Notes under the pieces: model-generated
Database searches by the model: none
What the model was told of the DNA's origin: nothing
What the model saw: the letters and a program-made list of their open reading frames with translations, nothing else
Position numbers and translations under genes: made by a program
Source of the DNA: an uncultured Brevinema sp.
GTDB lineage: Bacteria; Spirochaetota; Brevinematia; Brevinematales; Brevinemataceae
Direction of reading: 5' to 3'
Length of the DNA: 64,000 bases
Assembly (NCBI GenBank): GCA_947038195.1
Contig: CAMQVI010000002.1
Span: 1 to 64,000 of the forward strand
Shown here: positions 1 through 64,000 of the stretch, piece by piece
How the letters are laid out: every line of letters starts with the position of its first letter
Position numbering within the stretch: the stretch's first letter is position 1

Positions 1-376
1 ACCTGTTGATGTTCTACCATCACTTTCTCGTCTTAGAGATAAGGGTATTGGTAAAGGAAAAACGAGAGAAGATCATGCTGACTTTTCTAACCAATTGTTT
101 GCTGCTTATGCTCGTGGTAAAGAAGCAAAAGAATTAGAAGCGATTTTAGGTGAAGGTGCTTTGACTCCCGATGACCAAAAATTTGCTGCTTTTGTTGAAG
201 GGTATGAACGTAAGTTTATAGCTCAAGGGGAAGGAGAAAACCGTAATATCTTAGAAGATACCATGAAAATCGGATATGAATTAATGGCTAAACTCCCTAT
301 TCCTGAACTTAAACGTGTTCGCCAAGAATACAAAGAAAAATATTTGCAAGAGTATCTTGATAAAGCTGATAAATAG
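1..376 (+). CDS. atpB: V-type ATP synthase subunit B, C-terminal part (5' cut by window edge)
   Basis: The frame is open from base 2 to a TAG at 374-376, so the window starts inside the gene; the ORF track shows only the piece after an internal TTG. The visible ~124 residues begin [11 protein letters not shown] and continue GKTREDH, the conserved run at the start of the C-terminal helical domain of V/A-type ATPase B subunits. The B subunit is the non-catalytic nucleotide-binding subunit of the V1/A1 head and alternates with subunit A in the hexamer. The gene lies 9 nt upstream of subunit D, so the two are co-transcribed. The family assignment is firm; the direction of coupling (ATP synthesis or Na+/H+ pumping) cannot be read here. 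Confidence 0.95.
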
Positions 377-385
377 GAGGGTCCA

Positions 386-1006
386 ATGGTTCAAGCTAGT
401 CCTAACAGAATGGAGCTTCAAACCCAAAAAGCTAAGTTCCGTACCGCTACTAGAGGGCATAAATTATTAAAAGATAAGCAAGATGCTTTAACCAAATTAT
501 TTCTTGAGAAAGTTCACGTAGTAAAAGATCTTCGTGAAGATATCGAAAAAGAATTGAAAAAAGCGTATTCTTATTTTATGATAGCCCGTGGAGTTATGGA
601 TACTGCTACTGCTAACATGGTTTTTGAAGCTGCTAGTGCAGAAATCCTCCTTGAAGCGAAAGTTATCAATACTTTAGGAGTTCGTTCTCCTGAGTTTACT
701 TTTGAGCAAAAAGGATCTCTTCATGAATACGGACTTGTCGGAACTTCTGCAGAAGTAGACTCTGCTTTGGATATTTTTGCTGGGGTTACCCAAAAGCTCA
801 TAGAGCTTGCAGAAATGGAAAAATTAGTAGAATTGCTTGCTATAGAGATCGAAAAAACAAGACGTAGAGTGAATGCTCTAGAATATCGCCTCATTCCTCA
901 AACCCAAGAAATCATCCGTTTTATCGTGATGAAGCTTGATGAAATGGATAGATCTAATCTAGCCCGTTTGATGAAAGTTAAAGATATTGTTCGTAAAGAA
1001 AATTAA
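386..1006 (+). CDS. atpD: V-type ATP synthase subunit D
   Basis: This 206-residue protein has the normal length and pattern of V/A-ATPase subunit D, the central rotor shaft: a basic N-terminus (ASPNRMELQTQKAKF), long helices, and a C-terminal helix with RRRVNALEYRLIP. It links the catalytic head to the membrane rotor. A GGAGG site overlaps the end of subunit B (ataGGAGGgtccaATG), which fixes the start. A strong hairpin terminator follows at once, so the operon ends here. Spirochaetal V-ATPase operons usually carry membrane subunits I and K after D; they are not downstream in this window. Confidence 0.96.
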   Translation: MVQASPNRMELQTQKAKFRTATRGHKLLKDKQDALTKLFLEKVHVVKDLREDIEKELKKAYSYFMIARGVMDTATANMVFEAASAEILLEAKVINTLGVRSPEFTFEQKGSLHEYGLVGTSAEVDSALDIFAGVTQKLIELAEMEKLVELLAIEIEKTRRRVNALEYRLIPQTQEIIRFIVMKLDEMDRSNLARLMKVKDIVRKEN

Positions 1007-1008
1007 TA

Positions 1009-1040
1009 AAAAGCCTCTTTAAGAAATTAGAGAGGCTTTT
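1009..1040 (+). terminator. Rho-independent terminator after V-ATPase operon
   Basis: AAAAGCCTCT (1009-1018) pairs perfectly with AGAGGCTTTT (1031-1040) around a 12-nt loop, and the 3' arm ends in T residues. It begins 3 nt after the subunit D stop codon. Confidence 0.85.
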
Positions 1041-1077
1041 ATTATAAATTGTATTATAGTAAATAAGGAGATTGTTA

Positions 1078-1458
1078 ATGATTGATTTTAATAGTAAAGT
1101 GATATTTAAATTAGAGCTTATAGAAAATTCTATAGGTAAAACAGAGGTAGATTTTCTTTTGTTAGAAGATGAAACAATAGAGTTTTCATTTAAGAGCATG
1201 AGAGATATGGTTATCATAACCAATAAAAGAGTTATCGCTATAAATGTACAAGGAATAACAGGAAAGAAAAAAGACTTTTCTTCTCTGCCCCTCAACAAAA
1301 TCCAAGCATTTTCTGTAGAAACAGCAGGGACTTTGGATCTAGATTCTGAGTTAGAATTATGGTTTTCAGGATTGGGTAAAGTGAAATTTGAATTTAGTAA
1401 AACGGTCGATATAAAAGCTATAGGGACTTTTATTAGTAGCCATCTTTTAAGCCATTAG
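1078..1458 (+). CDS. PH domain-containing protein (bPH_1 / DUF1696-like)
   Basis: The protein of about 126 residues carries the signature of small bacterial PH-domain proteins: a strand ending IITNKRVIAINVQGITGKK, then SSLPLNKIQAFSVETAG and ELELWFSG, then a C-terminal helix. Such proteins are soluble and form ring-like oligomers; no enzymatic role is known. The ORF track starts at a TTG at 1072, but AAGGAG at 1065-1070 is spaced 7 nt from the ATG at 1078, so I use that start. The gene stands alone between two terminators. The fold assignment is fairly sure; the cellular role is unknown. Confidence 0.8.
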   Translation: MIDFNSKVIFKLELIENSIGKTEVDFLLLEDETIEFSFKSMRDMVIITNKRVIAINVQGITGKKKDFSSLPLNKIQAFSVETAGTLDLDSELELWFSGLGKVKFEFSKTVDIKAIGTFISSHLLSH

Positions 1459-1474
1459 ATACTTATTTAAAAAG

Positions 1475-1500
1475 AAAAGAGCTCTGTATAGAGCTTTTTT
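1475..1500 (+). terminator. Terminator after PH-domain gene
   Basis: AGCTCT (1480-1485), loop GTAT, AGAGCT (1490-1495), flanked by an A-run upstream and seven T downstream, which extend the stem. It lies between convergent genes and could serve both strands. Confidence 0.75.
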
Positions 1501-1516
1501 TCTTTTTAAATGGAGA

Positions 1517-1831
1517 TTAATATTGATAAACTTTTTTATAAAATAAAATACCTATGATAATAGACATACTTTCGGCGACAGGAATAGCAAACCTTGCCCC
1601 ATTTACTCCCATATAATAAAGAAAGATAATAAGCCCCCCTAGGATAAATACGAAGGTCCTCAAAAATAATAAGATCCCTGACACAAGCCCATTACCTAGT
1701 GCCGTAAACATTGCTGATAGGAAAATGTTGATTCGCATAAATAAATAGGACAAGGATACGATTATAAAACCTTCTTTAGCGAGATTAAAAGTTTCGGATT
1801 TAGGGCTAAAAAAGATACTAGTGCTAAAATA
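1517..1831 (-). pseudogene. Remnant of a MATE-family efflux transporter (C-terminal ~105 codons)
   Basis: Reading right to left, the frame is open from 1831 (after a stop at 1832-1834) to a TAA at 1517-1519. The translation includes INIFLSAMFTALGNG, LLFLRTFVFI and ARFAIPVAE, which match the last membrane segments of MATE multidrug/cation antiporters (usual length about 450 residues). No Shine-Dalgarno site precedes an initiator in this frame. Hydrophobic sequence continues upstream in another frame across a run of T residues, consistent with frameshift decay. The sequence differs from the three intact MATE genes at 25085-29208 and looks like another subfamily. A short functional membrane peptide is possible but less likely. 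Confidence 0.7.
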
Positions 1832-1926
1832 TTAGATTTAGGCATCTTTTTCTCTGTAAAAAAAACACAATAAGAAAGAGACCTGTACTGATTTTCAGAA
1901 GAGGGGCGGATTGAAAAATAAAAATT

Positions 1927-3297
1927 CTACTTACCTATGCAAAATTGAGAGAAAATCCTATCCAGAATAGCGTCATCTGTGGTTTTTCCTACGATTTCTT
2001 CAAGAAAAACCCTTGCTTTTCTAATATGGGAGGCTGTAAATTCTTCTGATTCTCCAGATTGTATGCAAGATTTTGCAGAAAGGAAAGACTCTCTAGCTTG
2101 ATTGAGGAGATTTTCTTGTCTTATATTAGCAATAAGAATATCATTTTCTGGGTCTATCCCACCAGAAAAATAAAAAGAAGAAATTTCTTTGAATATCTGG
2201 TCCAATCCCACACTTTTTTGAGCGGACACTTTTATGATAGGTTCATTTCCAGCCAATTTTAAGACTTGAGGGAGGTCGGATTTGTTAAAAATTGTTAAAA
2301 TCTTAGTGGATTGACCTTTTAATAAATCTCTTATCCAAATATCTTCGTCTTGTATAGGGGCAGACTGATCCATGATATGGATAATTAAATTGGATTTTTC
2401 TAGAGCATCGATACTTCTTTTGGTACCTTCTTTTTCTATAAGATCATCTGTTTCTCTTAAACCTGCTGTATCAAAAAAACGTATAAGGAGTCCTTGGCTA
2501 TTGACCCTATGCTCTATGACGTCTCTTGTGGTTCCTGGGATATCACTTACGATTACTCTATTTTCATCTACAAGAGCGTTTAAAAGAGATGACTTTCCCA
2601 CGTTAGGTCTACCTATAAGGGTGACTTTTATCCCCTCTGTACTCATTTTTCCTACTTGAGCCCCAGATAGAAGGGTGTGGATTTCTTTAATTAGATTTTC
2701 TACACGAATAAGATGTTGATCAGACATATCCTCTATATCATGTTCTTCTTCGGCATGATCTATCGCTACTTCAAGGAGAGCGAGAATATCTAAGGTCTCT
2801 TGGTGTAAAATATCTATTTTTTGGGATAACTTCCCCTCCAGTCTTCCTAGAGCTTGGATATGAGCGAATTTAGTCTGAGCTTCAGTCAGGTCTCTAATAG
2901 CTTCAGCTTGAGTAAGGTCTATTTTTCCATTGAGAAAGGCACGCATCGTAAAAGCTCCTGGCTCTGCGACAGCGATTCCGAGATCCCCTAAAATTCTCAT
3001 GATTTCTTTAACGATATAGGGACTACCATGGGTCCAGATCTCCAAAGATTCTTCCCCTGTAAAAGATTTTCCGTGATGAAAAATTCCCACCATAACTTCA
3101 TCTATAAGAGCATTATTTTTAGGGTCTATGATATGACCGTAGGCAATCTCATGGGATTTCTTGTCTTTTAATAATTTAGAACCTTTGAAGATATTTTCTA
3201 TTTTTTCTATGGAAGATTGTCCTGAGATCCTTATCATAGATACCCCTGCAATACCGGGGGCAGTAGCAGGGGCGGCGATTATATTATTATGGAGCAT
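1927..3297 (-). CDS. mnmE: tRNA uridine-5-carboxymethylaminomethyl modification GTPase MnmE
   Basis: The 456-residue protein has the full MnmE layout: an N-terminal folate-binding domain starting IIAAPATAPGIAGVSMIRISG, a helical domain, and an inserted G domain with GRPNVGKSSLLN (P-loop), DIPGTTRD and NKSD. It ends in the invariant CIGK tail, whose Cys is catalytic. With MnmG it modifies U34 of several tRNAs. The start ATG follows AGAAGGA. It lies downstream of yidC, as in many bacteria, but jag, often placed between them, is absent. A long hairpin separates it from yidC. Confidence 0.97.
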   Translation of the reverse strand: MLHNNIIAAPATAPGIAGVSMIRISGQSSIEKIENIFKGSKLLKDKKSHEIAYGHIIDPKNNALIDEVMVGIFHHGKSFTGEESLEIWTHGSPYIVKEIMRILGDLGIAVAEPGAFTMRAFLNGKIDLTQAEAIRDLTEAQTKFAHIQALGRLEGKLSQKIDILHQETLDILALLEVAIDHAEEEHDIEDMSDQHLIRVENLIKEIHTLLSGAQVGKMSTEGIKVTLIGRPNVGKSSLLNALVDENRVIVSDIPGTTRDVIEHRVNSQGLLIRFFDTAGLRETDDLIEKEGTKRSIDALEKSNLIIHIMDQSAPIQDEDIWIRDLLKGQSTKILTIFNKSDLPQVLKLAGNEPIIKVSAQKSVGLDQIFKEISSFYFSGGIDPENDILIANIRQENLLNQARESFLSAKSCIQSGESEEFTASHIRKARVFLEEIVGKTTDDAILDRIFSQFCIGK

Positions 3298-3310
3298 TAT
3301 ATCCTTCTAA

Positions 3311-3341
3311 GAAATAAGCCCGTAAGATACGGGCTTATTTC
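3311..3341 (-). terminator. 14-bp hairpin between yidC and mnmE
   Basis: GAAATAAGCCCGTA (3311-3324) pairs perfectly with TACGGGCTTATTTC (3328-3341) around a 3-nt loop. On the minus strand it follows the yidC stop and ends about 4 nt before the mnmE Shine-Dalgarno site. There is no clear T-run in that direction, so it may be a weak terminator or an mRNA-processing or stability element. Confidence 0.6.
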
Positions 3342-3352
3342 TATTTTTTATT

Positions 3353-4954
3353 TTATATTTTCTTTTTAGCGTAACGAGAATCTAAATTAATTCCCTCTTG
3401 TTCAATAATGGAGAATATATTTTGTATTGTCCAGTAAAGAACGAGCCCCGATGGCATACCCCAAAATAAGAATAGGAAAATCAGAGGCATAAAATAACTT
3501 TGCATTTGCATTTGCTTTTGCATGTCATTTTGGGAAGACCCCACCCGTCCTTGTTGAAGGACGACAGAAATAAGTTGAAGAATAGTCATAATAATAGGTA
3601 AGAGATGGAAAGAAAAACCACTTATCACAAAGAGAGTATCAGGCATTGTGAGGTCTTGTATCCAAAGAAAACCAGCTCCTCTTAATTCTACAGAACGAGA
3701 AAGTACTCTAAATAAAGCAAAGAACACAGGAATTTGGAGGAGAAGAGGTAGACAACCACCAAGAGGGTTAGCTTTTTCTTCTTTGTAAAGTTCCATTGTT
3801 TTTTGTTGGAGAAGTTGTTGGTCATGTCCCCATTTTTCTTGAAGTTTATTAATTTTAGGTTGGAGAACACGCATTTTTTTCATGGAGATTGCGGATTTAA
3901 TTGAAAGAGGTAAGAGCAATAATTTAACGATAATAGCTATAAGTATAAGAGTAAGTCCAGCACTACCTGTTTTTTCTACTAAAGTTGTCATAATCCAAGT
4001 GGTTCCATTTTCAATCGGTTTTAAGAGCCAATTAAAGACAATAGGCCAAGCAAAGAGTTTTTTGTAGTCTTTATCAATAGAAGCAATGGCAGATTCTTGT
4101 CTAGGTCCTACATAATAGTCTATAGTATAATCTAATGTTTGATTGGGAAGGATATTAGTAGCTAAAACTTGTATTCCTAAGCTTACACGAGATTTAGGCC
4201 CGAATTCTAAACCATGATATACAAAAACAGAATTTTCAAATCGAGGTCTAACAATAGTCATAAAGAAATTATCTGCTAGGGTTGCCCATTTGGCATTATC
4301 AATAAAGGCCATAGGGGTAGGTCCACCAAACCAAGACCCACCATTAATTTTAGCTTTTTCTATCTTTTCACCATTATAATAACGGTACTCTGGGATATTA
4401 TTATTATTAGAGGTAGCTCGAGCTATATCAAATAAAGAACCAAAAGTAAAGGCTAAACCCTCAAAATCTAATAAAACACTTTTACCTGTTTTATTAGAAA
4501 GACTCAATTTTTCTTCTACTTGTCCATTACTTAGAAGAGTAAGCGTACGAAGAATACCTACTTTTTGACCCCTGATAGTAGCTGTAGCTGTAAGTGCTAT
4601 AGAGTTAGAAGTATTTCGGCTTACCGCATAAACTGGTCTGTAGCTATTAGTGGTAAGTTCTGTATAAGTGCCAAAAGAGAAATCAAAAGTATCTAGTTGT
4701 CCAAGTCTATCTTCGACAGTAATACTATTCGCTAGTCTATTCCAAGAACCATCAATAGCAGTCTTTTCAGCTCTTCCGCCATAAGGGTTAATCTCTAGTG
4801 CCAGAGATTGGTCTGGGGCGACAACGGAGTACGTATTGTCATCACCTGAATCTGAGTAAATTACTGTGTTTTGTGCGTACAAGGGTGCATTTCCTATCAT
4901 TGTCAATAAGGCTATCATTAATAATAGCATGATAGAAGTTTTTTGCTTTAGCAT
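3353..4954 (-). CDS. yidC: Membrane protein insertase YidC (Oxa1 family)
   Basis: The 533-residue protein matches Gram-negative-type YidC: an N-terminal hydrophobic segment (about residues 8-27), a large periplasmic beta-rich P1 domain (about 30-300), then the conserved Oxa1 core with GSAGLTLILIAIIVKLLLLPL, MKKMRVLQPKINKLQEKWG, NPLGGCLPLLLQIPVFFALF and GLVLYWTIQNIFSI. It inserts and folds inner-membrane proteins, alone or with SecYEG. The start ATG at 4954 is preceded by a GGAGG site (tcGGAGGaatt). A sigma-70-type promoter lies about 30-60 bp upstream. mnmE follows. Confidence 0.97.
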   Translation of the reverse strand: MLKQKTSIMLLLMIALLTMIGNAPLYAQNTVIYSDSGDDNTYSVVAPDQSLALEINPYGGRAEKTAIDGSWNRLANSITVEDRLGQLDTFDFSFGTYTELTTNSYRPVYAVSRNTSNSIALTATATIRGQKVGILRTLTLLSNGQVEEKLSLSNKTGKSVLLDFEGLAFTFGSLFDIARATSNNNNIPEYRYYNGEKIEKAKINGGSWFGGPTPMAFIDNAKWATLADNFFMTIVRPRFENSVFVYHGLEFGPKSRVSLGIQVLATNILPNQTLDYTIDYYVGPRQESAIASIDKDYKKLFAWPIVFNWLLKPIENGTTWIMTTLVEKTGSAGLTLILIAIIVKLLLLPLSIKSAISMKKMRVLQPKINKLQEKWGHDQQLLQQKTMELYKEEKANPLGGCLPLLLQIPVFFALFRVLSRSVELRGAGFLWIQDLTMPDTLFVISGFSFHLLPIIMTILQLISVVLQQGRVGSSQNDMQKQMQMQSYFMPLIFLFLFWGMPSGLVLYWTIQNIFSIIEQEGINLDSRYAKKKI

Positions 4955-4985
4955 AATTCCTCCGAAATGTTTCTATATAGGTTAT

Positions 4986-5014
4986 ATCATACACTATTAT
5001 AGCCATACCGTCAA
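4986..5014 (-). promoter_or_regulatory. Sigma-70-type promoter for yidC
   Basis: On the minus strand, TTGACG (5014-5009), a 17-bp spacer and TATGAT (4991-4986). Transcription would start about 25 nt upstream of the yidC start codon. Confidence 0.7.
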
Positions 5015-5054
5015 GCTTTTCTAGGGACAAAGAATCATAATTTTGCTCTTATTA

Positions 5055-5083
5055 TTGACGAATCTGAGAAAAAGCTTTATACT
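5055..5083 (+). promoter_or_regulatory. Sigma-70-type promoter for murA
   Basis: TTGACG (5055-5060), a 17-bp spacer and TATACT (5078-5083), about 40 bp before the murA start. It is arranged divergently with the yidC promoter and has the same -35 hexamer. Confidence 0.72.
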
Positions 5084-5122
5084 GTTAACAAAATCAGCAT
5101 ACATTTTATTAAAGGAATATTT

Positions 5123-6400
5123 ATGGCAAAATTAGCGAAATATATTATTAATGGTGGAACCCCTCTTTCTGGAACAGTTACAATAAGTGGGGCAAAAAAT
5201 GCCTCCCTTCCTATTTTAGCTGCCAGTTTACTGACTAAAGAACCTATCAATTTATGTAATGTTCCTGATTTGGAAGATATCAGCGTTATGTTTTTATTAT
5301 TAGAGTCCTTAGGAAAAAAAGTTACGAGAAACAAGGATCAAGTTCTTATTGAAGAATTAGGCGAATTAGGTTTTGAAGCCCCTTACGGTATCGTTAATCG
5401 AATGAGAGCTTCTATTGCTGTTATGGGGCCTTTGACAGCTCGTTTAGGGAAAGCCCATATTTCCATGCCTGGTGGATGCAACTTAGGACCTAGGCCTATT
5501 GACCTTCACATCAAAGGAATAGAAGCATTGTCTGCTACTTGCAAAACAGAGCATGGTTATATGGAAGTTTCTGCGGGGGAAGAAGGTCTTATTGGCGCTA
5601 AAATGAATCTCTCTAGTAAAAATGGTAGTTCTGTTTTAGCTACAGAAAACATCATGATGGCGGCCACCTTAGCTAAAGGTACAACTGTTATTAATGGAGC
5701 AGCTAAAGAGCCTGAAGTAGAGGATTTGGCACTCCTTCTTAATAACATGGGTGCTAAAATTAGCGGAGCAGGAACAGACACTATTACTGTTAAAGGGGTA
5801 GAAACCCTTCACGGTGCTATTCATCATGTGGTAGCAGATAGAATTGAAACAGGTACTTTTATTATTGCTGCTGCTATGACAGGGGGAATAATAACGATTA
5901 AAAACTGTGTTCCCCAACATTTAGAAGAAGCTATTAAAAAATTTCGAGAAGCTGGGATAGAAATTAATATTCTTGATGATACTACTATAGTAGCAAAAGG
6001 TGGTTCGGCTAAAGTTGCCGTGGATTTTGTTACTCTCCCCCACCCCTTGTTTCCTACCGATTTACAATCTCAATTTTTAGCCTATTTATCTCTTGCTAAA
6101 GGGAAAAGTATCGTTACAGAAATGATATACCCGGAACGTTTTATGCATGCAGCAGAATTTAACCGTATGGGTGCTAACATTATAGTGACTAACGGTATTG
6201 CAGAAATTATAGGGGTTGAAGAGCTATCTAGTGCTTCCGTTATGAGCTCTGATTTACGTGGAGGGGCTGCTCTTGTTTTAGCTGCTTTAGCCACTAAAGG
6301 GAAAAGTGAAGTATTAAGGGTTTATCATATTGATAGAGGTTACGAAAATTTTGAAACAAAGCTCCAAAGCTTAGGGGCAAATATCATCAAAACTTTCTAG
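5123..6400 (+). CDS. murA: UDP-N-acetylglucosamine 1-carboxyvinyltransferase MurA
   Basis: The 425-residue protein is a full-length MurA, which transfers enolpyruvate from PEP to UDP-GlcNAc, the first committed step of peptidoglycan synthesis in the cytoplasm. The catalytic loop MPGGCNLGPRPIDLH carries the Cys at residue 119 (the fosfomycin target; some MurA have Asp here). The N-terminal ISGAKNASLP gives the Lys25-Asn26 pair. HPLFPTDLQSQFLAYL and the C-terminal DLRGGAALVLAAL motif are also present. The ATG follows AAAGGA. A permease gene lies 40 nt downstream on the same strand. Confidence 0.97.
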   Translation: MAKLAKYIINGGTPLSGTVTISGAKNASLPILAASLLTKEPINLCNVPDLEDISVMFLLLESLGKKVTRNKDQVLIEELGELGFEAPYGIVNRMRASIAVMGPLTARLGKAHISMPGGCNLGPRPIDLHIKGIEALSATCKTEHGYMEVSAGEEGLIGAKMNLSSKNGSSVLATENIMMAATLAKGTTVINGAAKEPEVEDLALLLNNMGAKISGAGTDTITVKGVETLHGAIHHVVADRIETGTFIIAAAMTGGIITIKNCVPQHLEEAIKKFREAGIEINILDDTTIVAKGGSAKVAVDFVTLPHPLFPTDLQSQFLAYLSLAKGKSIVTEMIYPERFMHAAEFNRMGANIIVTNGIAEIIGVEELSSASVMSSDLRGGAALVLAALATKGKSEVLRVYHIDRGYENFETKLQSLGANIIKTF

Positions 6401-6440
6401 GCATTCTGAACTTATATAGTATAAAATATGGCAGGTATAT

Positions 6441-7631
6441 GTGAAATTTTTTCTTCATTTATCTTTTAGACTTCTTGGATGGTCTTTCATTTTTGGATTT
6501 ATTATAGGTATATTTGGGGTTAGCTTGTCTCTTATGCAAATAGCTGATTTTTACTTAGAAGAAGGCACAGAAAATGTTGCTAACACCTATACTTTTAATG
6601 TAAAGCCTACGAGTACGAAGTCTCTAACAGAAACTTCTATTGTAGAGCTACAAAATGTTGAAGGGGTAGCTTTTGCCGACCCTTATTTTACTCCTGCTAT
6701 AGAGACAATAGGGGCTATTAATTATTTTGGATTCAATGCCTCTTACCCTTTACAAATTCAAGGGATCCCAAGTCGTTTAGGGAGAGAACAAGCGGTAGCC
6801 ACTCATAGATCTGAATGGGAGTCTGCTGATTTAAATCGTATCCCAGTTCTTCTCCCCCAACAAGCTGTTACTCTCTATAACAATCTTGCTCCCCAACGCT
6901 CTTGGCCTACTTTAGATGAAAAAGCTTTTTTAGGTTTGCCAGGCACTAGTATTTTAATACAAGAGAATAGTTATCAGGCTATAATTTCTGGATTTGATGC
7001 AGAAGAATTTGGGATGACTATTAAAGCTCCTGCCCAAAAATTATATGCGATCTTTGCAGACTTAGATCTAAGCCCATCCTATGATTATATTAATATAGAA
7101 ACGGTTGCAGGCTTAAATCGTCAACAAGCAAGAAATACAGCCAAGAGCATTACCGATTTAGGTTATTCTCTAGCTAAGAGTAATGAAGAAGATTTTCAAC
7201 AAAGTTTATTCAAGAGAATAAAATATACGATTGGTATTTTTGCAATAAGTATCCTCATTGCTTTTATTATTTTATTATTTTATGATATGTACCACCTTTT
7301 AAAACCTATTCAAATGCGTATCTCTCATTATAGGCTTTGGGGCATTAAAGACACTACTTTTATTAGAGCAATGTTCCTTTTTGGGATGTTTGCTATTTGT
7401 TCTGGTATTATATCGTGGATTATTTGTTTTTTTGCGGTGATTCCTGTGCAAGAATATATTACTAGCACTATTAGTCGTTTTGGATTTAACGTGCCTTCTC
7501 TTCGAGAAAGTGCAAGAGTTGCTTTAGAGGCAGGTGTTTTAGGTATTGTTCTCTTTTTCCTTACGAACACAATCACCATAGTTACATTTTATCGTAAAAT
7601 CCCGCCCTCTTATTATATTAAAAAATTTTAA
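6441..7631 (+). CDS. FtsX/MacB-like ABC transporter permease
   Basis: The 396-residue protein has the layout of type VII ABC permeases: one N-terminal membrane segment (about residues 10-33), a large extracytoplasmic domain (about 35-260), then three C-terminal membrane segments (about 262-285, 305-335, 365-388). The last part resembles the FtsX domain. It starts at a GTG (6441) after a weak AGG site. No ATPase gene is adjacent, so its partner, substrate and function are unknown. It may be co-transcribed with murA. LolC/E-type lipoprotein release, efflux, or cell-wall hydrolase control are all possible; I cannot choose. Confidence 0.65.
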   Translation: MKFFLHLSFRLLGWSFIFGFIIGIFGVSLSLMQIADFYLEEGTENVANTYTFNVKPTSTKSLTETSIVELQNVEGVAFADPYFTPAIETIGAINYFGFNASYPLQIQGIPSRLGREQAVATHRSEWESADLNRIPVLLPQQAVTLYNNLAPQRSWPTLDEKAFLGLPGTSILIQENSYQAIISGFDAEEFGMTIKAPAQKLYAIFADLDLSPSYDYINIETVAGLNRQQARNTAKSITDLGYSLAKSNEEDFQQSLFKRIKYTIGIFAISILIAFIILLFYDMYHLLKPIQMRISHYRLWGIKDTTFIRAMFLFGMFAICSGIISWIICFFAVIPVQEYITSTISRFGFNVPSLRESARVALEAGVLGIVLFFLTNTITIVTFYRKIPPSYYIKKF

Positions 7632-7665
7632 TCATTCTTTTTTAAGAAAAATCTCATTAAAACAT

Positions 7666-7691
7666 TAAAGTTTCCCCAAAATTTCCGAAAA
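7666..7691 (+). promoter_or_regulatory. Sigma-28 (FliA)-like promoter upstream of flaA
   Basis: TAAAGTTT (7666-7673) is an exact match to the -35 box of flagellar sigma-28 promoters. After 10 bp comes TCCGAAAA (7684-7691), a 6 of 8 match to GCCGATAA; the usual spacer is 11. It lies about 44 bp before the flaA start. Confidence 0.5.
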
Positions 7692-7734
7692 GTTTTTAAG
7701 TCTTAAAAAAATAGCGTAATTTAAGGAGAATCAC

Positions 7735-8685
7735 ATGAAGAAATTTAGCATATTTTTAATTAGTTTAATGGTACCCGTTTGTTCTTTTGCTCAGGTTCAG
7801 ACAGTACTTGATTTTAACACCTACGAAGAGCAGATACAACAAGTATACACCACCCCAGAGAATCAGTTGCTCACTGTCAATGGAGATTTTCAGGTAGAAT
7901 TGGGTTCAGAGATGTTTATGCTCGACAATTGGTTTGTTGAACTCAGCCCTTCTTCTTCCAATGACATCTCTATGAGAGACTCGTACTCTAAAAGTGTTAA
8001 CAGTACTGAACAAGGCAATGTACTTGGCGTTCGGGTAAGTTTTCCAGAATGGTCTTATCAGGGAGAAGCCCTTATAAGACCTAAATTCCCTGTGCTACCT
8101 TTCAACAATCAAGGGGAATATATTAACCTTAACAACGGAGTTGTAACAAATGTCGGAAAAGTCCAATCATTTTCCATGTGGGCTAATGGTCGTAATTTTA
8201 ATTTTACAACAGGCGTTCGTATGATAGATGATATTGGAAAAATTATAGAATTTGGTTTAGGATCTTTACGTTATGTAGGGTGGAGAAAACTAAAATACAA
8301 TAATCGCTTCTTCTCTGATAGAGCGATTAATAATATTGAAAAAACAAGACGTCTTTACCCCAATACTAGCCCTCTCTTGGCTTTCCATAGTATTGCTATA
8401 TATAAACCTGCTAATGAATTTGGAGGAGACTTTGTAGCATATTTTGGTAGTGCTGATATTGAGTATACCCCTTATCTTACAGAAGAAATTACAGATATTA
8501 ATGATGAGGCAACTTGGGGTATTATCCAAGAAGAACAGTTACAACGTGCTCAAGCTATAAACACTACACTATATGAAGAAGTGCTTCAATATGAGTATGC
8601 AAAACAACGTGCCCTAACCATTAACGGCAATGAAGGCGAAGCTGCTGCTGAAGTAGCTGCTGATAATGCTGCTGCTGTTCAATAG
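7735..8685 (+). CDS. flaA: Periplasmic flagellar filament outer-layer (sheath) protein FlaA
   Basis: The 316-residue protein has a Sec signal peptide (MKKFSIFLISLMVPVCSFA, cleavage predicted near residue 19). Its mature region matches spirochaetal FlaA: VLGVRVSFPEWSYQGEA, NNGVVTNVGKVQSFSMWANGRN, YVGWRKLKYNN and a GGDFVAYF stretch near the end. FlaA coats the FlaB core of the periplasmic filament and tunes its stiffness and shape. AAGGAG lies 7 nt before the ATG. The C-terminus is an unusual Ala/Glu-rich tail of about 20 residues (ending AADNAAAVQ). A sigma-28-like promoter lies upstream and a structured region with a terminator follows. Confidence 0.93.
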   Translation: MKKFSIFLISLMVPVCSFAQVQTVLDFNTYEEQIQQVYTTPENQLLTVNGDFQVELGSEMFMLDNWFVELSPSSSNDISMRDSYSKSVNSTEQGNVLGVRVSFPEWSYQGEALIRPKFPVLPFNNQGEYINLNNGVVTNVGKVQSFSMWANGRNFNFTTGVRMIDDIGKIIEFGLGSLRYVGWRKLKYNNRFFSDRAINNIEKTRRLYPNTSPLLAFHSIAIYKPANEFGGDFVAYFGSADIEYTPYLTEEITDINDEATWGIIQEEQLQRAQAINTTLYEEVLQYEYAKQRALTINGNEGEAAAEVAADNAAAVQ

Positions 8686-8708
8686 TAGAAATAAGTAAAT
8701 AAAAACAA

Positions 8709-8777
8709 ACCGCCGTCACGTGGAACAGGGACGTCAACGTATAGGGTGGTAGAAGATATAAAAAAAAATTCTTCTAC
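8709..8777 (+). other. Structured 3' region after flaA (possible 3'UTR element or small RNA)
   Basis: Between the flaA stop and its terminator the sequence can fold. ACCGCC (8709-8714) pairs with GGTGGT (8745-8750), enclosing ACGT repeats. Then GTAGAAGA (8749-8756) pairs with TCTTCTAC (8770-8777) around an A-rich loop. The two stems overlap by two bases and so compete. No ORF with a ribosome site is present. Confidence 0.4.
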
Positions 8778-8795
8778 GCTAGGACTAAGACTAAG

Positions 8796-8824
8796 AAAAG
8801 AGTATAATATTATTATACTCTTTT
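8796..8824 (+). terminator. Rho-independent terminator of flaA
   Basis: AAAAGAGTATAAT (8796-8808) pairs perfectly with ATTATACTCTTTT (8812-8824), with a 3-nt loop and more T residues after it. Confidence 0.85.
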
Positions 8825-8879
8825 CTTTTTTGAATTTTATAGCTTTTTTTATCAATATCTTGTATAATTATAGAAGATA

Positions 8880-8962
8880 GCCTGAGTGGTGAAACTGGTA
8901 AACACGCAGGACTCAGAATCCTGTGCCTATAAAGCTTGCAGGTTCAAGTCCTGTCTCAGGCA
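8880..8962 (+). tRNA. tRNA-Leu (anticodon CAG)
   Basis: The acceptor arms GCCTGAG (8880-8886) and CTCAGGC (8955-8961) pair over 7 bp with discriminator A at 8962; CCA is not encoded. The anticodon arm is CAGGA, loop CTCAGAA, TCCTG, giving anticodon CAG. A long variable arm (TGCCTATAAAGCTT) and a T arm GCAGG-TTCAAGT-CCTGT confirm a class II leucine tRNA. A TATAAT box lies at 8863-8868. Confidence 0.95.
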
Positions 8963-9018
8963 TTTTTAATTATATTTTTTATGCAATCAGTAATAAGGGG
9001 TATATCATAAGCGTATTA

Positions 9019-9912
9019 GTGTTATTTATTATTATTGTCGTGATGTTGATTGTTAATCACCATCCTACTTTTTACCCTAAAATGAGAAAAAACATTCTTC
9101 AATTAAAATATTCTAGTACAGAAGATTTGTGGTTTCGAAAAGAAGGCAATAAAAAACTTGTTGTGTTTTTACATGGAATGTACTCCACCCCATCTACTTT
9201 TGAAACACTGGCAACCCTTTTATTAGAAAAAGGATTTGATGTATATGCTCCCTCTCTTCCTGCATCTGCTCTTACCTTAGAGGAATTAAAAATTGTAGGA
9301 CCGTGGACTTGGGAAGAGTCTCTTTTTATTATTAATTACAAATTAGATCTTATTTCACAAGATTATGAAACAACTATCTTAGGTGGACACTCTCAAGGAG
9401 GGAGCCTGGCTATGACTGTGGGGACAGAAAGAGATTTTGATGCTTTAATTGTTATTGCTAGTCCCACTTCTCTATATGGGACTCACTTGAAATTATATGA
9501 AAATATTGCTATTTATTTAGCGGGACTTTTAAAATATATACTTCCTCATGGTGCCCCCTCTCCTGTTCCTTATACAGAAGAAAGAAAATCCTTAGAAAAA
9601 TTTTGCGATGCAGAAGGTATTACTTTTCCTCTAACTTTATATACTTTTAAAAAAGGTCTTACTCACCTTAGAAAAAATCTTTACAAGATAAAAATCCCTT
9701 TATTCATCGCTTATTGTAAACAAGATTCACTTGTAGGATTTTTCAGTAGGGACATGATTAAAAACAATGTATCTTCGCCTAAGATTGAAGAATTAATATT
9801 TGATATTCCTAAGGATAAAGAGCCCTATGGTAGAAAACATCAATTGCTCAATTACTCCGAGACAAGAGAAGATACGAACAATGCAATTATTGATTTTGTA
9901 GAAAGAATATGA
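9019..9912 (+). CDS. Membrane-anchored alpha/beta hydrolase (carboxylesterase/lipase-like)
   Basis: The protein has an N-terminal membrane anchor followed by an alpha/beta hydrolase domain: VVFLHGMYSTPSTFE (oxyanion region), GGHSQGG (nucleophile Ser), CKQDSLV (likely acid Asp) and GRKHQLL (likely catalytic His). It resembles monoacylglycerol lipase/carboxylesterase families; the substrate is unknown. The start is uncertain. The ORF track begins at a GTG inside the tRNA gene, which cannot be right. The first ordinary in-frame candidate after the tRNA is GTG at 9019, without a well-spaced ribosome site. An AAGGGG at 8995-9000 points instead to ATA (9007) or ATC (9004), which would also keep more of the membrane segment. 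Confidence 0.75.
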   Translation: MLFIIIVVMLIVNHHPTFYPKMRKNILQLKYSSTEDLWFRKEGNKKLVVFLHGMYSTPSTFETLATLLLEKGFDVYAPSLPASALTLEELKIVGPWTWEESLFIINYKLDLISQDYETTILGGHSQGGSLAMTVGTERDFDALIVIASPTSLYGTHLKLYENIAIYLAGLLKYILPHGAPSPVPYTEERKSLEKFCDAEGITFPLTLYTFKKGLTHLRKNLYKIKIPLFIAYCKQDSLVGFFSRDMIKNNVSSPKIEELIFDIPKDKEPYGRKHQLLNYSETREDTNNAIIDFVERI

Positions 9913-9945
9913 TCTCTTAAAGAGTTACATTAAAAAGTAGGTTAA

Positions 9946-10743
9946 ATGAACGTCTTATTCCAATTTTCATTTTTTTATTATGCTATTGCTATCTCTGTAA
10001 TTCTTTCTTTTTTATTTGCTCTTATTTCTTTTATTCTTGTTACAAGAAAACTTACTTTTTTAGCCATAGGAACAGAACATGCTGCCTTTGGTGGGGCAGG
10101 GTTAGCGAGGATTATGAACTGGGACCAGCTAACCACAACCTTGATTTTTTGTACTATTGTCACCGTATTAGCGGGAAGATCTCATAAAAAAACTTCAGAT
10201 CTTGGGATTAGCTTATTTTTCTCTGGAGCTATGGCTTTTGGGATGATTCTTTTATCATTAGAGGGAAATAATAGTTTCAATCTAGTGGGATTTTTATTTG
10301 GAGATTTGATAGGGATTACTAAAAAAGAATTGATCTTTTCTTTTATTACAGTACTGACTATTATGATTATCATGCTTCCTTCTCTAGGAAAAATTACCTA
10401 TCTTAGTTTTGATAGAGAAGCAGCTATTATATCGGGTGTTAATGCAGAATTATGGGACACTATAGTGTATATTGTTTTATCTATAAGTATTATTCTAGGG
10501 ATAAAATTAGTTGGGGTACTTTTGGTGGCAGCTATGACTGTGTTGCCTGCTGCTTTTGCGCTTCTGTGGGAGCAAAATATCTCTAAAACTCTAGGTATAT
10601 CTTGTATATTTTCTCTCTTTGCTATGATTTTAGGAATATTTTGTTCTTTCTTTTTAGACTTAGCCCCAGGGGCGTTGATAGTAGCTATTGCAGTAAGTGT
10701 TTACTTTATAGGTTTAGGACTTAAAAATAAATTTATTAATTAA
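9946..10743 (+). CDS. Metal (Zn/Mn/Fe) ABC transporter permease, ZnuB/TroC family
   Basis: The 265-residue protein is almost entirely membrane-embedded (about 7-8 segments). It matches the ABC-3 permease family: LTFLAIGTEHAAFGGAGLAR near the N-terminus (the cytoplasmic coupling region), SGVNAELWDTIVYIVLSISI, and KLVGVLLVAAMTVLPAAFA. Such permeases import zinc or manganese with a ZnuC ATPase and ZnuA binding protein. Neither is adjacent; a znuC-like ATPase lies at 30503-31276. The ATG follows a weak AGG site (agtAGGttaaATG). Metal specificity cannot be read from sequence alone. Confidence 0.88.
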   Translation: MNVLFQFSFFYYAIAISVILSFLFALISFILVTRKLTFLAIGTEHAAFGGAGLARIMNWDQLTTTLIFCTIVTVLAGRSHKKTSDLGISLFFSGAMAFGMILLSLEGNNSFNLVGFLFGDLIGITKKELIFSFITVLTIMIIMLPSLGKITYLSFDREAAIISGVNAELWDTIVYIVLSISIILGIKLVGVLLVAAMTVLPAAFALLWEQNISKTLGISCIFSLFAMILGIFCSFFLDLAPGALIVAIAVSVYFIGLGLKNKFIN

Positions 10744-10754
10744 AGAGGTTTTCA

Positions 10755-11753
10755 GTGTATAGTTTATGGCATAATTTTTTTGTTCTTATGACAATTATCT
10801 TTTTTATCACCCTAATTATTTTTTATGTGGGAGATAGAATGGCGTTTTACGCTGATCAGTTAGCCAAATCTACTGGCATTTCAGGGGCTTTGATAGGATT
10901 CATTCTTATTGCGATGATAACTTCTGTTCCTGAAATGGTTAGTACTTTTGTGGCTACATCTAATCAGCTCTATGGTTTAGCAACGGGGGGTGTTTTAGGT
11001 TCTAATATTGTCAATCTTGCTATTCTTAGTGGTATTTTTCTCATCTTCCGAGATAGAGAGCTAGAAATTAAAAGGTCTTCTATTTTTAGTTTTTTAAGTG
11101 GTTTATTACTTTTAGCGGTGGTAGGGATTCTCTTCACGGTATATCCTGTTTCTAAGGTTATTGTTAATAAATATTATGTTAGTTTCATCATACTTGTTAT
11201 CTATATAGGGATTATGTACCACTCTTTCTCTCTCAATCAAGAAGAGCAAGAAGAGCAAGAAAAAGAGCAAGAAGAAATCTTGCCCCTAGGGAAAACTATT
11301 GTTCCTTTTATCTTTTATTCTGGAATTATTATAGGACTATCATGGGGATTGGTCGTTGTTTGTCAACAGATGACTGTAGTACCTATTCCTATCTATGGAA
11401 AAACTTTGGGAGAACATTTTGTTGGCACCCTTATTTTGGCTGTTTCTACATCTATACCAGAGCTAGCAACTTCTTACCAAATTGTAAGAAGAGGGCAAAC
11501 AAATATGGCGGTAGAAAATATTGCAGGAAGCAATATTTTCAATCTAATGGTATTGGTGGTTGCATCCCTTACTACACCGAGTCCTTTTTGGTCAGAAATC
11601 CCAATAAATAGCCTTTACACAGTTTTCATGATTTTTATTGTCAGTTTATTGATGTGTATCATAGGATTAGTAAGGGAATCAAAGAAATTTTCTCTTTTTA
11701 TGCACGGTCTTATTATTATGATATGGTTGTATTCCTTAGTCTTGGTTTTTTAG
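10755..11753 (+). CDS. Sodium/calcium exchanger family protein (CaCA, YrbG-like)
   Basis: The 332-residue protein has about 10 membrane segments and two inverted alpha-repeats typical of the Ca2+/cation antiporter superfamily: FILIAMITSVPEMVSTF (about residues 49-65) with GGVLGSNIVNLAI, and LILAVSTSIPELATS with NIAGSNIFNLMVL. The acidic residues in the two S-x-PE motifs bind the cation. The loop between repeats holds a Glu/Gln-rich tract (EEQEEQEKEQEE). It starts at a GTG 11 nt after the permease stop with an AGAGG site, so the two are co-transcribed. Its stop overlaps the convergent gene by 4 bp. Confidence 0.88.
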   Translation: MYSLWHNFFVLMTIIFFITLIIFYVGDRMAFYADQLAKSTGISGALIGFILIAMITSVPEMVSTFVATSNQLYGLATGGVLGSNIVNLAILSGIFLIFRDRELEIKRSSIFSFLSGLLLLAVVGILFTVYPVSKVIVNKYYVSFIILVIYIGIMYHSFSLNQEEQEEQEKEQEEILPLGKTIVPFIFYSGIIIGLSWGLVVVCQQMTVVPIPIYGKTLGEHFVGTLILAVSTSIPELATSYQIVRRGQTNMAVENIAGSNIFNLMVLVVASLTTPSPFWSEIPINSLYTVFMIFIVSLLMCIIGLVRESKKFSLFMHGLIIMIWLYSLVLVF

Positions 11754-12832
11754 TACATAAATATAACGGCGATAATAGAAAGAACAACTAAAAAGACTCC
11801 TACTGTAGCCAATAATCTAAAAGACATATCCTGAAACAAGGAATCCCAATTGGGTCCATCGAGATTTAAAACTTCTGGAATATAGGTATTGAGAGGCTCT
11901 ATCACATTATTTGAATGATGAGGATTGTAAAGACGTATTTTAACTCCGGCTTCAATGTTGAATTTTGTGTATTGAGTTGGAGTATAAAGCACTAAAATAT
12001 CCATTTTATTTTTTATGATAGGACCCACTTGATTTACTGTGGCAACGATCGGTTTAATAATTCCTTTCTGTTTATCAAAAGCTTTGAAAATATCTACCCA
12101 TTTTTGTCCATAAGCAGTTGAGGTGTCTAATTTCATAAGAATTTTCATATTCGGTGTTAGATCTTGGACGGAGATGCCATCTGCAACTGGAGCAAGCATG
12201 GGATTGGCTGGAACACTAAGAGACCCCTCTGCGACGTTAATGGGAGATGCTGACAGTAATTCGAGATTAGGTGCAGGTTTTTCGTTTATAGCTCTTGTTT
12301 TTCTAATAGAAGAAATGTCATTACTGTTTAATTCTTCCATAGATAATTCAATAACAAAAGATCTTCCTTTATGGATCTGCACGAAGATACTTTCAAAACT
12401 AGCTTTGATTTTTTCTTTCTGATTGGCTTGGTAATCGGTAAGAAGAGTTACTAAAAAAGCATCTCCTCTGTAGAGATGATCATCAAAACCTTTTTTAAAA
12501 AGATTAGTAATAGATGCTGCAAAGTTATTTTGGATATTTATTTGATTGTATTTTTCTTCTAAGGAAATCCAAGACTCTGTTAAGTCAATATGATAAATAT
12601 CACTAAAGTAAGAAGCAAAAAGAGTATATTCTATAATGTTATTGGAAAGTTTGTTATTTGGAGCAAAGTCTTTACTGATTAACAAAGAAAAAACGCCATA
12701 GATTCCCGCTCCATCAAATTTAAATCTTCCTTTGATGACTAAAATATCAAGTTCTTTTTCTGGTACTATGCTTGAATTTACGGGGTCAGATCCGTCCAAA
12801 GCAAAAGTTTCGTATTCTGTACTGTTTTCCAT
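11750..12832 (-). CDS. Unknown tail-anchored protein
   Basis: I do not recognise this 360-residue protein. It has no signal peptide. The N-terminal half is predicted mixed alpha/beta (LDILVIKGRFKFDGAGIYG and a later SFVIELSMEELN stretch), followed by a Pro/Ala-rich linker (about residues 190-220). The C-terminus has a single membrane segment (about 338-358, LLATVGVFLVVLSIIAVIF) ending two residues before the stop. A tail anchor would place the bulk of the protein in the cytoplasm. The gene is followed upstream-to-downstream by no partner, since dxr lies before it on the same strand after a 71-bp gap. The function is unknown. Confidence 0.75.
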   Translation of the reverse strand: MENSTEYETFALDGSDPVNSSIVPEKELDILVIKGRFKFDGAGIYGVFSLLISKDFAPNNKLSNNIIEYTLFASYFSDIYHIDLTESWISLEEKYNQINIQNNFAASITNLFKKGFDDHLYRGDAFLVTLLTDYQANQKEKIKASFESIFVQIHKGRSFVIELSMEELNSNDISSIRKTRAINEKPAPNLELLSASPINVAEGSLSVPANPMLAPVADGISVQDLTPNMKILMKLDTSTAYGQKWVDIFKAFDKQKGIIKPIVATVNQVGPIIKNKMDILVLYTPTQYTKFNIEAGVKIRLYNPHHSNNVIEPLNTYIPEVLNLDGPNWDSLFQDMSFRLLATVGVFLVVLSIIAVIFMY

Positions 12833-12903
12833 ATAATGTGCCTTTATTTGTTTGTTTTATTCTCGGAATAATACCACGATAATCTTAAATATTGTATATA
12901 AAA

Positions 12904-14058
12904 TTAACGAAGATCATCGCCATGATAAGCAATTCGCTCTAAACTTAGAATCTTTGATTTTTTATCTGCAATGAGAATATCTTCTTCTGTAATGTTATTT
13001 TTATTAGGGTAAGCATACACTAATTCTTGAATAAGATCAGGGAGTTTGTAAAAAGCAATGTTGCCAAGTAAAAACTGCTCAATAGCCACTTCCGTCACAG
13101 CGCATAAAACGGTGGGAAGTACCCCATCTTCTCTAGCTACATGTCTCGCTAAAGCAAGAAGAGGAAATTGCTTGTAGTCTACTTCTAAAAATTCCAAACT
13201 CTTTTTAGTAGGATTATAATCTCCAAAAGGGGCCTCTTCAGGATAATCGGGATAAAATAAAGAATGCAAGGCGGGGTAACGCATATCTACAGGAGAAGCT
13301 AATAAATGCCAATGGCCCCCTTTAGTATGTAAAGCGCCATGGATAATGGATTGGGGATGAATATACACCTTTATCTTATCTTCAGGAAAATCAAAGAGAC
13401 GCATTGCCTCTATTACTTCTAATCCTTTATTAATCATCAAGGCACTGCCTACGGTAATATTAGCGCCCATATTCCAAGTAGGATGTTGTAAAACTTCTTC
13501 TTTTGTTATAGAGGAGTCTACTTCCCTATTTAAAAAAGGCCCCCCAGAAGCAGTAATCACTAATTCTTTTATCTCTTTGAGGTCTTTCCCTCTTAAAAGA
13601 TCAAAAAGGGCTAAGTGTTCACTATCTAAGGGAATAATCATTCCCCCATATTTTTTAGAAGCTTCTTTAAGAAAAGCCCCTCCGGCTACTAAAGCCTCTT
13701 TATTAGCAATGACGAGGTCTTTCCCTTTTCTCAAGGCCGTTAGGGCTGGGATAAAACCACTCATTCCCAGCAATGCGGATACAACGGTATGAGAATCAGA
13801 AAGCTCTGCCAAATATTTCAAACCTTCCTCTCCATATAAAAAAGTAATAGAAGGATAGAGTAAAGGTAAACTCTCATGGGATTCTTTTAAAACAACAAAA
13901 AAAGGAGAAAATTCTTTAATAATAGCAACAGCCTTATCGATGTTAAACCAAGCAGAAAATCCAAGTAGCCGAAAACGCTGAGGATAGAGCCTTATAACAT
14001 CGAGAACAGAAGAGCCTACAGAACCTGTGGCCCCTAGCAATACTATATTTTTAAGCAT
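12904..14058 (-). CDS. dxr: 1-deoxy-D-xylulose 5-phosphate reductoisomerase
   Basis: The 384-residue protein is a complete Dxr, converting DXP to MEP with NADPH and a divalent metal in the isoprenoid (MEP) pathway. It shows the Rossmann start IVLLGATGSVGSSVLDVI, the ANKEALVAGG helix, the metal-binding PLDSEHLALF (D and E ligands), TASGGPF and the MGANITVGSALMINKGLEVIEA motif. ispD and ispE of the same pathway are in this window but far away. The ATG is preceded by an AGAGA-type site. It follows the propeller gene at 14078 by 19 nt, so an operon with it is likely. Confidence 0.97.
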   Translation of the reverse strand: MLKNIVLLGATGSVGSSVLDVIRLYPQRFRLLGFSAWFNIDKAVAIIKEFSPFFVVLKESHESLPLLYPSITFLYGEEGLKYLAELSDSHTVVSALLGMSGFIPALTALRKGKDLVIANKEALVAGGAFLKEASKKYGGMIIPLDSEHLALFDLLRGKDLKEIKELVITASGGPFLNREVDSSITKEEVLQHPTWNMGANITVGSALMINKGLEVIEAMRLFDFPEDKIKVYIHPQSIIHGALHTKGGHWHLLASPVDMRYPALHSLFYPDYPEEAPFGDYNPTKKSLEFLEVDYKQFPLLALARHVAREDGVLPTVLCAVTEVAIEQFLLGNIAFYKLPDLIQELVYAYPNKNNITEEDILIADKKSKILSLERIAYHGDDLR

Positions 14059-14077
14059 AAATCTCTCTTTAATATTA

Positions 14078-15979
14078 TTATTTAGGTAGTATTGTTAAAC
14101 CTTGAAAACTTTGATTATTTCCTTTATCAACAGCCTTAATTTGTAGGAACAGAGTGTTTTTTAAAGGAATAGAAAAATTAAAGCTTTCTTTTTTAGCATC
14201 GTAAATACCGTCTATAGGATTGAGGGACACCTCGTTTCCTCCGTTAATCAAATAGCTAACTTTTTTTAGGATATGATATTTATCTTCTATCACTACAGAA
14301 ATTATGGCCTTATCGGAAGATTTGGTAACGTCTATCTTACCTATAATAGGTGCTTCACTATCAAAAACCACAGGTAATGAAGTAAAAGAAGTTTCTAAAG
14401 CGCTACTATCACTATTAGAAGGTCTATCACTAGCCACTAGGGTAACTCTTTTGTTCCCAGAAGGATAGAGGTGGTTTGGAAAAGTGAAGTTAGTGGTAGA
14501 GATGGGGCGTTCCGTTAATTTAACTCTCTCTAAACCATCTTCTGCTAAATATATATGATATTCCAAAGAGTCTTTATTAGGATCTGTAGCTTCCCATGTT
14601 AAAATCATAGAAGCATCTTTTTGTTCTAAAGAGATGCTTTTAATAATAGGAGCTGTATTAATCTGAGTGTAAGGAAATTCTATAGCAAAAATATAAGGGG
14701 CAGTCTTTCCATCTGAAGATAATTCCGCTTTATAACGTACATAGCGAGCGTTAGGGACGGATATTTTTTCACCCTTTTTAATTGTTTTCCAATCACGCCA
14801 ATAGCTAGGATCTGCGGTAACACCGCTTTGTATATAAAATTGCACTTTAGTATTAGGAGGGGTTTCTATAGAGGAAGAAAATTGCCCCCATTGTGAAACA
14901 GCGCCAGTATCATAAACTTCAGAAATAAAAGAACCTTCTCTTGTAACGTTAGGTCCTAGAGACCATAAGGCAGATTTATCACTGGAAAGAAAAAACAATT
15001 GATTGTTTTTATAGAACATATCTAAAATTTTTCCTTCACCTAAGCTGGCATAGTAGCTTTTTCTGGTAATTAAGTCATAAAAAACATATAAGCCAAATTT
15101 ATCAGCACCAATAACGATTTGGTCTTTTACAGAACTTATAGAGGTAAAGTAAAACCCTTGCAAATCATATAGCTCTTCTACTATACCATCCCGAGAAACA
15201 GAGGTCATCAAACTAGTAACTTGTGGTTTTAGTTCGTTGTTACTATTTTCTTTAGTGACAGATTGGATGATATAAAAATGGTTATTTATATAAGTAAAGC
15301 TAGAGGCTGTTCCTTGAAAGCCAGCAAGGGCAATAAATTTATCCCCATCTTTGTAGTATAAGGCTTTTTCACCCAATACCCATAAGGTATTGTCAATATA
15401 AAGGCCCTCTAGAAGGTGTTCCTCATTACTAATCGCCAAAGGCTTACTTAGTACATAATTATCGTATTCATAAACCTCTGCATCAGCCCCAGTAAGAATA
15501 TAAAATCCTCCCTTAGGGTTAGGAACAATATCCCATATATAGTTATTGGAGAGGGAGGTATTGGTGACTTCCTTCCCATCAGCATCTAAATGTAATAAGA
15601 TACTTTCAGGGGAAAGCGCAGCGATGATACCATCTTTATCTTGAGCAATAGCCCCTACAAGAGAGTGATTTGAAGAACTATAAATTTCTGTTTCTTGATA
15701 GTTTTCATCTAATTTTAGGATAGAAGCAGTCTCTGCTGTTCCTAAATATATATCAGAACCTATTTCTTTTCCTGTCCAAAGAAGTTTTGGGGTTTCATAA
15801 TGCTTTGTAGTTTCTTGAGATAGAGAAAGACCTTTTTCATCTGTTACCGTAGTATTAGATAGTTGCCACAGCCACACACTGGCAAAGCCCCCTTCTGTAA
15901 TTAATTTGCTTTCTGCACCAAATAGCGTAGCGGGTAACAATAATAATAATAGCGCAATTCTCGTTAAACAAGTGTCCAT
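14078..15979 (-). CDS. Exported beta-propeller protein with Fn3-like C-terminal domains
   Basis: The 633-residue protein starts with a signal peptide (LLLLLLPATLFGA, cleavage near residue 21). Residues about 25-345 are short repeated beta strands typical of a propeller (IYLGTAETASILKLD, GIIAALSPESILLHLD, FYILTGADAEVYEYD). A region about 360-440 (WRDWKTIKKGEKI, ARYVRYKAELSSDG) looks like a carbohydrate-binding or galactose-binding-like module. The rest resembles Fn3/Ig-like domains (MILTWEATDPNKDSLEYHIYL). It is probably periplasmic or surface-exposed and likely binds protein or glycan; no catalytic motif is seen. GAAAGGAG precedes the ATG. A sigma-70-like promoter is at 16008-16036. Confidence 0.75.
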   Translation of the reverse strand: MDTCLTRIALLLLLLPATLFGAESKLITEGGFASVWLWQLSNTTVTDEKGLSLSQETTKHYETPKLLWTGKEIGSDIYLGTAETASILKLDENYQETEIYSSSNHSLVGAIAQDKDGIIAALSPESILLHLDADGKEVTNTSLSNNYIWDIVPNPKGGFYILTGADAEVYEYDNYVLSKPLAISNEEHLLEGLYIDNTLWVLGEKALYYKDGDKFIALAGFQGTASSFTYINNHFYIIQSVTKENSNNELKPQVTSLMTSVSRDGIVEELYDLQGFYFTSISSVKDQIVIGADKFGLYVFYDLITRKSYYASLGEGKILDMFYKNNQLFFLSSDKSALWSLGPNVTREGSFISEVYDTGAVSQWGQFSSSIETPPNTKVQFYIQSGVTADPSYWRDWKTIKKGEKISVPNARYVRYKAELSSDGKTAPYIFAIEFPYTQINTAPIIKSISLEQKDASMILTWEATDPNKDSLEYHIYLAEDGLERVKLTERPISTTNFTFPNHLYPSGNKRVTLVASDRPSNSDSSALETSFTSLPVVFDSEAPIIGKIDVTKSSDKAIISVVIEDKYHILKKVSYLINGGNEVSLNPIDGIYDAKKESFNFSIPLKNTLFLQIKAVDKGNNQSFQGLTILPK

Positions 15980-16007
15980 AATTTCTCCTTTCTGACAGCT
16001 TCAGTAT

Positions 16008-16036
16008 ATTATAACTTAATTAAGCTAATGTTTCAA
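16008..16036 (-). promoter_or_regulatory. Sigma-70-type promoter for the propeller/dxr unit
   Basis: On the minus strand, TTGAAA (16036-16031), a 17-bp spacer and TATAAT (16013-16008). It lies 29 bp before the start codon at 15979. Confidence 0.72.
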
Positions 16037-16064
16037 CTTATAATCTATGCTTCCAATGGCTATA

Positions 16065-16093
16065 TTGCTTTTTTATAAGAAATATAATATAAT
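16065..16093 (+). promoter_or_regulatory. Sigma-70-type promoter for the 16125 gene
   Basis: TTGCTT (16065-16070), a 17-bp spacer and TATAAT (16088-16093), about 31 bp before the start codon. It is divergent with the preceding promoter. Confidence 0.6.
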
Positions 16094-16124
16094 AGGATAA
16101 TAAAAGTAAATAACAGGAGCTTTC

Positions 16125-16853
16125 ATGAAAGGCTTGGTCATTATTCCTACTTACAACGAAGCTGGTAATATAGAAAGAATTATTCCTCAAATATTAGATA
16201 ATTATACAGTAGATATCTTAGTGGTAGATGACAATTCTCCTGATGGTACTGCTAATATAGTGAGGTCTTTAAGCTATTTTGATCAAAGGCTTTTCTTACT
16301 CGAAAGAACTGCTAAAGATGGATTGGGGAGAGCTTATATAGCAGGTTTTAAAAAAGCTTTAGAGTGGGATTATGATTTTGTGGTTCAAATGGATGCTGAC
16401 TTATCCCATAACCCCAAGGATCTCCAGCGGTTTATTGAAGACCTAAAAAAAGGACACCAAGCTATCTTTGGGTCTCGATATGTAGGCGGTGTAAGAGTCT
16501 TAGATTGGGATGTGAAACGATTGGTTCTAAGCATCTGTGCCAATATCTATGCTCGTATTACGACAGGTATCCCTTGTACTGATTTGACAGGGGGCTATAA
16601 TGCCTATACTAAGAAATGTTTAGAGGCTATTGATCTAGATCGTATATCAGCTAAAGGCTATATGTTCCAAATAGAAATGAAATCATCCTCTTATTATGCA
16701 GGTTTATCTACGATAGAAGTTCCCATCATCTTCATTGACAGAACTGTAGGAGAAACTAAATTACAGGGAAGTATTATATACGAAGCCATTTTTGGTTGCC
16801 CTATGATAAGAATAAGAAAACTATTTAATTTACTTCCTATTAAAATCAAATAA
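16125..16853 (+). CDS. Polyprenol-phosphate mannosyltransferase-like glycosyltransferase (GT2, DPM1 family)
   Basis: The 242-residue protein matches GT-A fold family 2 polyprenyl-phosphate hexose synthases: GLVIIPTYNEAGNIERII, ILVVDDNSPDGTA, a QMDADLSHNP metal-binding motif, GSRYVGGV, LTGGYNAY and a C-terminal IEVPIIFIDRTVGETKL. It lacks the extra membrane helices some homologues have, so it is a short DPM1-type enzyme. It would transfer a sugar (mannose or another hexose) from a nucleotide to a polyprenyl-phosphate on the cytoplasmic face. ACAGGAGC precedes the ATG. An unknown membrane protein lies 23 nt downstream. Confidence 0.88.
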   Translation: MKGLVIIPTYNEAGNIERIIPQILDNYTVDILVVDDNSPDGTANIVRSLSYFDQRLFLLERTAKDGLGRAYIAGFKKALEWDYDFVVQMDADLSHNPKDLQRFIEDLKKGHQAIFGSRYVGGVRVLDWDVKRLVLSICANIYARITTGIPCTDLTGGYNAYTKKCLEAIDLDRISAKGYMFQIEMKSSSYYAGLSTIEVPIIFIDRTVGETKLQGSIIYEAIFGCPMIRIRKLFNLLPIKIK

Positions 16854-16876
16854 TTAAAAAATTTAGAGAGGGTTTT

Positions 16877-17641
16877 ATGAGCTCGCCCTTACCCATATTC
16901 AATAAACTTACACATCGCACCCGTTCTATCATTAATAATTCCAGAATGTTAAAATTTTTAGTTATTGGTCTTACCATAGGGATAGTGGCATGGTATAGGC
17001 AAACATACATCACTTCAGAAATTTCTTTAAGAGAATTTGCTATTTTTATCTTATGGGCAACTTCCATAGGTATTATAATTTCCCAGGCTGTGCGATTGTT
17101 TTTTCTACGCTTTTTATTAAAACATAAAAAACAGTGGTATTTAGAAGTGTTGACTTTTACAGAAGAGAATGCCACACATTACCGTAAGTCCCTTTTTATA
17201 TATGATTTATATAGAGAAAACTTTCAAGGCATTAAAGTGATAGATCTTATTAAATTTGCTTTATGCTTTGGGATAGAAATTTTTCTTCTTGCTATAAATC
17301 AAGTAGGATTAGCTTTTTTATCAGCTTTCTTTTTTTATTTTTCAGTTTACCAGCCTTTTTTATTCAAACGCTGGCTCTCACTACAAGAGTTTGATTATAC
17401 GTTTCATAAACAAATACTTACAATATGGAAAAGTGAGGCATGGCTTACTTCTGGTGACTATGAGGTCTCCCCCATTACCTTTTCTCAGGATTATAATTTT
17501 GGATTTACTTTAGGGGTACTGAGCATGGGATTTTTTGGTATTGTATGGGATGCATCCTTACACCAAAAAAGAAAAGAAATCCTTGCCTATATTTTAAAAC
17601 AAGAAGAGCAAACCCTAAAAATAATTACGACCATATTGTAA
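16877..17641 (+). CDS. Unknown membrane protein
   Basis: I do not recognise this 254-residue protein. It has about four or five hydrophobic segments: around residues 24-40, 51-75, 112-132 and 133-150, and a weak one near 210-228. Between them lie charged cytoplasmic-like stretches (KHKKQWYLEVLTFTEENATHYRK). The AGAGAGG site before the ATG is clear. It probably shares the promoter of the glycosyltransferase upstream, which suggests but does not prove a role in the same envelope pathway. A strong terminator follows about 60 nt after the stop. Confidence 0.65.
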   Translation: MSSPLPIFNKLTHRTRSIINNSRMLKFLVIGLTIGIVAWYRQTYITSEISLREFAIFILWATSIGIIISQAVRLFFLRFLLKHKKQWYLEVLTFTEENATHYRKSLFIYDLYRENFQGIKVIDLIKFALCFGIEIFLLAINQVGLAFLSAFFFYFSVYQPFLFKRWLSLQEFDYTFHKQILTIWKSEAWLTSGDYEVSPITFSQDYNFGFTLGVLSMGFFGIVWDASLHQKRKEILAYILKQEEQTLKIITTIL

Positions 17642-17703
17642 AACATAAATATTTTTACAAGTCATTTGCAGAAATCTTGAAGACGTCACAGATCACCTTG
17701 ACA

Positions 17704-17738
17704 GAAGGACATAATTATAGCAATTATGTCCTTCTTTT
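17704..17738 (+). terminator. Terminator after the glycosyltransferase operon
   Basis: GAAGGACATAATT (17704-17716) pairs perfectly over 13 bp with AATTATGTCCTTC (17722-17734), loop ATAGC, followed by TTTT. The rest of the 194-bp gap shows nothing recognisable. Confidence 0.85.
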
Positions 17739-17835
17739 AAAATCCAAGACTTTTTTTAATTCAAACATATTTTATTATAATATAGAATATCTATTATATC
17801 ACACACTGCCATTTCTTAAATTCTCGAATATTTGT

Positions 17836-19560
17836 TTATTTCGGAATTTTTATCTTGTCTAAATCATCTAATATATTGTAGGCTTGAGCAAGATAATCTT
17901 TTATTTGTGCTCCACTAGGGGTAGAGGCGAAAGCATAGAAATCTAAATCACTCATAAGGCTTAGAAATCCCAGTTTTTCCACAAAGTCTAAGTTTTTAGA
18001 CTCCAAATAAGAAACAATTTCCTGAGGGGAGGAGGAGTTACTAAGGCTGAATTTATCGGCACAGAAATAAAGAATACTCTGCCTTATTAATCTCGAAGCA
18101 TCTTTGTATTGATTTTTTTTGATAGCCTCTTCACTTTCTGACATAATTTTAACAAGGCGTTTTTTTGCCCCTGTAGAGCGAGCGTAATTTATATCTGTTG
18201 ACAATCTATTGTTTTGGTGGGATTTTACACGAGTCACTATCATCATTAGTATACCTAATAGGAGAGAGCTTAAAATATAGATCAGACCTGAATTATAAGA
18301 ATAATTTTTCTCTATAACTGTTAAGGGTGAATAAGTACTATCTTCTACATCAATATTATCAGCATTCATCACCCGAAAAGTAACAGGGAGTGAAGAGGAG
18401 TTAGTAGCATCGCCATTAGGTGTGGCAAAGCCTAGCTTAATAGGGGGTATTTCAAAATCCCCCTCACTTCGAGGGATAAGAGTATAATAAAAAGTTTTTC
18501 TCATAAAAATCGTGTTAGACCCTACGGTATCTTCAAAGCCCAAGTTCAAAGAATTGGTAGGAGTAGCAATGAAAAGATTGGATAAGGAAACATTTTGAAA
18601 GGGATTGACAAAAAAATCTACATTCCCATCTCCTTCTATGGTTAGGGTAAAAGGAACTTCTTCGGAAACGAGAACTTCTGTTTTAGGAAAATCGATAAGA
18701 ATTGTTACTTCATTTCCTATATAAGTAAGACTATCGGTGATAGCTCTCGATTTAATAAGAATAGGGTCTCCTTCAGCAGAGCCTGTCTGGACACCCCCTG
18801 CCCCATGAACAAATCCAGGAGGATAGAGAAACAATTCTCCTGTTTCTAGAGGAAATAATAAATAACGTTGAAGAATTTTGCCATAAAAAGTTTGGTAGCC
18901 GAATTGCTCTGAAACAATGTCATTATCATCAGGGGGTCCCATAAGGTGAATAGTCCCTCCGTCAAAGCGTGGGCCGTATTCTTGATAAAATTCTGGGTTA
19001 TTTTCTAGAAAACTAGGATTTTCTACAAAAACATAAAGAGAAGCGATCAGACTTGTATTTTGAGCTAATACATCTCTGGTAACATGCCACTGAAGAAAAG
19101 ATTCTCCTGCTTCTGTAGGAAAAAAGTTGAAGGGATTAAATCCACTACTTCTTTGTGATGGGGCTTGCATCGCAGCAGTGGGTTCTATTTTTAATTTGCT
19201 TGCCTCTGTGTAGATCTTTTTTCCTGTATCTGTAGTCACAATAAAAGCAGGAATAGTAATAGTCCCTACTTTTTTAGGGCTAATACGATAGATATAGGAG
19301 TGAATCATTTTGACATCGACTGCCCCATTGATAAAATTCATTTGTCTTTGAGTAGAGGATCCTAAATAGGTAATATCAAAGTTACCCGTATTAGTAGATA
19401 GGGTAGGCACCCCTTGAGGTTTTTGGTCAATAACATTAACTCTTAATTCTGCCACCTCATTAGTACCAATAGTAGCGGGATTGAGCGTTACTGTAATAGT
19501 GGGGTCTACTCCATAAAAGGGGCTAAACATTAATAATAATAAAATTATGCGTAAAAGCAT
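17836..19560 (-). CDS. batD: BatD-family (oxygen/aerotolerance) membrane protein
   Basis: The 574-residue protein has the BatD layout: a signal sequence (LLRIILLLLMFSPFYG), Ig-like beta domains starting ITVTLNPATIGTNEVAELRVNV with YIYRISPKKVGTITIPAF, then FFVNPFQNVSLS-type repeats and FYYTLIPRSEGDFEIPPIKL. A single membrane segment follows (about residues 428-447), then a cytoplasmic helical tail. BatD is part of the Bat aerotolerance system, usually encoded with moxR, batA, batB, batC and batE. Here it stands alone between convergent and divergent neighbours. The biochemical role of the family is unclear. Confidence 0.85.
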   Translation of the reverse strand: MLLRIILLLLMFSPFYGVDPTITVTLNPATIGTNEVAELRVNVIDQKPQGVPTLSTNTGNFDITYLGSSTQRQMNFINGAVDVKMIHSYIYRISPKKVGTITIPAFIVTTDTGKKIYTEASKLKIEPTAAMQAPSQRSSGFNPFNFFPTEAGESFLQWHVTRDVLAQNTSLIASLYVFVENPSFLENNPEFYQEYGPRFDGGTIHLMGPPDDNDIVSEQFGYQTFYGKILQRYLLFPLETGELFLYPPGFVHGAGGVQTGSAEGDPILIKSRAITDSLTYIGNEVTILIDFPKTEVLVSEEVPFTLTIEGDGNVDFFVNPFQNVSLSNLFIATPTNSLNLGFEDTVGSNTIFMRKTFYYTLIPRSEGDFEIPPIKLGFATPNGDATNSSSLPVTFRVMNADNIDVEDSTYSPLTVIEKNYSYNSGLIYILSSLLLGILMMIVTRVKSHQNNRLSTDINYARSTGAKKRLVKIMSESEEAIKKNQYKDASRLIRQSILYFCADKFSLSNSSSPQEIVSYLESKNLDFVEKLGFLSLMSDLDFYAFASTPSGAQIKDYLAQAYNILDDLDKIKIPK

Positions 19561-19652
19561 TCTTGCTCTCCATAAGAAATGATATTATAGTATCTAATAA
19601 TTTAAGCTTTTTTGCAAGTATAGAAAAGAAATTAAAAAGATCCGCTACTATT

Positions 19653-19681
19653 TTGTATTTTTCTCCTTTATTCATTATAAT
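19653..19681 (+). promoter_or_regulatory. Possible promoter with -10 box abutting the 19684 start
   Basis: TTGTAT (19653-19658), a 17-bp spacer and TATAAT (19676-19681). Predicted transcription would begin near 19688, that is, after the annotated ATG at 19684 (see findings). Confidence 0.5.
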
Positions 19682-19683
19682 GA

Positions 19684-21867
19684 ATGAAGGAGAATGTTAT
19701 TATTACTAGAAGCGCCTATTATAAATTAGTTATTGTCTTTTCTTTATTTTTATGGACATCTTGTGGTCAGTTACAATTTGACATCACAAAGGCGTATCCT
19801 TTGGTTACTGTCTCTATATCCCAAACCCCTTCTTTTGAGGACGTTAGAAGTTTTGTCCAATATGATGATCTCATTTATACAGCGGCAGGCTCTGGAGGTA
19901 TTCTTGTTTATCGTATTGTTGGAGATTCCATAGATGCTATTCCAGAATTATCCCTCACTAATCTCTATTCTGAAGAATTAGAACAAGTTTATGTTAGAAC
20001 GGTAGAAATTATAAGCACCCATCAAGCTACTAATCTTATTTTTGCTTATGATACTCTATCTGGGGGCGGGGTAGGCATTGCAGAGATATCCTCCATGAGC
20101 ACAAAACCTTTGGGGTCTCTTCAGACAGAGCCAGGGCTAAGGATAAGAAAAACGATTAGCTCTTACAATCCACAAGGTATTTATCATGTTTTAGTGGCTG
20201 ATGAGGGGACAGGAGTATTGTCCTATGATATTTCCTTTAGCTCTAATAGTTATTTTGAACAAGAAAAAATAGCTTCTCTTGTGGACTACATTTCTTTAAA
20301 TGATATAGAAAGACCTGCTCAGGCGTACTCTGCATTGGTAGCACCAGGGTTACAACAAATCACTAATAAATCTCAAATAACCAATCTACAAAATCTTATA
20401 GAATTAGCTCTAAATAACCCAACAATGTTTGCTACTGTTATATCTAATATACCTTTTCTTCCTATAGAACAACGAACTCAACTGGCTAATTTAGTAGGTT
20501 CTGATCCAACATCTGTTTCTAACGTGTTAAATTTTGCTCAAAATATTGTAGGGGAAGATGTCATTAATCAGCTTTTATTGAGTAATGCAAGCAATCTCTT
20601 ATCCCCAACAGTTGGTCCTAATATAGTTAATACACTTGCTAGTAACATTAATCCTAATGATATTCAAAATATTCTCTCTTTATCTGGCTTACAAAATCTA
20701 GTAGCAAATAATACTTCTAATATTTTAGAAGTCACCAACAATCTCTTCACTTCTTTAGCAACCAATCAAGAAACAGAAACTTTATTTGAAGAAATTGCGC
20801 TTTCTAATTTAAACCTTGCGGGAGAAATAGACACGAGCCTTATTCACGATACCAATTATAACCCTTTTATTAATAGAGGAGTTATCGGTAATGCTGGTAT
20901 AGAAATTCAAGAGACAATAGATGCTGTAGGGCGACGATTTTTTGTTGAAGACGATGAAACCTTAAAATACCTGCTACAAGAGCTTGACCCTGAGGAGCTT
21001 TTTAGTCTTTTCTCCGCCCTTTTCGAACAAACAAGTTCTGCTATCACTCTTATTCCTATTATAGAACGATCAGGGCTTAACATAAGAGAACTCTATCAAT
21101 TATGGCTTGATCAAGATTATCTAGCTATAATTGATCAATTAGATGCTACACTTATTGCAGAGTTATTAAGGCAGTTGCCTCGCTATCAGATAGAAAGCAC
21201 TATGGTTTTAATGCAAACGAACTCCTACACGCCCAATATCCGTTATATGGTAGCCGATGAAAACACCTTGTACCTTGCTGCGGGAGAAGATGGGGCTTTG
21301 GTCATTGATAAAGTATCAGGTGAAACTATTTCTAGTTTAAAAAGAAAATTCTCTGAGGTCACGATGTTTATACCATATACAGTATATAATAAAAATTATT
21401 ATGTGCTTACGGATAAGTTAGATGGACTTACTATTTTTAAACAAGAAAAAGATAAAAGTATAGGTAAACAAATCGCAAGAATAGGGCTTGTAGGAGAAAC
21501 ATATTCTGTTTTCCCTTATGAAGAGCTTTTGTGGGTAGCTGATGGGACGGATGGAGTCTTGGGAGTGCGTTTTAACAAAGACGAAACCTTAGCTATTGAA
21601 GCAGAATTATATCAAAAACAAGGTATCGCATACAATATAGGCACAGCGAGAAGGAGAGAAGTCTTGGCTTCCTATGGAGCCGAAGGATTAAAACGTCTCA
21701 GAATTACTAACGTTCTCCCAGAAGGGACAGGGTATAGTACCTTAGACCCCTCTAGTGCTACTAAAAAAGTTGAGGCTGTAGAACAAGAAGATTTTGTTGC
21801 CAAAAGCTTAGAGTGGGGGCTTGGCTCTCCTATCGCTCAGTTTTTAAGAAAGATATTTTTTTTATAA
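19684..21867 (+). CDS. Putative lipoprotein: LVIVD-like propeller split by a long helical insertion
   Basis: The 727-residue protein begins with a hydrophobic signal ending FLWTSCGQ, a plausible relaxed spirochaetal lipobox with Cys near residue 27. Residues about 50-210 carry propeller-like strands (DDLIYTAAGSGGILVYRI, YHVLVADEGTGVLSYDI). They resume at about 515-700 (NTLYLAAGEDGALVID, LLWVADGTDGVLGV, VLASYGAEGLKRL). Between them lies an Asn/Leu/Ile-rich helical insertion with repeated QNLI/NPT/SNI patterns. The start is ambiguous: ATG 19684 has no upstream ribosome site, while AAGGAG at 19687-19692 suits an ATT at 19699. The function is unknown. Confidence 0.7.
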   Translation: MKENVIITRSAYYKLVIVFSLFLWTSCGQLQFDITKAYPLVTVSISQTPSFEDVRSFVQYDDLIYTAAGSGGILVYRIVGDSIDAIPELSLTNLYSEELEQVYVRTVEIISTHQATNLIFAYDTLSGGGVGIAEISSMSTKPLGSLQTEPGLRIRKTISSYNPQGIYHVLVADEGTGVLSYDISFSSNSYFEQEKIASLVDYISLNDIERPAQAYSALVAPGLQQITNKSQITNLQNLIELALNNPTMFATVISNIPFLPIEQRTQLANLVGSDPTSVSNVLNFAQNIVGEDVINQLLLSNASNLLSPTVGPNIVNTLASNINPNDIQNILSLSGLQNLVANNTSNILEVTNNLFTSLATNQETETLFEEIALSNLNLAGEIDTSLIHDTNYNPFINRGVIGNAGIEIQETIDAVGRRFFVEDDETLKYLLQELDPEELFSLFSALFEQTSSAITLIPIIERSGLNIRELYQLWLDQDYLAIIDQLDATLIAELLRQLPRYQIESTMVLMQTNSYTPNIRYMVADENTLYLAAGEDGALVIDKVSGETISSLKRKFSEVTMFIPYTVYNKNYYVLTDKLDGLTIFKQEKDKSIGKQIARIGLVGETYSVFPYEELLWVADGTDGVLGVRFNKDETLAIEAELYQKQGIAYNIGTARRREVLASYGAEGLKRLRITNVLPEGTGYSTLDPSSATKKVEAVEQEDFVAKSLEWGLGSPIAQFLRKIFFL

Positions 21868-21875
21868 GAGGTTTT

Positions 21876-22484
21876 ATGAAATTTTTGTTATTCTCATTGC
21901 TTTTCTGTAACACTTTATATGCAGAAGATAGTGCTAGAGATTCTTTCAATCAGCTTAGAGCTAGACATACAGGGAAAGTAGCGGCCGTCTCCTTCTCAGC
22001 AGAAATGGATGAAAAAACGGCTAAAGCCCTTCTTAAAAATCTCACCGATCCCCCTTACAGGGTAGACATAGAATACCATACAGAAACAGGGGTACGTCTT
22101 CTGGTGAGAGACACAGAACCTTTTTATGAACAAGCTCTAGAGTCTCAGGCAAAATACATTAATGCTATGCTTCTTCCTCTTCTATCTAGCTCTGGGTATT
22201 TAAGACTGCAAAAAGCTTTTGAAATTTCTATCCCTAAAGAAAAGAGCTATCAAGTGAACTATAAAAGAGGAGATATTGATACTCAATATCTTTTTCAAGA
22301 AGGTGAATTAGGGCTTATAGATCATATCACCTATTATGAAAACGACAAAAAGAATTTTTTATTAGAAATTACTTGGAAAAAAATAGAAGAATTCTATGTT
22401 CCTTTTAAGATAAAAAGCACTAGTTACGAGAGTTCTAAGCAAGCAGTTTCTTTTCAAATTCAAAATATACAGTTAAAAGAGTAA
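21876..22484 (+). CDS. Small exported protein, unknown
   Basis: The 202-residue protein has a clear signal peptide (FLLFSLLFCNTLYA, cleavage near residue 17). The mature part is mixed alpha/beta with a late block of strands (VNYKRGDIDTQYLF, LGLIDHITYYEND, FLLEITWKKIEEFYVPFKIK). This vaguely recalls LolA-type or outer-membrane lipoprotein sorting folds, but I see no decisive motif. The ORF track starts at 21813 inside the upstream gene. AAGAGG, which overlaps that gene's stop, sits 4 nt before ATG 21876, so I use that start. It is translationally close to the lipoprotein gene and likely in one operon with it. Confidence 0.7.
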   Translation: MKFLLFSLLFCNTLYAEDSARDSFNQLRARHTGKVAAVSFSAEMDEKTAKALLKNLTDPPYRVDIEYHTETGVRLLVRDTEPFYEQALESQAKYINAMLLPLLSSSGYLRLQKAFEISIPKEKSYQVNYKRGDIDTQYLFQEGELGLIDHITYYENDKKNFLLEITWKKIEEFYVPFKIKSTSYESSKQAVSFQIQNIQLKE

Positions 22485-22501
22485 TATTTTTGTATATTTA
22501 C

Positions 22502-22530
22502 TTGAAATTTTGTCAAAAATTAGTGATAAT
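22502..22530 (+). promoter_or_regulatory. Sigma-70-type promoter for rpsA
   Basis: TTGAAA (22502-22507), a 17-bp spacer and GATAAT (22525-22530). Transcription would start about 50 nt upstream of the rpsA start. Confidence 0.65.
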
Positions 22531-22589
22531 GTTAGTATGAATTAAAATTTTCTAGGTTTTTTACAACCTTATATATCATGGAGTATTTA

Positions 22590-24263
22590 ATGGGTACATT
22601 TGATGAATTATTCTTAAAAGCGATGGATGAAGAATCTTCTTCTTCCACTCAATATGAGCAAAGCGATGTCCAAACAGGAAAAGTAATCGGTAAAGAAGAC
22701 AACGGTTATTTTATCAGTGTTGGGGGAAAATCAGAGATGATTTTACCTAATTCTGAGCTTGTGAGCGCTATAAATGTGGGCGATGAAGTTGAGGTAGTGC
22801 TCAATGGGATGAAAGACGGAATCCCTCAAGTTTCCCAGAAAAAAGCATGGCGTTTCAAAGTTTTAGAACAGATAGCAGAATCTGCAGAAAATAATACCCC
22901 TATTAAAGCTACTATAGCTAAAGTGATCACCAACAAAGAAGGGGCTAATGCAGGTTATGGCGTTGTTTTTGACGGAGATGTTGAAGGGTTCTTGCCTATG
23001 TCACATATACGTGCTCCTAAAGAACCAGCCGAGCTTATAGGAAAGAGTTATGAAGTTGTTGTAATTAAATACGAAAGAGATAGAGTTGTCGTTTCTGAAA
23101 AACTTATCAGAGAACAATTACAAAAAGAATATTTTGCTGATTTTATTACAAAACATCAAGTAGGGGATAGATTCCCTGTTGTTGTAGACTCTGTTAATGA
23201 TTCTTTTGCTCTTGTAAAAGCAGAAAATATTACAATGTTTTTACATATTACTTTATTTGATTGGAAATATGTTAAAAATTTTAATGAAGTTTTGAAAATT
23301 GGTGATACTTTTGAAGTTGTGATTAACAGTATAGACCTTGTTAAAAAATCCATTCGTGTTTCTAGAAAAGATGCTATAGAAAATCCTATGGATACTTTCT
23401 TTGTTGCTCATAAAATAGGAGATGACATAGCTTGTAAGGTTATCCGTTTCGCTCGTGGGCTAGCTATTTTAGAAGATGAAAATGGAGTGGAAATGGTACT
23501 TCCTGTGGGAGAAATGAGCTGGGTAAACAGAGTGTCTGATCCTAAACAGCTCCTAAATCTAGGAGATAGAGTACAAGTGCGTATTAAAGATATGGACAAA
23601 GAAAAACAACGTATCTCCACCTCTTTAAAAGACCTTGCAGAAAACCCTTGGGTTGAGGCCGCTAAAACTTACGCTCGTGATAGTAAACATCAAGGGAAAA
23701 TCACTTCCATTACTGATTTTGGTATTTTTATTGCTTTTGAAGATGGCATCCAAGGGCTTATTAGAAAAGAAGATATTGATTGGAATAATGAAAATATTAA
23801 CTTAAATGATCGTTTCAAAAAAGGTGAGATGGTTAACGGAATAGTTCTTAATATTGATACTGCCCAAGAAAAACTACGTTTAGGGATTAAGCAATTATCC
23901 AACAATCCCTTCCAAACTTACACAGACGCCCACCCTGTTTCTAGTATTGTTACTGGTACTGTTTTAGAAGTGATAAAAGATGGGGCAATAGTGAGCTTAG
24001 AAGAAGATGTTACAGGATTTATCCATATATCTCAATTATCTACAGAAATGGTTAATGATGTTAAAGATGTATGTAAAGTAGGTGACAAAATACAAGTTGC
24101 AGTAAGACGTATTGATAACAGACAACAAAGAATTGAATTAAGTATTAGAGACATCTCTCAAGCAGAAGAGAAAAAAGCTCTTGCTGAAATTATGAGCACT
24201 AATAAACCTGAAATTCCTACTTTGGGATCCATGTTTCAAGATATCCTAAACAAAAAACAATAG
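22590..24263 (+). CDS. rpsA: 30S ribosomal protein S1
   Basis: The protein of about 557 residues is the usual full length of S1 and consists of tandem S1 RNA-binding repeats. Clear units include GKVIGKEDNGYFISVGGKSEMILPNSEL (repeat 1), GDVEGFLPMSHI, GKITSITDFGIFIAFEDGIQGLI and GTVLEVIKDGAIVSLEEDVTGFIHISQL. S1 binds mRNA leaders and helps initiation. The ORF track starts at ATG 22578, but GGAG at 22580-22583 has ideal spacing to ATG 22590, where the family-like sequence MGTFDELF starts. A TPR protein follows after 9 nt. Confidence 0.93.
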   Translation: MGTFDELFLKAMDEESSSSTQYEQSDVQTGKVIGKEDNGYFISVGGKSEMILPNSELVSAINVGDEVEVVLNGMKDGIPQVSQKKAWRFKVLEQIAESAENNTPIKATIAKVITNKEGANAGYGVVFDGDVEGFLPMSHIRAPKEPAELIGKSYEVVVIKYERDRVVVSEKLIREQLQKEYFADFITKHQVGDRFPVVVDSVNDSFALVKAENITMFLHITLFDWKYVKNFNEVLKIGDTFEVVINSIDLVKKSIRVSRKDAIENPMDTFFVAHKIGDDIACKVIRFARGLAILEDENGVEMVLPVGEMSWVNRVSDPKQLLNLGDRVQVRIKDMDKEKQRISTSLKDLAENPWVEAAKTYARDSKHQGKITSITDFGIFIAFEDGIQGLIRKEDIDWNNENINLNDRFKKGEMVNGIVLNIDTAQEKLRLGIKQLSNNPFQTYTDAHPVSSIVTGTVLEVIKDGAIVSLEEDVTGFIHISQLSTEMVNDVKDVCKVGDKIQVAVRRIDNRQQRIELSIRDISQAEEKKALAEIMSTNKPEIPTLGSMFQDILNKKQ

Positions 24264-24272
24264 GAGTGGTGA

Positions 24273-25001
24273 ATGAGTAGCAAACTTGAACGCGTTATGA
24301 CGGTTTTAATTAAAAATCGTATTATTGTACTTGGGGTTTTAGGTGGAATTCTCCTACTATCTATAGGAACTGGTGTTCTTTATCAAAAGAAAATAGACCA
24401 AGAGAAAGAAGCTGGATTAATTTTTGACGAAGCTTGGCAAAAAGTTTTTGCTGTAGTTAGCGATATGCAACAACAACCTAATGGTACCTACGCACTCAAT
24501 CATCCGAATATTCCTCAAGCTCAAGCTCTTTATAAAGAGGGTGTTATGGATATTAATACCTTGACCCTCGATTATCCTAATACTATCGCTGGAGCAAGAG
24601 CAGCTTTATTACTTGCCGTCATAGGAAAACAGGCTCCTCTCAACACTCTTCTTAATGATCCTGACTTAACACTAGCGTTTGCCACAGAAGATTATTTTGC
24701 GATTGTAAAAGAAAAGCATCCTAAATTTTGGGGAGCTGCTATTGCAATGACAGAAGGTATACAGGCAGAGCAAACTTTTGACTTTGCTAAAGCTATTACC
24801 TTTTATCAAGAAGCTTTAGCCCTAGACAAAGCCAATTATATTACGGATTATGCCTTAGTCTCTATTGCTCGCAATTATGAAACCCTCAACAACAAAGAAA
24901 AAGCCCTAGAATATTATCAACAAATAGAAGATGATCACCCTCTATCTTCTTGGTTATCTTTCGCTATGGGTAAAGTTTATTTATTATCTCAGGAATCCTA
25001 A
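24273..25001 (+). CDS. Membrane-anchored TPR protein
   Basis: The 242-residue protein has one N-terminal membrane segment (about residues 16-36, IIVLGVLGGILLLSIGTGVLY) and a helical domain with TPR-like units near the C-terminus (FAKAITFYQEALALDKANY, DYALVSIARNYETLNNKEKALEYYQQI). The arrangement resembles YfgM, an ancillary SecYEG-associated protein, but this cannot be proven. AGGAGTGGTG lies before the ATG. It is co-transcribed with rpsA and ends at a strong terminator. Confidence 0.75.
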   Translation: MSSKLERVMTVLIKNRIIVLGVLGGILLLSIGTGVLYQKKIDQEKEAGLIFDEAWQKVFAVVSDMQQQPNGTYALNHPNIPQAQALYKEGVMDINTLTLDYPNTIAGARAALLLAVIGKQAPLNTLLNDPDLTLAFATEDYFAIVKEKHPKFWGAAIAMTEGIQAEQTFDFAKAITFYQEALALDKANYITDYALVSIARNYETLNNKEKALEYYQQIEDDHPLSSWLSFAMGKVYLLSQES

Positions 25002-25030
25002 ATTGTTAAAATAGGTATAATATACTATTA

Positions 25031-25063
25031 AAGCAAGGATACTTTGTATTCTTGCTTTTTTTA
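25031..25063 (+). terminator. Terminator after rpsA operon
   Basis: AAGCAAGGATAC (25031-25042) pairs with GTATTCTTGCTT (25046-25057), one G-T pair, loop TTT, followed by a run of T. Confidence 0.85.
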
Positions 25064-25084
25064 TACCTAAACTAGGAGTAGACT

Positions 25085-26458
25085 ATGAAAATAGTATCAA
25101 ACGACCAATCTACAATATTATTAGAAAGCAATAACATTTCAAAATCTATTATTACTATTTCCTTCCCTATGATGGTTACAGGTTTTGTAGATGCTTTATA
25201 CAATATTGTAGATTCTATTTTTGTAGGACGTTTTGTGGGAGAATATGCTCTTGCCGCCCTTGCTGTTAATAGTGCTATACAAATATTTTTAATAGCTATT
25301 GGTAGTCTTTATGGTACAGGGATGACTTCTATTATATCTCGCGCCTTAGGGGCAAAAAATGACTCTAAGGTAAAAAGTACGATTGTTAACGGGGTGTTCC
25401 TTTGTTTTATTTCGACTTTTGCTATTTCCCTCCTTGTATTATCTAATTTAGATAAAGTTTTAACATTTATGGGCTCTTCAGAGGATGTCCTTTCGTACTC
25501 TCGGCAATATGGTAGTATTATTTTATGGTTTGGCTTTCTTGTCCCTACTAATGGGGTGCTTCATGGTATTCTTAGAGCCAGGGGAGCTGTGAAAATTGTT
25601 ATGAAAATATCTATGATTAGTGCAGGTACTAATATTGTTCTTGACGCTCTATTTATTATTGTCTTTGGCTGGGGTGTTAAGGGTGCTGCTATTGCTACTA
25701 TTATCGCACAAATGATTAGCACCATCTTTCTTTTTAAAAATGTCTCTGAAAGCTATCTTGTTCATTTTGAAAGACATTACATTAAACAACTAAGATTTCC
25801 TCTTGTAAAAGAAATATATAGCATAGGGATCACTAATTTTCTTAAATCTTCTACCTTTGCTATTATAGGAATATCGGCAAATAGAGCGTTGGCACCTTAT
25901 GGAGCGACGGCTGTAGCAGCTTTTGGGGTTGTTACAAGAATCTTACATATGGCTTATATGCCTATTTTTGGCTCTAATCTAGGAACACAGGCATTGATAG
26001 GATTCAATTATGGAGCCAATCGTTTTATTAAAGTAAAGGATATCATTGTTAAGGCTTTACGTTTTGCGTTATTATTGGGCTTACTTCCATCTTTAATATT
26101 TTACATTGCCCCTACATGGCTTTTCACCTTGTTTACGGATTCTGAAGAAATTATTAAATATGCTTCTACCGCCATTCATATAGCAGGATTTACTTTCGCC
26201 CTCTATGGTTTCCAAATTTTCTCCAGTGGTGCTTTATTGGCGATGGGAAGACCTAAACAGGCTCTATTCCTCACCCTAGCACGACCTATTATTATGGTAC
26301 TATGTGTTAACACGCTGCCTCACTACTACGAAACTTTAGGAGTATGGCTCATGTACCCTATAACCGATATTATAGCATCTATTATGACTTTTATTATCAT
26401 AACAAGAGAGATCCGTATTTTGAAGAAAAGAGAAGAGTTACTAAGAACCATTAATTGA
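25085..26458 (+). CDS. MATE-family efflux transporter (1 of 3 in tandem)
   Basis: The 457-residue protein has the MATE length and about 12 membrane segments. Typical motifs are FPMMVTGFVDALYNIVDSIFVGRFVGEYALAAL, GTGMTSIISRALGAKND, LVPTNGVLHGILRARG, FGWGVKGAAIATIIAQ and ALIGFNYGA. MATE proteins extrude drugs or metabolites in exchange for Na+ or H+. AGGAG precedes the ATG. The next paralogue starts 17 nt downstream, and all three share the VDSIFVG motif and the GWGV-GAA-AT-IAQ motif, so they arose by tandem duplication. The substrate is unknown. Confidence 0.93.
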   Translation: MKIVSNDQSTILLESNNISKSIITISFPMMVTGFVDALYNIVDSIFVGRFVGEYALAALAVNSAIQIFLIAIGSLYGTGMTSIISRALGAKNDSKVKSTIVNGVFLCFISTFAISLLVLSNLDKVLTFMGSSEDVLSYSRQYGSIILWFGFLVPTNGVLHGILRARGAVKIVMKISMISAGTNIVLDALFIIVFGWGVKGAAIATIIAQMISTIFLFKNVSESYLVHFERHYIKQLRFPLVKEIYSIGITNFLKSSTFAIIGISANRALAPYGATAVAAFGVVTRILHMAYMPIFGSNLGTQALIGFNYGANRFIKVKDIIVKALRFALLLGLLPSLIFYIAPTWLFTLFTDSEEIIKYASTAIHIAGFTFALYGFQIFSSGALLAMGRPKQALFLTLARPIIMVLCVNTLPHYYETLGVWLMYPITDIIASIMTFIIITREIRILKKREELLRTIN

Positions 26459-26475
26459 ATTATTAAAGAGAGTAT

Positions 26476-27834
26476 ATGCCCTCAAAAAAAATATTAGATA
26501 CTGACCATATTTTTCCTTTACTTATCAAATTGTCTATTCCTACTATTATTGGGGGATTTGCGTCTGCTTTATATAATATGGTAGATTCTATTTTTGTGGG
26601 AAAATATATCAGTAGTGATGCTCTAGCTGCCCTCACCATCGCCAACACGATACAAAATTCTTTTATTGCTTTTAGTGCTTTATGTAGTGTAGGAACAGGT
26701 ACCATAATCTCCCAATCACTAGGAGCTAGAAAATACGACCAAGTTAAAACGACCCTCTATACAGGGATTTTTGGGGTTTTTATTTGTACCTTTGTATTAT
26801 CTGTCTTTATGCTTTTATTTTTAGATCCCATTCTTCTTTTCACAGGTTCGACCTCAGAAATTCTAGCTGATGCTAGGACTTATATGAGTACCATTTTGTG
26901 GTTTGGATTCGTTATTCCTATGAATGGGGTGATGTCGGGTATTCTCAGAGCTAAAGGACACACCCAAGCTGCTATGGTATTAGCTTTAGTAGGAGCAACG
27001 CTCAATATAGGTTTAGATGCTTTATTTATTCTCACTTTTGGCTGGGGAGTATTTGGGGCAGCTTTTGCCACCGTAATAGCTCAATTAATTGTACTATTAT
27101 TTGCTTTTTACTATATCTATAAGGATTACGATTTATCTTTCTCCGACCCTATCAAAATAGATTTTTCTATACTTCGTCGGATTTTTGCTATTGGAGCACC
27201 TTCAGGATTGAGATTAGGGGCTATTGTTGTTGCAGGATTAGCAGCTAATCAATCTTTACAAATGTACGGCACTACAGCCATTGCGGCTATGGGAATTGTT
27301 AATAGACTTATTGCCCTTGCTTTCATGTCTATACAAGGGTGTAATTTTGGAGCTCAGCCCATTATTGCTTTTAATTTTGGAGCAAAACGCTTAGACAGAT
27401 TAAAAAGCACTATTAAAGTGGGTGTGGCGATTGTGTTTGTTATAGGGCTTATGGGTTCACTTGGTTCCCTATTTGCTCCAAAATCTTTTTTCTACTTATT
27501 TACAAATGACCCAAAAATAGCTATACTTACTAAAGAGGCTCTTGCTTATAATGGTGCTTTATTTTTCTTATTTGGACCTTACATGATTTTATCAGGATTT
27601 ATCCAATCCGTAGGACACACTAAAGAAGCTCTATTCCTTGCCTTATCTCGCCCTCTTTTTAATGCTCTTTTATTCAGAGTGTTGCCTATTTTTTATGGGC
27701 TACAAGGAGTATGGATTGTGATGCCCATCTCAGACATAGTCAATACTATTATTGCCATCGTATTAGCGCTACAAGTATATAATAAAATAAAACAAAACTT
27801 TACTACTCCTTATGTAGAAGTTATAAATAAATAA
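26476..27834 (+). CDS. MATE-family efflux transporter (2 of 3 in tandem)
   Basis: The 452-residue paralogue has the same family motifs: LSIPTIIGGFASALYNMVDSIFVGKYIS, VGTGTIISQSLGARKYDQ, VIPMNGVMSGILRAKGH, TFGWGVFGAAFATVIAQ, and IIAFNFGAK. Divergence from copies 1 and 3 is spread across the protein, so the duplication is old and substrate ranges may have diverged. AAAGAGAG precedes the ATG (ttAAAGAGAGtatATG). The gene is 12 nt upstream of copy 3. The two halves of MATE proteins form an outward-facing V; the residues that bind cation cannot be assigned with confidence here. Confidence 0.93.
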   Translation: MPSKKILDTDHIFPLLIKLSIPTIIGGFASALYNMVDSIFVGKYISSDALAALTIANTIQNSFIAFSALCSVGTGTIISQSLGARKYDQVKTTLYTGIFGVFICTFVLSVFMLLFLDPILLFTGSTSEILADARTYMSTILWFGFVIPMNGVMSGILRAKGHTQAAMVLALVGATLNIGLDALFILTFGWGVFGAAFATVIAQLIVLLFAFYYIYKDYDLSFSDPIKIDFSILRRIFAIGAPSGLRLGAIVVAGLAANQSLQMYGTTAIAAMGIVNRLIALAFMSIQGCNFGAQPIIAFNFGAKRLDRLKSTIKVGVAIVFVIGLMGSLGSLFAPKSFFYLFTNDPKIAILTKEALAYNGALFFLFGPYMILSGFIQSVGHTKEALFLALSRPLFNALLFRVLPIFYGLQGVWIVMPISDIVNTIIAIVLALQVYNKIKQNFTTPYVEVINK

Positions 27835-27846
27835 AAAGGAATCTAA

Positions 27847-29208
27847 ATGCCCGATAGTATTACCAACTTAAAAGAAGATAAGAATATTCTAAAATTATTA
27901 ATTGCTCTCTCTATTCCAGCAGTTATTTCTGGATTAGTAGATAGCCTTTATAATACAGTAGACTCCATCTTCGTGGGACAATATGTAGGGTCAGATGCCT
28001 TAGCAGCTCTTTCTATAATAAGTGTTATCCAGTTAATGTATATCTCTATAGGAGTTTTATTCTCCATAGGGAATGCCTCGATCATATCTCGTGCCTTAGG
28101 AGCACATCATCCAGAGAGAGTTCTTGCTTCTCTTACCCACGCTTTTTGGGGATTATTTTGTGTTTCTAATATTATTAGTTTTACCATTCTCCTTAATCTC
28201 GAGGCTTTTCTTCAATTAATAGGAGCCTCTGAAGTCGTCCTTCCTTATGCTCGCGAATATGGCAGTATTATTTTGTGGACAGGTTTTATCCTTCCTATCA
28301 ACAATATGCTTTTAGGAGCTTTTAGAGCCAGAGGACAGGCAGTACAAGCTACCTATTTCAATATACTTGGGGCAGGTCTTAACATAGGCTTAGATGCTCT
28401 GTTTATTATGGAATTTGGATGGGGAGTAGCTGGGGCAGCTATAGCTACAGCGATTAGTCAAAGTGTTGTCTTCATATTTGCCATTAGACAAGTCATGAAA
28501 ATGTACAAAACAAAATTTCTTTTACGCCATAAAGAAGAAATATCTTTCCCACTTTTGAAAGAAATAATAACCGTAGGAATGCCTACAGGTCTAAGACTTA
28601 TTTTATTTGTAGCGGTGGCATCTGTAGGGAATATTATTCTTGCTAAATATGGGACAGAATATCTTTCTTCTTTTGGGGTCTTCAACAGAGTCCTAAATTT
28701 ACTAGCTATGATTAATATTTCTCTTAGTATAGGGGCACAGCCTCTCATAGGCATCAATTACGGAGCACAGCTATATAAAAGAGTAAAGCATATTATTTTC
28801 ATAACACTGGTCACAGGATTTATCATGTCTGTAAGTGCCTCTTTATTTTTATATATGGCTCCCAATATGATCTTTAGTCTTTTCACACCAGATAAAAATA
28901 TTGTTCTTCTATGTCAGCAAATATCTCGTATGCACTCCTACACCTTTTGGGCTTGGGGAGTCTTTATTTGCATTGCAGAAGCACTACAAGCTATGGGGCA
29001 TGCGAAACAATCTTTCTATCTCTCTGTTTCCTACCCCCTTATGATGGGCACTCTTTTTGTGTTATTTGATCATTTGTGGGGTATAGATAGACTCTTTTGG
29101 GCGCCTGCTACTGCTTTCCTACTTATTGGCATTTTAGCTGTTATTGTGTTGATTATAGATTTGAAGAAATTAGATTTTAAAATTGAGCACCTTAAAAATG
29201 CTTATTAA
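27847..29208 (+). CDS. MATE-family efflux transporter (3 of 3 in tandem)
   Basis: The 453-residue protein again shows the MATE pattern: ALSIPAVISGLVDSLYNTVDSIFVGQYVGSDALAAL, IGNASIISRALGAHH, ILPINNMLLGAFRARGQ, FGWGVAGAAIATAISQ, and PLIGINYGAQ. An AAAAGGAA site precedes the ATG. yggS follows 9 nt after its stop, so the three transporters, yggS-yggT-yggU and the znuC-like gene may form one long transcript from somewhere upstream of 25085. No terminator is visible between them. Substrates are not inferable. Confidence 0.93.
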   Translation: MPDSITNLKEDKNILKLLIALSIPAVISGLVDSLYNTVDSIFVGQYVGSDALAALSIISVIQLMYISIGVLFSIGNASIISRALGAHHPERVLASLTHAFWGLFCVSNIISFTILLNLEAFLQLIGASEVVLPYAREYGSIILWTGFILPINNMLLGAFRARGQAVQATYFNILGAGLNIGLDALFIMEFGWGVAGAAIATAISQSVVFIFAIRQVMKMYKTKFLLRHKEEISFPLLKEIITVGMPTGLRLILFVAVASVGNIILAKYGTEYLSSFGVFNRVLNLLAMINISLSIGAQPLIGINYGAQLYKRVKHIIFITLVTGFIMSVSASLFLYMAPNMIFSLFTPDKNIVLLCQQISRMHSYTFWAWGVFICIAEALQAMGHAKQSFYLSVSYPLMMGTLFVLFDHLWGIDRLFWAPATAFLLIGILAVIVLIIDLKKLDFKIEHLKNAY

Positions 29209-29217
29209 GAGGTAATT

Positions 29218-29880
29218 ATGAATAACATAAACGATATTTTAGAAAGAATAGACAAAGTCAATATTTCTAAGAAAAAAATCACCATTATTGCCGTCACTAA
29301 AACCCGAAGTGTAGAAGAGATAATTCCTCTTTTTAATCAAGGGATTACTATTATTGGAGAAAATCGTGTTCAAGAAGCGGATGCGAAATTTCCAGATCTT
29401 GTTGATTTTAAAATAGAAAGACACCTTATAGGGCCTTTACAAAGTAACAAAGAAAACAAAGCGTTACAATTATTCGATACAATACAAAGTGTAGAGTCTT
29501 ATAAACAATTAAAGCGTTTAATAGGGAAGATAGACGAAAAAAAATTGTCTACTAATTTATTCATTCAATTTAACACTGCTTTAGAAGACTCCAAACACGG
29601 TCTCACTCAAGAGGAAGATCTTTATCCTATGATAGAGCTTCTTCTAAAAAACGCTCACATTAATTTTAGAGGATTCATGACCATAGGAGCACTGAGCGAT
29701 GAAGAGATCGTTGTCAGAAAATCTTTTGCTAAATTAATGGAGATAAAAAATAATATTATGATAAAATATTCCGAAATAAAATCATTAGAATTATCTATGG
29801 GGATGAGTAATGATTTTGAATGGGCTATCCAAGAGGGAGCCGATATCATTCGTTTAGGAAAAATTTTATTTAAACAATAA
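29218..29880 (+). CDS. yggS: YggS/PROSC-family PLP homeostasis protein
   Basis: The 220-residue protein is a YggS homologue: IIAVTKTRSVEEI holds the PLP-binding Lys, followed by IIGENRVQEADAKF, HLIGPLQSNK, IQSVES, FRGFMTIG and a C-terminal LSMGMSNDFEWAIQEGADIIRLG phosphate-binding segment. The family binds pyridoxal phosphate in an alanine-racemase-like barrel without a known catalytic reaction and keeps PLP levels balanced. It is followed by yggT and yggU, the conserved cluster seen in many bacteria. AAGAGG precedes the ATG. Confidence 0.94.
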   Translation: MNNINDILERIDKVNISKKKITIIAVTKTRSVEEIIPLFNQGITIIGENRVQEADAKFPDLVDFKIERHLIGPLQSNKENKALQLFDTIQSVESYKQLKRLIGKIDEKKLSTNLFIQFNTALEDSKHGLTQEEDLYPMIELLLKNAHINFRGFMTIGALSDEEIVVRKSFAKLMEIKNNIMIKYSEIKSLELSMGMSNDFEWAIQEGADIIRLGKILFKQ

Positions 29881-29890
29881 AGGAGCACTT

Positions 29891-30220
29891 ATGCCAGTAG
29901 AACAAAATCTTGTCTTATTTCAATCAATTAACACTTTTTTTCAATTTTTATTATTTGGAGTTATGGTATATAACATGGTATTTTTCGTTTGGATTTTATC
30001 CTCGTGGCTACCTGTAAATAGGTCTATTGCAATTTTAAAATTCGTAGACAATCTCATAAACCCCGTATACCAAATGTTATTAAAATATTTACCCCCTCTA
30101 CGTTTTGGGGTAATTGATTTTTCTCCTTTTTATATGTTTATTTTCTTAATGGTAATAGAAAATCTTATAGAGATAAGTCATCGCTTAGTACTTACTCTTG
30201 TACTACAACTTTTAGGATAA
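29891..30220 (+). CDS. yggT: YggT-family membrane protein
   Basis: The 109-residue protein has two or three membrane segments. Its YggT signature is FFVWILSSWLPVNRSIAILKFVDNLINPVYQML with FGVIDFSPFYMFIFLMVIENLI. The family often sits beside yggS and ftsZ or sepF and is linked to envelope or osmotic functions; its molecular role is not established. AAGGAGC precedes the ATG. yggU starts 1 nt after its stop, so translation is probably coupled. Confidence 0.9.
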   Translation: MPVEQNLVLFQSINTFFQFLLFGVMVYNMVFFVWILSSWLPVNRSIAILKFVDNLINPVYQMLLKYLPPLRFGVIDFSPFYMFIFLMVIENLIEISHRLVLTLVLQLLG

Positions 30221-30221
30221 A

Positions 30222-30494
30222 ATGTCCTTTACCTTAGAGCTAATGGTTGTTCCTCGTTCTTCTATAAACAAACTTATACAAGAATCAAACTCCCTTAAGC
30301 TTAAAATTACTGCCCCCCCTGTGGACGGAGAAGCAAACAAAGAAATCATCAATTTTTTAGCCAAATCTTTTTCTTGTCCAAAAACGAGTATCCTACTAAT
30401 ATCAGGATTTAAATCTAAAAAAAAGAAATTTCTTTTTGAAAAACTTAGCCCTGAGCAAGGTCAAGAGGCATTAAATAAACTACTAAATAATTAG
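30222..30494 (+). CDS. yggU: YggU/DUF167 family protein
   Basis: The 90-residue protein has the DUF167 core: VVPRSSINKLIQES, LKLKITAPPVDGEANKEIINFLAKSFSCPKTSI and ISGFKSKKKKF. It is a small alpha/beta protein of unknown biochemical function that commonly follows yggT. The start has no separate ribosome site, because it nearly abuts the yggT stop, consistent with reinitiation. The znuC-like ATPase follows 8 nt after its stop. Confidence 0.9.
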   Translation: MSFTLELMVVPRSSINKLIQESNSLKLKITAPPVDGEANKEIINFLAKSFSCPKTSILLISGFKSKKKKFLFEKLSPEQGQEALNKLLNN

Positions 30495-30502
30495 GAGCGT
30501 TC

Positions 30503-31276
30503 ATGTTTTCCCTAGAAGTCCAAAATCTCTCTGCTTGCTATGGTAAAGATCTTGTGGTGTCTGATGTCTCTTTTTCTCTTTCCCAAGGGGAAATGCTAGC
30601 GGTAATAGGACCTAATGGTTCAGGGAAAAGTACCCTTCTTAAAGCTATTTTAGGATTCAAAACCCCCACGGCGGGCTCTGTACTCATCAATGGACTTCCT
30701 CCCCAAAAAGCTATAAAACAATTTAAAGGTGATATTGCTTACCTCCCCCAACAACACCAAATTAACAATCTCCTTCCTCTTACTGCCTATGACATCGTAG
30801 CACAGGGATTCAAGGCAAGAAAATCATGGGGACAATCTCTTAATTCCGAAGAAAAAGATAAAATTCTTCACGCTCTTGAAAAAGTACAGCTTGTAGACTT
30901 CAAAGAAGAATTGTTCTCTCATCTTTCTGGAGGACAAAGGCAAAGAATACTCCTCGCTTTAGCTCTTGCCAACCAACCCAAACTCCTTTTCTTAGATGAG
31001 CCCACAAATGCCTTGGATTATGCTTCTATAGAAAGTATCTACCAAATTTTAGACAAACTCCGCTCTCAACAAGTAGGTATTCTTATCATATCACATGACA
31101 TTAGCACTATTGTTTCTACTTCTGATAAAATTGCTGTTCTTATGCAAAAAATGCATTACTACGGTATTCCTTCTCAGCTTCCCGAAGATATCATTCACCA
31201 TGTTTTTGGTTCTCATATTAAAATCATTCCCAACGACCCTAACTGTAAAGAGTGTTCTCTTGACCATCATTCTTAA
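30503..31276 (+). CDS. Metal ABC transporter ATP-binding protein, ZnuC/TroB family
   Basis: The 257-residue ATPase shows Walker A GPNGSGKSTLLKAIL, a Q-loop region (IAYLPQQHQI), signature LSGGQRQRILLALAL, Walker B LLFLDEPTNALD and a switch His in ISHDIS. Sequence style (NLSACYGKDLVVSDVSFSL, GDIAYLPQQ) fits the zinc/manganese ZnuC/MntB group. The C-terminus ends in a CKECSLDHH motif that could bind metal. Its likely permease partner lies at 9946-10743, 20 kb away. AGGAGC precedes the ATG. The 3' end overlaps the convergent anti-sigma gene by 4 bp. Confidence 0.9.
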   Translation: MFSLEVQNLSACYGKDLVVSDVSFSLSQGEMLAVIGPNGSGKSTLLKAILGFKTPTAGSVLINGLPPQKAIKQFKGDIAYLPQQHQINNLLPLTAYDIVAQGFKARKSWGQSLNSEEKDKILHALEKVQLVDFKEELFSHLSGGQRQRILLALALANQPKLLFLDEPTNALDYASIESIYQILDKLRSQQVGILIISHDISTIVSTSDKIAVLMQKMHYYGIPSQLPEDIIHHVFGSHIKIIPNDPNCKECSLDHHS

Positions 31277-31545
31277 TCTCTAATTTCCACCTTATTATCT
31301 ATATTACTTTCCATCGTAAACTCAGAAATCACAAAAGTAGAAACCCCGACCAGCAAAGCAGCAGTAGCTGTCGTGAGGAGAAGACTCCAAATGTTTTTTT
31401 TATAGATTGTTTGTTGTCGTAGTTTATTCATTAATATATCTTTCCCAAGACTATTTATATAAGCTGAAGGTGCAAAATTTTCTTTATAGTACCCCAATAA
31501 AATACGATCTAAATCAGGATCTTCCTTATTGTTAAATTCAATCAT
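31273..31545 (-). CDS. Putative anti-sigma factor (small membrane protein)
   Basis: This 90-residue protein starts inside the last codons of the ECF sigma gene (4-bp overlap, gtATGA type), so the two are translationally coupled. It has a cytoplasmic N-terminal part of about 48 residues, one membrane segment (about 52-73, SLLLTTATAALLVGVSTFVI) and a short outside tail. Single-pass proteins paired with ECF sigma factors are usually anti-sigma factors. It lacks the zinc-finger HxxxCxxC motif of the ZAS class, so the assignment rests on position and topology only. Confidence 0.55.
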   Translation of the reverse strand: MIEFNNKEDPDLDRILLGYYKENFAPSAYINSLGKDILMNKLRQQTIYKKNIWSLLLTTATAALLVGVSTFVISEFTMESNIDNKVEIRD

Positions 31546-32126
31546 ACTAATGCTCCTTTATTTAACTCTATTTTTATTTTATTTCTTGCTTGATATAATC
31601 TATTTTTAATAGCTGTATCTGTTGTTCCTACAATATCTGCTATTTCTTTAATGGAGTATCTTTCATAATAATACAAATCCACCGCTTCTTGTAAATCTTT
31701 ACTGAGAGTCCCTATAATTTGTTCAAGAGTATTTTTATCTACACTCGTATTCTCTGTTTCTTCTGAAGAAGCAATGTTCTCAAAAGAATCAGCATCTTTC
31801 CCAAATACAGCAAAATAACGCCGTTCTCTAGATTTCTTTTTAGAAACCCTAAAAGCATAGTTTAAAACTATTCTATAAGCATAAGTAGAAAATTTAGAAT
31901 TGCCCTTAAAACCTTTTAAAGATTTATATATAATAAGAAACGCTTCATTTACTAAAGCGTCCACTTCTGAAGGATTCGGTTTTATGATACGCCTAATAAT
32001 AGATATAACCATTTTGTAATAATAGTCATAAATAATCTCAAAAGAATCATTATCGCCACGAAGAATCTCCCCAATAATTTCTAGCACTTCTTGTTCTGTT
32101 AATATTCTTGTTTCTGCTGTGTCCAT
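31542..32126 (-). CDS. ECF-type RNA polymerase sigma-70 family factor
   Basis: The 194-residue protein has region 2 (FEIIYDYYYKMVISIIRRII, EAFLIIYKSLKGFKGNSKFSTYAYRIVLNYAF) and region 4 (LQEAVDLYYYERYSIKEIADIVGTTDTAIKNRLYQARNKIK), separated by an acidic linker with no region 3, which is the ECF layout. AAGAGGTAATA precedes the ATG. It is co-transcribed with the putative anti-sigma gene. Its target promoters are not apparent in the window, and I see no typical ECF autoregulatory AAC box upstream. Confidence 0.9.
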   Translation of the reverse strand: MDTAETRILTEQEVLEIIGEILRGDNDSFEIIYDYYYKMVISIIRRIIKPNPSEVDALVNEAFLIIYKSLKGFKGNSKFSTYAYRIVLNYAFRVSKKKSRERRYFAVFGKDADSFENIASSEETENTSVDKNTLEQIIGTLSKDLQEAVDLYYYERYSIKEIADIVGTTDTAIKNRLYQARNKIKIELNKGALV

Positions 32127-32177
32127 TATTACCTCTTTTATAAAAGATAACTATAGGCAGGATAAAAACAAAACTAT

Positions 32178-32206
32178 TTGTCAAAATTGATAAGGTATAG
32201 TATAAT
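32178..32206 (+). promoter_or_regulatory. Strong sigma-70 promoter upstream of queA
   Basis: TTGTCA (32178-32183), an exact 17-bp spacer and consensus TATAAT (32201-32206). Transcription would start near 32213, giving a leader of about 226 nt before queA. It probably also serves the cysteine ORF and the metal ATPase. Confidence 0.75.
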
Positions 32207-32438
32207 AACAATGTAAGTTGTGATCTTTCCAGCCATTCTACGGAGTTATTTTTCAGCCTCTATCTCCAAAGAAAAATAGGGACGAGTAATATTAAAAAGA
32301 TGATAATAAGACTTTTATAAATTAGTAGCCTATATAACAGAATAGTAAAGTAGGATTTGACTCACCCATATAAAGGGTAATTGTTAAAACAAGTTAAATT
32401 TTTGCATACATTTTTATAATTTCGATTAAGGAGTATCT
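32207..32438 (+). other. Long untranslated leader of the queA-metal ATPase transcript
   Basis: This covers most of the 312-bp gap between the sigma gene and queA. It contains a hairpin TATTTTTC (32247-32254) with GAAAAATA (32271-32278) and a small ACCC-GGGT stem near 32365-32380. I find no ORF with a ribosome site, no terminator and no riboswitch class I recognise. It could be an mRNA leader or overlap a small RNA. Confidence 0.35.
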
Positions 32439-33464
32439 GTGGAATATTTTTTAGACTTTGACCTTCCCGAAGAGTTAATAGCCACCCACCCGTCTATAAA
32501 AAGAGATGGAGATAGAATGATTATATTTCAAGATAATCAAGTATCTCATGAGCATTTTACGCACATAAAAAACTATCTAAAAAAAGATGATATTATTGTC
32601 TTTAATAATAGTAAAGTCTTTAAAGCTCGCTTGGATATTTTTGCTATAAATAGAGAAGTGCAATCAGAACTATTGCTAATAAGACAAGAAAGTGCTATAA
32701 TATGGGTAGCTATGATTAAAAAAGCGAGACGTTTTAAAGTGGGAGATTCTTTTATTCTTAGTAATGGATTAAAAGTCAAAGTCCTAGAGATATTAGAAGA
32801 TGGGCTAAGACGATTGGAGTTCGAAAGATCGTTCTCACCCAAAGACGCAGAAGATATTGGACGTATCCCCCTTCCTCCTTATATCATCGATGAAAGGAAA
32901 AAACGAGGTGAAGACCTCTATACGAAAGAAGATGAAACCCGCTACCAAACGCTTTTCGCTAAATATTATGGTTCTGTAGCAGCCCCTACAGCATCTCTTC
33001 GTTTTTCCGAAGAAGTACTAAAAGAGTTAAAAGACTTTGGTATCCAATTTGAAGAAATTACCCTACATGTAGGGCTTGGGACTTTTAAACCCATGGATGT
33101 AAGTCCTGATGAATATGAGATTCATAAAGAATATATTTCCGTGGAACAAGATACCATAGAGAGGCTGTTAAAAGCTAAAAAAGATGGAAGACGTATCATT
33201 GCTGCAGGTACTACGGTATGTAGAGCCTTGGAGTCAGCTCAAGATAAAGCCTATGAAGGCTGGACGAATATCTTTATAAAGCCGGGCTATGAATTTAGTC
33301 TGATTGATGCCCTAATAACAAACTTTCACCTCCCCAATTCTACTTTGTTATTATTGGTACAGGCTTTTGTAGGAATAGAAAATACTAAAAAAATATACAA
33401 AGAAGCTCTAAAAGAAAAATATCGATTTTTTTCTTACGGAGATGGGATGATTTTATTCAAATAA
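32439..33464 (+). CDS. queA: S-adenosylmethionine:tRNA ribosyltransferase-isomerase QueA
   Basis: The 341-residue protein is QueA, which transfers and isomerises the ribosyl part of SAM onto 7-aminomethyl-7-deazaguanine at tRNA position 34, making epoxyqueuosine. Motifs are FDLPEELIATHPS, VFNNSKVFKARL, GRIPLPPYI, YGSVAAPTASLRF, LHVGLGTFKPM and ALITNFHLPNSTLLLLV. It starts at GTG 32439 after AAGGAG. No other queuosine gene is nearby. The cysteine mini-ORF begins 32 nt after its stop with no terminator between, so they share a transcript. Confidence 0.96.
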   Translation: MEYFLDFDLPEELIATHPSIKRDGDRMIIFQDNQVSHEHFTHIKNYLKKDDIIVFNNSKVFKARLDIFAINREVQSELLLIRQESAIIWVAMIKKARRFKVGDSFILSNGLKVKVLEILEDGLRRLEFERSFSPKDAEDIGRIPLPPYIIDERKKRGEDLYTKEDETRYQTLFAKYYGSVAAPTASLRFSEEVLKELKDFGIQFEEITLHVGLGTFKPMDVSPDEYEIHKEYISVEQDTIERLLKAKKDGRRIIAAGTTVCRALESAQDKAYEGWTNIFIKPGYEFSLIDALITNFHLPNSTLLLLVQAFVGIENTKKIYKEALKEKYRFFSYGDGMILFK

Positions 33465-33496
33465 TCCCATAAAGCATAAAATAAAAGGAGGCTACA

Positions 33497-33565
33497 ATGT
33501 CTTGTTGCAAAGTTATGTGTTGTTGTTGTAAAGGCTGGTGTTCCGTACAAAATCACGCAGGATAA
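33497..33565 (+). CDS. 22-residue cysteine-rich mini-ORF (leader peptide candidate)
   Basis: This ORF is too short for the ORF track. AAGGAGG (33485-33491) stands 5 nt before ATG 33497, a better ribosome site than most genes here. The peptide has 22 residues, 7 of them Cys: CC at 3-4, CCCC at 8-11 and one at 15 (MSCCKVMCCCCKGWC...). The stop TAA is at 33563-33565. Four nt later begins an RNA arm complementary to the start regions of the next two ORFs. It may be a regulatory leader peptide that senses cysteine charging or metal, or a tiny metal-binding peptide. I know no named family for it. Confidence 0.6.
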   Translation: MSCCKVMCCCCKGWCSVQNHAG

Positions 33566-33569
33566 GAAA

Positions 33570-33668
33570 GCCATATATTTTCATAGTAAAACTAGAGAGG
33601 AATATATGGCTCAAAAAATAAACAAAGCCTATATTCCTTATAAAAACAATTAAGGAAAAATATATGGC
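33570..33668 (+). promoter_or_regulatory. Alternative RNA hairpins controlling two start sites (translation attenuator candidate)
   Basis: GCCATATATT (33570-33579) pairs perfectly with AATATATGGC (33601-33610), placing the start codon of the 15-residue ORF in a stem with its ribosome site in the loop. The same arm extended to GCCATATATTTT (33570-33581) pairs over 12 bp with AAAATATATGGC (33657-33668), which covers the ATPase start codon. A third stem, GCCTATATTCCTT (33627-33639) with AAGGA...ATATATGGC (33652-33668), hides both the ATPase Shine-Dalgarno site and its ATG. The first two pairings are mutually exclusive. Confidence 0.6.
33606..33653 (+). CDS. 15-residue coupling mini-ORF
   Basis: A GAGAGGA site (33595-33601) precedes ATG 33606 by about 5 nt. 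The 15-residue peptide MAQKINKAYIPYKNN ends at TAA 33651-33653. The stop codon overlaps the AAGGA Shine-Dalgarno site of the ATPase (33652-33656), so terminating ribosomes would open the third hairpin and favour ATPase initiation. The peptide sequence is unremarkable; the act of translating it may be the function. Confidence 0.5.
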   Translation: MAQKINKAYIPYKNN

Positions 33669-35631
33669 AAAATGTGCTGGTGGATGCTGTTCGCATCAAG
33701 AAGATAACAAAAACGATCACGGTCACGACCATGACCACGATCAAAATCTCACTCTTCAAGAGATCCTAAAAGAATCATTTTTTGCGATAATATCATTTGT
33801 GATATTATTTGCTGGGATCATTATAGATTTTTTAAAAATTCCATTTTTTCAAGATACACTCACCCAATTAATTTGGTATGGTGTTCCTTTCATTTTGGTG
33901 GGTTTTCCTGTCATTCTAACTGCTATTAAGTTAATGCTTAAAGGTGACTTTTTCAATGAATTAAGCCTTATGTCTATTGCTACTATTGGTGCTTTTGTAC
34001 TCGGTGAATTTTCCGAAGGCTTAGGCGTTATGGTGTTCTATTCTATTGGAGAAGTGTTTCAAGGACTCGCCGTTTCTAAAGCTAAAAATAATATTAAAGC
34101 TCTTTTAGACGTAAGACCAGATGTAGCTTATGTTTTGAGAGGGGATGTAATTGTCCCTCTTGACCCAGAAGAAGTAGAAATTGGAGAAATAATAGAAATA
34201 AGAACAGGGGAAAAAATACCCTTAGACGGAGTTCTTATTACAGAAAAAGCGGCTTTTAACACAGCTGCCTTAACGGGAGAATCTGTCCCTCGTAACATTA
34301 AAGCTAACGAAGAAGTACTAGCTGGGATGCTTTCTTCTGATAAAACGGTAAGAATACAAGTAACTAAAACCTACCAAAATTCCACTCTTGCTCGTATCCT
34401 TACAATGGTACAAGAAGCCTCAGAGAACAAGTCCCCCACAGAACAATTTATTAGAAAATTTGCAAGGGTTTATACCCCTATTGTTTTTGGTCTAGCGACT
34501 CTACTTGTTATTGCGCCTTTCTTCATTTTAGGGGCTACAGAATATGAATTTGCTGATTGGTTCTATAGATCATTGATTTTCTTGGTAATATCTTGTCCCT
34601 GTGCTTTTGTCATTAGTGTGCCTTTAGGTTACTTTGGTGGTATAGGTCTAGGGTCTTCACAAGGAGTACTCTTTAAAGGAGGTAACTTCCTTGAAGCAAT
34701 GAACAACCTTAAAACCCTAGTTACCGACAAAACAGGTACTATCACTAAAGGAGTATTTACGGTACAAGAGGTAATCGCTGAAGATAAAGACCTTTTCTTT
34801 AAAAATTTACTAGCAATAGAAAAACACAGTACTCACCCTATTGCCAAAGCTATTATCGAATACCTTACAACCCAAAATATTTCTCCTGTAGAAGTAGATA
34901 AAGTTTCCGAAATTGCTGGTTTAGGACTAGAAGGACAAGTAAGCCAAGGCACTCTCCTTGTGGGTAATATTAAACTTATGGATAAGAATAATATTTCTGT
35001 GCCAGAACATCTTAGAAATATCGCTAAAACAGTGGTATTTGCAGGATTAAATAATAGTTTTCTCGGAGCTGCCGTAGTAGCAGATGAAATCAAAGAAGAC
35101 GCTAGATTAGCCATACAAAAACTTCACAAATTAGGAGTGAATGTCATCATGCTTTCTGGCGATAAACAAGAAATTGTTGACGAAATCGCCAAAGAACTAT
35201 CTATAGATGAAGCTTATGGGGAATTGTTACCTGCTCAAAAAGCAGAGTATTTTGAGAAAATCAAAAAAGAATCCAAACCCAAAGACATCATCGCTTTTGT
35301 GGGTGATGGTATTAACGATGCCCCTGTTTTAGCTCTTAGTGATGTAGGTATTGCTATGGGAGGACTAGGAAGTGATTTGGCTATTGAGACAGCAGATGTT
35401 ATTATCCAAACAGACGAACCTTCAAAAATCCCTCTTGCTGTAAATATTGCACAAGAAACTAGAAAAATCGTAGTACAAAATATCACCCTCGCTATGGGAG
35501 TAAAACTAATTGTTCTCTTTTTAGGTGCTTATGGTTTAGCCTCTATGTGGGAAGCTATCTTTGCCGATGTGGGTGTTTCACTAATAGCCACTGTTAATTC
35601 TACTCGTTTATTAGGTAAAGAATTTAACTAA
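33664..35631 (+). CDS. Heavy-metal translocating P1B-type ATPase (Zn/Cd/Pb type)
   Basis: The 655-residue pump has TGES (204-207), membrane motif SCPCAF with Cys-Pro-Cys at 311-313, phosphorylation site DKTGT (Asp355), an HP pair (about 392-393) and GDGINDAP near the C-terminus. CPC with this layout fits ZntA/CadA-type exporters. Instead of a full HMA domain, the N-terminus is a short tail with Cys4, Cys8, Cys9 (CAGGCC) and a His/Asp run (HGHDHDHD, about 19-26) that could bind metal. It lies behind two mini-ORFs and a hairpin system. A MerR gene follows after a terminator. Confidence 0.95.
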   Translation: MAKCAGGCCSHQEDNKNDHGHDHDHDQNLTLQEILKESFFAIISFVILFAGIIIDFLKIPFFQDTLTQLIWYGVPFILVGFPVILTAIKLMLKGDFFNELSLMSIATIGAFVLGEFSEGLGVMVFYSIGEVFQGLAVSKAKNNIKALLDVRPDVAYVLRGDVIVPLDPEEVEIGEIIEIRTGEKIPLDGVLITEKAAFNTAALTGESVPRNIKANEEVLAGMLSSDKTVRIQVTKTYQNSTLARILTMVQEASENKSPTEQFIRKFARVYTPIVFGLATLLVIAPFFILGATEYEFADWFYRSLIFLVISCPCAFVISVPLGYFGGIGLGSSQGVLFKGGNFLEAMNNLKTLVTDKTGTITKGVFTVQEVIAEDKDLFFKNLLAIEKHSTHPIAKAIIEYLTTQNISPVEVDKVSEIAGLGLEGQVSQGTLLVGNIKLMDKNNISVPEHLRNIAKTVVFAGLNNSFLGAAVVADEIKEDARLAIQKLHKLGVNVIMLSGDKQEIVDEIAKELSIDEAYGELLPAQKAEYFEKIKKESKPKDIIAFVGDGINDAPVLALSDVGIAMGGLGSDLAIETADVIIQTDEPSKIPLAVNIAQETRKIVVQNITLAMGVKLIVLFLGAYGLASMWEAIFADVGVSLIATVNSTRLLGKEFN

Positions 35632-35635
35632 TATT

Positions 35636-35667
35636 AAAACCCCCTCTGAATAAGAGGGGTTTTCTTT
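35636..35667 (+). terminator. Terminator after metal ATPase
   Basis: CCCCTCT (35641-35647) pairs with AGAGGGG (35653-35659), extended by AAAA/TTTT around a bulged C; T residues follow. Confidence 0.85.
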
Positions 35668-35761
35668 TGCAATTTATAAAATTTTTTTGTTACTATGTTT
35701 ATTGTATCAATAAATTATTTATTTTTAGACTGTTGAAAAACAGCAACTAATTAAAAAAATC

Positions 35762-35792
35762 TTGACTCTCCCCTTAGAGGAGCTTGTATAAT
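35762..35792 (+). promoter_or_regulatory. MerR-type promoter and operator (19-bp spacer)
   Basis: TTGACT (35762-35767), a 19-bp spacer and TATAAT (35787-35792). Within the spacer CTCCCCTTAGAGGAG forms a dyad. Overlong spacers with such dyads are the hallmark of MerR-activated promoters, and this one strongly resembles BmrR/Mta-type sites. It sits 60 bp before the merR gene, implying autoregulation. Confidence 0.8.
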
Positions 35793-35852
35793 AAGCTAAC
35801 AAGTAAGAAAAATTAGTCGCTAACACTTCTATTTTTCTAAAGGAGTAGATTG

Positions 35853-36671
35853 ATGTATCGTATAGGAGATTTTTCCAAGCTCAGTAAAACCACCGTCAAA
35901 ACACTGAGGTATTATGGAGAAATAGGCTTACTACAGCCAGAAGAGGTAGATGAGTTGACAGGATATCGCTTTTATACAAGCAAACAACTGTTTACACTTC
36001 ATAGAATACAGGCTCTTCGTCAAATAGGAATTTCCATTGATGAAATAAAAAAGATTGTGTCCGGACACAATCCTAATGACATTTTGGAAAAACGAAAGTC
36101 TGAAATGATAGCTCTTCTTTCCGAAACGAACGATCAACTCTCCCGACTTGAATTTATTTTACAAGGAAAACAGGAGGAAGAATTTATGAAATTCGTCGCT
36201 ATAATTAAAGAATTACCAGAGTGTATTGTCTATTCACTGAAAATGACAGTGCCAGACTATAATTCTTATTTTAACCTAATACCCGCTTTAGGAGAAAAGG
36301 TTCTTAAAAAATACCCAGATTTAAAATGTACAATACCAGAATATTGTTTTATTTCTTATCTTGATGGTGAGTATAAAGAAAAAGATATTAATATCGAATT
36401 TTGTGAGGCGGTGGATCAACTTAAGCCTGATTTTGATGGTATCGTTTTCAAAAAGATTGATTCTGTTACCGCAGTTTCTATCATGTATAAAGGTCCTTAT
36501 TCGCAGCTATTTCAAGCGTATAGTTTTGCTTTTAACTGGATAGAACAAAACGGATACACAGTTGTAGATTCTCCAAGAGAAAATTATATTGATGGTATTT
36601 GGAACAAAGATACCCCATCAGAGTGGCTAACAGAACTACAAATCCCAATCACTAAATCTTTGGAAAAATAG
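35853..36671 (+). CDS. MerR-family regulator with GyrI-like effector domain (BmrR-type)
   Basis: The 272-residue protein has an N-terminal MerR winged helix (YRIGDFSKLSKTTVKTLRYYGEIGLL, TGYRFYTSKQL), a dimerisation helix (about residues 80-115) and a C-terminal GyrI-like domain (about 120-270; AVSIMYKGPYSQLFQAYSFAFNWIEQNGY). That domain binds drugs or other cations in BmrR-type activators. There are no metal-coordinating Cys of the MerR/ZntR type, so it is probably not the sensor for the metal ATPase upstream. The ORF track begins at TTG 35850; ATG 35853 follows AAAGGAG. No efflux gene follows. Confidence 0.9.
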   Translation: MYRIGDFSKLSKTTVKTLRYYGEIGLLQPEEVDELTGYRFYTSKQLFTLHRIQALRQIGISIDEIKKIVSGHNPNDILEKRKSEMIALLSETNDQLSRLEFILQGKQEEEFMKFVAIIKELPECIVYSLKMTVPDYNSYFNLIPALGEKVLKKYPDLKCTIPEYCFISYLDGEYKEKDINIEFCEAVDQLKPDFDGIVFKKIDSVTAVSIMYKGPYSQLFQAYSFAFNWIEQNGYTVVDSPRENYIDGIWNKDTPSEWLTELQIPITKSLEK

Positions 36672-36706
36672 GAAATAATACTAAAAATTTTATAAAGCAA
36701 TCTCTA

Positions 36707-36737
36707 AAAAAGCTAGCCTATAATAGGCTAGCTTTTT
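36707..36737 (+). terminator. Bidirectional terminator between merR and SRPBCC gene
   Basis: AAAAAGCTAGCCTA (36707-36720) pairs perfectly with TAGGCTAGCTTTTT (36724-36737), loop TAA. Convergent genes end on both sides. Confidence 0.88.
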
Positions 36738-36758
36738 AATATTAGTACAGTACTTTCT

Positions 36759-37256
36759 TTATAATGTCAGAGATTCTTTTAGTTCTTTTTCGTAGATTTT
36801 CATAGAATTTTTAGGATTGTAGAAGATATAAGCGAGGATTCTTTGAAAAGGATTAGATATAATAGAGGCTTCTGTGAATGTCAGTAAGGTATTTTCACCT
36901 TCTTCACTAAATTCTATAATAGCATATCCTTGAAATCCACTTATGGGTAAGATATCTATTCTATAGAAGGAATGCTTAAGTGATTCTGCTATTTTAAAAG
37001 TAATAGAAGGGCCTGTAATTGGTACTTCTGTCCATTGATTAGGGTCATCTTCATTTATAGATATATCTTTTAGACTTTTTCGCCAGTCTACTTGATTTTT
37101 ATGATCTGTTATTTGATTCCATACAATATTAATAGGTGATGAAACGGAGAAGTTGTTTGTGGCGATTCGAGGGTTAGGCAAGAAAAAACCTATAATAGTT
37201 ATTAAAACAATAACCCCAAAAATAAACCCAGTAGTTATAAATAATATTTTTGGCAT
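36759..37256 (-). CDS. Membrane-anchored SRPBCC (START-like) protein
   Basis: The 165-residue protein has an N-terminal membrane segment (about residues 5-28) and then a polyketide-cyclase/SRPBCC-like domain: FSVSSPINIVWNQITDHKNQVDWRKSLKDI, GPSITFKIAE, FQGYAIIEFSEEGENTLLTFTE. The family forms a hydrophobic pocket that binds lipids or other small molecules. The ligand is unknown. TAAGGAGG precedes the ATG. It stands alone between a terminator and a gap. Confidence 0.75.
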   Translation of the reverse strand: MPKILFITTGFIFGVIVLITIIGFFLPNPRIATNNFSVSSPINIVWNQITDHKNQVDWRKSLKDISINEDDPNQWTEVPITGPSITFKIAESLKHSFYRIDILPISGFQGYAIIEFSEEGENTLLTFTEASIISNPFQRILAYIFYNPKNSMKIYEKELKESLTL

Positions 37257-37350
37257 AGGGTACCTCCTTATCTCTAGGATGGCTTTTATTATAGGATTTT
37301 ATTTCAAACCCTCACTAATATCTTTACTATTGAGAGGCTTATTATTTTAG

Positions 37351-37959
37351 TTATTTTTGATCTCTTGCAATTTCTTGATACATAAGAATATGAAAACAGG
37401 AGCTCATACGATTGAGGGCGAGGACAAGATCATTTCTCTTAATCTCATCTCCCTCACGAAAAGCAGATACGGCTACTAATTCTATTTCTCTAATTTTAGC
37501 TCTAAAAACGTTGAGGGCAATAACAATATGGCTAAATTCATCATTTATGAGGACCATTTGCTTTAATCCATAAAATTGATGGGGGTGATGAGACCGTTCT
37601 CTAATTTCATCAGCAGTCCAAGAAAGCAATTTTTGTTCAGGCATTACCCTTTGTAAAACTTCATGCCCTAAAATTGTTCTTGCATATTCTAATAATTCTT
37701 TTAATTGTTCGAGGAGTAGAGGGTCTGCTTTCAATTCTCTAAAAATAGCGATACCTTGAATAAGCTCACTTTGGAAGGTATCTAATTTCCCACGAAGGGT
37801 GATTCTAGGGTCATCTTTATAAACAAGAATATTTCCTATTAGTTGGGTCATGGCTTCAGGCTTTTTGTCAACACTTGTTCCATTAGGTAAGGTATAGTGG
37901 GAAGAAGTTTCCCAATCATCACCTTTCAAAGGTTTTGAAAATTCGATATTTTCTTTCAT
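37351..37959 (-). CDS. EutT-like cobalamin adenosyltransferase
   Basis: The 202-residue protein matches the C-terminal enzyme domain of EutT (ATP:cob(I)alamin adenosyltransferase): DDPRITLRGKLDTFQSELI, ADEIRERSHHPHQFYGLKQMVL, ALNVFRAKIREIELVAVSAF and LVLALNRMSSCFHILM. It would make adenosylcobalamin. The N-terminal metal-binding region of Salmonella EutT is missing here. No ethanolamine-utilisation genes are adjacent, so it may serve a general B12 salvage role. AAGGA precedes the ATG. A gap with no terminator lies before the SRPBCC gene downstream. Confidence 0.78.
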   Translation of the reverse strand: MKENIEFSKPLKGDDWETSSHYTLPNGTSVDKKPEAMTQLIGNILVYKDDPRITLRGKLDTFQSELIQGIAIFRELKADPLLLEQLKELLEYARTILGHEVLQRVMPEQKLLSWTADEIRERSHHPHQFYGLKQMVLINDEFSHIVIALNVFRAKIREIELVAVSAFREGDEIKRNDLVLALNRMSSCFHILMYQEIARDQK

Positions 37960-38015
37960 GCTAAATCCTTATTTTCTTTTAGTATAATTGATTTAAGATG
38001 ATAAATCAAGAAGAA

Positions 38016-38045
38016 AAAAGGAGTCTTTTATAAGAGACTCCTTTT
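38016..38045 (-). terminator. Terminator after htrA
   Basis: AAAAGGAGTCT (38016-38026) pairs perfectly with AGACTCCTTTT (38035-38045), with an 8-nt loop. In the minus direction a T-rich run follows. Confidence 0.82.
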
Positions 38046-38063
38046 AACTATTTATTAATAATA

Positions 38064-39521
38064 TTAGTATTCAATACTTCTATAGATGAGATACCCATTT
38101 TTATAGATAGCGAAAGCAAACTGTCTTTTATCTTGTTGTTCTTCGAGGAACACTTTGAGAGTTTCTACATTAGGAATAGGGGTGTTATTAACAGCCACTA
38201 CGATATCCCCTTGAGAGAAAATAAAAGAAAAGGGGCTATTGACATCGATTTTCTTGACCACTACACCTTCTGTCGCCCCATTGCTACGGAAATCGTTTGG
38301 GGAGGGAGTCCCAAATAATATTCCTTTAAAAGAAACACTAGAGCTGGGGTTTTCTGTTTCTTCTGGATCTGTTGTATTTTCAGCCCTTACAAGAGCAGAA
38401 GGACGCAATCCCAAACTAACAATGATATTATGACGCGTATTGTTTCTTAAAACTTCTATTTCTACACTTTGCTTAGGATTTTTTCCAGCAATAAGCTCTG
38501 TCAAGTGGCTGGGACTATTAACGATCTCACCATCTACTTTAGTAATAATATCACCTTGTTTAATACCTGCATCAAAAGCTGGGCCTCTATTTTCTAGAGA
38601 AGATACTAATACCCCTTCATCAGCTTTTAATCCTATAGACTGTCTTGAGATAGCATCTAAGGCTTGAGGCACTACCCCTAAAAATCCTCTTTCTATCGTC
38701 CCTGTGGTAAATAATTGATCAGCAATGCTTCTGGCTACATTAATAGGAATGGCAAAGCTTATCCCCTCATAACCACCGCCTTGAGAACGTATAGCCGTAT
38801 TAATCCCAATCGCTTGCCCTTTTATGTTAAGGAGAGGGCCTCCAGAGTTACCAGGATTGACAGCCACATCTGATTGGATAAATCGTTGTAAACCGGGAAG
38901 GATACCCTCTCTCCCTAGTCCACTAACAGCACCGAAAGTAAAGGTACTAGATAGTCCAAAAGGATTTCCTATTGCTACTACGAGATCTCCTACTTGAGTT
39001 TCATCAGAATTTCCTATAGGTACTACAGGTAAGTCTGTTCCTTCTATTTTCAGAAGGGCAATGTCTAACTCTGTATCAGCACCGATGAGCTTGGCGTCAA
39101 AGCTTCGTCCATCTGCTAAGGTGACTCTAATAGCAGTGGCATCTTGTACCACATGCCAATTCGAAAATAGATAACCATCAGGAGTTATAATAAAGCCAGA
39201 GCCTACGGAATTATATTGATGTCGAAGATTTTCTCTTTCGCCAAAGAAAAACTGGAAAAAAGGATCGCCATTCACATTAGATGGAACACTTTGAGTTCCA
39301 TCTATATCTATACTAACCACTCCTGGGGTAATATTAGTGGCAATAGATCTAAGGACTGTTTGTAGATTGAGGACAGAGTTGAGTTCTTCAAGATTTTCAA
39401 TGGAGGAATTACTAGTTGAAATATCTAAGGTTTTCTTTTGGGCTTGGAGAACACTAAATCCTGTAATAGTTACCCCTATAAGAAGGAGTGATAATATATA
39501 TTTGGAATATTTTTTTAGCAT
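38064..39521 (-). CDS. Periplasmic serine protease/chaperone HtrA (DegP-like)
   Basis: The protein of about 485 residues has an N-terminal membrane/signal segment and a trypsin-like domain. The triad is His123 (FSNWHVVQDA), Asp153 (DTELDIALLK) and Ser226 (NPGNSGGPLL), numbered from my start. Two PDZ domains follow (GVVPQALDAIS... and a second from about residue 385). HtrA degrades or refolds damaged envelope proteins. The ORF track starts at a GTG at 39530, but the GAGG site overlaps it, so ATG 39521 (spacing 8) is the likely start. ruvC lies downstream in the opposite order of transcription, before a gap. Confidence 0.93.
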   Translation of the reverse strand: MLKKYSKYILSLLLIGVTITGFSVLQAQKKTLDISTSNSSIENLEELNSVLNLQTVLRSIATNITPGVVSIDIDGTQSVPSNVNGDPFFQFFFGERENLRHQYNSVGSGFIITPDGYLFSNWHVVQDATAIRVTLADGRSFDAKLIGADTELDIALLKIEGTDLPVVPIGNSDETQVGDLVVAIGNPFGLSSTFTFGAVSGLGREGILPGLQRFIQSDVAVNPGNSGGPLLNIKGQAIGINTAIRSQGGGYEGISFAIPINVARSIADQLFTTGTIERGFLGVVPQALDAISRQSIGLKADEGVLVSSLENRGPAFDAGIKQGDIITKVDGEIVNSPSHLTELIAGKNPKQSVEIEVLRNNTRHNIIVSLGLRPSALVRAENTTDPEETENPSSSVSFKGILFGTPSPNDFRSNGATEGVVVKKIDVNSPFSFIFSQGDIVVAVNNTPIPNVETLKVFLEEQQDKRQFAFAIYKNGYLIYRSIEY

Positions 39522-39616
39522 AGATAACACCTCATTATGTATTTATTATGTTTGTTTTACCTTTAAATAATTAAAGTATTTTCAAAGAAAAAAAGATTCG
39601 AAATAGAACAATCTTT

Positions 39617-40090
39617 TTAGGACAATCTTATATAACCACAAAACGCAACAGATAAAGCATCTGCCACATCATCTGGATGAGGGGGCTCTGGTAATTGGAG
39701 GAGAAGGGTAATAGCCCTAATCATTTGAGTTTTATCAGCAGCTCCATAACCAGAAACTGTTTTTTTTATTGATGTGGGAGCAACTTCAGACACTTCCATA
39801 TTATTCTTTTTAGCAAGAAAACGAAGTACGCCTCTTGCTTCTGATACTTGTAGGACGGTAGTGGTATTCCTACCCATAAATAATTTTTCCATAAAAAGAT
39901 GTTGGGCTTGGTAGCGTTTAAATAATTCATCAAAATCGTTCCCCAATTCTAGAATACGATCACAAAAAGAGAGATTTTTAGAAGTAGAAACCAATCCATA
40001 AGCCAATACTTTGAAGCTTCTATTTTCTTTCAACTCCAAAAAAGCATAGCCAGCTCTATCATAACCGGGATCTATCCCACAAATAATCAT
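39617..40090 (-). CDS. ruvC: Holliday junction resolvase RuvC
   Basis: The 157-residue protein is a full-length RuvC: GIDPGYDRAGYAFL (catalytic Asp7), LFMEKLFMGRNTTTVLQVSEARGVL (catalytic Glu), and HPDDVADALSVAFCGY (two catalytic Asp). It cuts four-way junctions with RuvAB. Its start codon overlaps the stop of the NHL lipoprotein gene by 4 bp (ATGA type), so translation is coupled. ruvA and ruvB are not in the window. An imperfect AAAAAGATT/AATCTTTTT hairpin overlaps its stop. Confidence 0.95.
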   Translation of the reverse strand: MIICGIDPGYDRAGYAFLELKENRSFKVLAYGLVSTSKNLSFCDRILELGNDFDELFKRYQAQHLFMEKLFMGRNTTTVLQVSEARGVLRFLAKKNNMEVSEVAPTSIKKTVSGYGAADKTQMIRAITLLLQLPEPPHPDDVADALSVAFCGYIRLS

Positions 40091-41298
40091 TTTTTATCTT
40101 CTTCAGGTTTCTCAGTGTCCCATCGAAGAAGGATCACTTTTTCTTTTCTATCTATAAGGTAATTATAGAGATTACCATCTTCGTCAATAAAATAATCATA
40201 TAATATATAGTAAGAAGAGTGTATAGGGGTGTATATAATAGATTCTGTTTGATCTCTTGAGTCAAAAACACGGATTTTCATGGTATCTTCTTTCTCATCA
40301 TAACTTTGCAAGTGTATTCTTCCCAATTTATCTATACCTAAAATCGATTCAGTTATACTTGTGCTATGGAAAACTTCTTCAGTAAAATCATTTTCTAAAA
40401 TAGAATAAATATTCATAGAAGACCATATATTATCCATCATAGGCAAAACCGTTTCCCCAAGAGCATTGGTAGTGGGTTGGTATTCGCTTAGTACTACTAA
40501 TTGTTCATTGTGCATATAATTATCTGCAGAAATAACATGACCTTGGTAATTAGTGTCTTGGATATTAGTATCAATACTTACTGTTTTTGTATTAAACTCA
40601 AAATTCAAGTCTCCTGTTTTGGAATAACGTCTAACTACTTGGTAAGGCATTTCATTAGTAAGAATATTAGGGCGAAAATTAAGATAGATATTGGCGAAAT
40701 CATCTCCAGATATTTTTACAGGGTAGGGCATGGGCTTAGAGTTAATCCCTGTAAATCCTATACGATATAAGTAATCTCCTCTAGAGGAAAACTTATAAAG
40801 ATAAAAATTATTTTCAGAGATCTTTTCGAGATTGATTAAAAACTCATCATAGGTATCTATGGCAGCCGTTTGGTTGCTATAGTTCTGTACTTCGTAAGAT
40901 TCTATATCTTGAATAGAAGCTAAAACGTAGATGTCGTTAAAAACGTCTACATACACATCATAAGGTCGAGCAAAACTATAATTCTTCCCTTCTCTAGGGA
41001 TAGAAAGAAGAGGGTGATCTCCAGCTGCTTTCATAGAAAAAACATTAACTCTTTTATTATAAGAATCAGCTATATAAACTTTCCCATTATAAACGGCTGG
41101 TTTAGGAATATCGATCAATAGATTGTCTGTAAAACCTCGTCTATTAGGGTAATTTTCTAAAATAGGGATATTACTCCCGACTTCATTTTCTTCAAAGCCC
41201 AAATTAGCCTCAAATACAGCAGTATAAGAAACAGTTTCTTTATTTTGACAAGCGTTTAAGAGCATCAAAATAAAAATACCTATAAAATATTTAAACAT
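40087..41298 (-). CDS. Putative lipoprotein with NHL/6-bladed propeller
   Basis: The 403-residue protein starts with a lipoprotein signal (FILMLLNACQNK; lipobox LNAC, Cys17). The mature part has NHL-like blades: PAVYNGKVYIADSYNKRVNVFSM, FNDIYVLASIQDIESYEV, YRIGFTGINS, DKLGRIHLQSYDEKEDTMKIRVFD and DEDGNLYNYLIDRKEKVILLRWD. Such spirochaetal lipoproteins are common and mostly of unknown function; one such group is annotated as LIC_12708 family. It is co-transcribed with ruvC. AGGAAG precedes the ATG. A strong terminator separates it from ftsZ. Confidence 0.8.
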   Translation of the reverse strand: MFKYFIGIFILMLLNACQNKETVSYTAVFEANLGFEENEVGSNIPILENYPNRRGFTDNLLIDIPKPAVYNGKVYIADSYNKRVNVFSMKAAGDHPLLSIPREGKNYSFARPYDVYVDVFNDIYVLASIQDIESYEVQNYSNQTAAIDTYDEFLINLEKISENNFYLYKFSSRGDYLYRIGFTGINSKPMPYPVKISGDDFANIYLNFRPNILTNEMPYQVVRRYSKTGDLNFEFNTKTVSIDTNIQDTNYQGHVISADNYMHNEQLVVLSEYQPTTNALGETVLPMMDNIWSSMNIYSILENDFTEEVFHSTSITESILGIDKLGRIHLQSYDEKEDTMKIRVFDSRDQTESIIYTPIHSSYYILYDYFIDEDGNLYNYLIDRKEKVILLRWDTEKPEEDKK

Positions 41299-41311
41299 TT
41301 TTCTTCCTAGT

Positions 41312-41348
41312 AAATAAATAGTACCGTTATAAACGGTACTATTTATTT
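41312..41348 (-). terminator. 17-bp perfect terminator hairpin after ftsZ
   Basis: AAATAAATAGTACCGTT (41312-41328) pairs perfectly with AACGGTACTATTTATTT (41332-41348), loop ATA. It abuts the ftsZ stop and ends the ddl-ftsQAZ operon. Confidence 0.88.
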
Positions 41349-42914
41349 TTAATAATTTGAATCACTTTGGATACGTTTTCTACGTCTCAAAAAAGCAGGT
41401 GTGTCGAGATCTGAAGCCATAGGAGGAACGCCCCCTACAGAACGTCTTGTTTCAGAAGAGTCAAAACTATCATATATTTGAGGATCTTCTTTTCTTACAG
41501 AAAAATCAATACTTCTTCTTTCCCCCAATCCTGATCGAGAAAAATCTCTAGCCACTTGATTTTTAGTGGGAGGGGCTGATCTCAATCCCCAATCTTCCTC
41601 TCTATCAATATAATCCTGAGATTGAGCAAATTCTTGAGGAGATTGTTCAAGAGCATGCATACTATGCAAGTCTTCTAGAGTGTTAAAAGCAGGAGCTTTC
41701 TCTATAGGTTTTGGATCTTGTATTTCTCTAACTAAGTCCGTTGCTACAATAATGATCCTTACTTGATCTTTTAAATTTTCGTCAAAATCCAATCCCATGA
41801 TGATTTCGGCATCAGGTCTACAGAATTTAGAAATAGCTTCAGCAGCTTCATGGAATTCTTTCATATCGAAATCATTTCCACCAATAATTTTAGCTACCAT
41901 AGCACCAGATTGTCTGAAGGTATTATTTTCGATAAGAGGATTTGCTAGGGCTTCTGAAGCGGCTTTAAGAGCACGTCCATCACCTTTAGCTTGACCTATG
42001 CCCATGATGGCTTCCCCTCTATTAGAGAGAACCGTTTTCACATCGTTAAAGTCTACATTAATAATAGCTGTTTCACTGATGATACCAGCGATGCCCTGTA
42101 CAGCTTGTTTGAGAACATCATCAATTTTTTTGAAAGCATCTTTAACAGAGGTATTTTTCTCTACAATCTCAAAAATACGAGAATTAGAAATAACCAGCAT
42201 TGTATCCACATGATTTTTTAATTTATCAATCCCTTCAAGGGCTGTTTTTTGTCTTTTTGTTCCTTCAAAAGAAAAAGGAAGAGTTACTACAGCGACCACA
42301 AGACATCCTGCTTCTTTAGCGACTTGGGCGATAATAGGGGCTGCACCTGTTCCTGTTCCGCCACCCATACCAGCAGTGATGAATACCATATCTGTATCTT
42401 TTAATTGTTGCCCAATTTCTTCAGCACTTTCAATGGCAGCTTTTTCTCCGATTTCGGGTTTAGCGCCAGCGCCTAAGCCTTTGGTGATTTTAGCGCCAAT
42501 AGCAATACGATTAGGAGTGAGAGATTTTTTCAGTACCTGTACATCTGTATTAATAGCTAGGAATTCTACCCCAGCAACGGAATCTTCCATCATTCTATTA
42601 ATAGCGTTACAGCCTGCTCCACCTACCCCTAAGACTTTAAGTTTTCCACCTATACTTAAGCCACCAAAGGTATCTTCTTCTTGTACTATAGGTTTTATTA
42701 CGGGAGGTGTTGGAATATGAGTAATAGGGGGTGTGGGAATATCTGCTATTACACTTGGTGAGAAAAATATTTCCTCTTGTTTTACAGGTTCTGATTCTTG
42801 TTTGGAAGGAACTTCGTTAAACATGGTGAAAATATCAGGGTCGTGCTCTGAATCTTGAGAAAAATCTGCATTTTCCTCTCTTCCAGCACTCCATAGTTCT
42901 TCAAAGTAAGACAT
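41349..42914 (-). CDS. ftsZ: Cell division protein FtsZ with long N-terminal extension
   Basis: The 521-residue protein holds the tubulin-like GTPase core from about residue 91 (KVLGVGGAGCNAINRM) with the signature GGGTGTGAAPI and the T7-loop region NVDFNDVKTVL. The C-terminus has a variable linker and the conserved peptide DTPAFLRRRKR used to bind FtsA. FtsZ forms the division ring. Unusually, about 90 residues precede the core, against 10-20 in most FtsZ. They are acidic and Pro-rich with a repeated IPTPP motif (IPTPPITHIPTPPVI). GGGAGG precedes the ATG. It follows ftsA after a 78-bp gap. Confidence 0.96.
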   Translation of the reverse strand: MSYFEELWSAGREENADFSQDSEHDPDIFTMFNEVPSKQESEPVKQEEIFFSPSVIADIPTPPITHIPTPPVIKPIVQEEDTFGGLSIGGKLKVLGVGGAGCNAINRMMEDSVAGVEFLAINTDVQVLKKSLTPNRIAIGAKITKGLGAGAKPEIGEKAAIESAEEIGQQLKDTDMVFITAGMGGGTGTGAAPIIAQVAKEAGCLVVAVVTLPFSFEGTKRQKTALEGIDKLKNHVDTMLVISNSRIFEIVEKNTSVKDAFKKIDDVLKQAVQGIAGIISETAIINVDFNDVKTVLSNRGEAIMGIGQAKGDGRALKAASEALANPLIENNTFRQSGAMVAKIIGGNDFDMKEFHEAAEAISKFCRPDAEIIMGLDFDENLKDQVRIIIVATDLVREIQDPKPIEKAPAFNTLEDLHSMHALEQSPQEFAQSQDYIDREEDWGLRSAPPTKNQVARDFSRSGLGERRSIDFSVRKEDPQIYDSFDSSETRRSVGGVPPMASDLDTPAFLRRRKRIQSDSNY

Positions 42915-42992
42915 TTCGTCCTCCCATAGCTTTAAGCATATTTATTATCATATATTATCGGAATATTTCATTTTTTTATTAGCTTTTATTAT

Positions 42993-44267
42993 CTAGAAAA
43001 ATTCGTTAAACCAGCCTTGTATTCTACTAACAATTGTTTGAAAGTTTTTATCTTCATCAGGGCTACCCATAGGTCCTAATTTATTAACCACTTTTTGTGG
43101 ACTATTTTGTTGACTATATTGTAGCCCATAAAGAGCCAATCCCGTAGCTGTTGCATAAAAAGGATTGTTAATAAATTCGTTCAATCCTCTCAATTTACTA
43201 GGCACACCTATACGTACAGGTAATTGAAAAATTTCTTCTGCTAAATTTTCTATAAATTCTGTAGAAGCCACTCCCCCTGTAAGAATGATACCTGCAGAAA
43301 GATGAGGTTTCAAGCCTGTTTTTTCTATTTCTTCGTTAACGAGGAATAAAATTTCTTCTAAACGAGGTTGTATAATTTCTGCAATAAGTCTTCTACTTTC
43401 TACTCTTTCTGTTTTTCCATTAGGAGATAAAATCTCTATTTGAGCTTGAAGGGGAACCATATCGGCAATAGCTGCCCCAAAATCACATTTGATTTGTTCC
43501 GCAATATGAGCAGTTGTTTTCATTCCATAGGATATATCATTAGTTATGTGAGCGCCCCCTATAGAGAGTTGCCCAGTGTGCTTAATACCATTTTCAGAGT
43601 AGATCATAAAATTAGTTGTTCCAGACCCAATATCTACCAATATACAACCTTCTTCTTTTTCCTCTTCTTTAAGGACAGCCCTAGACGTTGCTAGAGATTT
43701 TAGAACAATATCAGCAGTATTAAATCCAGCTTTATAAACACTTTTAATGAGATTATTAATAGAGCTAGCGGCTACAGTTATAATATTTACTTGTACTTCT
43801 AAACGAGACCCTGCCATACCTATGGGGTCTTTAATCCCTACTTCATCGTCGACGGTGTAGGATTGCGGTAGTGTGTGAATAATTTCTCTGTCGGGAGGGA
43901 TGACAATAGTAGTTGCTGCTTCAATAACCCTCTGAACATCTGTTTGATCTATTTCTTTATGGGAAGATATTGCGATAATCCCTTTACTTTTAGTGGATTC
44001 TATATGTCCGCCAGAAATCCCTAAAATTACAGAATCTACGGTAAGCCCCGCTTGTAATTCTGCTTTTTCTATAGCGGCTGTCGTAACCAAAGCTACTTGT
44101 TCTAAATTTACAACGACACCCTTTCTGATACCTCGAGAAGGAACATTAGCAACACCCAATACTTCAGGTTGCCCTTGCTCGTCTAATCTACTAATCACGG
44201 CACAAATTTTACTCGTTCCTATATCTAATCCTACAACGACACCGTAGGTTTGATTTTCCTTTGTCAT
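42993..44267 (-). CDS. ftsA: Cell division protein FtsA
   Basis: The 424-residue actin-like protein has VVGLDIGTSKICAVI (phosphate-1), the 1C domain region, CILVDIGSGTTNFMIYSENG (phosphate-2) and LTGGVASTEFI (adenosine). It ends in an amphipathic helix, SRIQGWFNEFF, the usual membrane-targeting sequence. It tethers FtsZ to the membrane. It starts at 44267, 14 nt after the ftsQ stop, with AGGA upstream. Gene order ddl-ftsQ-ftsA-ftsZ is the classical division cluster. Confidence 0.96.
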   Translation of the reverse strand: MTKENQTYGVVVGLDIGTSKICAVISRLDEQGQPEVLGVANVPSRGIRKGVVVNLEQVALVTTAAIEKAELQAGLTVDSVILGISGGHIESTKSKGIIAISSHKEIDQTDVQRVIEAATTIVIPPDREIIHTLPQSYTVDDEVGIKDPIGMAGSRLEVQVNIITVAASSINNLIKSVYKAGFNTADIVLKSLATSRAVLKEEEKEEGCILVDIGSGTTNFMIYSENGIKHTGQLSIGGAHITNDISYGMKTTAHIAEQIKCDFGAAIADMVPLQAQIEILSPNGKTERVESRRLIAEIIQPRLEEILFLVNEEIEKTGLKPHLSAGIILTGGVASTEFIENLAEEIFQLPVRIGVPSKLRGLNEFINNPFYATATGLALYGLQYSQQNSPQKVVNKLGPMGSPDEDKNFQTIVSRIQGWFNEFF

Positions 44268-44281
44268 GTTATGCTATCCTC

Positions 44282-45007
44282 TTAATTATAAATACCTACA
44301 GCACTATTTTTGTCACTATAAATATCCACACTCTTGGGCAATTTTGTTATATTATTTTCTTCTATAGTTTTGGCAATACGCATTGCTTTTTCAATCAACT
44401 CTTCCGTAAGGATTGTTTTGTCTATATAAAATTCTGATTTCAATCCCTTAAGACGAAAGTAGGTTTCTCTATTTTTATTAATACGAATTGATTCAATAGA
44501 AACTGTATTTGTGCTTGTTAAAGCAGAAATCATTTGTAAAAGGTACTCGTCAGCGATTTGTTTGCCATTAATAGCGACCCCGAAGGATACACTAATCTCA
44601 GGAGAAATACCGCTAGGATTAATGGGTATAATTACCCCTTCTTTATCCACGGTAAACACAGTGTTAGCCGTTTTTAATTGAGCTATAGGTGTTCTTTCTA
44701 TTATTTCTATTTTTAGAATATTAGGATAATTTTTAAATATTTTAGCTTCTTTTACTAATTCTAAACTTTCTAATTCATATTTTAAATCTTGAAGATTTAG
44801 AGTGTTAATACTTGTGTTTCTATAAGAGTCTACAATTGTGTTAAATTGAACATCCTTAGATATCCCAGCCCCACTAATAGCTATGTTTTTAATCATAAAT
44901 GCAGAGCTATATTTATCTAAAAGCTCAAAAACCCCTTGGTGTAAGACAATACTAAAAGTAATCAATAATAAAATAAATAAAGCGGACAGTTTGTGCTTTA
45001 AGTGCAA
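44282..45007 (-). CDS. ftsQ: Cell division protein FtsQ/DivIB
   Basis: The 241-residue protein has a short cytoplasmic N-terminus, one membrane segment (about residues 8-27), a POTRA domain (FMIKNIAISGAG ... ELVKEAKIFKNYPNILKIEIIERTPIAQL) and a beta domain (NTVFTVDKEGVIIPI). It bridges early and late divisome proteins. It starts at TTG 45007, preceded by GGAGAG, and overlaps the end of ddl by 10 nt. The family is divergent, but the POTRA pattern and position make the call firm. Confidence 0.9.
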   Translation of the reverse strand: MHLKHKLSALFILLLITFSIVLHQGVFELLDKYSSAFMIKNIAISGAGISKDVQFNTIVDSYRNTSINTLNLQDLKYELESLELVKEAKIFKNYPNILKIEIIERTPIAQLKTANTVFTVDKEGVIIPINPSGISPEISVSFGVAINGKQIADEYLLQMISALTSTNTVSIESIRINKNRETYFRLKGLKSEFYIDKTILTEELIEKAMRIAKTIEENNITKLPKSVDIYSDKNSAVGIYN

Positions 45008-45930
45008 GAAAATCTCTCCTTAGCATTATTAACAATATTAGTTACAAAGTCGCTCATACTTATATTAGCTACTTTTAACATAGCAGGAATATCACTTGTG
45101 TGTGTCATTCCAGGTGCTGTATTTATTTCTAAATATTTAGGGCCATTTTTAGTGAGAATAAGATCGATACGGACACAATCCCTTAATTGGAACTCTTCAA
45201 ATATCTTTAGCGCATCATTTGTTATTTGTTTTAATAGTTGATCGTCTATAGGGGCAGGGATAATAAACTCTGTCATTCCTGCTGTATATTTAGCTTCATA
45301 ATCATAAAATTCTTTTTTGGATTTCAATTCTAAAATAGGGAGTACTTTTACTTGCTTTTGATATTCCACAATCCCCACTGTCATTTCTCTTCCCACCAGT
45401 AATTCCTCTACTAGGCAAGAGGGGTATTTTTCAAGATGATTTTCTAATAATTCTTTCGCTTCTTGTTTGCTATGAAGAATAAGCGTTCCCACACTAGATC
45501 CTTCACTGCTGGGTTTAATAAATACAGGGTAGCCTATATCGTCTATCTTTTGAAGATTTTCTTTTAGATTGCTCCCTGTGACAAATCCTCTAGCACAAGG
45601 GATATCAATAGCTTGAAAAACTTTTTTAGTCATCCCTTTATCCATTGTTAAAGAGCTAGCCATAATATTAGACCCTGTGTAAGGAATATTATAGCTTTCT
45701 AAAAGACCTTGTATACAGCCATCTTCTCCCTTTGTTCCATGGAGAATAGGATATACTATATCAAATTTTTTCAATTCTTGTACATTAAAACCAAAATCTA
45801 TAGGATCAAAAAGAGTAGTATCAAAACCCGCTTCTTTAAGAGCTTTATATAAATTCTGTCCAGAACGAGTTGAGATTTCTTTTTCAGCAGATACGCCCCC
45901 CGCTAGAAGAGCAATTTTATACGACGGCAT
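44998..45930 (-). CDS. ddl: D-alanine--D-alanine ligase
   Basis: The 310-residue ATP-grasp enzyme joins two D-Ala for peptidoglycan. Motifs: LLAGGVSAEKEISTRSG, ILHGTKGEDGCIQGLLE, GSNIMASSLTMDKGMTK, GYPVFIKPSSEGSSVG, VEELLVGREMTVGI and KYLEINTAPGMTHTSDIP. It is the first gene of the ddl-ftsQAZ operon. An AAGGGATG-type site precedes the ATG, and a sigma-70-type promoter lies at 45971-45999. Confidence 0.96.
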   Translation of the reverse strand: MPSYKIALLAGGVSAEKEISTRSGQNLYKALKEAGFDTTLFDPIDFGFNVQELKKFDIVYPILHGTKGEDGCIQGLLESYNIPYTGSNIMASSLTMDKGMTKKVFQAIDIPCARGFVTGSNLKENLQKIDDIGYPVFIKPSSEGSSVGTLILHSKQEAKELLENHLEKYPSCLVEELLVGREMTVGIVEYQKQVKVLPILELKSKKEFYDYEAKYTAGMTEFIIPAPIDDQLLKQITNDALKIFEEFQLRDCVRIDLILTKNGPKYLEINTAPGMTHTSDIPAMLKVANISMSDFVTNIVNNAKERFSCT

Positions 45931-45970
45931 ACCACATCCCTTAAAATATATAGAATTATACCTATCCTAT

Positions 45971-45999
45971 ATTATGAGAGATTATTCTAGTTTCGTCAA
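45971..45999 (-). promoter_or_regulatory. Sigma-70-type promoter of ddl-ftsQAZ
   Basis: On the minus strand, TTGACG (45999-45994), a 17-bp spacer and CATAAT (45976-45971), about 40 bp before ddl. It has the same -35 hexamer as the yidC and murA promoters. Confidence 0.65.
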
Positions 46000-46026
46000 A
46001 GTTTTGCCAAGAGTTTTTAAAGAAAA

Positions 46027-46048
46027 AGGTAGATCGTAAGATCTACCT
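46027..46048 (-). terminator. Terminator of glgA
   Basis: AGGTAGATC (46027-46035), loop GTAA, GATCTACCT (46040-46048). The stem overlaps the glgA stop codon, and the minus-strand T-run TTTTTCT follows. Confidence 0.82.
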
Positions 46049-47533
46049 AGAATAAGTGGCGCTTAGTGCTTCATCATACATATCAATATAGCCTTTAGCG
46101 GAGCGTTTCCAAGACCAATCTTCTTTCATCCCCGTCTTGACGATTTTATCCCAAGCAATTTTGTTTTCTCGCCACATAGTAGTGGCTTTAAGAATAGTTC
46201 CATAGAGATCTGAAGGGTGGTAATTAGAGAATACAAATCCCGTTTTTCCATCACTAACAGAGTCAGCTAAGCCCCCTGTTCTATGAACAATAGGAACGGT
46301 TCCATATCTTAGACTGTACAATTGATTAAGACCAGAAGGTTCGTATTGAGAAGGCATAAGGAACATATCAGAAGCAGCTTCTATTTCATGAGACCTTTCT
46401 ATACTAAATCCAATAGTGACATTCATAAGACTAGGATACTTTTCGGATAATTCTAAAAGACGATTCTCATACTCTTTTTTCCCTGTCCCTAAAATGGTAA
46501 AAGCTATTTTTTGTTTCAAAAGATCTTCTACACACTCTAAAAATATATCCAAACCTTTTTGATCATAGAGCCTTGTAATCATTCCAATAAGAGGAGTGTC
46601 TTTTGTTAGTTTAATTTTATTTTCTTTAGCGTAGAGGGCTTTGATTTTTTCTTTATTAGCTAAAGTTTCTAGGGTATAATTTAATTGATACTTTTCTTTA
46701 AGCACAGTATCAATACTAGGATCCCATTCTGTATAATCTACCCCATTCATAATACCACGAAAAATCGCCAATTCTTCTTGTTTTTGAATAATACCTTCGA
46801 GTCCAGAGCCCAAGCTTTCTGTTTTAATTTCCTCAGCATAGGTTTTACTAACCGTATTAACAGCCTTAGAAAACACAATTCCACCTTTCATAAAATTAAT
46901 ATGCCTATAATACTCTAAGCCGTCCACGTGGAAATATTTCCAATCAACGCCTAATAGAGAATATTGATCAACAGGAAAAACTCCTTGATAAGCAAGGTTG
47001 TGAATAGTAAACACCGTTCTCGTGTTAAAAAAAGCTGAAGAGTATTCAGGAAGTGCTTCTTTGAAAAGAGGAATAAGCCCCATATGCCAGTCATGGCAAT
47101 GAATAATATCAGGTATCCAAGAAATAATTTTACATGTTTCCAGCACGGCTCTATCAAAAATAACAAAACGGAGGAGGTTATCTGGATGATCTTTCCCCGT
47201 TTCTGAGTCTGTATAAGGGTGTTCTCTATCAAAAAATTCAGGAATATCGATAAACATAAAGAAGTTTTCTTGATACAGTACTTCTTCAATTGTAAAAGCG
47301 TAGATTCTATCATGTAACTCTATACTTGCATGATAGGTATTTTCTACCTTGATATTATGTTTTTTCATGTATTCGGTAACTGATCTATATTTAGGTATAA
47401 TAATACGGACATCTTCTTTTTTTTGTATAAGGGCCTTACTAAGAGCACTAACCATATCAGCCAATCCTCCTACTTTAGCGAAAGGAACAGCTTCTCCACT
47501 AGCAAACAAAACTTTTCTTTTAAGGTTTTTCAT
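46043..47533 (-). CDS. glgA: Glycogen/starch synthase (ADP-glucose type)
   Basis: The 496-residue GT5 enzyme starts KRKVLFASGEAVPFAKVGGLADMVSALSKAL, holding the KxGGL substrate-binding motif. It continues with IIHCHDWHMGLIP, TVFTIHNLAYQGVFP, IIGMITRLYDQKGLD and the C-terminal MPSQYEPSGLNQLYSLRYGTVPIVHRTGGLADSV (catalytic Glu region). It extends alpha-1,4-glucan chains. No glgB, glgC or glgP is nearby. AAGGAG precedes the ATG. Substrate ADP-glucose is the usual assumption for bacteria. Confidence 0.94.
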   Translation of the reverse strand: MKNLKRKVLFASGEAVPFAKVGGLADMVSALSKALIQKKEDVRIIIPKYRSVTEYMKKHNIKVENTYHASIELHDRIYAFTIEEVLYQENFFMFIDIPEFFDREHPYTDSETGKDHPDNLLRFVIFDRAVLETCKIISWIPDIIHCHDWHMGLIPLFKEALPEYSSAFFNTRTVFTIHNLAYQGVFPVDQYSLLGVDWKYFHVDGLEYYRHINFMKGGIVFSKAVNTVSKTYAEEIKTESLGSGLEGIIQKQEELAIFRGIMNGVDYTEWDPSIDTVLKEKYQLNYTLETLANKEKIKALYAKENKIKLTKDTPLIGMITRLYDQKGLDIFLECVEDLLKQKIAFTILGTGKKEYENRLLELSEKYPSLMNVTIGFSIERSHEIEAASDMFLMPSQYEPSGLNQLYSLRYGTVPIVHRTGGLADSVSDGKTGFVFSNYHPSDLYGTILKATTMWRENKIAWDKIVKTGMKEDWSWKRSAKGYIDMYDEALSATYSR

Positions 47534-47617
47534 AAAAACTCCTTACTTATAGATATATTTTTAATATAAATATATCTATATATTATATTTTAGCATAAAT
47601 ATAAATAATTACAAGAA

Positions 47618-48292
47618 TTATTTGTTATTTAGGATAAAATAAATAAATTCCAAATCTTCATGAAAGGTTAATTTTATATTATTTTTCTCACCGGGGTAAG
47701 TGTAGACTTTTTGGAAAGAATGAGCATAAACCCCAGAACAATCACTATAGTCTTCTAAAGAGTCTTCGAGATTAAGATGAGCTACCAACAGTTGTTGAAA
47801 ATCGAAAGTTTGAGGGGTTTGAGAAATGACGAATTTCTCTCTTTTTTGTCTTGTGGATAAAGATTTGTCGTCATTCAATAACCACAAAGAGTCAGAAAAA
47901 GCAACAATAGGGGTAGCCGATTTTTTTTCTTGAGCTAATTCAATAGAATCGAGTATCATTTTTTCACTAACTAATAACCGAGCCCCATCATGCACAAGAA
48001 CAATGTTAGGGTTAACATCTTTTAACAAGTTGAGTCCATTGAGAACACTGTGTTGACGAGACTTCCCTCCTACACATACTGTAATATTTTTTATAGAAAT
48101 ATAGTGCTTTTTCATTAATGTAAAATAATCTTCAGGAACAACTACTACTATTTTTTGACAGAATTTTTGCATTTTTTGGACACTATAATCGAGTACCATT
48201 TTATTATTAATAAGAGTGAATTGTTTTAGGGTATCGCTTGGGTAGCGACTGCTAGAGCCACCAGCTACGATTATACTTGCTATTTTCATCAT
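47618..48292 (-). CDS. ispD: 2-C-methyl-D-erythritol 4-phosphate cytidylyltransferase
   Basis: The 224-residue protein matches IspD: SIIVAGGSSSRYPSDTLKQFTLI (nucleotide loop), GGKSRQHSVLNGLNLL, VLVHDGARLLVS, ISQTPQTFDFQQLL and DCSGVYAHSF. It converts MEP to CDP-ME in the isoprenoid pathway. The usual ATDD-like stretch is replaced by LEDYSDCSG, and the loop is SSSR rather than SGSR, so it is a divergent member. Two ATG codons are adjacent (48292, 48289). ispF is not adjacent. Confidence 0.9.
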   Translation of the reverse strand: MMKIASIIVAGGSSSRYPSDTLKQFTLINNKMVLDYSVQKMQKFCQKIVVVVPEDYFTLMKKHYISIKNITVCVGGKSRQHSVLNGLNLLKDVNPNIVLVHDGARLLVSEKMILDSIELAQEKKSATPIVAFSDSLWLLNDDKSLSTRQKREKFVISQTPQTFDFQQLLVAHLNLEDSLEDYSDCSGVYAHSFQKVYTYPGEKNNIKLTFHEDLEFIYFILNNK

Positions 48293-48301
48293 ATATTATC
48301 A

Positions 48302-48336
48302 AAAAATAAAAGGCATTATTAATACCTTTTATTTTT
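48302..48336 (-). terminator. Terminator after secG
   Basis: AAAAATAAAAGG (48302-48313) pairs with CCTTTTATTTTT (48325-48336), with an 11-nt loop that can itself pair ATT/AAT. It abuts the secG stop. Confidence 0.78.
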
Positions 48337-48342
48337 ATTTAA

Positions 48343-48663
48343 TTATTCGCTAATAGGAAGAGGAACGATATCTTCAGTAGTTTCTTCTACTGGGATAGTT
48401 TGTTCTATGGTATCACCTGTTGGAGCAGCGCTTACTTCTGTTGCTCTAATAAAATGAATAGATAACAATAAAGCACTAACGATAAAAATAGTGACACAGT
48501 AGGTAGTGAATTTTACAAGAACTTCGTTAGAGCGAGCGCCAAAAGCACCGGCTGTGATATTAGAAGAAAACATTCCATTATCGGCTCCATTAGATTGTAG
48601 TAAGATAGCGGGAATGAGCAATACAATAGAAATTATGAAAAGAGTAAGAAGAAAAATAATCAT
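48343..48663 (-). CDS. secG: Preprotein translocase subunit SecG
   Basis: The 106-residue protein has two membrane segments (about residues 3-22 and 51-71) joined by a loop with LLQSNGADNGMFSSNITAGAFGARSNEVLVKFTTY, the SecG signature. A short Thr/Glu-rich tail follows. SecG assists SecYE in protein export. TTGGAG precedes the ATG. It lies downstream of the PP-loop gene, with a 65-bp gap. Confidence 0.92.
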   Translation of the reverse strand: MIIFLLTLFIISIVLLIPAILLQSNGADNGMFSSNITAGAFGARSNEVLVKFTTYCVTIFIVSALLLSIHFIRATEVSAAPTGDTIEQTIPVEETTEDIVPLPISE

Positions 48664-48728
48664 TTAAGATCTCCAAATGTGTTATACACTATATATTTCC
48701 TTTATTATACTGTATCTTGTTAAAAAAA

Positions 48729-49793
48729 TCAAGGGCTTTGTTCTTGATCAAGATTTCTTAAAGGGCAAAAAATAGTATTTATATGGATTATATAAGGTTC
48801 AAAAGATTCTTTGTCCATAGGGGCAATCATTTTTTCACCTAGAGGTAAGCCCTCATGGTCATACATCTGTATAGCCGTTTCCTGTGCTGTAGGATTTATA
48901 TAGTGGCTAAAAATTTCTATAGCAAATTGTTCATGCTTTTTTTCTATATCCTTTCCATACAAAAATCCAAATAAAAATCGTGGTTTTTGCACCTTAAACG
49001 ACAGTCCTTTAAGAGATAATTTATCATAAAATTTATTAAGGTAGGTACTTTCAAAAGGAGTCCGTCCCAATACAAAACGCACAGTGTCGGATAATCGAAA
49101 ATGAAGCCCTATTCTGTGAATATGAGCAGCATTAAGCACTTGGTCTTTTTCAAAAACCTCAAAAGCCTTTTTCCCCATGTTAATTTCATAATCGTCTATG
49201 TTATTTTTACTTTCTGGATATTCTTTTAGATTGAGCTCTTTAGCGAGGACTTCTCTTTCTTTGGTGAATCCTTTAAAATCGTACATGATTTTTTTTAGCT
49301 GAGGGTATCTTTCTAGATCAATCCCAAAAGGAAGACTTTGAGCGGAGAGAGGTCTAAATACAATTCCTTCTACTCCAGCTTCTCTATCGCTTAATAAGAG
49401 ATTGTCTTTCCCTTGGATAAGAGGCCTTTGATCTATCACATCCCCTGTAACGATAAAATCAGCACCTAGCTCCAGCATATATTCATGAGCTTTAGTTAGA
49501 AGAAATATTTTTTGATCAAGACAAATATTTTTCAAAACCACATGATGATGAGCGCTAATGATATTATTATAAAATTCTGTAGCTACTTCTATTTTATCTA
49601 TTTCTATACTATTTTTCACTAAATAATCCAGTCCAAAATATTTAGAAATACGAAGACCTGCTACAATAGGTTTATTGTGGGTAAGCCCCATGTCAAAATG
49701 TACTACTTTATAGGGAATTTGAGTTTTTTCCATTAATTTAATTACTAGAAGAGAATCTAAACCCCCAGAGCTGAGGACAATGGCACTAAACAT
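48729..49793 (-). CDS. PP-loop ATPase, MnmA/ThiI-like (putative tRNA thiolation)
   Basis: The protein of about 354 residues begins MFSAIVLSSGGLDSLLVIKLM, with the SGGxDS PP-loop that binds ATP and adenylates a substrate. Further on it has GADFIVTGDVIDQRPLIQGKDNLLLSDREAG and a C-terminal domain with no obvious partner motif. It resembles proteins annotated as tRNA 2-thiouridylases but lacks a clear Cys-x-x-Cys pair of MnmA. The ORF track starts at GTG 49808; GGAG at 9 nt before ATG 49793 favours the later start. It overlaps the end of the cdaR-like gene by 8 nt. Confidence 0.7.
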   Translation of the reverse strand: MFSAIVLSSGGLDSLLVIKLMEKTQIPYKVVHFDMGLTHNKPIVAGLRISKYFGLDYLVKNSIEIDKIEVATEFYNNIISAHHHVVLKNICLDQKIFLLTKAHEYMLELGADFIVTGDVIDQRPLIQGKDNLLLSDREAGVEGIVFRPLSAQSLPFGIDLERYPQLKKIMYDFKGFTKEREVLAKELNLKEYPESKNNIDDYEINMGKKAFEVFEKDQVLNAAHIHRIGLHFRLSDTVRFVLGRTPFESTYLNKFYDKLSLKGLSFKVQKPRFLFGFLYGKDIEKKHEQFAIEIFSHYINPTAQETAIQMYDHEGLPLGEKMIAPMDKESFEPYIIHINTIFCPLRNLDQEQSP

Positions 49794-50790
49794 CTTTAGG
49801 GTCTCCACTATTAGTAGCCACAGAGGTTTCTAATATTTCTCCCATATTTTCAGAGGGAGGGGTGGTTTCTCTCTCTATCGTAGTATCTATATTTTCTAAA
49901 ATATTTATGGAGACATTAGAAGGGAGATTTAATATAGATACATTGCTAGGAGTTTTTAGAGTAGCAGGAGCAAGATATAACTGAGGACTGGTTACAAGGC
50001 TAAGATCTAAAATGACCTCACTTTGAATGATATCTCTCTCTATATTGGCATTGGGACTCACTAATTGTAGAGGGATGGTAGGGATACTCTCGATTTGAAA
50101 ACGAGGATCTAAGCCTAAGATAGTTATAGGTAATAACACATCATTAGTTTTTAACACTGTTTTATAGTCTAATCTTATGGCTACCATCGTACTACCATCT
50201 ACTGTAATCCCTCTAGGGATAGAAAGTTGAACATTCGTTTTTAAAATATTATTAAGAGGAATAGGGGGGTTGATTTCTAGGGTATTAATAGCCCTAAGAG
50301 CCTCTAGTATTTTAGAGGAGCCGAATACAGTAACCTCTCTGGGGCTATAGGTGGTGTTAGTTAAAGTGTTATTAGCTACTACTTGCACATAAATAGGTAC
50401 CTTTTTAGAGACTATCTCATAGGCACTAATGTTAAGGTAGCTAGGGGAGACAGAGGCTCTAATATCTTGAGGGAGGTTGCTAAGGGTGATAGGATATCTT
50501 TCACTCCCTAAGGATATGTTGGAAAGGTCTATAACAGCTTGCAATTTTTCTATACGACGAGATACATCTTCTCTTGCCATAATTTCTACTTTAACAGCAA
50601 TATCCTTTCGATATTCCAACACCTTATCCGTGGGTTCGTTAATGAGAGTAATGGGCAGACTTATATAGGTTCTTTCAATAGAATAGATATTCACATAATA
50701 CCATAAAACACAGGCTATCATAAAAGAAAATATTTTTCCCCAAGGATCTGAAAAAAGAAAGGTAGAAAATTTATTAAGCGAGGACTTCAT
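49786..50790 (-). CDS. YbbR/CdaR-like domain protein
   Basis: The 334-residue protein has an N-terminal membrane segment (about residues 17-35) and a series of YbbR repeats outside the membrane (YISLPITLINEPTDKVLEYRKDIAVKVEIMAREDVSRRI, YSPREVTVFGSSKILEALRAI). CdaR proteins bind and regulate the diadenylate cyclase CdaA, which is encoded just upstream with a 17-bp overlap. GGAGG precedes the ATG. glmM, the usual third partner, is absent here. Confidence 0.85.
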   Translation of the reverse strand: MKSSLNKFSTFLFSDPWGKIFSFMIACVLWYYVNIYSIERTYISLPITLINEPTDKVLEYRKDIAVKVEIMAREDVSRRIEKLQAVIDLSNISLGSERYPITLSNLPQDIRASVSPSYLNISAYEIVSKKVPIYVQVVANNTLTNTTYSPREVTVFGSSKILEALRAINTLEINPPIPLNNILKTNVQLSIPRGITVDGSTMVAIRLDYKTVLKTNDVLLPITILGLDPRFQIESIPTIPLQLVSPNANIERDIIQSEVILDLSLVTSPQLYLAPATLKTPSNVSILNLPSNVSINILENIDTTIERETTPPSENMGEILETSVATNSGDPKDV

Positions 50791-51490
50791 TGACCACCTC
50801 CTCTACTAGCATATCAGGAATAGGCGTGAGAATACCTTTTTGAGCATAAGAAATAGCCCCCGTTTCCTCGGAAACCATAAAAGAGATACAATCCCTTTCT
50901 GTGGATATAAAGATTCCTGCACTATGTCTTGTTCCTGTAAAACCATGAGTAATAGTTGTGGGAATAAAAACACGAGCTGCTACAATATGTTCATCTCTAA
51001 TTATTACTGCACCATCGTGGAGGGGAGTATTTGGACTAAATATGGTATGAATCAGCTCAGCACTAAAACGAGCGTTTAGGGACACCCCAGAATTAATAAT
51101 ATCATTCAATCTCATTTGTCCTTCAATAACAATCAAAGCCCCTATACCACTGTTAGAGAGTGTTTTAAGTACATGAGCTAGCTCTAAAGAAAACTTGTCG
51201 GAATTATGTAAACTTTGGTGGGTACGTCCCATATTAGAAAAGAAATGTCGTATTTCCTGATGGAAGAGGATTGCTATAATTACAGGAAAGTCAGAGAAGA
51301 ATCTTGATAAAATCCAGCTAAGGGTTTGTAGTCTTAGTTGGATAGAGACAATAAAAATTAGGACTACTAAAACAAGTCCTTTCATAATAGTTGCAGAATA
51401 AGAGCCTTTGAAGAAGTAATAAAGAAAATAAAGAGACACACTGGTAAGTAAAACATCTATAATACTTATGTATATAGGTATTTCTATCAT
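50774..51490 (-). CDS. cdaA: Diadenylate cyclase CdaA
   Basis: The 238-residue protein has three N-terminal membrane segments (about residues 3-25, 33-50 and 58-76) and a DAC domain: GIGALIVIEGQMRLNDIINSGVSLNARFSAELIHTIF, PLHDGAVIIRDEHIVAARVF and GTRHSAGIFISTERD. The DGA and RHS motifs are the catalytic signature. It makes the second messenger c-di-AMP, which controls potassium and osmolyte balance. AGGAAAG precedes the ATG. The NeuB-like gene lies 10 nt upstream of its start on the same strand. Confidence 0.95.
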   Translation of the reverse strand: MIEIPIYISIIDVLLTSVSLYFLYYFFKGSYSATIMKGLVLVVLIFIVSIQLRLQTLSWILSRFFSDFPVIIAILFHQEIRHFFSNMGRTHQSLHNSDKFSLELAHVLKTLSNSGIGALIVIEGQMRLNDIINSGVSLNARFSAELIHTIFSPNTPLHDGAVIIRDEHIVAARVFIPTTITHGFTGTRHSAGIFISTERDCISFMVSEETGAISYAQKGILTPIPDMLVEEVVNEVLA

Positions 51491-51500
51491 ATCATCTTTC

Positions 51501-52514
51501 CTAGTTATTTGAATATTTGAAAATATCTTTCAATCTTGCCCCTTCAGGAATATCATAAGAATGGCTTTGCCCTAGTAATTGATGGTATTCTTTAGCACTG
51601 ATCCCTTCTCCAGGACGTTGGAAAATGATCATTTCTTCTTTAATGGGTGTATGGGCGGGTATAAGACAAGAAGCATAGGCATCTCGTCCTGCTAAAGACC
51701 GTATTTTTTGTTCTATTTGAGTACTTAGTCTTCGTCCTGAGCCTAAAGCTTTTTCTATCATTCGTGACGATTCTACCATAAGAGTAAATTGTTCTGGGGA
51801 AAGAGAAAGAGGGTGATCATAATCCTCTCTTTTGGGTTCTAAGGTAAAATGTCTCTCAATAATTTTAGCACCATGAGCCACAGCTGCCAAAGATAAGGCT
51901 ATCCCTTGGGAGTGATCAGAAAATCCTATAGCCTTATTAGGGGCATAGTTTTGAAGAACATTTAAGTAACGGATATCAAATCCTTCAGGAGGGGCAGGGT
52001 ATTCAGAAACACAATAAAGCATTGCCGATAAAGAGTTTTTAATTTTTAGGGCTAGTTTTTCAATCTCTTGTTCTTCCAAAGAGCCTGTAGAAATAATAAA
52101 AGGACATTCTTTTTCTAAAAGATAATCAATCCAAGGTTCTGTTAAAGCGTCTCCACTTGCTATTTTAATAGGAAACACCTTTTTTGCTACGAGCTTATGT
52201 AAGGTGATTGTATCAAAAGGAGCAGCAAATGCCAATATCCCTTTAGATTCAGCATAATCTTTTAAAATAAAAAAATCATCAAAGGAAATATGAAAAGATT
52301 GAAACAGTTGATGAGCTTCTGGAGCTATTAGTTTATTATAAAAACGATCTACTTCATAGAGTTGGAATTTTACAGCGTCAGCTTTAGCTTCTATAGCTGC
52401 ATCAATCATTTTTTTAGCGATAGTTATATTACCATCATGATTGATACCTAATTCAGCAACAAAAAAAACAGAAGAATGAGAGGGTTTTTTTAATAAAGAT
52501 AGAAAATCAAACAT
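51501..52514 (-). CDS. N-acetylneuraminate/nonulosonate synthase (NeuB family)
   Basis: The 337-residue protein has the NeuB TIM barrel (VFFVAELGINHDGNITIAKKMIDAAIEAKADAVKFQ, ISTGSLEEQEIEKL, GFSDHSQGIALSLAAVAHGAKIIERHFTL) and the C-terminal SAF/antifreeze-like domain (LAGRDAYASCLIPAHTPIKEEMI). It condenses PEP with a hexosamine to form a nine-carbon sugar acid: sialic, legionaminic or pseudaminic. These can decorate flagellins or surface glycans. The rest of such a pathway is not in this window, so the product is unknown. The start lies 4 nt after the previous gene. Confidence 0.85.
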   Translation of the reverse strand: MFDFLSLLKKPSHSSVFFVAELGINHDGNITIAKKMIDAAIEAKADAVKFQLYEVDRFYNKLIAPEAHQLFQSFHISFDDFFILKDYAESKGILAFAAPFDTITLHKLVAKKVFPIKIASGDALTEPWIDYLLEKECPFIISTGSLEEQEIEKLALKIKNSLSAMLYCVSEYPAPPEGFDIRYLNVLQNYAPNKAIGFSDHSQGIALSLAAVAHGAKIIERHFTLEPKREDYDHPLSLSPEQFTLMVESSRMIEKALGSGRRLSTQIEQKIRSLAGRDAYASCLIPAHTPIKEEMIIFQRPGEGISAKEYHQLLGQSHSYDIPEGARLKDIFKYSNN

Positions 52515-52518
52515 ATGC

Positions 52519-53091
52519 TTAACTTAGCAGTCTGGCAGAAATAGCAGAAGGGGTATTATAAACATCTGGGTTTACATTAGAGGCGATATCACTAGCATCT
52601 TTTCTTGAAACAGTTCTATGAGCAAGAGCATCTTTATTTTGTTCTGTAATAAGGTAGCGAGCGACCTGTTGTTTTTGTGTTTTCAAATTCTGAGTAACTT
52701 CTTGTTTAGCAGTATCTACTTCCGCTGCTATTTTTTTAGGATCATTTATATGTTGAAAAATCTTTTCTGCTAGTTGGGGTCCCGTTTTTTCTAATTCTTG
52801 AACAAGTTTTTTGATATTTTCGAGTTGAACAGAGGGTTTTTTTTGGAATAATTCGATGGCTTCTGTTAAGAGAGTAAGAGACCCAAACATTTGTTGGGAA
52901 TTAGCGATGTCTTGTTGTAATTCATTAATACGAGAAACATTTTGAGTATTATGTTTTATTATTTGGATAGAATCTTTGGAGGGGTTGTCTACGAGAGATG
53001 TTTGTGTATTAGTAGAAGATTTTTTGTTATTTCTCCCATTAATGTTAGTTGGTACTTGTTGTACAAGAGATTGTTGGTTGATGATTTTCAT
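52519..53091 (-). CDS. Unknown coiled-coil protein with flagellin-like tail
   Basis: I do not recognise this 190-residue protein. It has an Asn/Thr/Ser/Lys-rich, disordered N-terminus (about residues 1-50), a helical coiled-coil centre (ELQQDIANSQQMFGSLTLLTEAIELF, KNLKTQKQQVARY) and a C-terminus VNPDVYNTPSAISARLLS. That end has a terminal hydrophobic helix reminiscent of flagellin or secreted flagellar-protein tails, but no definite motif. It has no signal peptide. TAGGAGAG precedes the ATG. It precedes neuB by 4 nt, and the upstream gap contains AT-rich direct repeats. A flagellar or secretion role is only a guess. Confidence 0.6.
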   Translation of the reverse strand: MKIINQQSLVQQVPTNINGRNNKKSSTNTQTSLVDNPSKDSIQIIKHNTQNVSRINELQQDIANSQQMFGSLTLLTEAIELFQKKPSVQLENIKKLVQELEKTGPQLAEKIFQHINDPKKIAAEVDTAKQEVTQNLKTQKQQVARYLITEQNKDALAHRTVSRKDASDIASNVNPDVYNTPSAISARLLS

Positions 53092-53276
53092 AGTACTCTC
53101 CTAATTGTGCGAAAACATACTATATTAACTATAACATGTTTTTCCAATTTACACAAAAAATTAAAAAGCTTTTAATTTTCACACCCCATATAATATATAT
53201 ATATTATATTATATTATAGGAAATTTAGCAACAAGACTTTAATAAAACCAAATATGTTTATAAAAATAAATAAAAA

Positions 53277-53367
53277 ATGATTAAATATATCAAAAAGAGT
53301 CATTTATAATGATTAAATGTGTTAAAAGAGTCATTATGATGATTAAATATATCAATAAAAATGAATG
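53277..53367 (+). repeat. Three imperfect ~31-bp direct repeats in an AT-rich gap
   Basis: Copies start ATGATTAAATATATCAA at 53277, a variant ATGATTAAATGTGTTAA at 53309, and ATGATTAAATATATCAA again at 53339. The first two end AGAGTCATT. A related AAAAAGTCATTTATA occurs at 53386-53400 over the ftsW stop. Each of the first two units also has a short dyad (AATGA/TCATT). The remainder of the 304-bp gap (53092-53395) is extremely AT-rich with an alternating TA run, and no gene is seen. Confidence 0.6.
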
Positions 53368-53395
53368 AAAATCAATAAAAACTACAAAAAGTCAT

Positions 53396-54529
53396 TTATA
53401 GTGACGCATTCTCATTGTTGTGAGAGCTAATATTAAGTAAAATCCCAACAGCAATAGATAAAACCACAAAAGACGAGCCTCCATAGCTAATAAAAGGGAG
53501 AGAAACACCTGTGGGTGGGAGTAGAACCATATTAATCATAATATTTAACAAAGCATGAGTGACTATTAAAGTAACAATCCCAAAAGACAATAATTGTCCA
53601 TAAGGATTCCTGGTACGGCGAGCAACCCCCAGTCCGTAAAGGAAAAAAGCGAGAAATAAACCAATCAATACCCCCCCACCAAAGAGCCCCACCTCTTCTA
53701 CGATAATAGAAAAAATAAAGTCGGTATGAGCAGCTGGAAGACGAGAGATCTTCTGCGTACTATTACCTAAGCCCACTCCAAAGAGTCCTCCTTTGGAAAG
53801 AGCCCTCAGAGATTCGATAGATTGGTAGCCTATGCCTCTAGGATCACCCCAAGGGTTCAAATAAGCTAAAATTCTATTTTTTCTATAAACCTCATTACTT
53901 AAAACTAGTACCACAAAAGGAATAGCCACTGAGGTAATCCCAATGATGTGTTTGATGGAGACCCCTCCAGCTAAAATCATTGTAAACATTACTATCAGAA
54001 TAATAATTCCAATAGAAAATCCTGATTGAAGGAAAGCAATTATAACTACTATACTCACAAGAAGTAGTTGAGGAACAAGGCCATGAAAGAAATTAGAGAT
54101 GTAATCATGTTTTTTTACAAAGATATGAGCTAAATAAATAACCAAAGTGAGTTTGGCAAGTTCAGAAGGATTAAAAGAAAAAATCCCGAAATCTATCCAA
54201 CGTCTTGCCAACCCTATCTGTAAGCCTACTCCAGGGATAAAAACAATAAGAAGTAGGAACAATGATAAAAAAAAGAGAAATTTAACATACTTTTTTGTAA
54301 TACGATAATCTAATAGGGTGAAAAAGAGCATACAGGCTATTGATACCAGAGCAAACACTGCCTGTTTGATAAAAAGAGCTTGGGGAGCTAAGCCTATGGG
54401 TTCTCCTGCATAACGAGAAACACTATAGATAAAAACAAGTCCTATTCCCACAAATATAAAATAGAGATAAAGGATGGGTTTGCTTGCCCTCATAATAGCA
54501 GAAGGATCAAATATTTTTGTGTTTTTCAT
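53396..54529 (-). CDS. ftsW: SEDS-family peptidoglycan polymerase, FtsW-like
   Basis: The 377-residue protein has about 10 membrane segments and SEDS motifs: RRWIDFGIFSFNPSELAKLTLVIYLAHI, GDPRGIGYQSIESLRALSKGGLFGVGLGNSTQKISRLPAAHTDFIFSIIVEEVGLFGG, and TGVSLPFISYGGSSFVVLSIAVGILLNI. FtsW polymerises glycan strands at the septum together with a class B PBP; RodA is the elongation homologue. The GGSS and PAAHTDFIF features favour FtsW. It is away from the ddl-ftsQAZ cluster and follows the DUF2723-like gene almost without spacing (1 nt). Confidence 0.9.
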   Translation of the reverse strand: MKNTKIFDPSAIMRASKPILYLYFIFVGIGLVFIYSVSRYAGEPIGLAPQALFIKQAVFALVSIACMLFFTLLDYRITKKYVKFLFFLSLFLLLIVFIPGVGLQIGLARRWIDFGIFSFNPSELAKLTLVIYLAHIFVKKHDYISNFFHGLVPQLLLVSIVVIIAFLQSGFSIGIIILIVMFTMILAGGVSIKHIIGITSVAIPFVVLVLSNEVYRKNRILAYLNPWGDPRGIGYQSIESLRALSKGGLFGVGLGNSTQKISRLPAAHTDFIFSIIVEEVGLFGGGVLIGLFLAFFLYGLGVARRTRNPYGQLLSFGIVTLIVTHALLNIMINMVLLPPTGVSLPFISYGGSSFVVLSIAVGILLNISSHNNENASL

Positions 54530-54530
54530 A

Positions 54531-56378
54531 TTATATTACAGGGCTATTGTCTATCACTTGCTGTTGAAAAGCGTTGAACTGCTCTAAGGGGAGAACTCGT
54601 TGAGCCATAGTAAGGAGTAAATCTTCATATTGCTTGATTACTATAGCGTCTTCTGTTATTTGAGCTATTTTATACATGCTAATAAATATTGTTAAGTCCT
54701 CTTGGGTTTTAGGATTTTTAGGCATATAGGAGCTTGCCTCTTGAGCAGTAATTTCAAAGAGGACAGGGTCTATAAGATCTCCATAATTAGCAAGTTCCCC
54801 TAAGAGGTTTACATGCCAAGCAAAAAAATCAGGATTAGATTTTACCCTTTGCCACAGTCTAAGCCATAACTTGAAAAACTCTTGTTCTTGGGGGGTATCT
54901 CCTAAGAAGCTGAGCTGGTTGATTACTTTAGAAAAATAAGCTTGTATCTCAGCCAAGTCTAAGGCATTGACAGGAGTGTTGTTGTTTAGCATTTCTCGCA
55001 CATTTTTTTCTTGTGTTAAGAAAGCAGGACCAGAAACTTGGTTAAAGTTTTCTCTAAGGTACACTAGTTGTTCTATACTTTGATAAGGTTTAGCCTTAGT
55101 AATATCTTTTTTCATAGAAATAAAATGAGTCATATTATTAGTCATTTGGTCCAAGGCTGTATCAAATTCTACAAAATAAGCTTCACTTTTTTGAGGGTTA
55201 CGGATAGCTTCTCTCACATAGGACCATAATAAAACGTTATAAGTAGACCATGCGTAAGGCGTGTTAGCAACTACCATTTGCCATAATTCTATGGATTGGT
55301 CAATAAGGTCTTCTTCAACAAGGTAGAAAGTTTCTTTAGCAGTGAGATAAAAAATACCCAAATTATGCAAAGTAGCAGAAGAGTCAGGGCCCACTTTTTT
55401 AATAAGAGCGATGTATTCTTCGATTTGATCCCATTTTTTTTCAATATCTTGAATGATTTCGTTTTTAATAGTTTTAGAGTCTTCATTTTGGTAAATTCTT
55501 TGTTGATTTTGTATGCTTTCAGAGAGAAAAGTTACTTGTTCATAAGCAAAACTTATGACTATTTCACGAGAGAGATAGTCATAGTAAGGAAGGTTATCAA
55601 TCTCATCCCATCTTTTCACGAAGGATAAACTGGGATCTTTAACAAAAGGTTTTGGGTAGCTTTTAAGAAAAGTTAGAGTTGTTCCCCGGGATGTGATATA
55701 TTTATTCCGCACTAATTGAGCAATCCATAGATTTAATTCTTGATCTTCTATAGTTCGTCCCAAGGTTTCTTCTAAAGATGCTGTGATTTCATCAATAGAG
55801 GCTGTTCCTGTAATTTCTAAATGATCTATAATGGCATAGGAAATATCTTGTACTTTATACATTTGTCCATATAATTTATAATAAAAATCTCCAAGAGTTT
55901 GGGGATTGGGTAATTTCCATGTAAGATAAGTAGCGGGTTTTCCTAAAGGATAAGGCACAAGGTAGGGAGGTTTTAGACTTCTTATTTCTGTATAAAATGG
56001 TTCTTCGCCTGTGAAAAGACCTTGATTTACAATATGGCTACGTGTTTGTAAAGTTTCATAGGTGACATAACGAAGGTCTCCATAAATTCTTTTAAAGATA
56101 TTTCCTTTTTGGTCATAAGGAAATACATCTTGTCGCAGTTTTTCAGCATAGGTAAAATAGAGGGAAGAGAAGACTTGGTTGTCACCCCCTTCTGTCATAA
56201 AGACGGAGTATTGCTCTGTAGAAGAAAGAAGGTTTTTTCCATAGTCATGGTTTAACCAGTTTTTACTATGATTATTGTACTTATAGTTATTAATAAGAGG
56301 ATACAGAGCTAATAATAATATTATTATGGATATAGTAATATGTATGGGTGACAAAGGGGATTTTATTCGTTCTTGCAT
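54531..56378 (-). CDS. DUF2723-like (protein glycosyltransferase-related) periplasmic protein
   Basis: The 615-residue protein has one N-terminal membrane segment (about residues 13-30) and then a large outside domain. Its first part (YGKNLLSSTEQYSVFMTEGGDNQVFSSLYFTYAEKLRQDV) strongly resembles the soluble C-terminal part of DUF2723 family proteins, but the multi-membrane catalytic half is absent. The rest is helical and TPR-like (LHNLGIFYLTAKETFYLVEEDLIDQSIELWQMVV). It is tightly coupled to ftsW, so a role in cell-wall or envelope assembly is plausible. The function is not established. AGAGGT precedes the ATG. Confidence 0.65.
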   Translation of the reverse strand: MQERIKSPLSPIHITISIIILLLALYPLINNYKYNNHSKNWLNHDYGKNLLSSTEQYSVFMTEGGDNQVFSSLYFTYAEKLRQDVFPYDQKGNIFKRIYGDLRYVTYETLQTRSHIVNQGLFTGEEPFYTEIRSLKPPYLVPYPLGKPATYLTWKLPNPQTLGDFYYKLYGQMYKVQDISYAIIDHLEITGTASIDEITASLEETLGRTIEDQELNLWIAQLVRNKYITSRGTTLTFLKSYPKPFVKDPSLSFVKRWDEIDNLPYYDYLSREIVISFAYEQVTFLSESIQNQQRIYQNEDSKTIKNEIIQDIEKKWDQIEEYIALIKKVGPDSSATLHNLGIFYLTAKETFYLVEEDLIDQSIELWQMVVANTPYAWSTYNVLLWSYVREAIRNPQKSEAYFVEFDTALDQMTNNMTHFISMKKDITKAKPYQSIEQLVYLRENFNQVSGPAFLTQEKNVREMLNNNTPVNALDLAEIQAYFSKVINQLSFLGDTPQEQEFFKLWLRLWQRVKSNPDFFAWHVNLLGELANYGDLIDPVLFEITAQEASSYMPKNPKTQEDLTIFISMYKIAQITEDAIVIKQYEDLLLTMAQRVLPLEQFNAFQQQVIDNSPVI

Positions 56379-56558
56379 AAGGATACCTCTAAAGCTAATA
56401 TATTATATATTATAACAGAAAATTCCTTTTCTTGCAAAAGAATTTAGACTGTATCAATATTTCATCATATATGTCGTCAATAAACCAGACAATAATATTG
56501 ATTTTTTCATAATATTATACTACAATATATTAATATACAAGAGAGGGACATAGAAAAT

Positions 56559-57404
56559 ATGGATATTAAGAAAATTGTTATTTTCGGGTGGAATAATTTT
56601 ACCGCTTCTTTAGCAGATGGGATAAAAATAGTTCATCCTAACTGTGAAATATTATGTCCTGATGTTAGTACTGAGGACTTTGAATCAGCAAGAAAGTCAG
56701 GCTATTTAGATCCTTTACCTGTCCAAAAAAGTGCTATTTATGAAAATGCTGATTATATTATTATTGATAGAGACCCCAAAGATATTGTCCCTCTTCTAAA
56801 AGATATCAGGTCTTTAATAGAAGAAGGCACGTATATCATGGATTTTCAACCCATCAAAACAGACTCTTATAGTAGAATCACAAGACTATTGGGCAGTGCA
56901 ATTCCTTATATTAGTTGCTATATTTTTTTAGATGAGGCTCCTAGTGAATTTACTATACGGGGGACGATTTTTAGAGATAAAATAGCGGCAGTTGTTTGTG
57001 ATACTTCTACTCATATTCTCCAAGAAGTCAGAGCTTTTTGGGGCATTCTAAAAGTTAAGATTGTTCCTACCACAGCAGAATTTTTTGATGAAATTTTTGC
57101 AGAGACCTCCCAAACTGTATCTCTTTTATCAGGTATTTATACCCATATTCTTCAACAGGACAGTTGGGCAGATACATTATTTTTTGGTTTTTATAATAAA
57201 ACCTTACGTTCTTTTATTTCCCCTGTAGACAATCGTTCTCAAAAGGCTGCTGAAGATATTGTTCTGAACGGTGATCATATTAGACGGACTTTGTCTTTTA
57301 TTAAAAGAGAGATGGATAAAATTGATGAAATGATAGATAATGAAGATATAGCTAAACTGGCTCAATATATGGCTAGTGCCCAACAATTTAAAAATAGAAT
57401 TTAA
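56559..57404 (+). CDS. TyrA-fold (prephenate dehydrogenase-like) protein, catalytic residues altered
   Basis: The 281-residue protein matches the prephenate dehydrogenase family in outline: N-terminal Rossmann (KIVIFGWNNFTASLADGI), DYIIIDRDP, a DFQPIKTDSYSRI segment in place of D-SVK, and the C-terminal helical dimer domain (FWGILKVKIVPTTAEFFDEIFAETSQTVSLLSGIYTHIL). The usual GxGxxG, the catalytic His in the eHD motif and the HPxxG motif are not recognisable. It may have lost dehydrogenase activity. It stands alone; no other aromatic amino-acid gene is near. An AGAGAGGG site precedes the ATG. Confidence 0.65.
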   Translation: MDIKKIVIFGWNNFTASLADGIKIVHPNCEILCPDVSTEDFESARKSGYLDPLPVQKSAIYENADYIIIDRDPKDIVPLLKDIRSLIEEGTYIMDFQPIKTDSYSRITRLLGSAIPYISCYIFLDEAPSEFTIRGTIFRDKIAAVVCDTSTHILQEVRAFWGILKVKIVPTTAEFFDEIFAETSQTVSLLSGIYTHILQQDSWADTLFFGFYNKTLRSFISPVDNRSQKAAEDIVLNGDHIRRTLSFIKREMDKIDEMIDNEDIAKLAQYMASAQQFKNRI

Positions 57405-57407
57405 AAT

Positions 57408-57436
57408 AAAAAAACCAATCTTGGATTGGTTTTTTT
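57408..57436 (+). terminator. Bidirectional terminator between 56559 gene and prs
   Basis: AAAAAAACCAATC (57408-57420) pairs perfectly with GATTGGTTTTTTT (57424-57436), loop TTG. Convergent genes end on both sides. Confidence 0.87.
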
Positions 57437-57454
57437 ATTTTAAATATTTATATC

Positions 57455-58438
57455 TTATACTTTTTTTATCTTACTTTCGTAGAACAATCCACTAAGAGAT
57501 TTGTTGGCATGGATACGTTCTATACTTTCTCCAAAGAGGTCAGCAGCACTAAGTATTATTAGCTTGTCTCCTAGTATCTCAATTTTTTCTTCAGATAATT
57601 CTATTGTATCTGTAATCAATATTTTTTTTGCTTTACAATCTCTAAGCCTCTCCGCAGCATTTTTAGAAAACACCCCATGGGTAGCCATAATATAGACATT
57701 TTTCGCCCCTAATTCTACAAGTCGATCTGCTGCTTGGCAAATGGTTCCAGCGGTATCAATAAGGTCATCAATAAGGATACAATCTTTTTCTTCCACCTCT
57801 CCTATCATATTGAGGATTTCTGTTTGATTTTTCTTTTCACGTCTTTTATCAAAAACAGCAATTCCTCCCTTAAAGAGTTTCGCAAAATGTCGAGCTCTTT
57901 CTAAGCCTCCCACATCGGGAGATACTATTACCCAATTTTCATCAGCCTTTAGAGTGTTTTTTACATAGTCATAAAAGATAGAAGAAGCAAAAAGGTGATC
58001 TACAGGAATATCAAAAAACCCTTGTATTTGAGCGGCGTGAAGATCCATTGTAATAACACGATTTACCCCTGCTTCCACAAGAAGATTGGCCACTAATTTA
58101 GCTGTGATTGGAACACGAGATTCTGACTTTCTTTCTTGTCTAGCGTAACCATAATAGGGCATTACAGCAGTTATATAGCCAGCTGAAGCTCTTTTAAGGG
58201 CATCTACAATAACTAATAGTTCAAATAAATTTTTATGACCAGGATTAGAAGTTGATTGAATGACAAAAATATGTCGTCCTCTCACATCTTCTTCTATACG
58301 AACAAAAATTTCTTCATCAGCAAACTCTGTGATATAGGTATCAATAAGCCTTATTCCCACATAAGAAGATATATTTTTAGCTAAACCTTGATTACTTCTT
58401 CCTGAAATAATTCTTAGTCCAAGATTTTCTTTTAGCAT
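57455..58438 (-). CDS. prs: Ribose-phosphate pyrophosphokinase
   Basis: The protein of about 327 residues makes PRPP from ribose 5-phosphate and ATP, feeding nucleotide, His and Trp synthesis. Motifs: LRIISGRSNQGLAKNI, EEIFVRIEEDVRGRHIFVIQSTSNP, MPYYGYARQERK, and the PRPP loop CILIDDLIDTAGTICQAA. The ORF track begins at 58468, but AAGGAG lies 7 nt before ATG 58438, which starts MLKENLGLRIIS, so I use it. The N-terminus is a few residues longer than in E. coli Prs. An esterase gene lies upstream. Confidence 0.95.
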   Translation of the reverse strand: MLKENLGLRIISGRSNQGLAKNISSYVGIRLIDTYITEFADEEIFVRIEEDVRGRHIFVIQSTSNPGHKNLFELLVIVDALKRASAGYITAVMPYYGYARQERKSESRVPITAKLVANLLVEAGVNRVITMDLHAAQIQGFFDIPVDHLFASSIFYDYVKNTLKADENWVIVSPDVGGLERARHFAKLFKGGIAVFDKRREKKNQTEILNMIGEVEEKDCILIDDLIDTAGTICQAADRLVELGAKNVYIMATHGVFSKNAAERLRDCKAKKILITDTIELSEEKIEILGDKLIILSAADLFGESIERIHANKSLSGLFYESKIKKV

Positions 58439-58513
58439 TTTTATGCTCCTTATGTTCATAACACTCATAGAGTTTTATTTTACAATATCTTGAAGATTTT
58501 TTCAAGTCCCTTG

Positions 58514-59410
58514 TTACTTTTCTTCTTTTAAATATTTGCCCACATAGATAAGAGCTCTTTCTGTTGCTTTTCTCCAAAATAACCAAGAGTGATCTCTAGA
58601 ACGTATTTTTTTATAGGTATAGTCTATGTTATTAGTTTTTAAATCTTCGACTAAATCTCTAGTGTCTCTTAGAGGGGTAACTACGTCTATATCCCCTGTT
58701 GTGAGATAGAAACGAACTTTGTTTGTTTGTTTAAGATAGGATGATAAAAAATGATGATAGCTGTATTCATCCCACTTTTCTTGTGAAATAGGGCTGCCAT
58801 AAATATGAGTGGTTTTTTTTATCTTCATAAAGGTATGTAAAATATTAGGAGGGTTTTTACCTAATTTTGTTACAGAGGGAGATAATAAAAAAGAAGTGGC
58901 AAAATATGCAGGATTCCCCAATGTAAATAATAAAGCCCCATGACCACCCATAGAAAGACCTCCTATAGCTCGGGATTCTCTATGATTAATAAGGGGAAAC
59001 TTATTTTCTATATAGGGAAAAAGATCTTTTGTGAAAGCGGAATACATATTGCAAGAGGGTGAGTCTACATACCAAGAGCTATATCCATTAGGAAAAATAA
59101 CTATAGACGGGGGGAGACTTTTGTTGTTGATGAGTTTATTAAGACGCTTTGATATTTTAGCACTTTTTTCCCAAGATTTAGGGCTATGGGTCATACCATG
59201 AAGTATATAAATAACAGGAAATTTTTTGTTAGATTTTTCATAAGCAGGGGGATAATAAACCATATAATCCCACTCTTTTTTTAGTTGATTGGAATAAAAA
59301 GATTCAAAAGCCACTTTACCTTGCTGTTCAGAACTATTGATTTCAACATGAATGAATAAAAGTACAGAGAATATAAGAAATCCACTGATTTTTTTCCAAA
59401 ACGTATTCAT
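58514..59410 (-). CDS. Exported esterase (esterase D / tributyrin-esterase-like)
   Basis: The 298-residue protein has an N-terminal signal or anchor (FLIFSVLLFIHVEINS) and an alpha/beta hydrolase domain of the esterase family: FPVIYILHGMTHSPKSWEKS, SRAIGGLSMGGHGALLFTL (nucleophile Ser), GDIDVVTPL (likely acid) and RSRDHSWLFW (His). This resembles secreted esterases of the mycolyltransferase/EstD type. Substrate unknown; it may act in the periplasm or outside. AAGAGG precedes the ATG. A terminator hairpin precedes it, so it has its own transcription. Confidence 0.82.
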   Translation of the reverse strand: MNTFWKKISGFLIFSVLLFIHVEINSSEQQGKVAFESFYSNQLKKEWDYMVYYPPAYEKSNKKFPVIYILHGMTHSPKSWEKSAKISKRLNKLINNKSLPPSIVIFPNGYSSWYVDSPSCNMYSAFTKDLFPYIENKFPLINHRESRAIGGLSMGGHGALLFTLGNPAYFATSFLLSPSVTKLGKNPPNILHTFMKIKKTTHIYGSPISQEKWDEYSYHHFLSSYLKQTNKVRFYLTTGDIDVVTPLRDTRDLVEDLKTNNIDYTYKKIRSRDHSWLFWRKATERALIYVGKYLKEEK

Positions 59411-59436
59411 AATTCCTCTTAAGTGTATAAATTAAA

Positions 59437-59466
59437 AAATCCTGCCCTATTTATAGGGCAGGATTT
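59437..59466 (-). terminator. Terminator after tRNA-Gln
   Basis: AAATCCTGCCCTAT (59437-59450) pairs with ATAGGGCAGGATTT (59453-59466). In the minus direction a T-run (TTTTTAATT) follows, ending the lolCD-ispE-spoVG-tRNA unit or the tRNA. Confidence 0.85.
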
Positions 59467-59470
59467 AATG

Positions 59471-59542
59471 TTGGGGTGGATGGGATCGAACCACCGAATG
59501 TCGATACCAAAAACCGATGCCTTACCACTTGGCCACACCCCA
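59471..59542 (-). tRNA. tRNA-Gln (anticodon TTG)
   Basis: On the minus strand, acceptor TGGGGTG pairs with CACCCCA, with discriminator A and CCA not encoded. The anticodon arm is TCGGT, loop TTTTGGT, ATCGA, giving TTG (reads CAA). The D arm GGCCAAGTGGTAAGGC and T loop GGTTCGATCC are typical, and the order matches E. coli glutamine tRNA. It is 72 nt long and lies just downstream of spoVG. Confidence 0.95.
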
Positions 59543-59565
59543 AAAGTTATTTCAAACTTTAATTA

Positions 59566-59820
59566 CTATTCAGCGTGATAAGCTTCTAGAATAGCACTTT
59601 GCATACGATCACGGAATTCAGAGTTAATAGGATGTGCAACATCTTTTAGCTCTCCGCTACGTGTTTTACGAGAAGGCATAGCAATAAACAATCCTTCACG
59701 ACCATCGATGATTTTGATATTATGAATAACAAAATTATCATCAAAAGTAATAGAAGCGTAAGCTTGAAGCTTGTTAGCATCCCCTTCTACCTTTTTAATA
59801 CGGATATCTGTGATTTCCAT
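59566..59820 (-). CDS. spoVG: SpoVG-family nucleic-acid-binding regulator
   Basis: The 84-residue protein matches SpoVG: MEITDIRIKKVEG, LQAYASITFDDNFVIHNIKIIDGREGLFIAMPSRKTRSGELKDVAHPINSEFRDRM. In Borrelia and others it binds DNA and RNA and affects gene expression and cell envelope traits. The ORF track starts at 59838, but a perfect GGAGG (aGGAGGttactATG) points to ATG 59820. It follows ispE as in Bacillus and Listeria, and the tRNA-Gln gene follows. Confidence 0.95.
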   Translation of the reverse strand: MEITDIRIKKVEGDANKLQAYASITFDDNFVIHNIKIIDGREGLFIAMPSRKTRSGELKDVAHPINSEFRDRMQSAILEAYHAE

Positions 59821-59859
59821 AGTAACCTCCTGCCACATACCTAATAAACAAGGTAATGG

Positions 59860-60717
59860 TCAAAAATGTGTAATATAAGCAGAACATGGATTAACATGTC
59901 CCAATAATTTATGAGCCTTATCCAAGTTTACTCTCTTCTCATAAAGAAGGATGAAGCTTGAACCACTCCCACTCATAAACATTACGTCAGGCAATAATTT
60001 CTCTCGGAATATTTGGCTTATATAAAATAACTCTGAGCTAATATCTTCTAACTTGCTATTGAATATATTATAGTTTATTTTCTTTACGATGTCAATATCC
60101 CACAAAGATTTTTTTAAAAAATCAGCATCATTTAAATGAATCTTGGGAGAAGTTACATAAGGAGCTATTTTTTGGAAGGCTTCTTTTGTTGAAATAGAAA
60201 TATTAGGGTAAATAATTAAGGCAGATAAGCCTTTTTTAAATTTATTTTCTAGAGGAGTTATTTTTTCACCTTTTCCTGTGACAAGAGCTATCCCCCCATA
60301 GAGAAAAAAAGGAACATCGCTTCCTATTTTTTGAGCGATCTCTAGGCAGTCTTGCACATTAATGGTATAACGATGAGCCAACCATTTAAGTAAAGCTCCA
60401 GCGTCTCCAGAACCCCCACCCAATCCAGCTCCCATAGGTACGTTTTTATCAATTTCTATTGTAAAAGAATCTTGTATATTAAATTGTTCTTTAAACAATC
60501 TCAAAGCTTTAGATACAGTGTTTTCTTTTTCTATATTTTCTCTGTTGTTATTGAAAATAATAGAATCTTGTTCCGATTGAGTAATTCTAAAATCATCCCC
60601 CCAAGGAATTTCAACAAAAATACTTTCTAAAAAATGGTAGCCATCTTTAGGGTCTTTGGCTATCAAATCTAGGTATAAATTAAATTTAGAAATAGAGGTA
60701 AATTGATCTAAGAGCAT
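59860..60717 (-). CDS. ispE: 4-diphosphocytidyl-2-C-methyl-D-erythritol kinase
   Basis: The 285-residue GHMP kinase phosphorylates CDP-ME in the isoprenoid pathway. The motifs are SKFNLYLDLIAKDPKDGYHFLESIFVEI, the ATP-binding loop VPMGAGLGGGSGDAGALLKWL, SDVPFFLYGGIALVTGKGE and the C-terminal MSGSGSSFILLY. Its start ATG overlaps the lolD stop by one base. It is followed by spoVG. Confidence 0.95.
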   Translation of the reverse strand: MLLDQFTSISKFNLYLDLIAKDPKDGYHFLESIFVEIPWGDDFRITQSEQDSIIFNNNRENIEKENTVSKALRLFKEQFNIQDSFTIEIDKNVPMGAGLGGGSGDAGALLKWLAHRYTINVQDCLEIAQKIGSDVPFFLYGGIALVTGKGEKITPLENKFKKGLSALIIYPNISISTKEAFQKIAPYVTSPKIHLNDADFLKKSLWDIDIVKKINYNIFNSKLEDISSELFYISQIFREKLLPDVMFMSGSGSSFILLYEKRVNLDKAHKLLGHVNPCSAYITHF

Positions 60718-61385
60718 TATTGTACCTCCAAATCATCTATAGTGTATTGGAGGTCACATTTTTGGGCGAACTTTTGGTTGTGGGTAGATAATATGAGAGT
60801 AGCATTTTGTTTTTTGATAATATCAAATAACAGATCCTCTATATTAAGAGCATTTTCTTTGTCTAAAAAACCAGTAGGTTCATCAGCAAAAATAACAAGA
60901 GGCTTATGAACAAGGGCTCTAATAATAGCTAGTCTCTGTTTTTCTCCTCCCGATAATTCGTCTGGTCTATGATTCATCCTATGCCCCATTTTTAGATATT
61001 CAAATAACTCTTTGGTTTCTTCTAAAGTGGTTTTTGTTAGACTTTTAGTGATTCTTAAAGGTAAGAGGGTGTTATCGAGAGCATTTAAATCATTTAATAA
61101 AAAATGATGTTGAAAAACAAAACCAAAATAGGTTGCTCTGAAATGGGCTAGTTTTTCTTCAGAAAGAGCTTGAATATCTTGACCTTGAATAAGTACTTCT
61201 CCCGCACTTGCTTGCTCCAAACCAGAGAGGAGGTATAATAGAGTGGTTTTTCCTCTTCCACTTTCTCCAGTAATGGCTAGAGATTTTCCTTGAGGGATAT
61301 TAAGATTAAGATTTGAAAACACGGAAACACTGCTTTGAGGATGTTCATAAATTTTAGATAAAGAAGTTGCCATTATAATATTCAT
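60717..61385 (-). CDS. lolD: Lipoprotein-releasing ABC transporter ATP-binding protein LolD
   Basis: The 222-residue ATPase has Walker A GESGRGKTTLLYLL, signature DELSGGEKQRLAIIRAL, Walker B VIFADEPTGFLD and a switch His in LSTHNQKFA. GESGRGKTT differs slightly from the usual GxSGSGKS. LolD energises release of lipoproteins from the inner membrane for transport to the outer membrane. It lies 33 nt after lolC and overlaps ispE by one base. AAGGAAT precedes the ATG. MacB-type ATPases are the alternative, but the LolC partner supports LolD. Confidence 0.9.
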   Translation of the reverse strand: MNIIMATSLSKIYEHPQSSVSVFSNLNLNIPQGKSLAITGESGRGKTTLLYLLSGLEQASAGEVLIQGQDIQALSEEKLAHFRATYFGFVFQHHFLLNDLNALDNTLLPLRITKSLTKTTLEETKELFEYLKMGHRMNHRPDELSGGEKQRLAIIRALVHKPLVIFADEPTGFLDKENALNIEDLLFDIIKKQNATLILSTHNQKFAQKCDLQYTIDDLEVQ

Positions 61386-61418
61386 AATATTCCTTTGATT
61401 TTCACATTTTGTTAAATT

Positions 61419-62723
61419 TTAAAAAGCTCTTTTTCTAAGAATTTCAGCAGGTTTAAACTCTTTAGAAATATGAGCAGGATAGAGGGCTGCACATACAGTA
61501 CACAAAATAGCACAAATACTAGAAAAAATAATATCTCCCCATTGGATTAAAACAGGAAATTCTTTAAGATAGTAGACATTTTGATTGAGAAAATTAAAGG
61601 TTCTAGGAGTTTTTTGCTGGAGTATTATGGCTCCTATATAAAGGAAAAAATTGATGATGATTTCTAGTAATTTAATGATATTATTAAATTGCCAACTTAA
61701 AAAAACACCTAATATAACTCCAATAAAGGTAGCGCTAATTCCCAAAAACAATCCTGTCCACATAAAGGACATCATATTTTCTTTTTGGGGCATGCCCAAA
61801 GCTTTGAGGAGGGCGATTTCTTCTCTTTTGTCGGAGACTAAAGCAGTCATAACAGCTAGTATCCCAAAAAAAGCTACAGCAAAAAAGATTAAGAGCAACA
61901 CTTGTATAACTCTTTTTTCATTTTCTAGGGCTAAGAGGGTGTTGAGATTGTCTAATTTCCAAGATTTAAAACGGAAAGGGACAATTTTCTCTAATTTTCT
62001 GATATAAGATTGGGGGTTTTGATAATCTTCTACTCTGATCCCTATAGCTGGGGCATAACCGGGCATACCAAACAGCTCTATAGCATCATCGTAATTAATA
62101 TAAGCTAAGCCTTGATCTAATAAACTGTCGTTAGCAGAAAAAATACCAGAAATTTGAAATCGATATGTGATGGCCCCAAATGTATTATCATAGGTAAGTA
62201 TTTCTACATAGTTACCTACAAAAAGAGCGAGGTTTTGCGCCAAGGTTTCCCCTATAGTAATAGTCCTAGGCTTAGAAAAACTCCACTCTCCATCTTTTAG
62301 TTGGAAATAACGATTGAAAGTAGGGTCCTTGGTTAATTCAGGGGGAAAGGCTTTAAGTACAATGCCTCTTGTGTCATCATAAGATTTAAGGAGAGCTTCA
62401 TTTTGGGTAAAGGGATAAGCGTCTAACACGCCTGGCACAGATTTGATTTTTTGTAGAACTTCTTGATAAGCAGGGACACCACGACCCACTGTGACAAGAG
62501 TAATGTGGGAGTTAGATTCAGCTAATCTTTTAAGATAGCTATGATTTAAGCCATTAGCTAAAGAAAGTATTAATATAGAAGTCGCTACCCCTAGAAGAAT
62601 AGAGGCAAAAGCCAAGCGAGGTAATAATACCACCCCAGGAGAGTCGGATTTAGGAATGAGTCGTCTTAGAGCGAGATATAGAGATAGATTGTTGTTTAGT
62701 AAAGATAGTAATTTATTTTTCAT
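61419..62723 (-). CDS. lolC: Lipoprotein-releasing ABC transporter permease LolC/E
   Basis: The 434-residue protein has the LolC/E layout: a cytoplasmic N-terminus (LYLALRRLIPKS), one membrane segment (about residues 34-57), a large periplasmic domain (about 60-275), then three membrane segments within the FtsX domain (EKRVIQVLLLIFFAVAFFGILAVMTALVSDKREEIALLKALGM, then two more). It works with LolD to extract lipoproteins. A single permease copy is present, so it may form a homodimer. No Shine-Dalgarno site precedes the ATG; a TATAAT lies 6 nt upstream, suggesting a leaderless mRNA. Confidence 0.88.
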   Translation of the reverse strand: MKNKLLSLLNNNLSLYLALRRLIPKSDSPGVVLLPRLAFASILLGVATSILILSLANGLNHSYLKRLAESNSHITLVTVGRGVPAYQEVLQKIKSVPGVLDAYPFTQNEALLKSYDDTRGIVLKAFPPELTKDPTFNRYFQLKDGEWSFSKPRTITIGETLAQNLALFVGNYVEILTYDNTFGAITYRFQISGIFSANDSLLDQGLAYINYDDAIELFGMPGYAPAIGIRVEDYQNPQSYIRKLEKIVPFRFKSWKLDNLNTLLALENEKRVIQVLLLIFFAVAFFGILAVMTALVSDKREEIALLKALGMPQKENMMSFMWTGLFLGISATFIGVILGVFLSWQFNNIIKLLEIIINFFLYIGAIILQQKTPRTFNFLNQNVYYLKEFPVLIQWGDIIFSSICAILCTVCAALYPAHISKEFKPAEILRKRAF

Positions 62724-62729
62724 AGTATA

Positions 62730-62758
62730 ATTATAGTATATCTTTTTGTTTTCTACAA
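62730..62758 (-). promoter_or_regulatory. Promoter abutting lolC (leaderless candidate)
   Basis: On the minus strand, TTGTAG (62758-62753), a 17-bp spacer and TATAAT (62735-62730). The ATG at 62723 begins 7 nt after the -10 box, at the expected transcription start. No ribosome site is present. Confidence 0.5.
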
Positions 62759-62796
62759 AAAATAAAGCCCTCGTGGAGAAGAGGACTTTATTTTTT
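62757..62796 (-). terminator. Terminator after flgF
   Basis: AAAAAATAAAG plus CCTC (62757-62772) pairs with GAGG plus CTTTATTTTTT (62781-62796) around a single mismatch, with loop GTGGAGAA. It lies between flgF and lolC. Confidence 0.8.
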
Positions 62797-62821
62797 ATTA
62801 TAAAAGGTAAAACTTAGAGAC

Positions 62822-63652
62822 CTAAGCCATAACTTTATTGACCACTTGATTTAATAGCTCATCTTCTGTTTGTATTACTTTTTGGCTGGCTTCGTAAAGC
62901 CTTTGTACTTCTATCATTTTAACCATTTCATCAACAGGCTGTACGGTGGATTTTTCTAAAAATCCTTGTAACACTTTAGGGTTTTCTAAGTCTTCTGCTG
63001 CCCCAGAGTATTTAGTTTCTGCATAGAGATGATTTCCCTCTCGCACAAGATAACGGGAGTGTTTGAAGTCGACAATTTTTAGTTTCCCTAAAGATTGTTC
63101 AGGAGCCCATTCATTTCCTGCTAAGGTCGTGAATTCATCAAAAGCCACTGTAGGATTTATAGTGATATTAGCTTCCTTGTCTACTTTGAAGTTGTTACGT
63201 GCTATTTGTAAACGTCCTTCATCCCCTAAGAGATAGTTACCATTGTTATCAACGACATAGCCATCACTAGAAACAGTGAATTTACCATTTCTACCGTAAC
63301 GTATACCCGTAGGTGTTTCTAATGTAAAAAACCCATCTCCTTCCAAAGCAAAATCAAATTCTGCATCTGTTTGAGATAAACTGCCTTGTTCAAATCTGAT
63401 ATAGGATTCGTTATATTCTACACCAGTCCCGATTTTTCCAGCGATAGGAGCTTTATCATAAGAACCAAGAGGAAAGACCACTTGCCCATCATCATTAACA
63501 CGTCTTGCTAACATTTCAGGAAAAGCCTTCATCACAGCTGTTTCTCTTTTATAACCGTCTGTATTAACATTGGATAGGTTTTGTGAGATGGAGTTCATTG
63601 ATTCTTGAAGGGCAATCATCCCACTAGCCCCTGTGTATAATCCTTTTACCAT
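62822..63652 (-). CDS. Flagellar basal-body rod protein FlgF-like
   Basis: The protein of about 276 residues starts with the flagellar rod/hook motif MVKGLYTGASGMIALQESMNSISQNLSNVNTDGYKRE and ends with LEKSTVQPVDEMVKMIEVQRLYEASQKVIQTEDE, the shared FlgF/FlgG/FlgE C-terminal motif. Its length (about 250-280 in this family) and the sequence FEQGSLSQTDAEFDFALEGDGFFTLET fit FlgF or FlhO better than the longer hook protein. It builds the proximal rod of the periplasmic flagellum. The ORF track starts at TTG 63670, but GAGAGGAC precedes ATG 63652. flgG, often next to it, is not seen. Confidence 0.88.
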   Translation of the reverse strand: MVKGLYTGASGMIALQESMNSISQNLSNVNTDGYKRETAVMKAFPEMLARRVNDDGQVVFPLGSYDKAPIAGKIGTGVEYNESYIRFEQGSLSQTDAEFDFALEGDGFFTLETPTGIRYGRNGKFTVSSDGYVVDNNGNYLLGDEGRLQIARNNFKVDKEANITINPTVAFDEFTTLAGNEWAPEQSLGKLKIVDFKHSRYLVREGNHLYAETKYSGAAEDLENPKVLQGFLEKSTVQPVDEMVKMIEVQRLYEASQKVIQTEDELLNQVVNKVMA

Positions 63653-63788
63653 AATAGTCCTCTCTTTCAAAATATAAATTCCCTAATATAAATATCGGAT
63701 TTTATAAAAAAATAATGATATTTTCTCATTTTATTTTAAATAATTCCGAATTTTTTAGAGTATTAATTTAAATAATAGTAGGTATTAT

Positions 63789-64000
63789 ATGAAATCAATC
63801 AATTCTTATCTTCGTCGTTTACGGTATGAAAAAAATGCATCTCCTAATACTATCTCAGCTTATACAAATGACCTTATACATTTTTGTACTTATTTAGGGA
63901 GAGATATTATAGACGCTCAAGAAGAAGAAGTTTTTGATTATTTGGTTTCTTTAAGAGAAGAAGATGGGGACTTATCCACCAAGACGATTGCTCGTAAAAT
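63789..64000 (+). CDS. Tyrosine recombinase XerC/XerD, N-terminal part (3' cut by window edge)
   Basis: The frame is open from ATG 63789 to the window end (about 70 codons). The translation MKSINSYLRRLRYEKNASPNTISAYTNDLIHFCTYL is the SAM-like N-terminal domain of XerC/XerD recombinases, which resolve chromosome dimers. The ribosome site is weak (tAGG). The catalytic domain (R-H-R-Y) lies beyond the window, so XerC, XerD or an integrase cannot be told apart. The ORF track did not list it. Confidence 0.8.
   Translation, partial: MKSINSYLRRLRYEKNASPNTISAYTNDLIHFCTYLGRDIIDAQEEEVFDYLVSLREEDGDLSTKTIARK

Follow-up and report, generated by a model that had tools for sequence, protein, structure and literature searches.

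A cysteine-rich leader ORF as a probable translational gate for a heavy-metal P-type ATPase in Brevinema

Zinc and cadmium exporters are usually under the control of DNA-binding metal sensors. We thus focus here on how such a pump may be controlled in an uncultured Brevinema, a genus in which the common metalloregulators appear to be missing and in which the pump gene is preceded by a very short, cysteine-rich ORF and an extensive RNA hairpin. The window analysed, a stretch of 64,000 nucleotides, is part of a 2.03-Mb draft genome of this genus, of which a 400-kb sample provided the background statistics. Within the window, queA, the leader elements and the ATPase all lie on the + strand.

The pump is a P1B-type heavy-metal ATPase (ZntA/CadA-like; 33664–35631), whose N-terminus, MAKCAGGCCSHQ...HGHDHDHD, is rich in Cys and His. 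Its profile scores, 526.7 bits for TIGR01525 (cut-off 346) and 453.8 bits for TIGR01512 (cut-off 313.5), exceed what NCBIfam requires for the heavy-metal and the cadmium subfamily, with Zn/Cd models as the best match. It also carries CPC together with N(x)7K and DxG near the C-terminus (N606, K614, D635, G637), which we take to be the residues of a Zn/Cd-type P1B pump.

Fur, DtxR, CsoR and CopY were found in none of the four Brevinemataceae genomes searched, and control genomes gave matches. ArsR is present in one of the four, the congener G002, which is also the species with a decayed leader (see below), a coincidence that amounts to a single case. There, an ArsR-type regulator (L104, 1441–2713) precedes not the ATPase but a permease whose Cys-rich loop reads KPCCCSSTKES. 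The sole MerR of the family genomes is of the GyrI type and lies downstream of the ATPase in the window (35850–36671); PF00376 (MerR) had no match in the other three. Brevinema thus appears to lack the common metalloregulators, an absence that is provisional since the genomes are 79–95% complete (G000 89%, G003 79%). In Bacteroidetes relatives of the ATPase (L069, L073, L075, L076, L081 and L082), a palindrome-like box, TTTGCAAC-N4/5-GTTGCA, recurs about 40–60 nt before the start and is probably the transcriptional operator of a metal regulator. This box is absent in Brevinema.

The leader ORF and the masked ATPase start

Upstream of the pump, on the same strand, queA (32439–33464) is followed by the leader ORF (33497–33565; ATG at 33497, TAA at 33563–33565), whose 22 codons encode MSCCKVMCCCCKGWCSVQNHAG, with seven Cys including CCCC, behind a Shine–Dalgarno site AAGGAGG at 33485–33491. 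The initial annotation of this DNA had called both the ORF and its ribosome site, and both are present. Among 5,844 ORFs of 12–40 codons in the 400-kb sample, no other combines a Cys content of 30% or more with a Shine–Dalgarno site; the one further ORF that rich in Cys, a 19-mer, has no such site. AAGGAGG is also found in G003, a congeneric uncultured Brevinema, where queA contains the leader Shine–Dalgarno site and its stop immediately adjoins the leader ATG (TAG-ATG). A single mRNA is therefore likely, with leader and ATPase inside a queA–ATPase operon. The leader has no terminator-like site on the + strand and no Rfam match at the gathering score, the best match (17.4 bits) being at chance level. 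A frameshift fusion of leader and ATPase was also set aside: in the window the two are out of frame with each other, and in G003 there are stops between them.

The switch arm, GCCATATATTTT (33570–33581), begins 4 nt 3′ of the leader stop and is complementary at 12 of 12 positions to AAAATATATGGC (33657–33668), which spans the ATPase ATG; the ATPase Shine–Dalgarno site, AAGGA, is at 33652–33656. The sequence thus confirms the spacing and the perfect 12-bp pairing that had been proposed. An alternative partner, AATATATGGCT (33601–33611), spans the ATG of a second short ORF of 15 codons, and here the pairing previously given as 10 bp extends to 11 of 11 positions when one more 5′ base is added to the arm. 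Two further stems lie inside. The inner stem, 33597–33611 with 33626–33639 (33597–33639 overall), hides the Shine–Dalgarno site and ATG of the 15-codon ORF, and a third stem, 33627–33640 with 33651–33668 (33627–33668 overall), hides those of the ATPase, as had been anticipated. These two stems are mutually exclusive and about equal in energy.

The masking is unusual for this genome. No other gene among 291 has a perfect upstream complement to its start as long as the 12 bp of the ATPase (the next is 10), and 0 of 2000 dinucleotide shuffles of the upstream sequence reached this length, in the window and in G003 alike. Hairpin z-scores are −6.5 in the window, −5.0 in G003 and −5.1 for the hairpin of the 15-codon ORF, and at 12.1 kcal/mol the ATPase start is the second most costly to open among the 291 genes (mean 5.1, sd 2.3). 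The costliest in the 400-kb sample is a gene start at L095 5927 on the − strand (12.6 kcal/mol). At L099 (15640–15840, − strand), another gene start has a 10-nt perfect upstream complement, CATGCTTCCC / GGGAAGCATG, making it a possible second masked start in the genome of the window.

The leader in related genomes

In G003 the leader, MSCCIVMCCCQIGACSPNCHAG, has the same length without indels and again seven Cys; 15 of its 22 residues are identical to those of the window, six Cys are in the same place and both peptides end in HAG-stop, at an ATPase identity of 71%. Seven codons have replaced their amino acid, several of them with all three bases changed, and the rest are nearly untouched, a pattern that looks like position-specific selection. 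The G003 arm, GCCATATATTTC, lies 3 nt 3′ of the leader stop and pairs over 12 bp with GAAATATATGGC at the ATPase start, with a compensatory change at pair 12 (T–A in the window, C–G in G003). In the third congener, G002, the leader contains in-frame stops, the pairing has shrunk to 7 bp and folding predicts an open ATPase start (2.8 kcal/mol). By its ATPase, G002 is the sister of G003 (80% identity, against 67–71% to the window), and the leader was thus probably present in their common ancestor. The sister genus, G001, has the same queA–ATPase order and no leader. On conservation among relatives that keep the ATPase, a check set out in the initial annotation, the outcome is mixed: ORF, spacing and pairing are kept in G003, ORF and pairing have decayed together in G002, and G001 lacks the leader. 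As only two genomes, the window and G003, carry the leader, covariation comes from one pair and conservation from one comparison.

A search with the leader peptide across the order gave good matches in the window and G003 only, with a weak one in G006 (42% over 19 residues, E 0.69). About 30 spirochaete ATPase loci, 15 other, mostly Bacteroidetes, ATPase loci and the viral contigs searched yielded no comparable Cys leader, and none precedes the copper-type ATPase paralogue in the four family genomes. In G001 (L005, around 1476) the ATPase itself begins MNCCCTNNQSCEP directly after queA, which resembles the Brevinema leader peptide; a copied pump N-terminus may be the origin of the leader.

The 15-codon ORF (MAQKINKAYIPYKNN, 33606–33653) is specific to the window. 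Its stop does overlap the ATPase Shine–Dalgarno site, as the first reading of the sequence had it (TAA at 33651–33653, AAGGA at 33652–33656). The start region occurs twice in the window, 58 nt apart (AACTAGAGAGGAATATATGGC / AATTAAGGAAAAATATATGGC), and the ATPase start of G003 aligns with the start of the 15-codon ORF. The simplest reading of this alignment is a local 58-nt duplication, in which the old start would have become the short ORF, with the new start behind it. G003 has no such ORF, its arm pairing straight with the start of the ATPase, and we thus reject the 15-codon ORF as a conserved second leader. This absence, and the appearance of the ORF as a duplication peculiar to the window, also leave it without support as a necessary relay between leader and pump.

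Ribosome position and the opening of the ATPase start

The opening cost of the ATPase start was computed by folding, with the ribosome placed on each leader codon in turn, for the window and for G003. With A-site codons up to 21, the start stays at 7.8–15.5 kcal/mol in both; once the A site holds codon 22 or the stop, and only then, it drops to 3.7–5.3 kcal/mol in both species, that is, from about 12 to 3.9 kcal/mol in the window and to 4.9 kcal/mol in G003. Placing the 3′ ribosome edge anywhere from P+13 to P+19 leaves the outcome unchanged, and P+11 gives partial opening (7.4 and 6.4 kcal/mol). Folding with a ribosome footprint thus supports, sharply and in two species, the proposed unlocking step, in which a ribosome that has come to the end of the Cys ORF sits over the arm and sets the ATPase start free.

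The accompanying claim, that such a ribosome frees the 15-codon ORF, is not supported by the folding: with the leader ribosome at the stop, the start of that ORF still costs about 8 kcal/mol, falling to about 4 in one branch with a queued ribosome. Two mutually exclusive stems then remain in the window, at −43.9 and −44.4 kcal/mol. The branch closing the 15-codon ORF leaves the ATPase start at 3.0 kcal/mol. In the branch closing the ATPase start, a queued ribosome puts the start of the 15-codon ORF at 4.1 kcal/mol, and translation of this ORF would fully open the ATPase start (1.5 kcal/mol). Both branches are thus predicted to lead to the ATPase, as an extra layer in the species of the window.

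A ribosome at any Cys codon, on the other hand, leaves the ATPase start locked (8.2–13.7 kcal/mol in the window, 11.2–15.1 in G003), since some 40 nt separate the poly-Cys tract from the arm that follows it. Scarce Cys-tRNA, which had been offered as one possible trigger, thus fails as the opener, with stalls at any Cys codon keeping the start at 8–15 kcal/mol. The prediction for both species is that structure masks the start and a ribosome unmasks it, as in attenuators of the CutF, mgtQ and Erm types; unmasking, or prevention of termination, by a stall at Cys codons, as in Cys-tRNA attenuators (mycobacterial poly-Cys, uORFC-8-2), was found in neither.

These results bear directly on what the leader might otherwise be. 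Seven Cys in 22 codons, with CCCC, readily suggest a cysteine-supply attenuator in which Cys-tRNA shortage stalls the ribosome in the poly-Cys tract and alters ATPase expression, and there are precedents for Cys-codon attenuators, reported by Canestrari 2020 as cited in later work and, with the uORFC-8-2 motif, before cysS. With no Cys codon opening the start in either species, however, starvation would predict the pump to be off, so that ordinary Cys-tRNA attenuation does not fit; the gene controlled is, moreover, a metal exporter and no cysteine gene, and we regard this reading as improbable. Plain translational coupling without sensing deserves more weight, although we still think it unlikely. 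Ribosomes from queA and the leader would open the hairpin or re-initiate, the leader would set the stoichiometry of the pump, and the Cys residues would be incidental or serve the peptide. The geometry requires only that a ribosome arrives at the leader stop, the leader ATG of G003 adjoins the queA stop, and ligand-free opening of hairpin-sequestered starts by an upstream short ORF is known from mgtQ. What coupling leaves unexplained is why six Cys codons are conserved amid residues that have turned over by up to three base changes per codon, and why the ATPase start is locked to such an extreme degree.

Two further readings concern the peptide itself and the possibility that nothing here is meaningful. 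The peptide could be a product in its own right, a tiny chaperone or metallothionein-like metal binder that is produced along with the pump and acts in trans, which would agree with its seven Cys in 22 residues, its strong Shine–Dalgarno site and its conservation at the protein level, as well as with the Cys- and His-rich N-terminus of the ATPase and the similar N-terminus (MNCCC...) in G001. It would not explain why the arm follows the stop by 3–4 nt in both species and decays jointly with the ORF, and as the explanation of the locus we give it slightly less credence than cysteine supply; a trans-acting peptide and a cis gate are, however, compatible and not mutually exclusive. Chance, that is, a meaningless ORF and hairpin in an AT-rich intergenic stretch, could be argued from the very narrow phylogenetic range, with nothing outside the genus among the spirochaete and Bacteroidetes-type ATPase loci. 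Against it stand the shuffles, none of which reproduced the pairing in either species, and an ORF unique in 400 kb that is kept in a congener whose ATPase is 71% identical; we find this reading scarcely credible.

A proposed gate and its known relatives

We consider it likely that the leader controls the ATPase in cis and constitutes a real, conserved and probably functional translational gate. With no ribosome at the end of the ORF, the arm would pair with the start-codon region of the ATPase and keep the start closed. Once a ribosome reads the final codon or the stop, it would lie over the first half of the arm, and with the stem opened in this way the ATPase would be translated, the opener thus being a ribosome that finishes or pauses at the end of the Cys ORF. 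In the species of the window, the two inner stems of equal energy, one of them around the 15-codon ORF, would add a second layer. As opening requires the ribosome to dwell at the ORF end, and what the ORF conserves is Cys together with a C-terminal HAG-stop, a thiophilic metal would be the likeliest trigger: Zn or Cd held by the nascent Cys chain would slow termination. The combination of a Cys-cluster peptide, a metal pump and the lack of an ordinary metal sensor likewise points to metal as the likeliest signal. Translation of the leader, its control over the ATPase and the role of metal as the signal are what we infer, and for the full explanation, a cis gate opened at the ORF end with a thiophilic metal as its signal, we lean in favour with modest confidence. 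More tentatively, and with more doubt than confidence, we suggest that the 22-residue Cys-cluster peptide binds Zn, Cd or another thiophilic metal while inside the tunnel, arrests at the stop, switches on the pump and so replaces the usual repressors (Fur, DtxR, ArsR, CsoR, CopY, metal MerR). All 22 residues are within the exit tunnel when the stop is reached, and the metal would thus need to enter the tunnel and act there.

Several known systems resemble parts of this scheme. In CutF–cutO of Rhodobacter capsulatus, a metal-bound nascent chain holds the ribosome and opens a stem-loop over the next start (PMC9973294). As in the leader, an ORF with a metal motif directly precedes a metal-homeostasis gene, a stem-loop covers the start, a ribosome at the ORF end opens it, and metal turns the downstream gene on, as we propose here. 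CutF is, on the other hand, larger, a DUF2946 protein exported by Sec that carries CxxxC as well as a stalling motif rich in proline and senses periplasmic Cu, whereas the leader encodes a 22-residue, cytosolic-type peptide before a Zn/Cd-type pump. In mgtQ–mgtB of Salmonella, translation of an 8-codon ORF within the operon frees the sequestered ribosome site of a P-type ATPase (PMC8092293); the very short ORF before a P-type ATPase is shared, but mgtQ relies on ribosome-destabilising Asp/Glu codons, serves an Mg2+ importer and has no Cys. The parallel drawn earlier with CruR of Bordetella pertussis is looser. A nascent chain with a Cys motif and a metal response during translation, the latter proposed for the leader, are common to both, but in CruR copper relieves RAPP arrest and so leads to Rho-dependent termination that turns an uptake operon off (PMC9426467), with no start-codon hairpin and in the opposite sense; CutF and mgtQ are closer. 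In both CutF and CruR the metal site lies farther out, whereas the leader chain is wholly inside the exit tunnel, a point against metal sensing by the leader.

The window leader peptide contains no proline, RAPP is absent by inspection in the window and in G003, and none of the known arrest motifs RAGP, RAPP and PPP occurs in the leader ORF, which likewise counts against the proposal. As a 22-residue peptide without signal or proline motif, it falls outside DUF2946 (CutF/CruR). The mycobacterial poly-Cys leaderless short ORFs of Canestrari et al. 2020 are reported to respond to cysteine (as cited in PMC13236596 and PMC9094748), and there too a poly-Cys short ORF precedes a structure-masked start. 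They differ in that stalling within the Cys tract is what opens the site, in being leaderless where our ORF has a strong Shine–Dalgarno site, and in preceding cysteine genes rather than a metal pump. TnaC and other ligand-dependent arrest leaders (PMC8429421) offer a short peptide whose ligand acts with the chain still in the exit tunnel, as proposed for the leader, but with Trp as the ligand, transcription antitermination as the outcome and no Cys cluster. In the literature searched, no zinc or cadmium arrest peptide was found. The leader hairpin system thus shares its working principle with CutF and mgtQ, without membership of DUF2946 and without the geometry of a poly-Cys attenuator.

If the metal-sensing gate is correct, a very short nascent peptide can stand in for a metalloregulator, in a compact system consisting of one 170-nt leader, one hairpin and one pump. 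The case also shows that a poly-Cys leader need not be a cysteine-supply attenuator: what decides is where the ribosome must stand for the structure to open.
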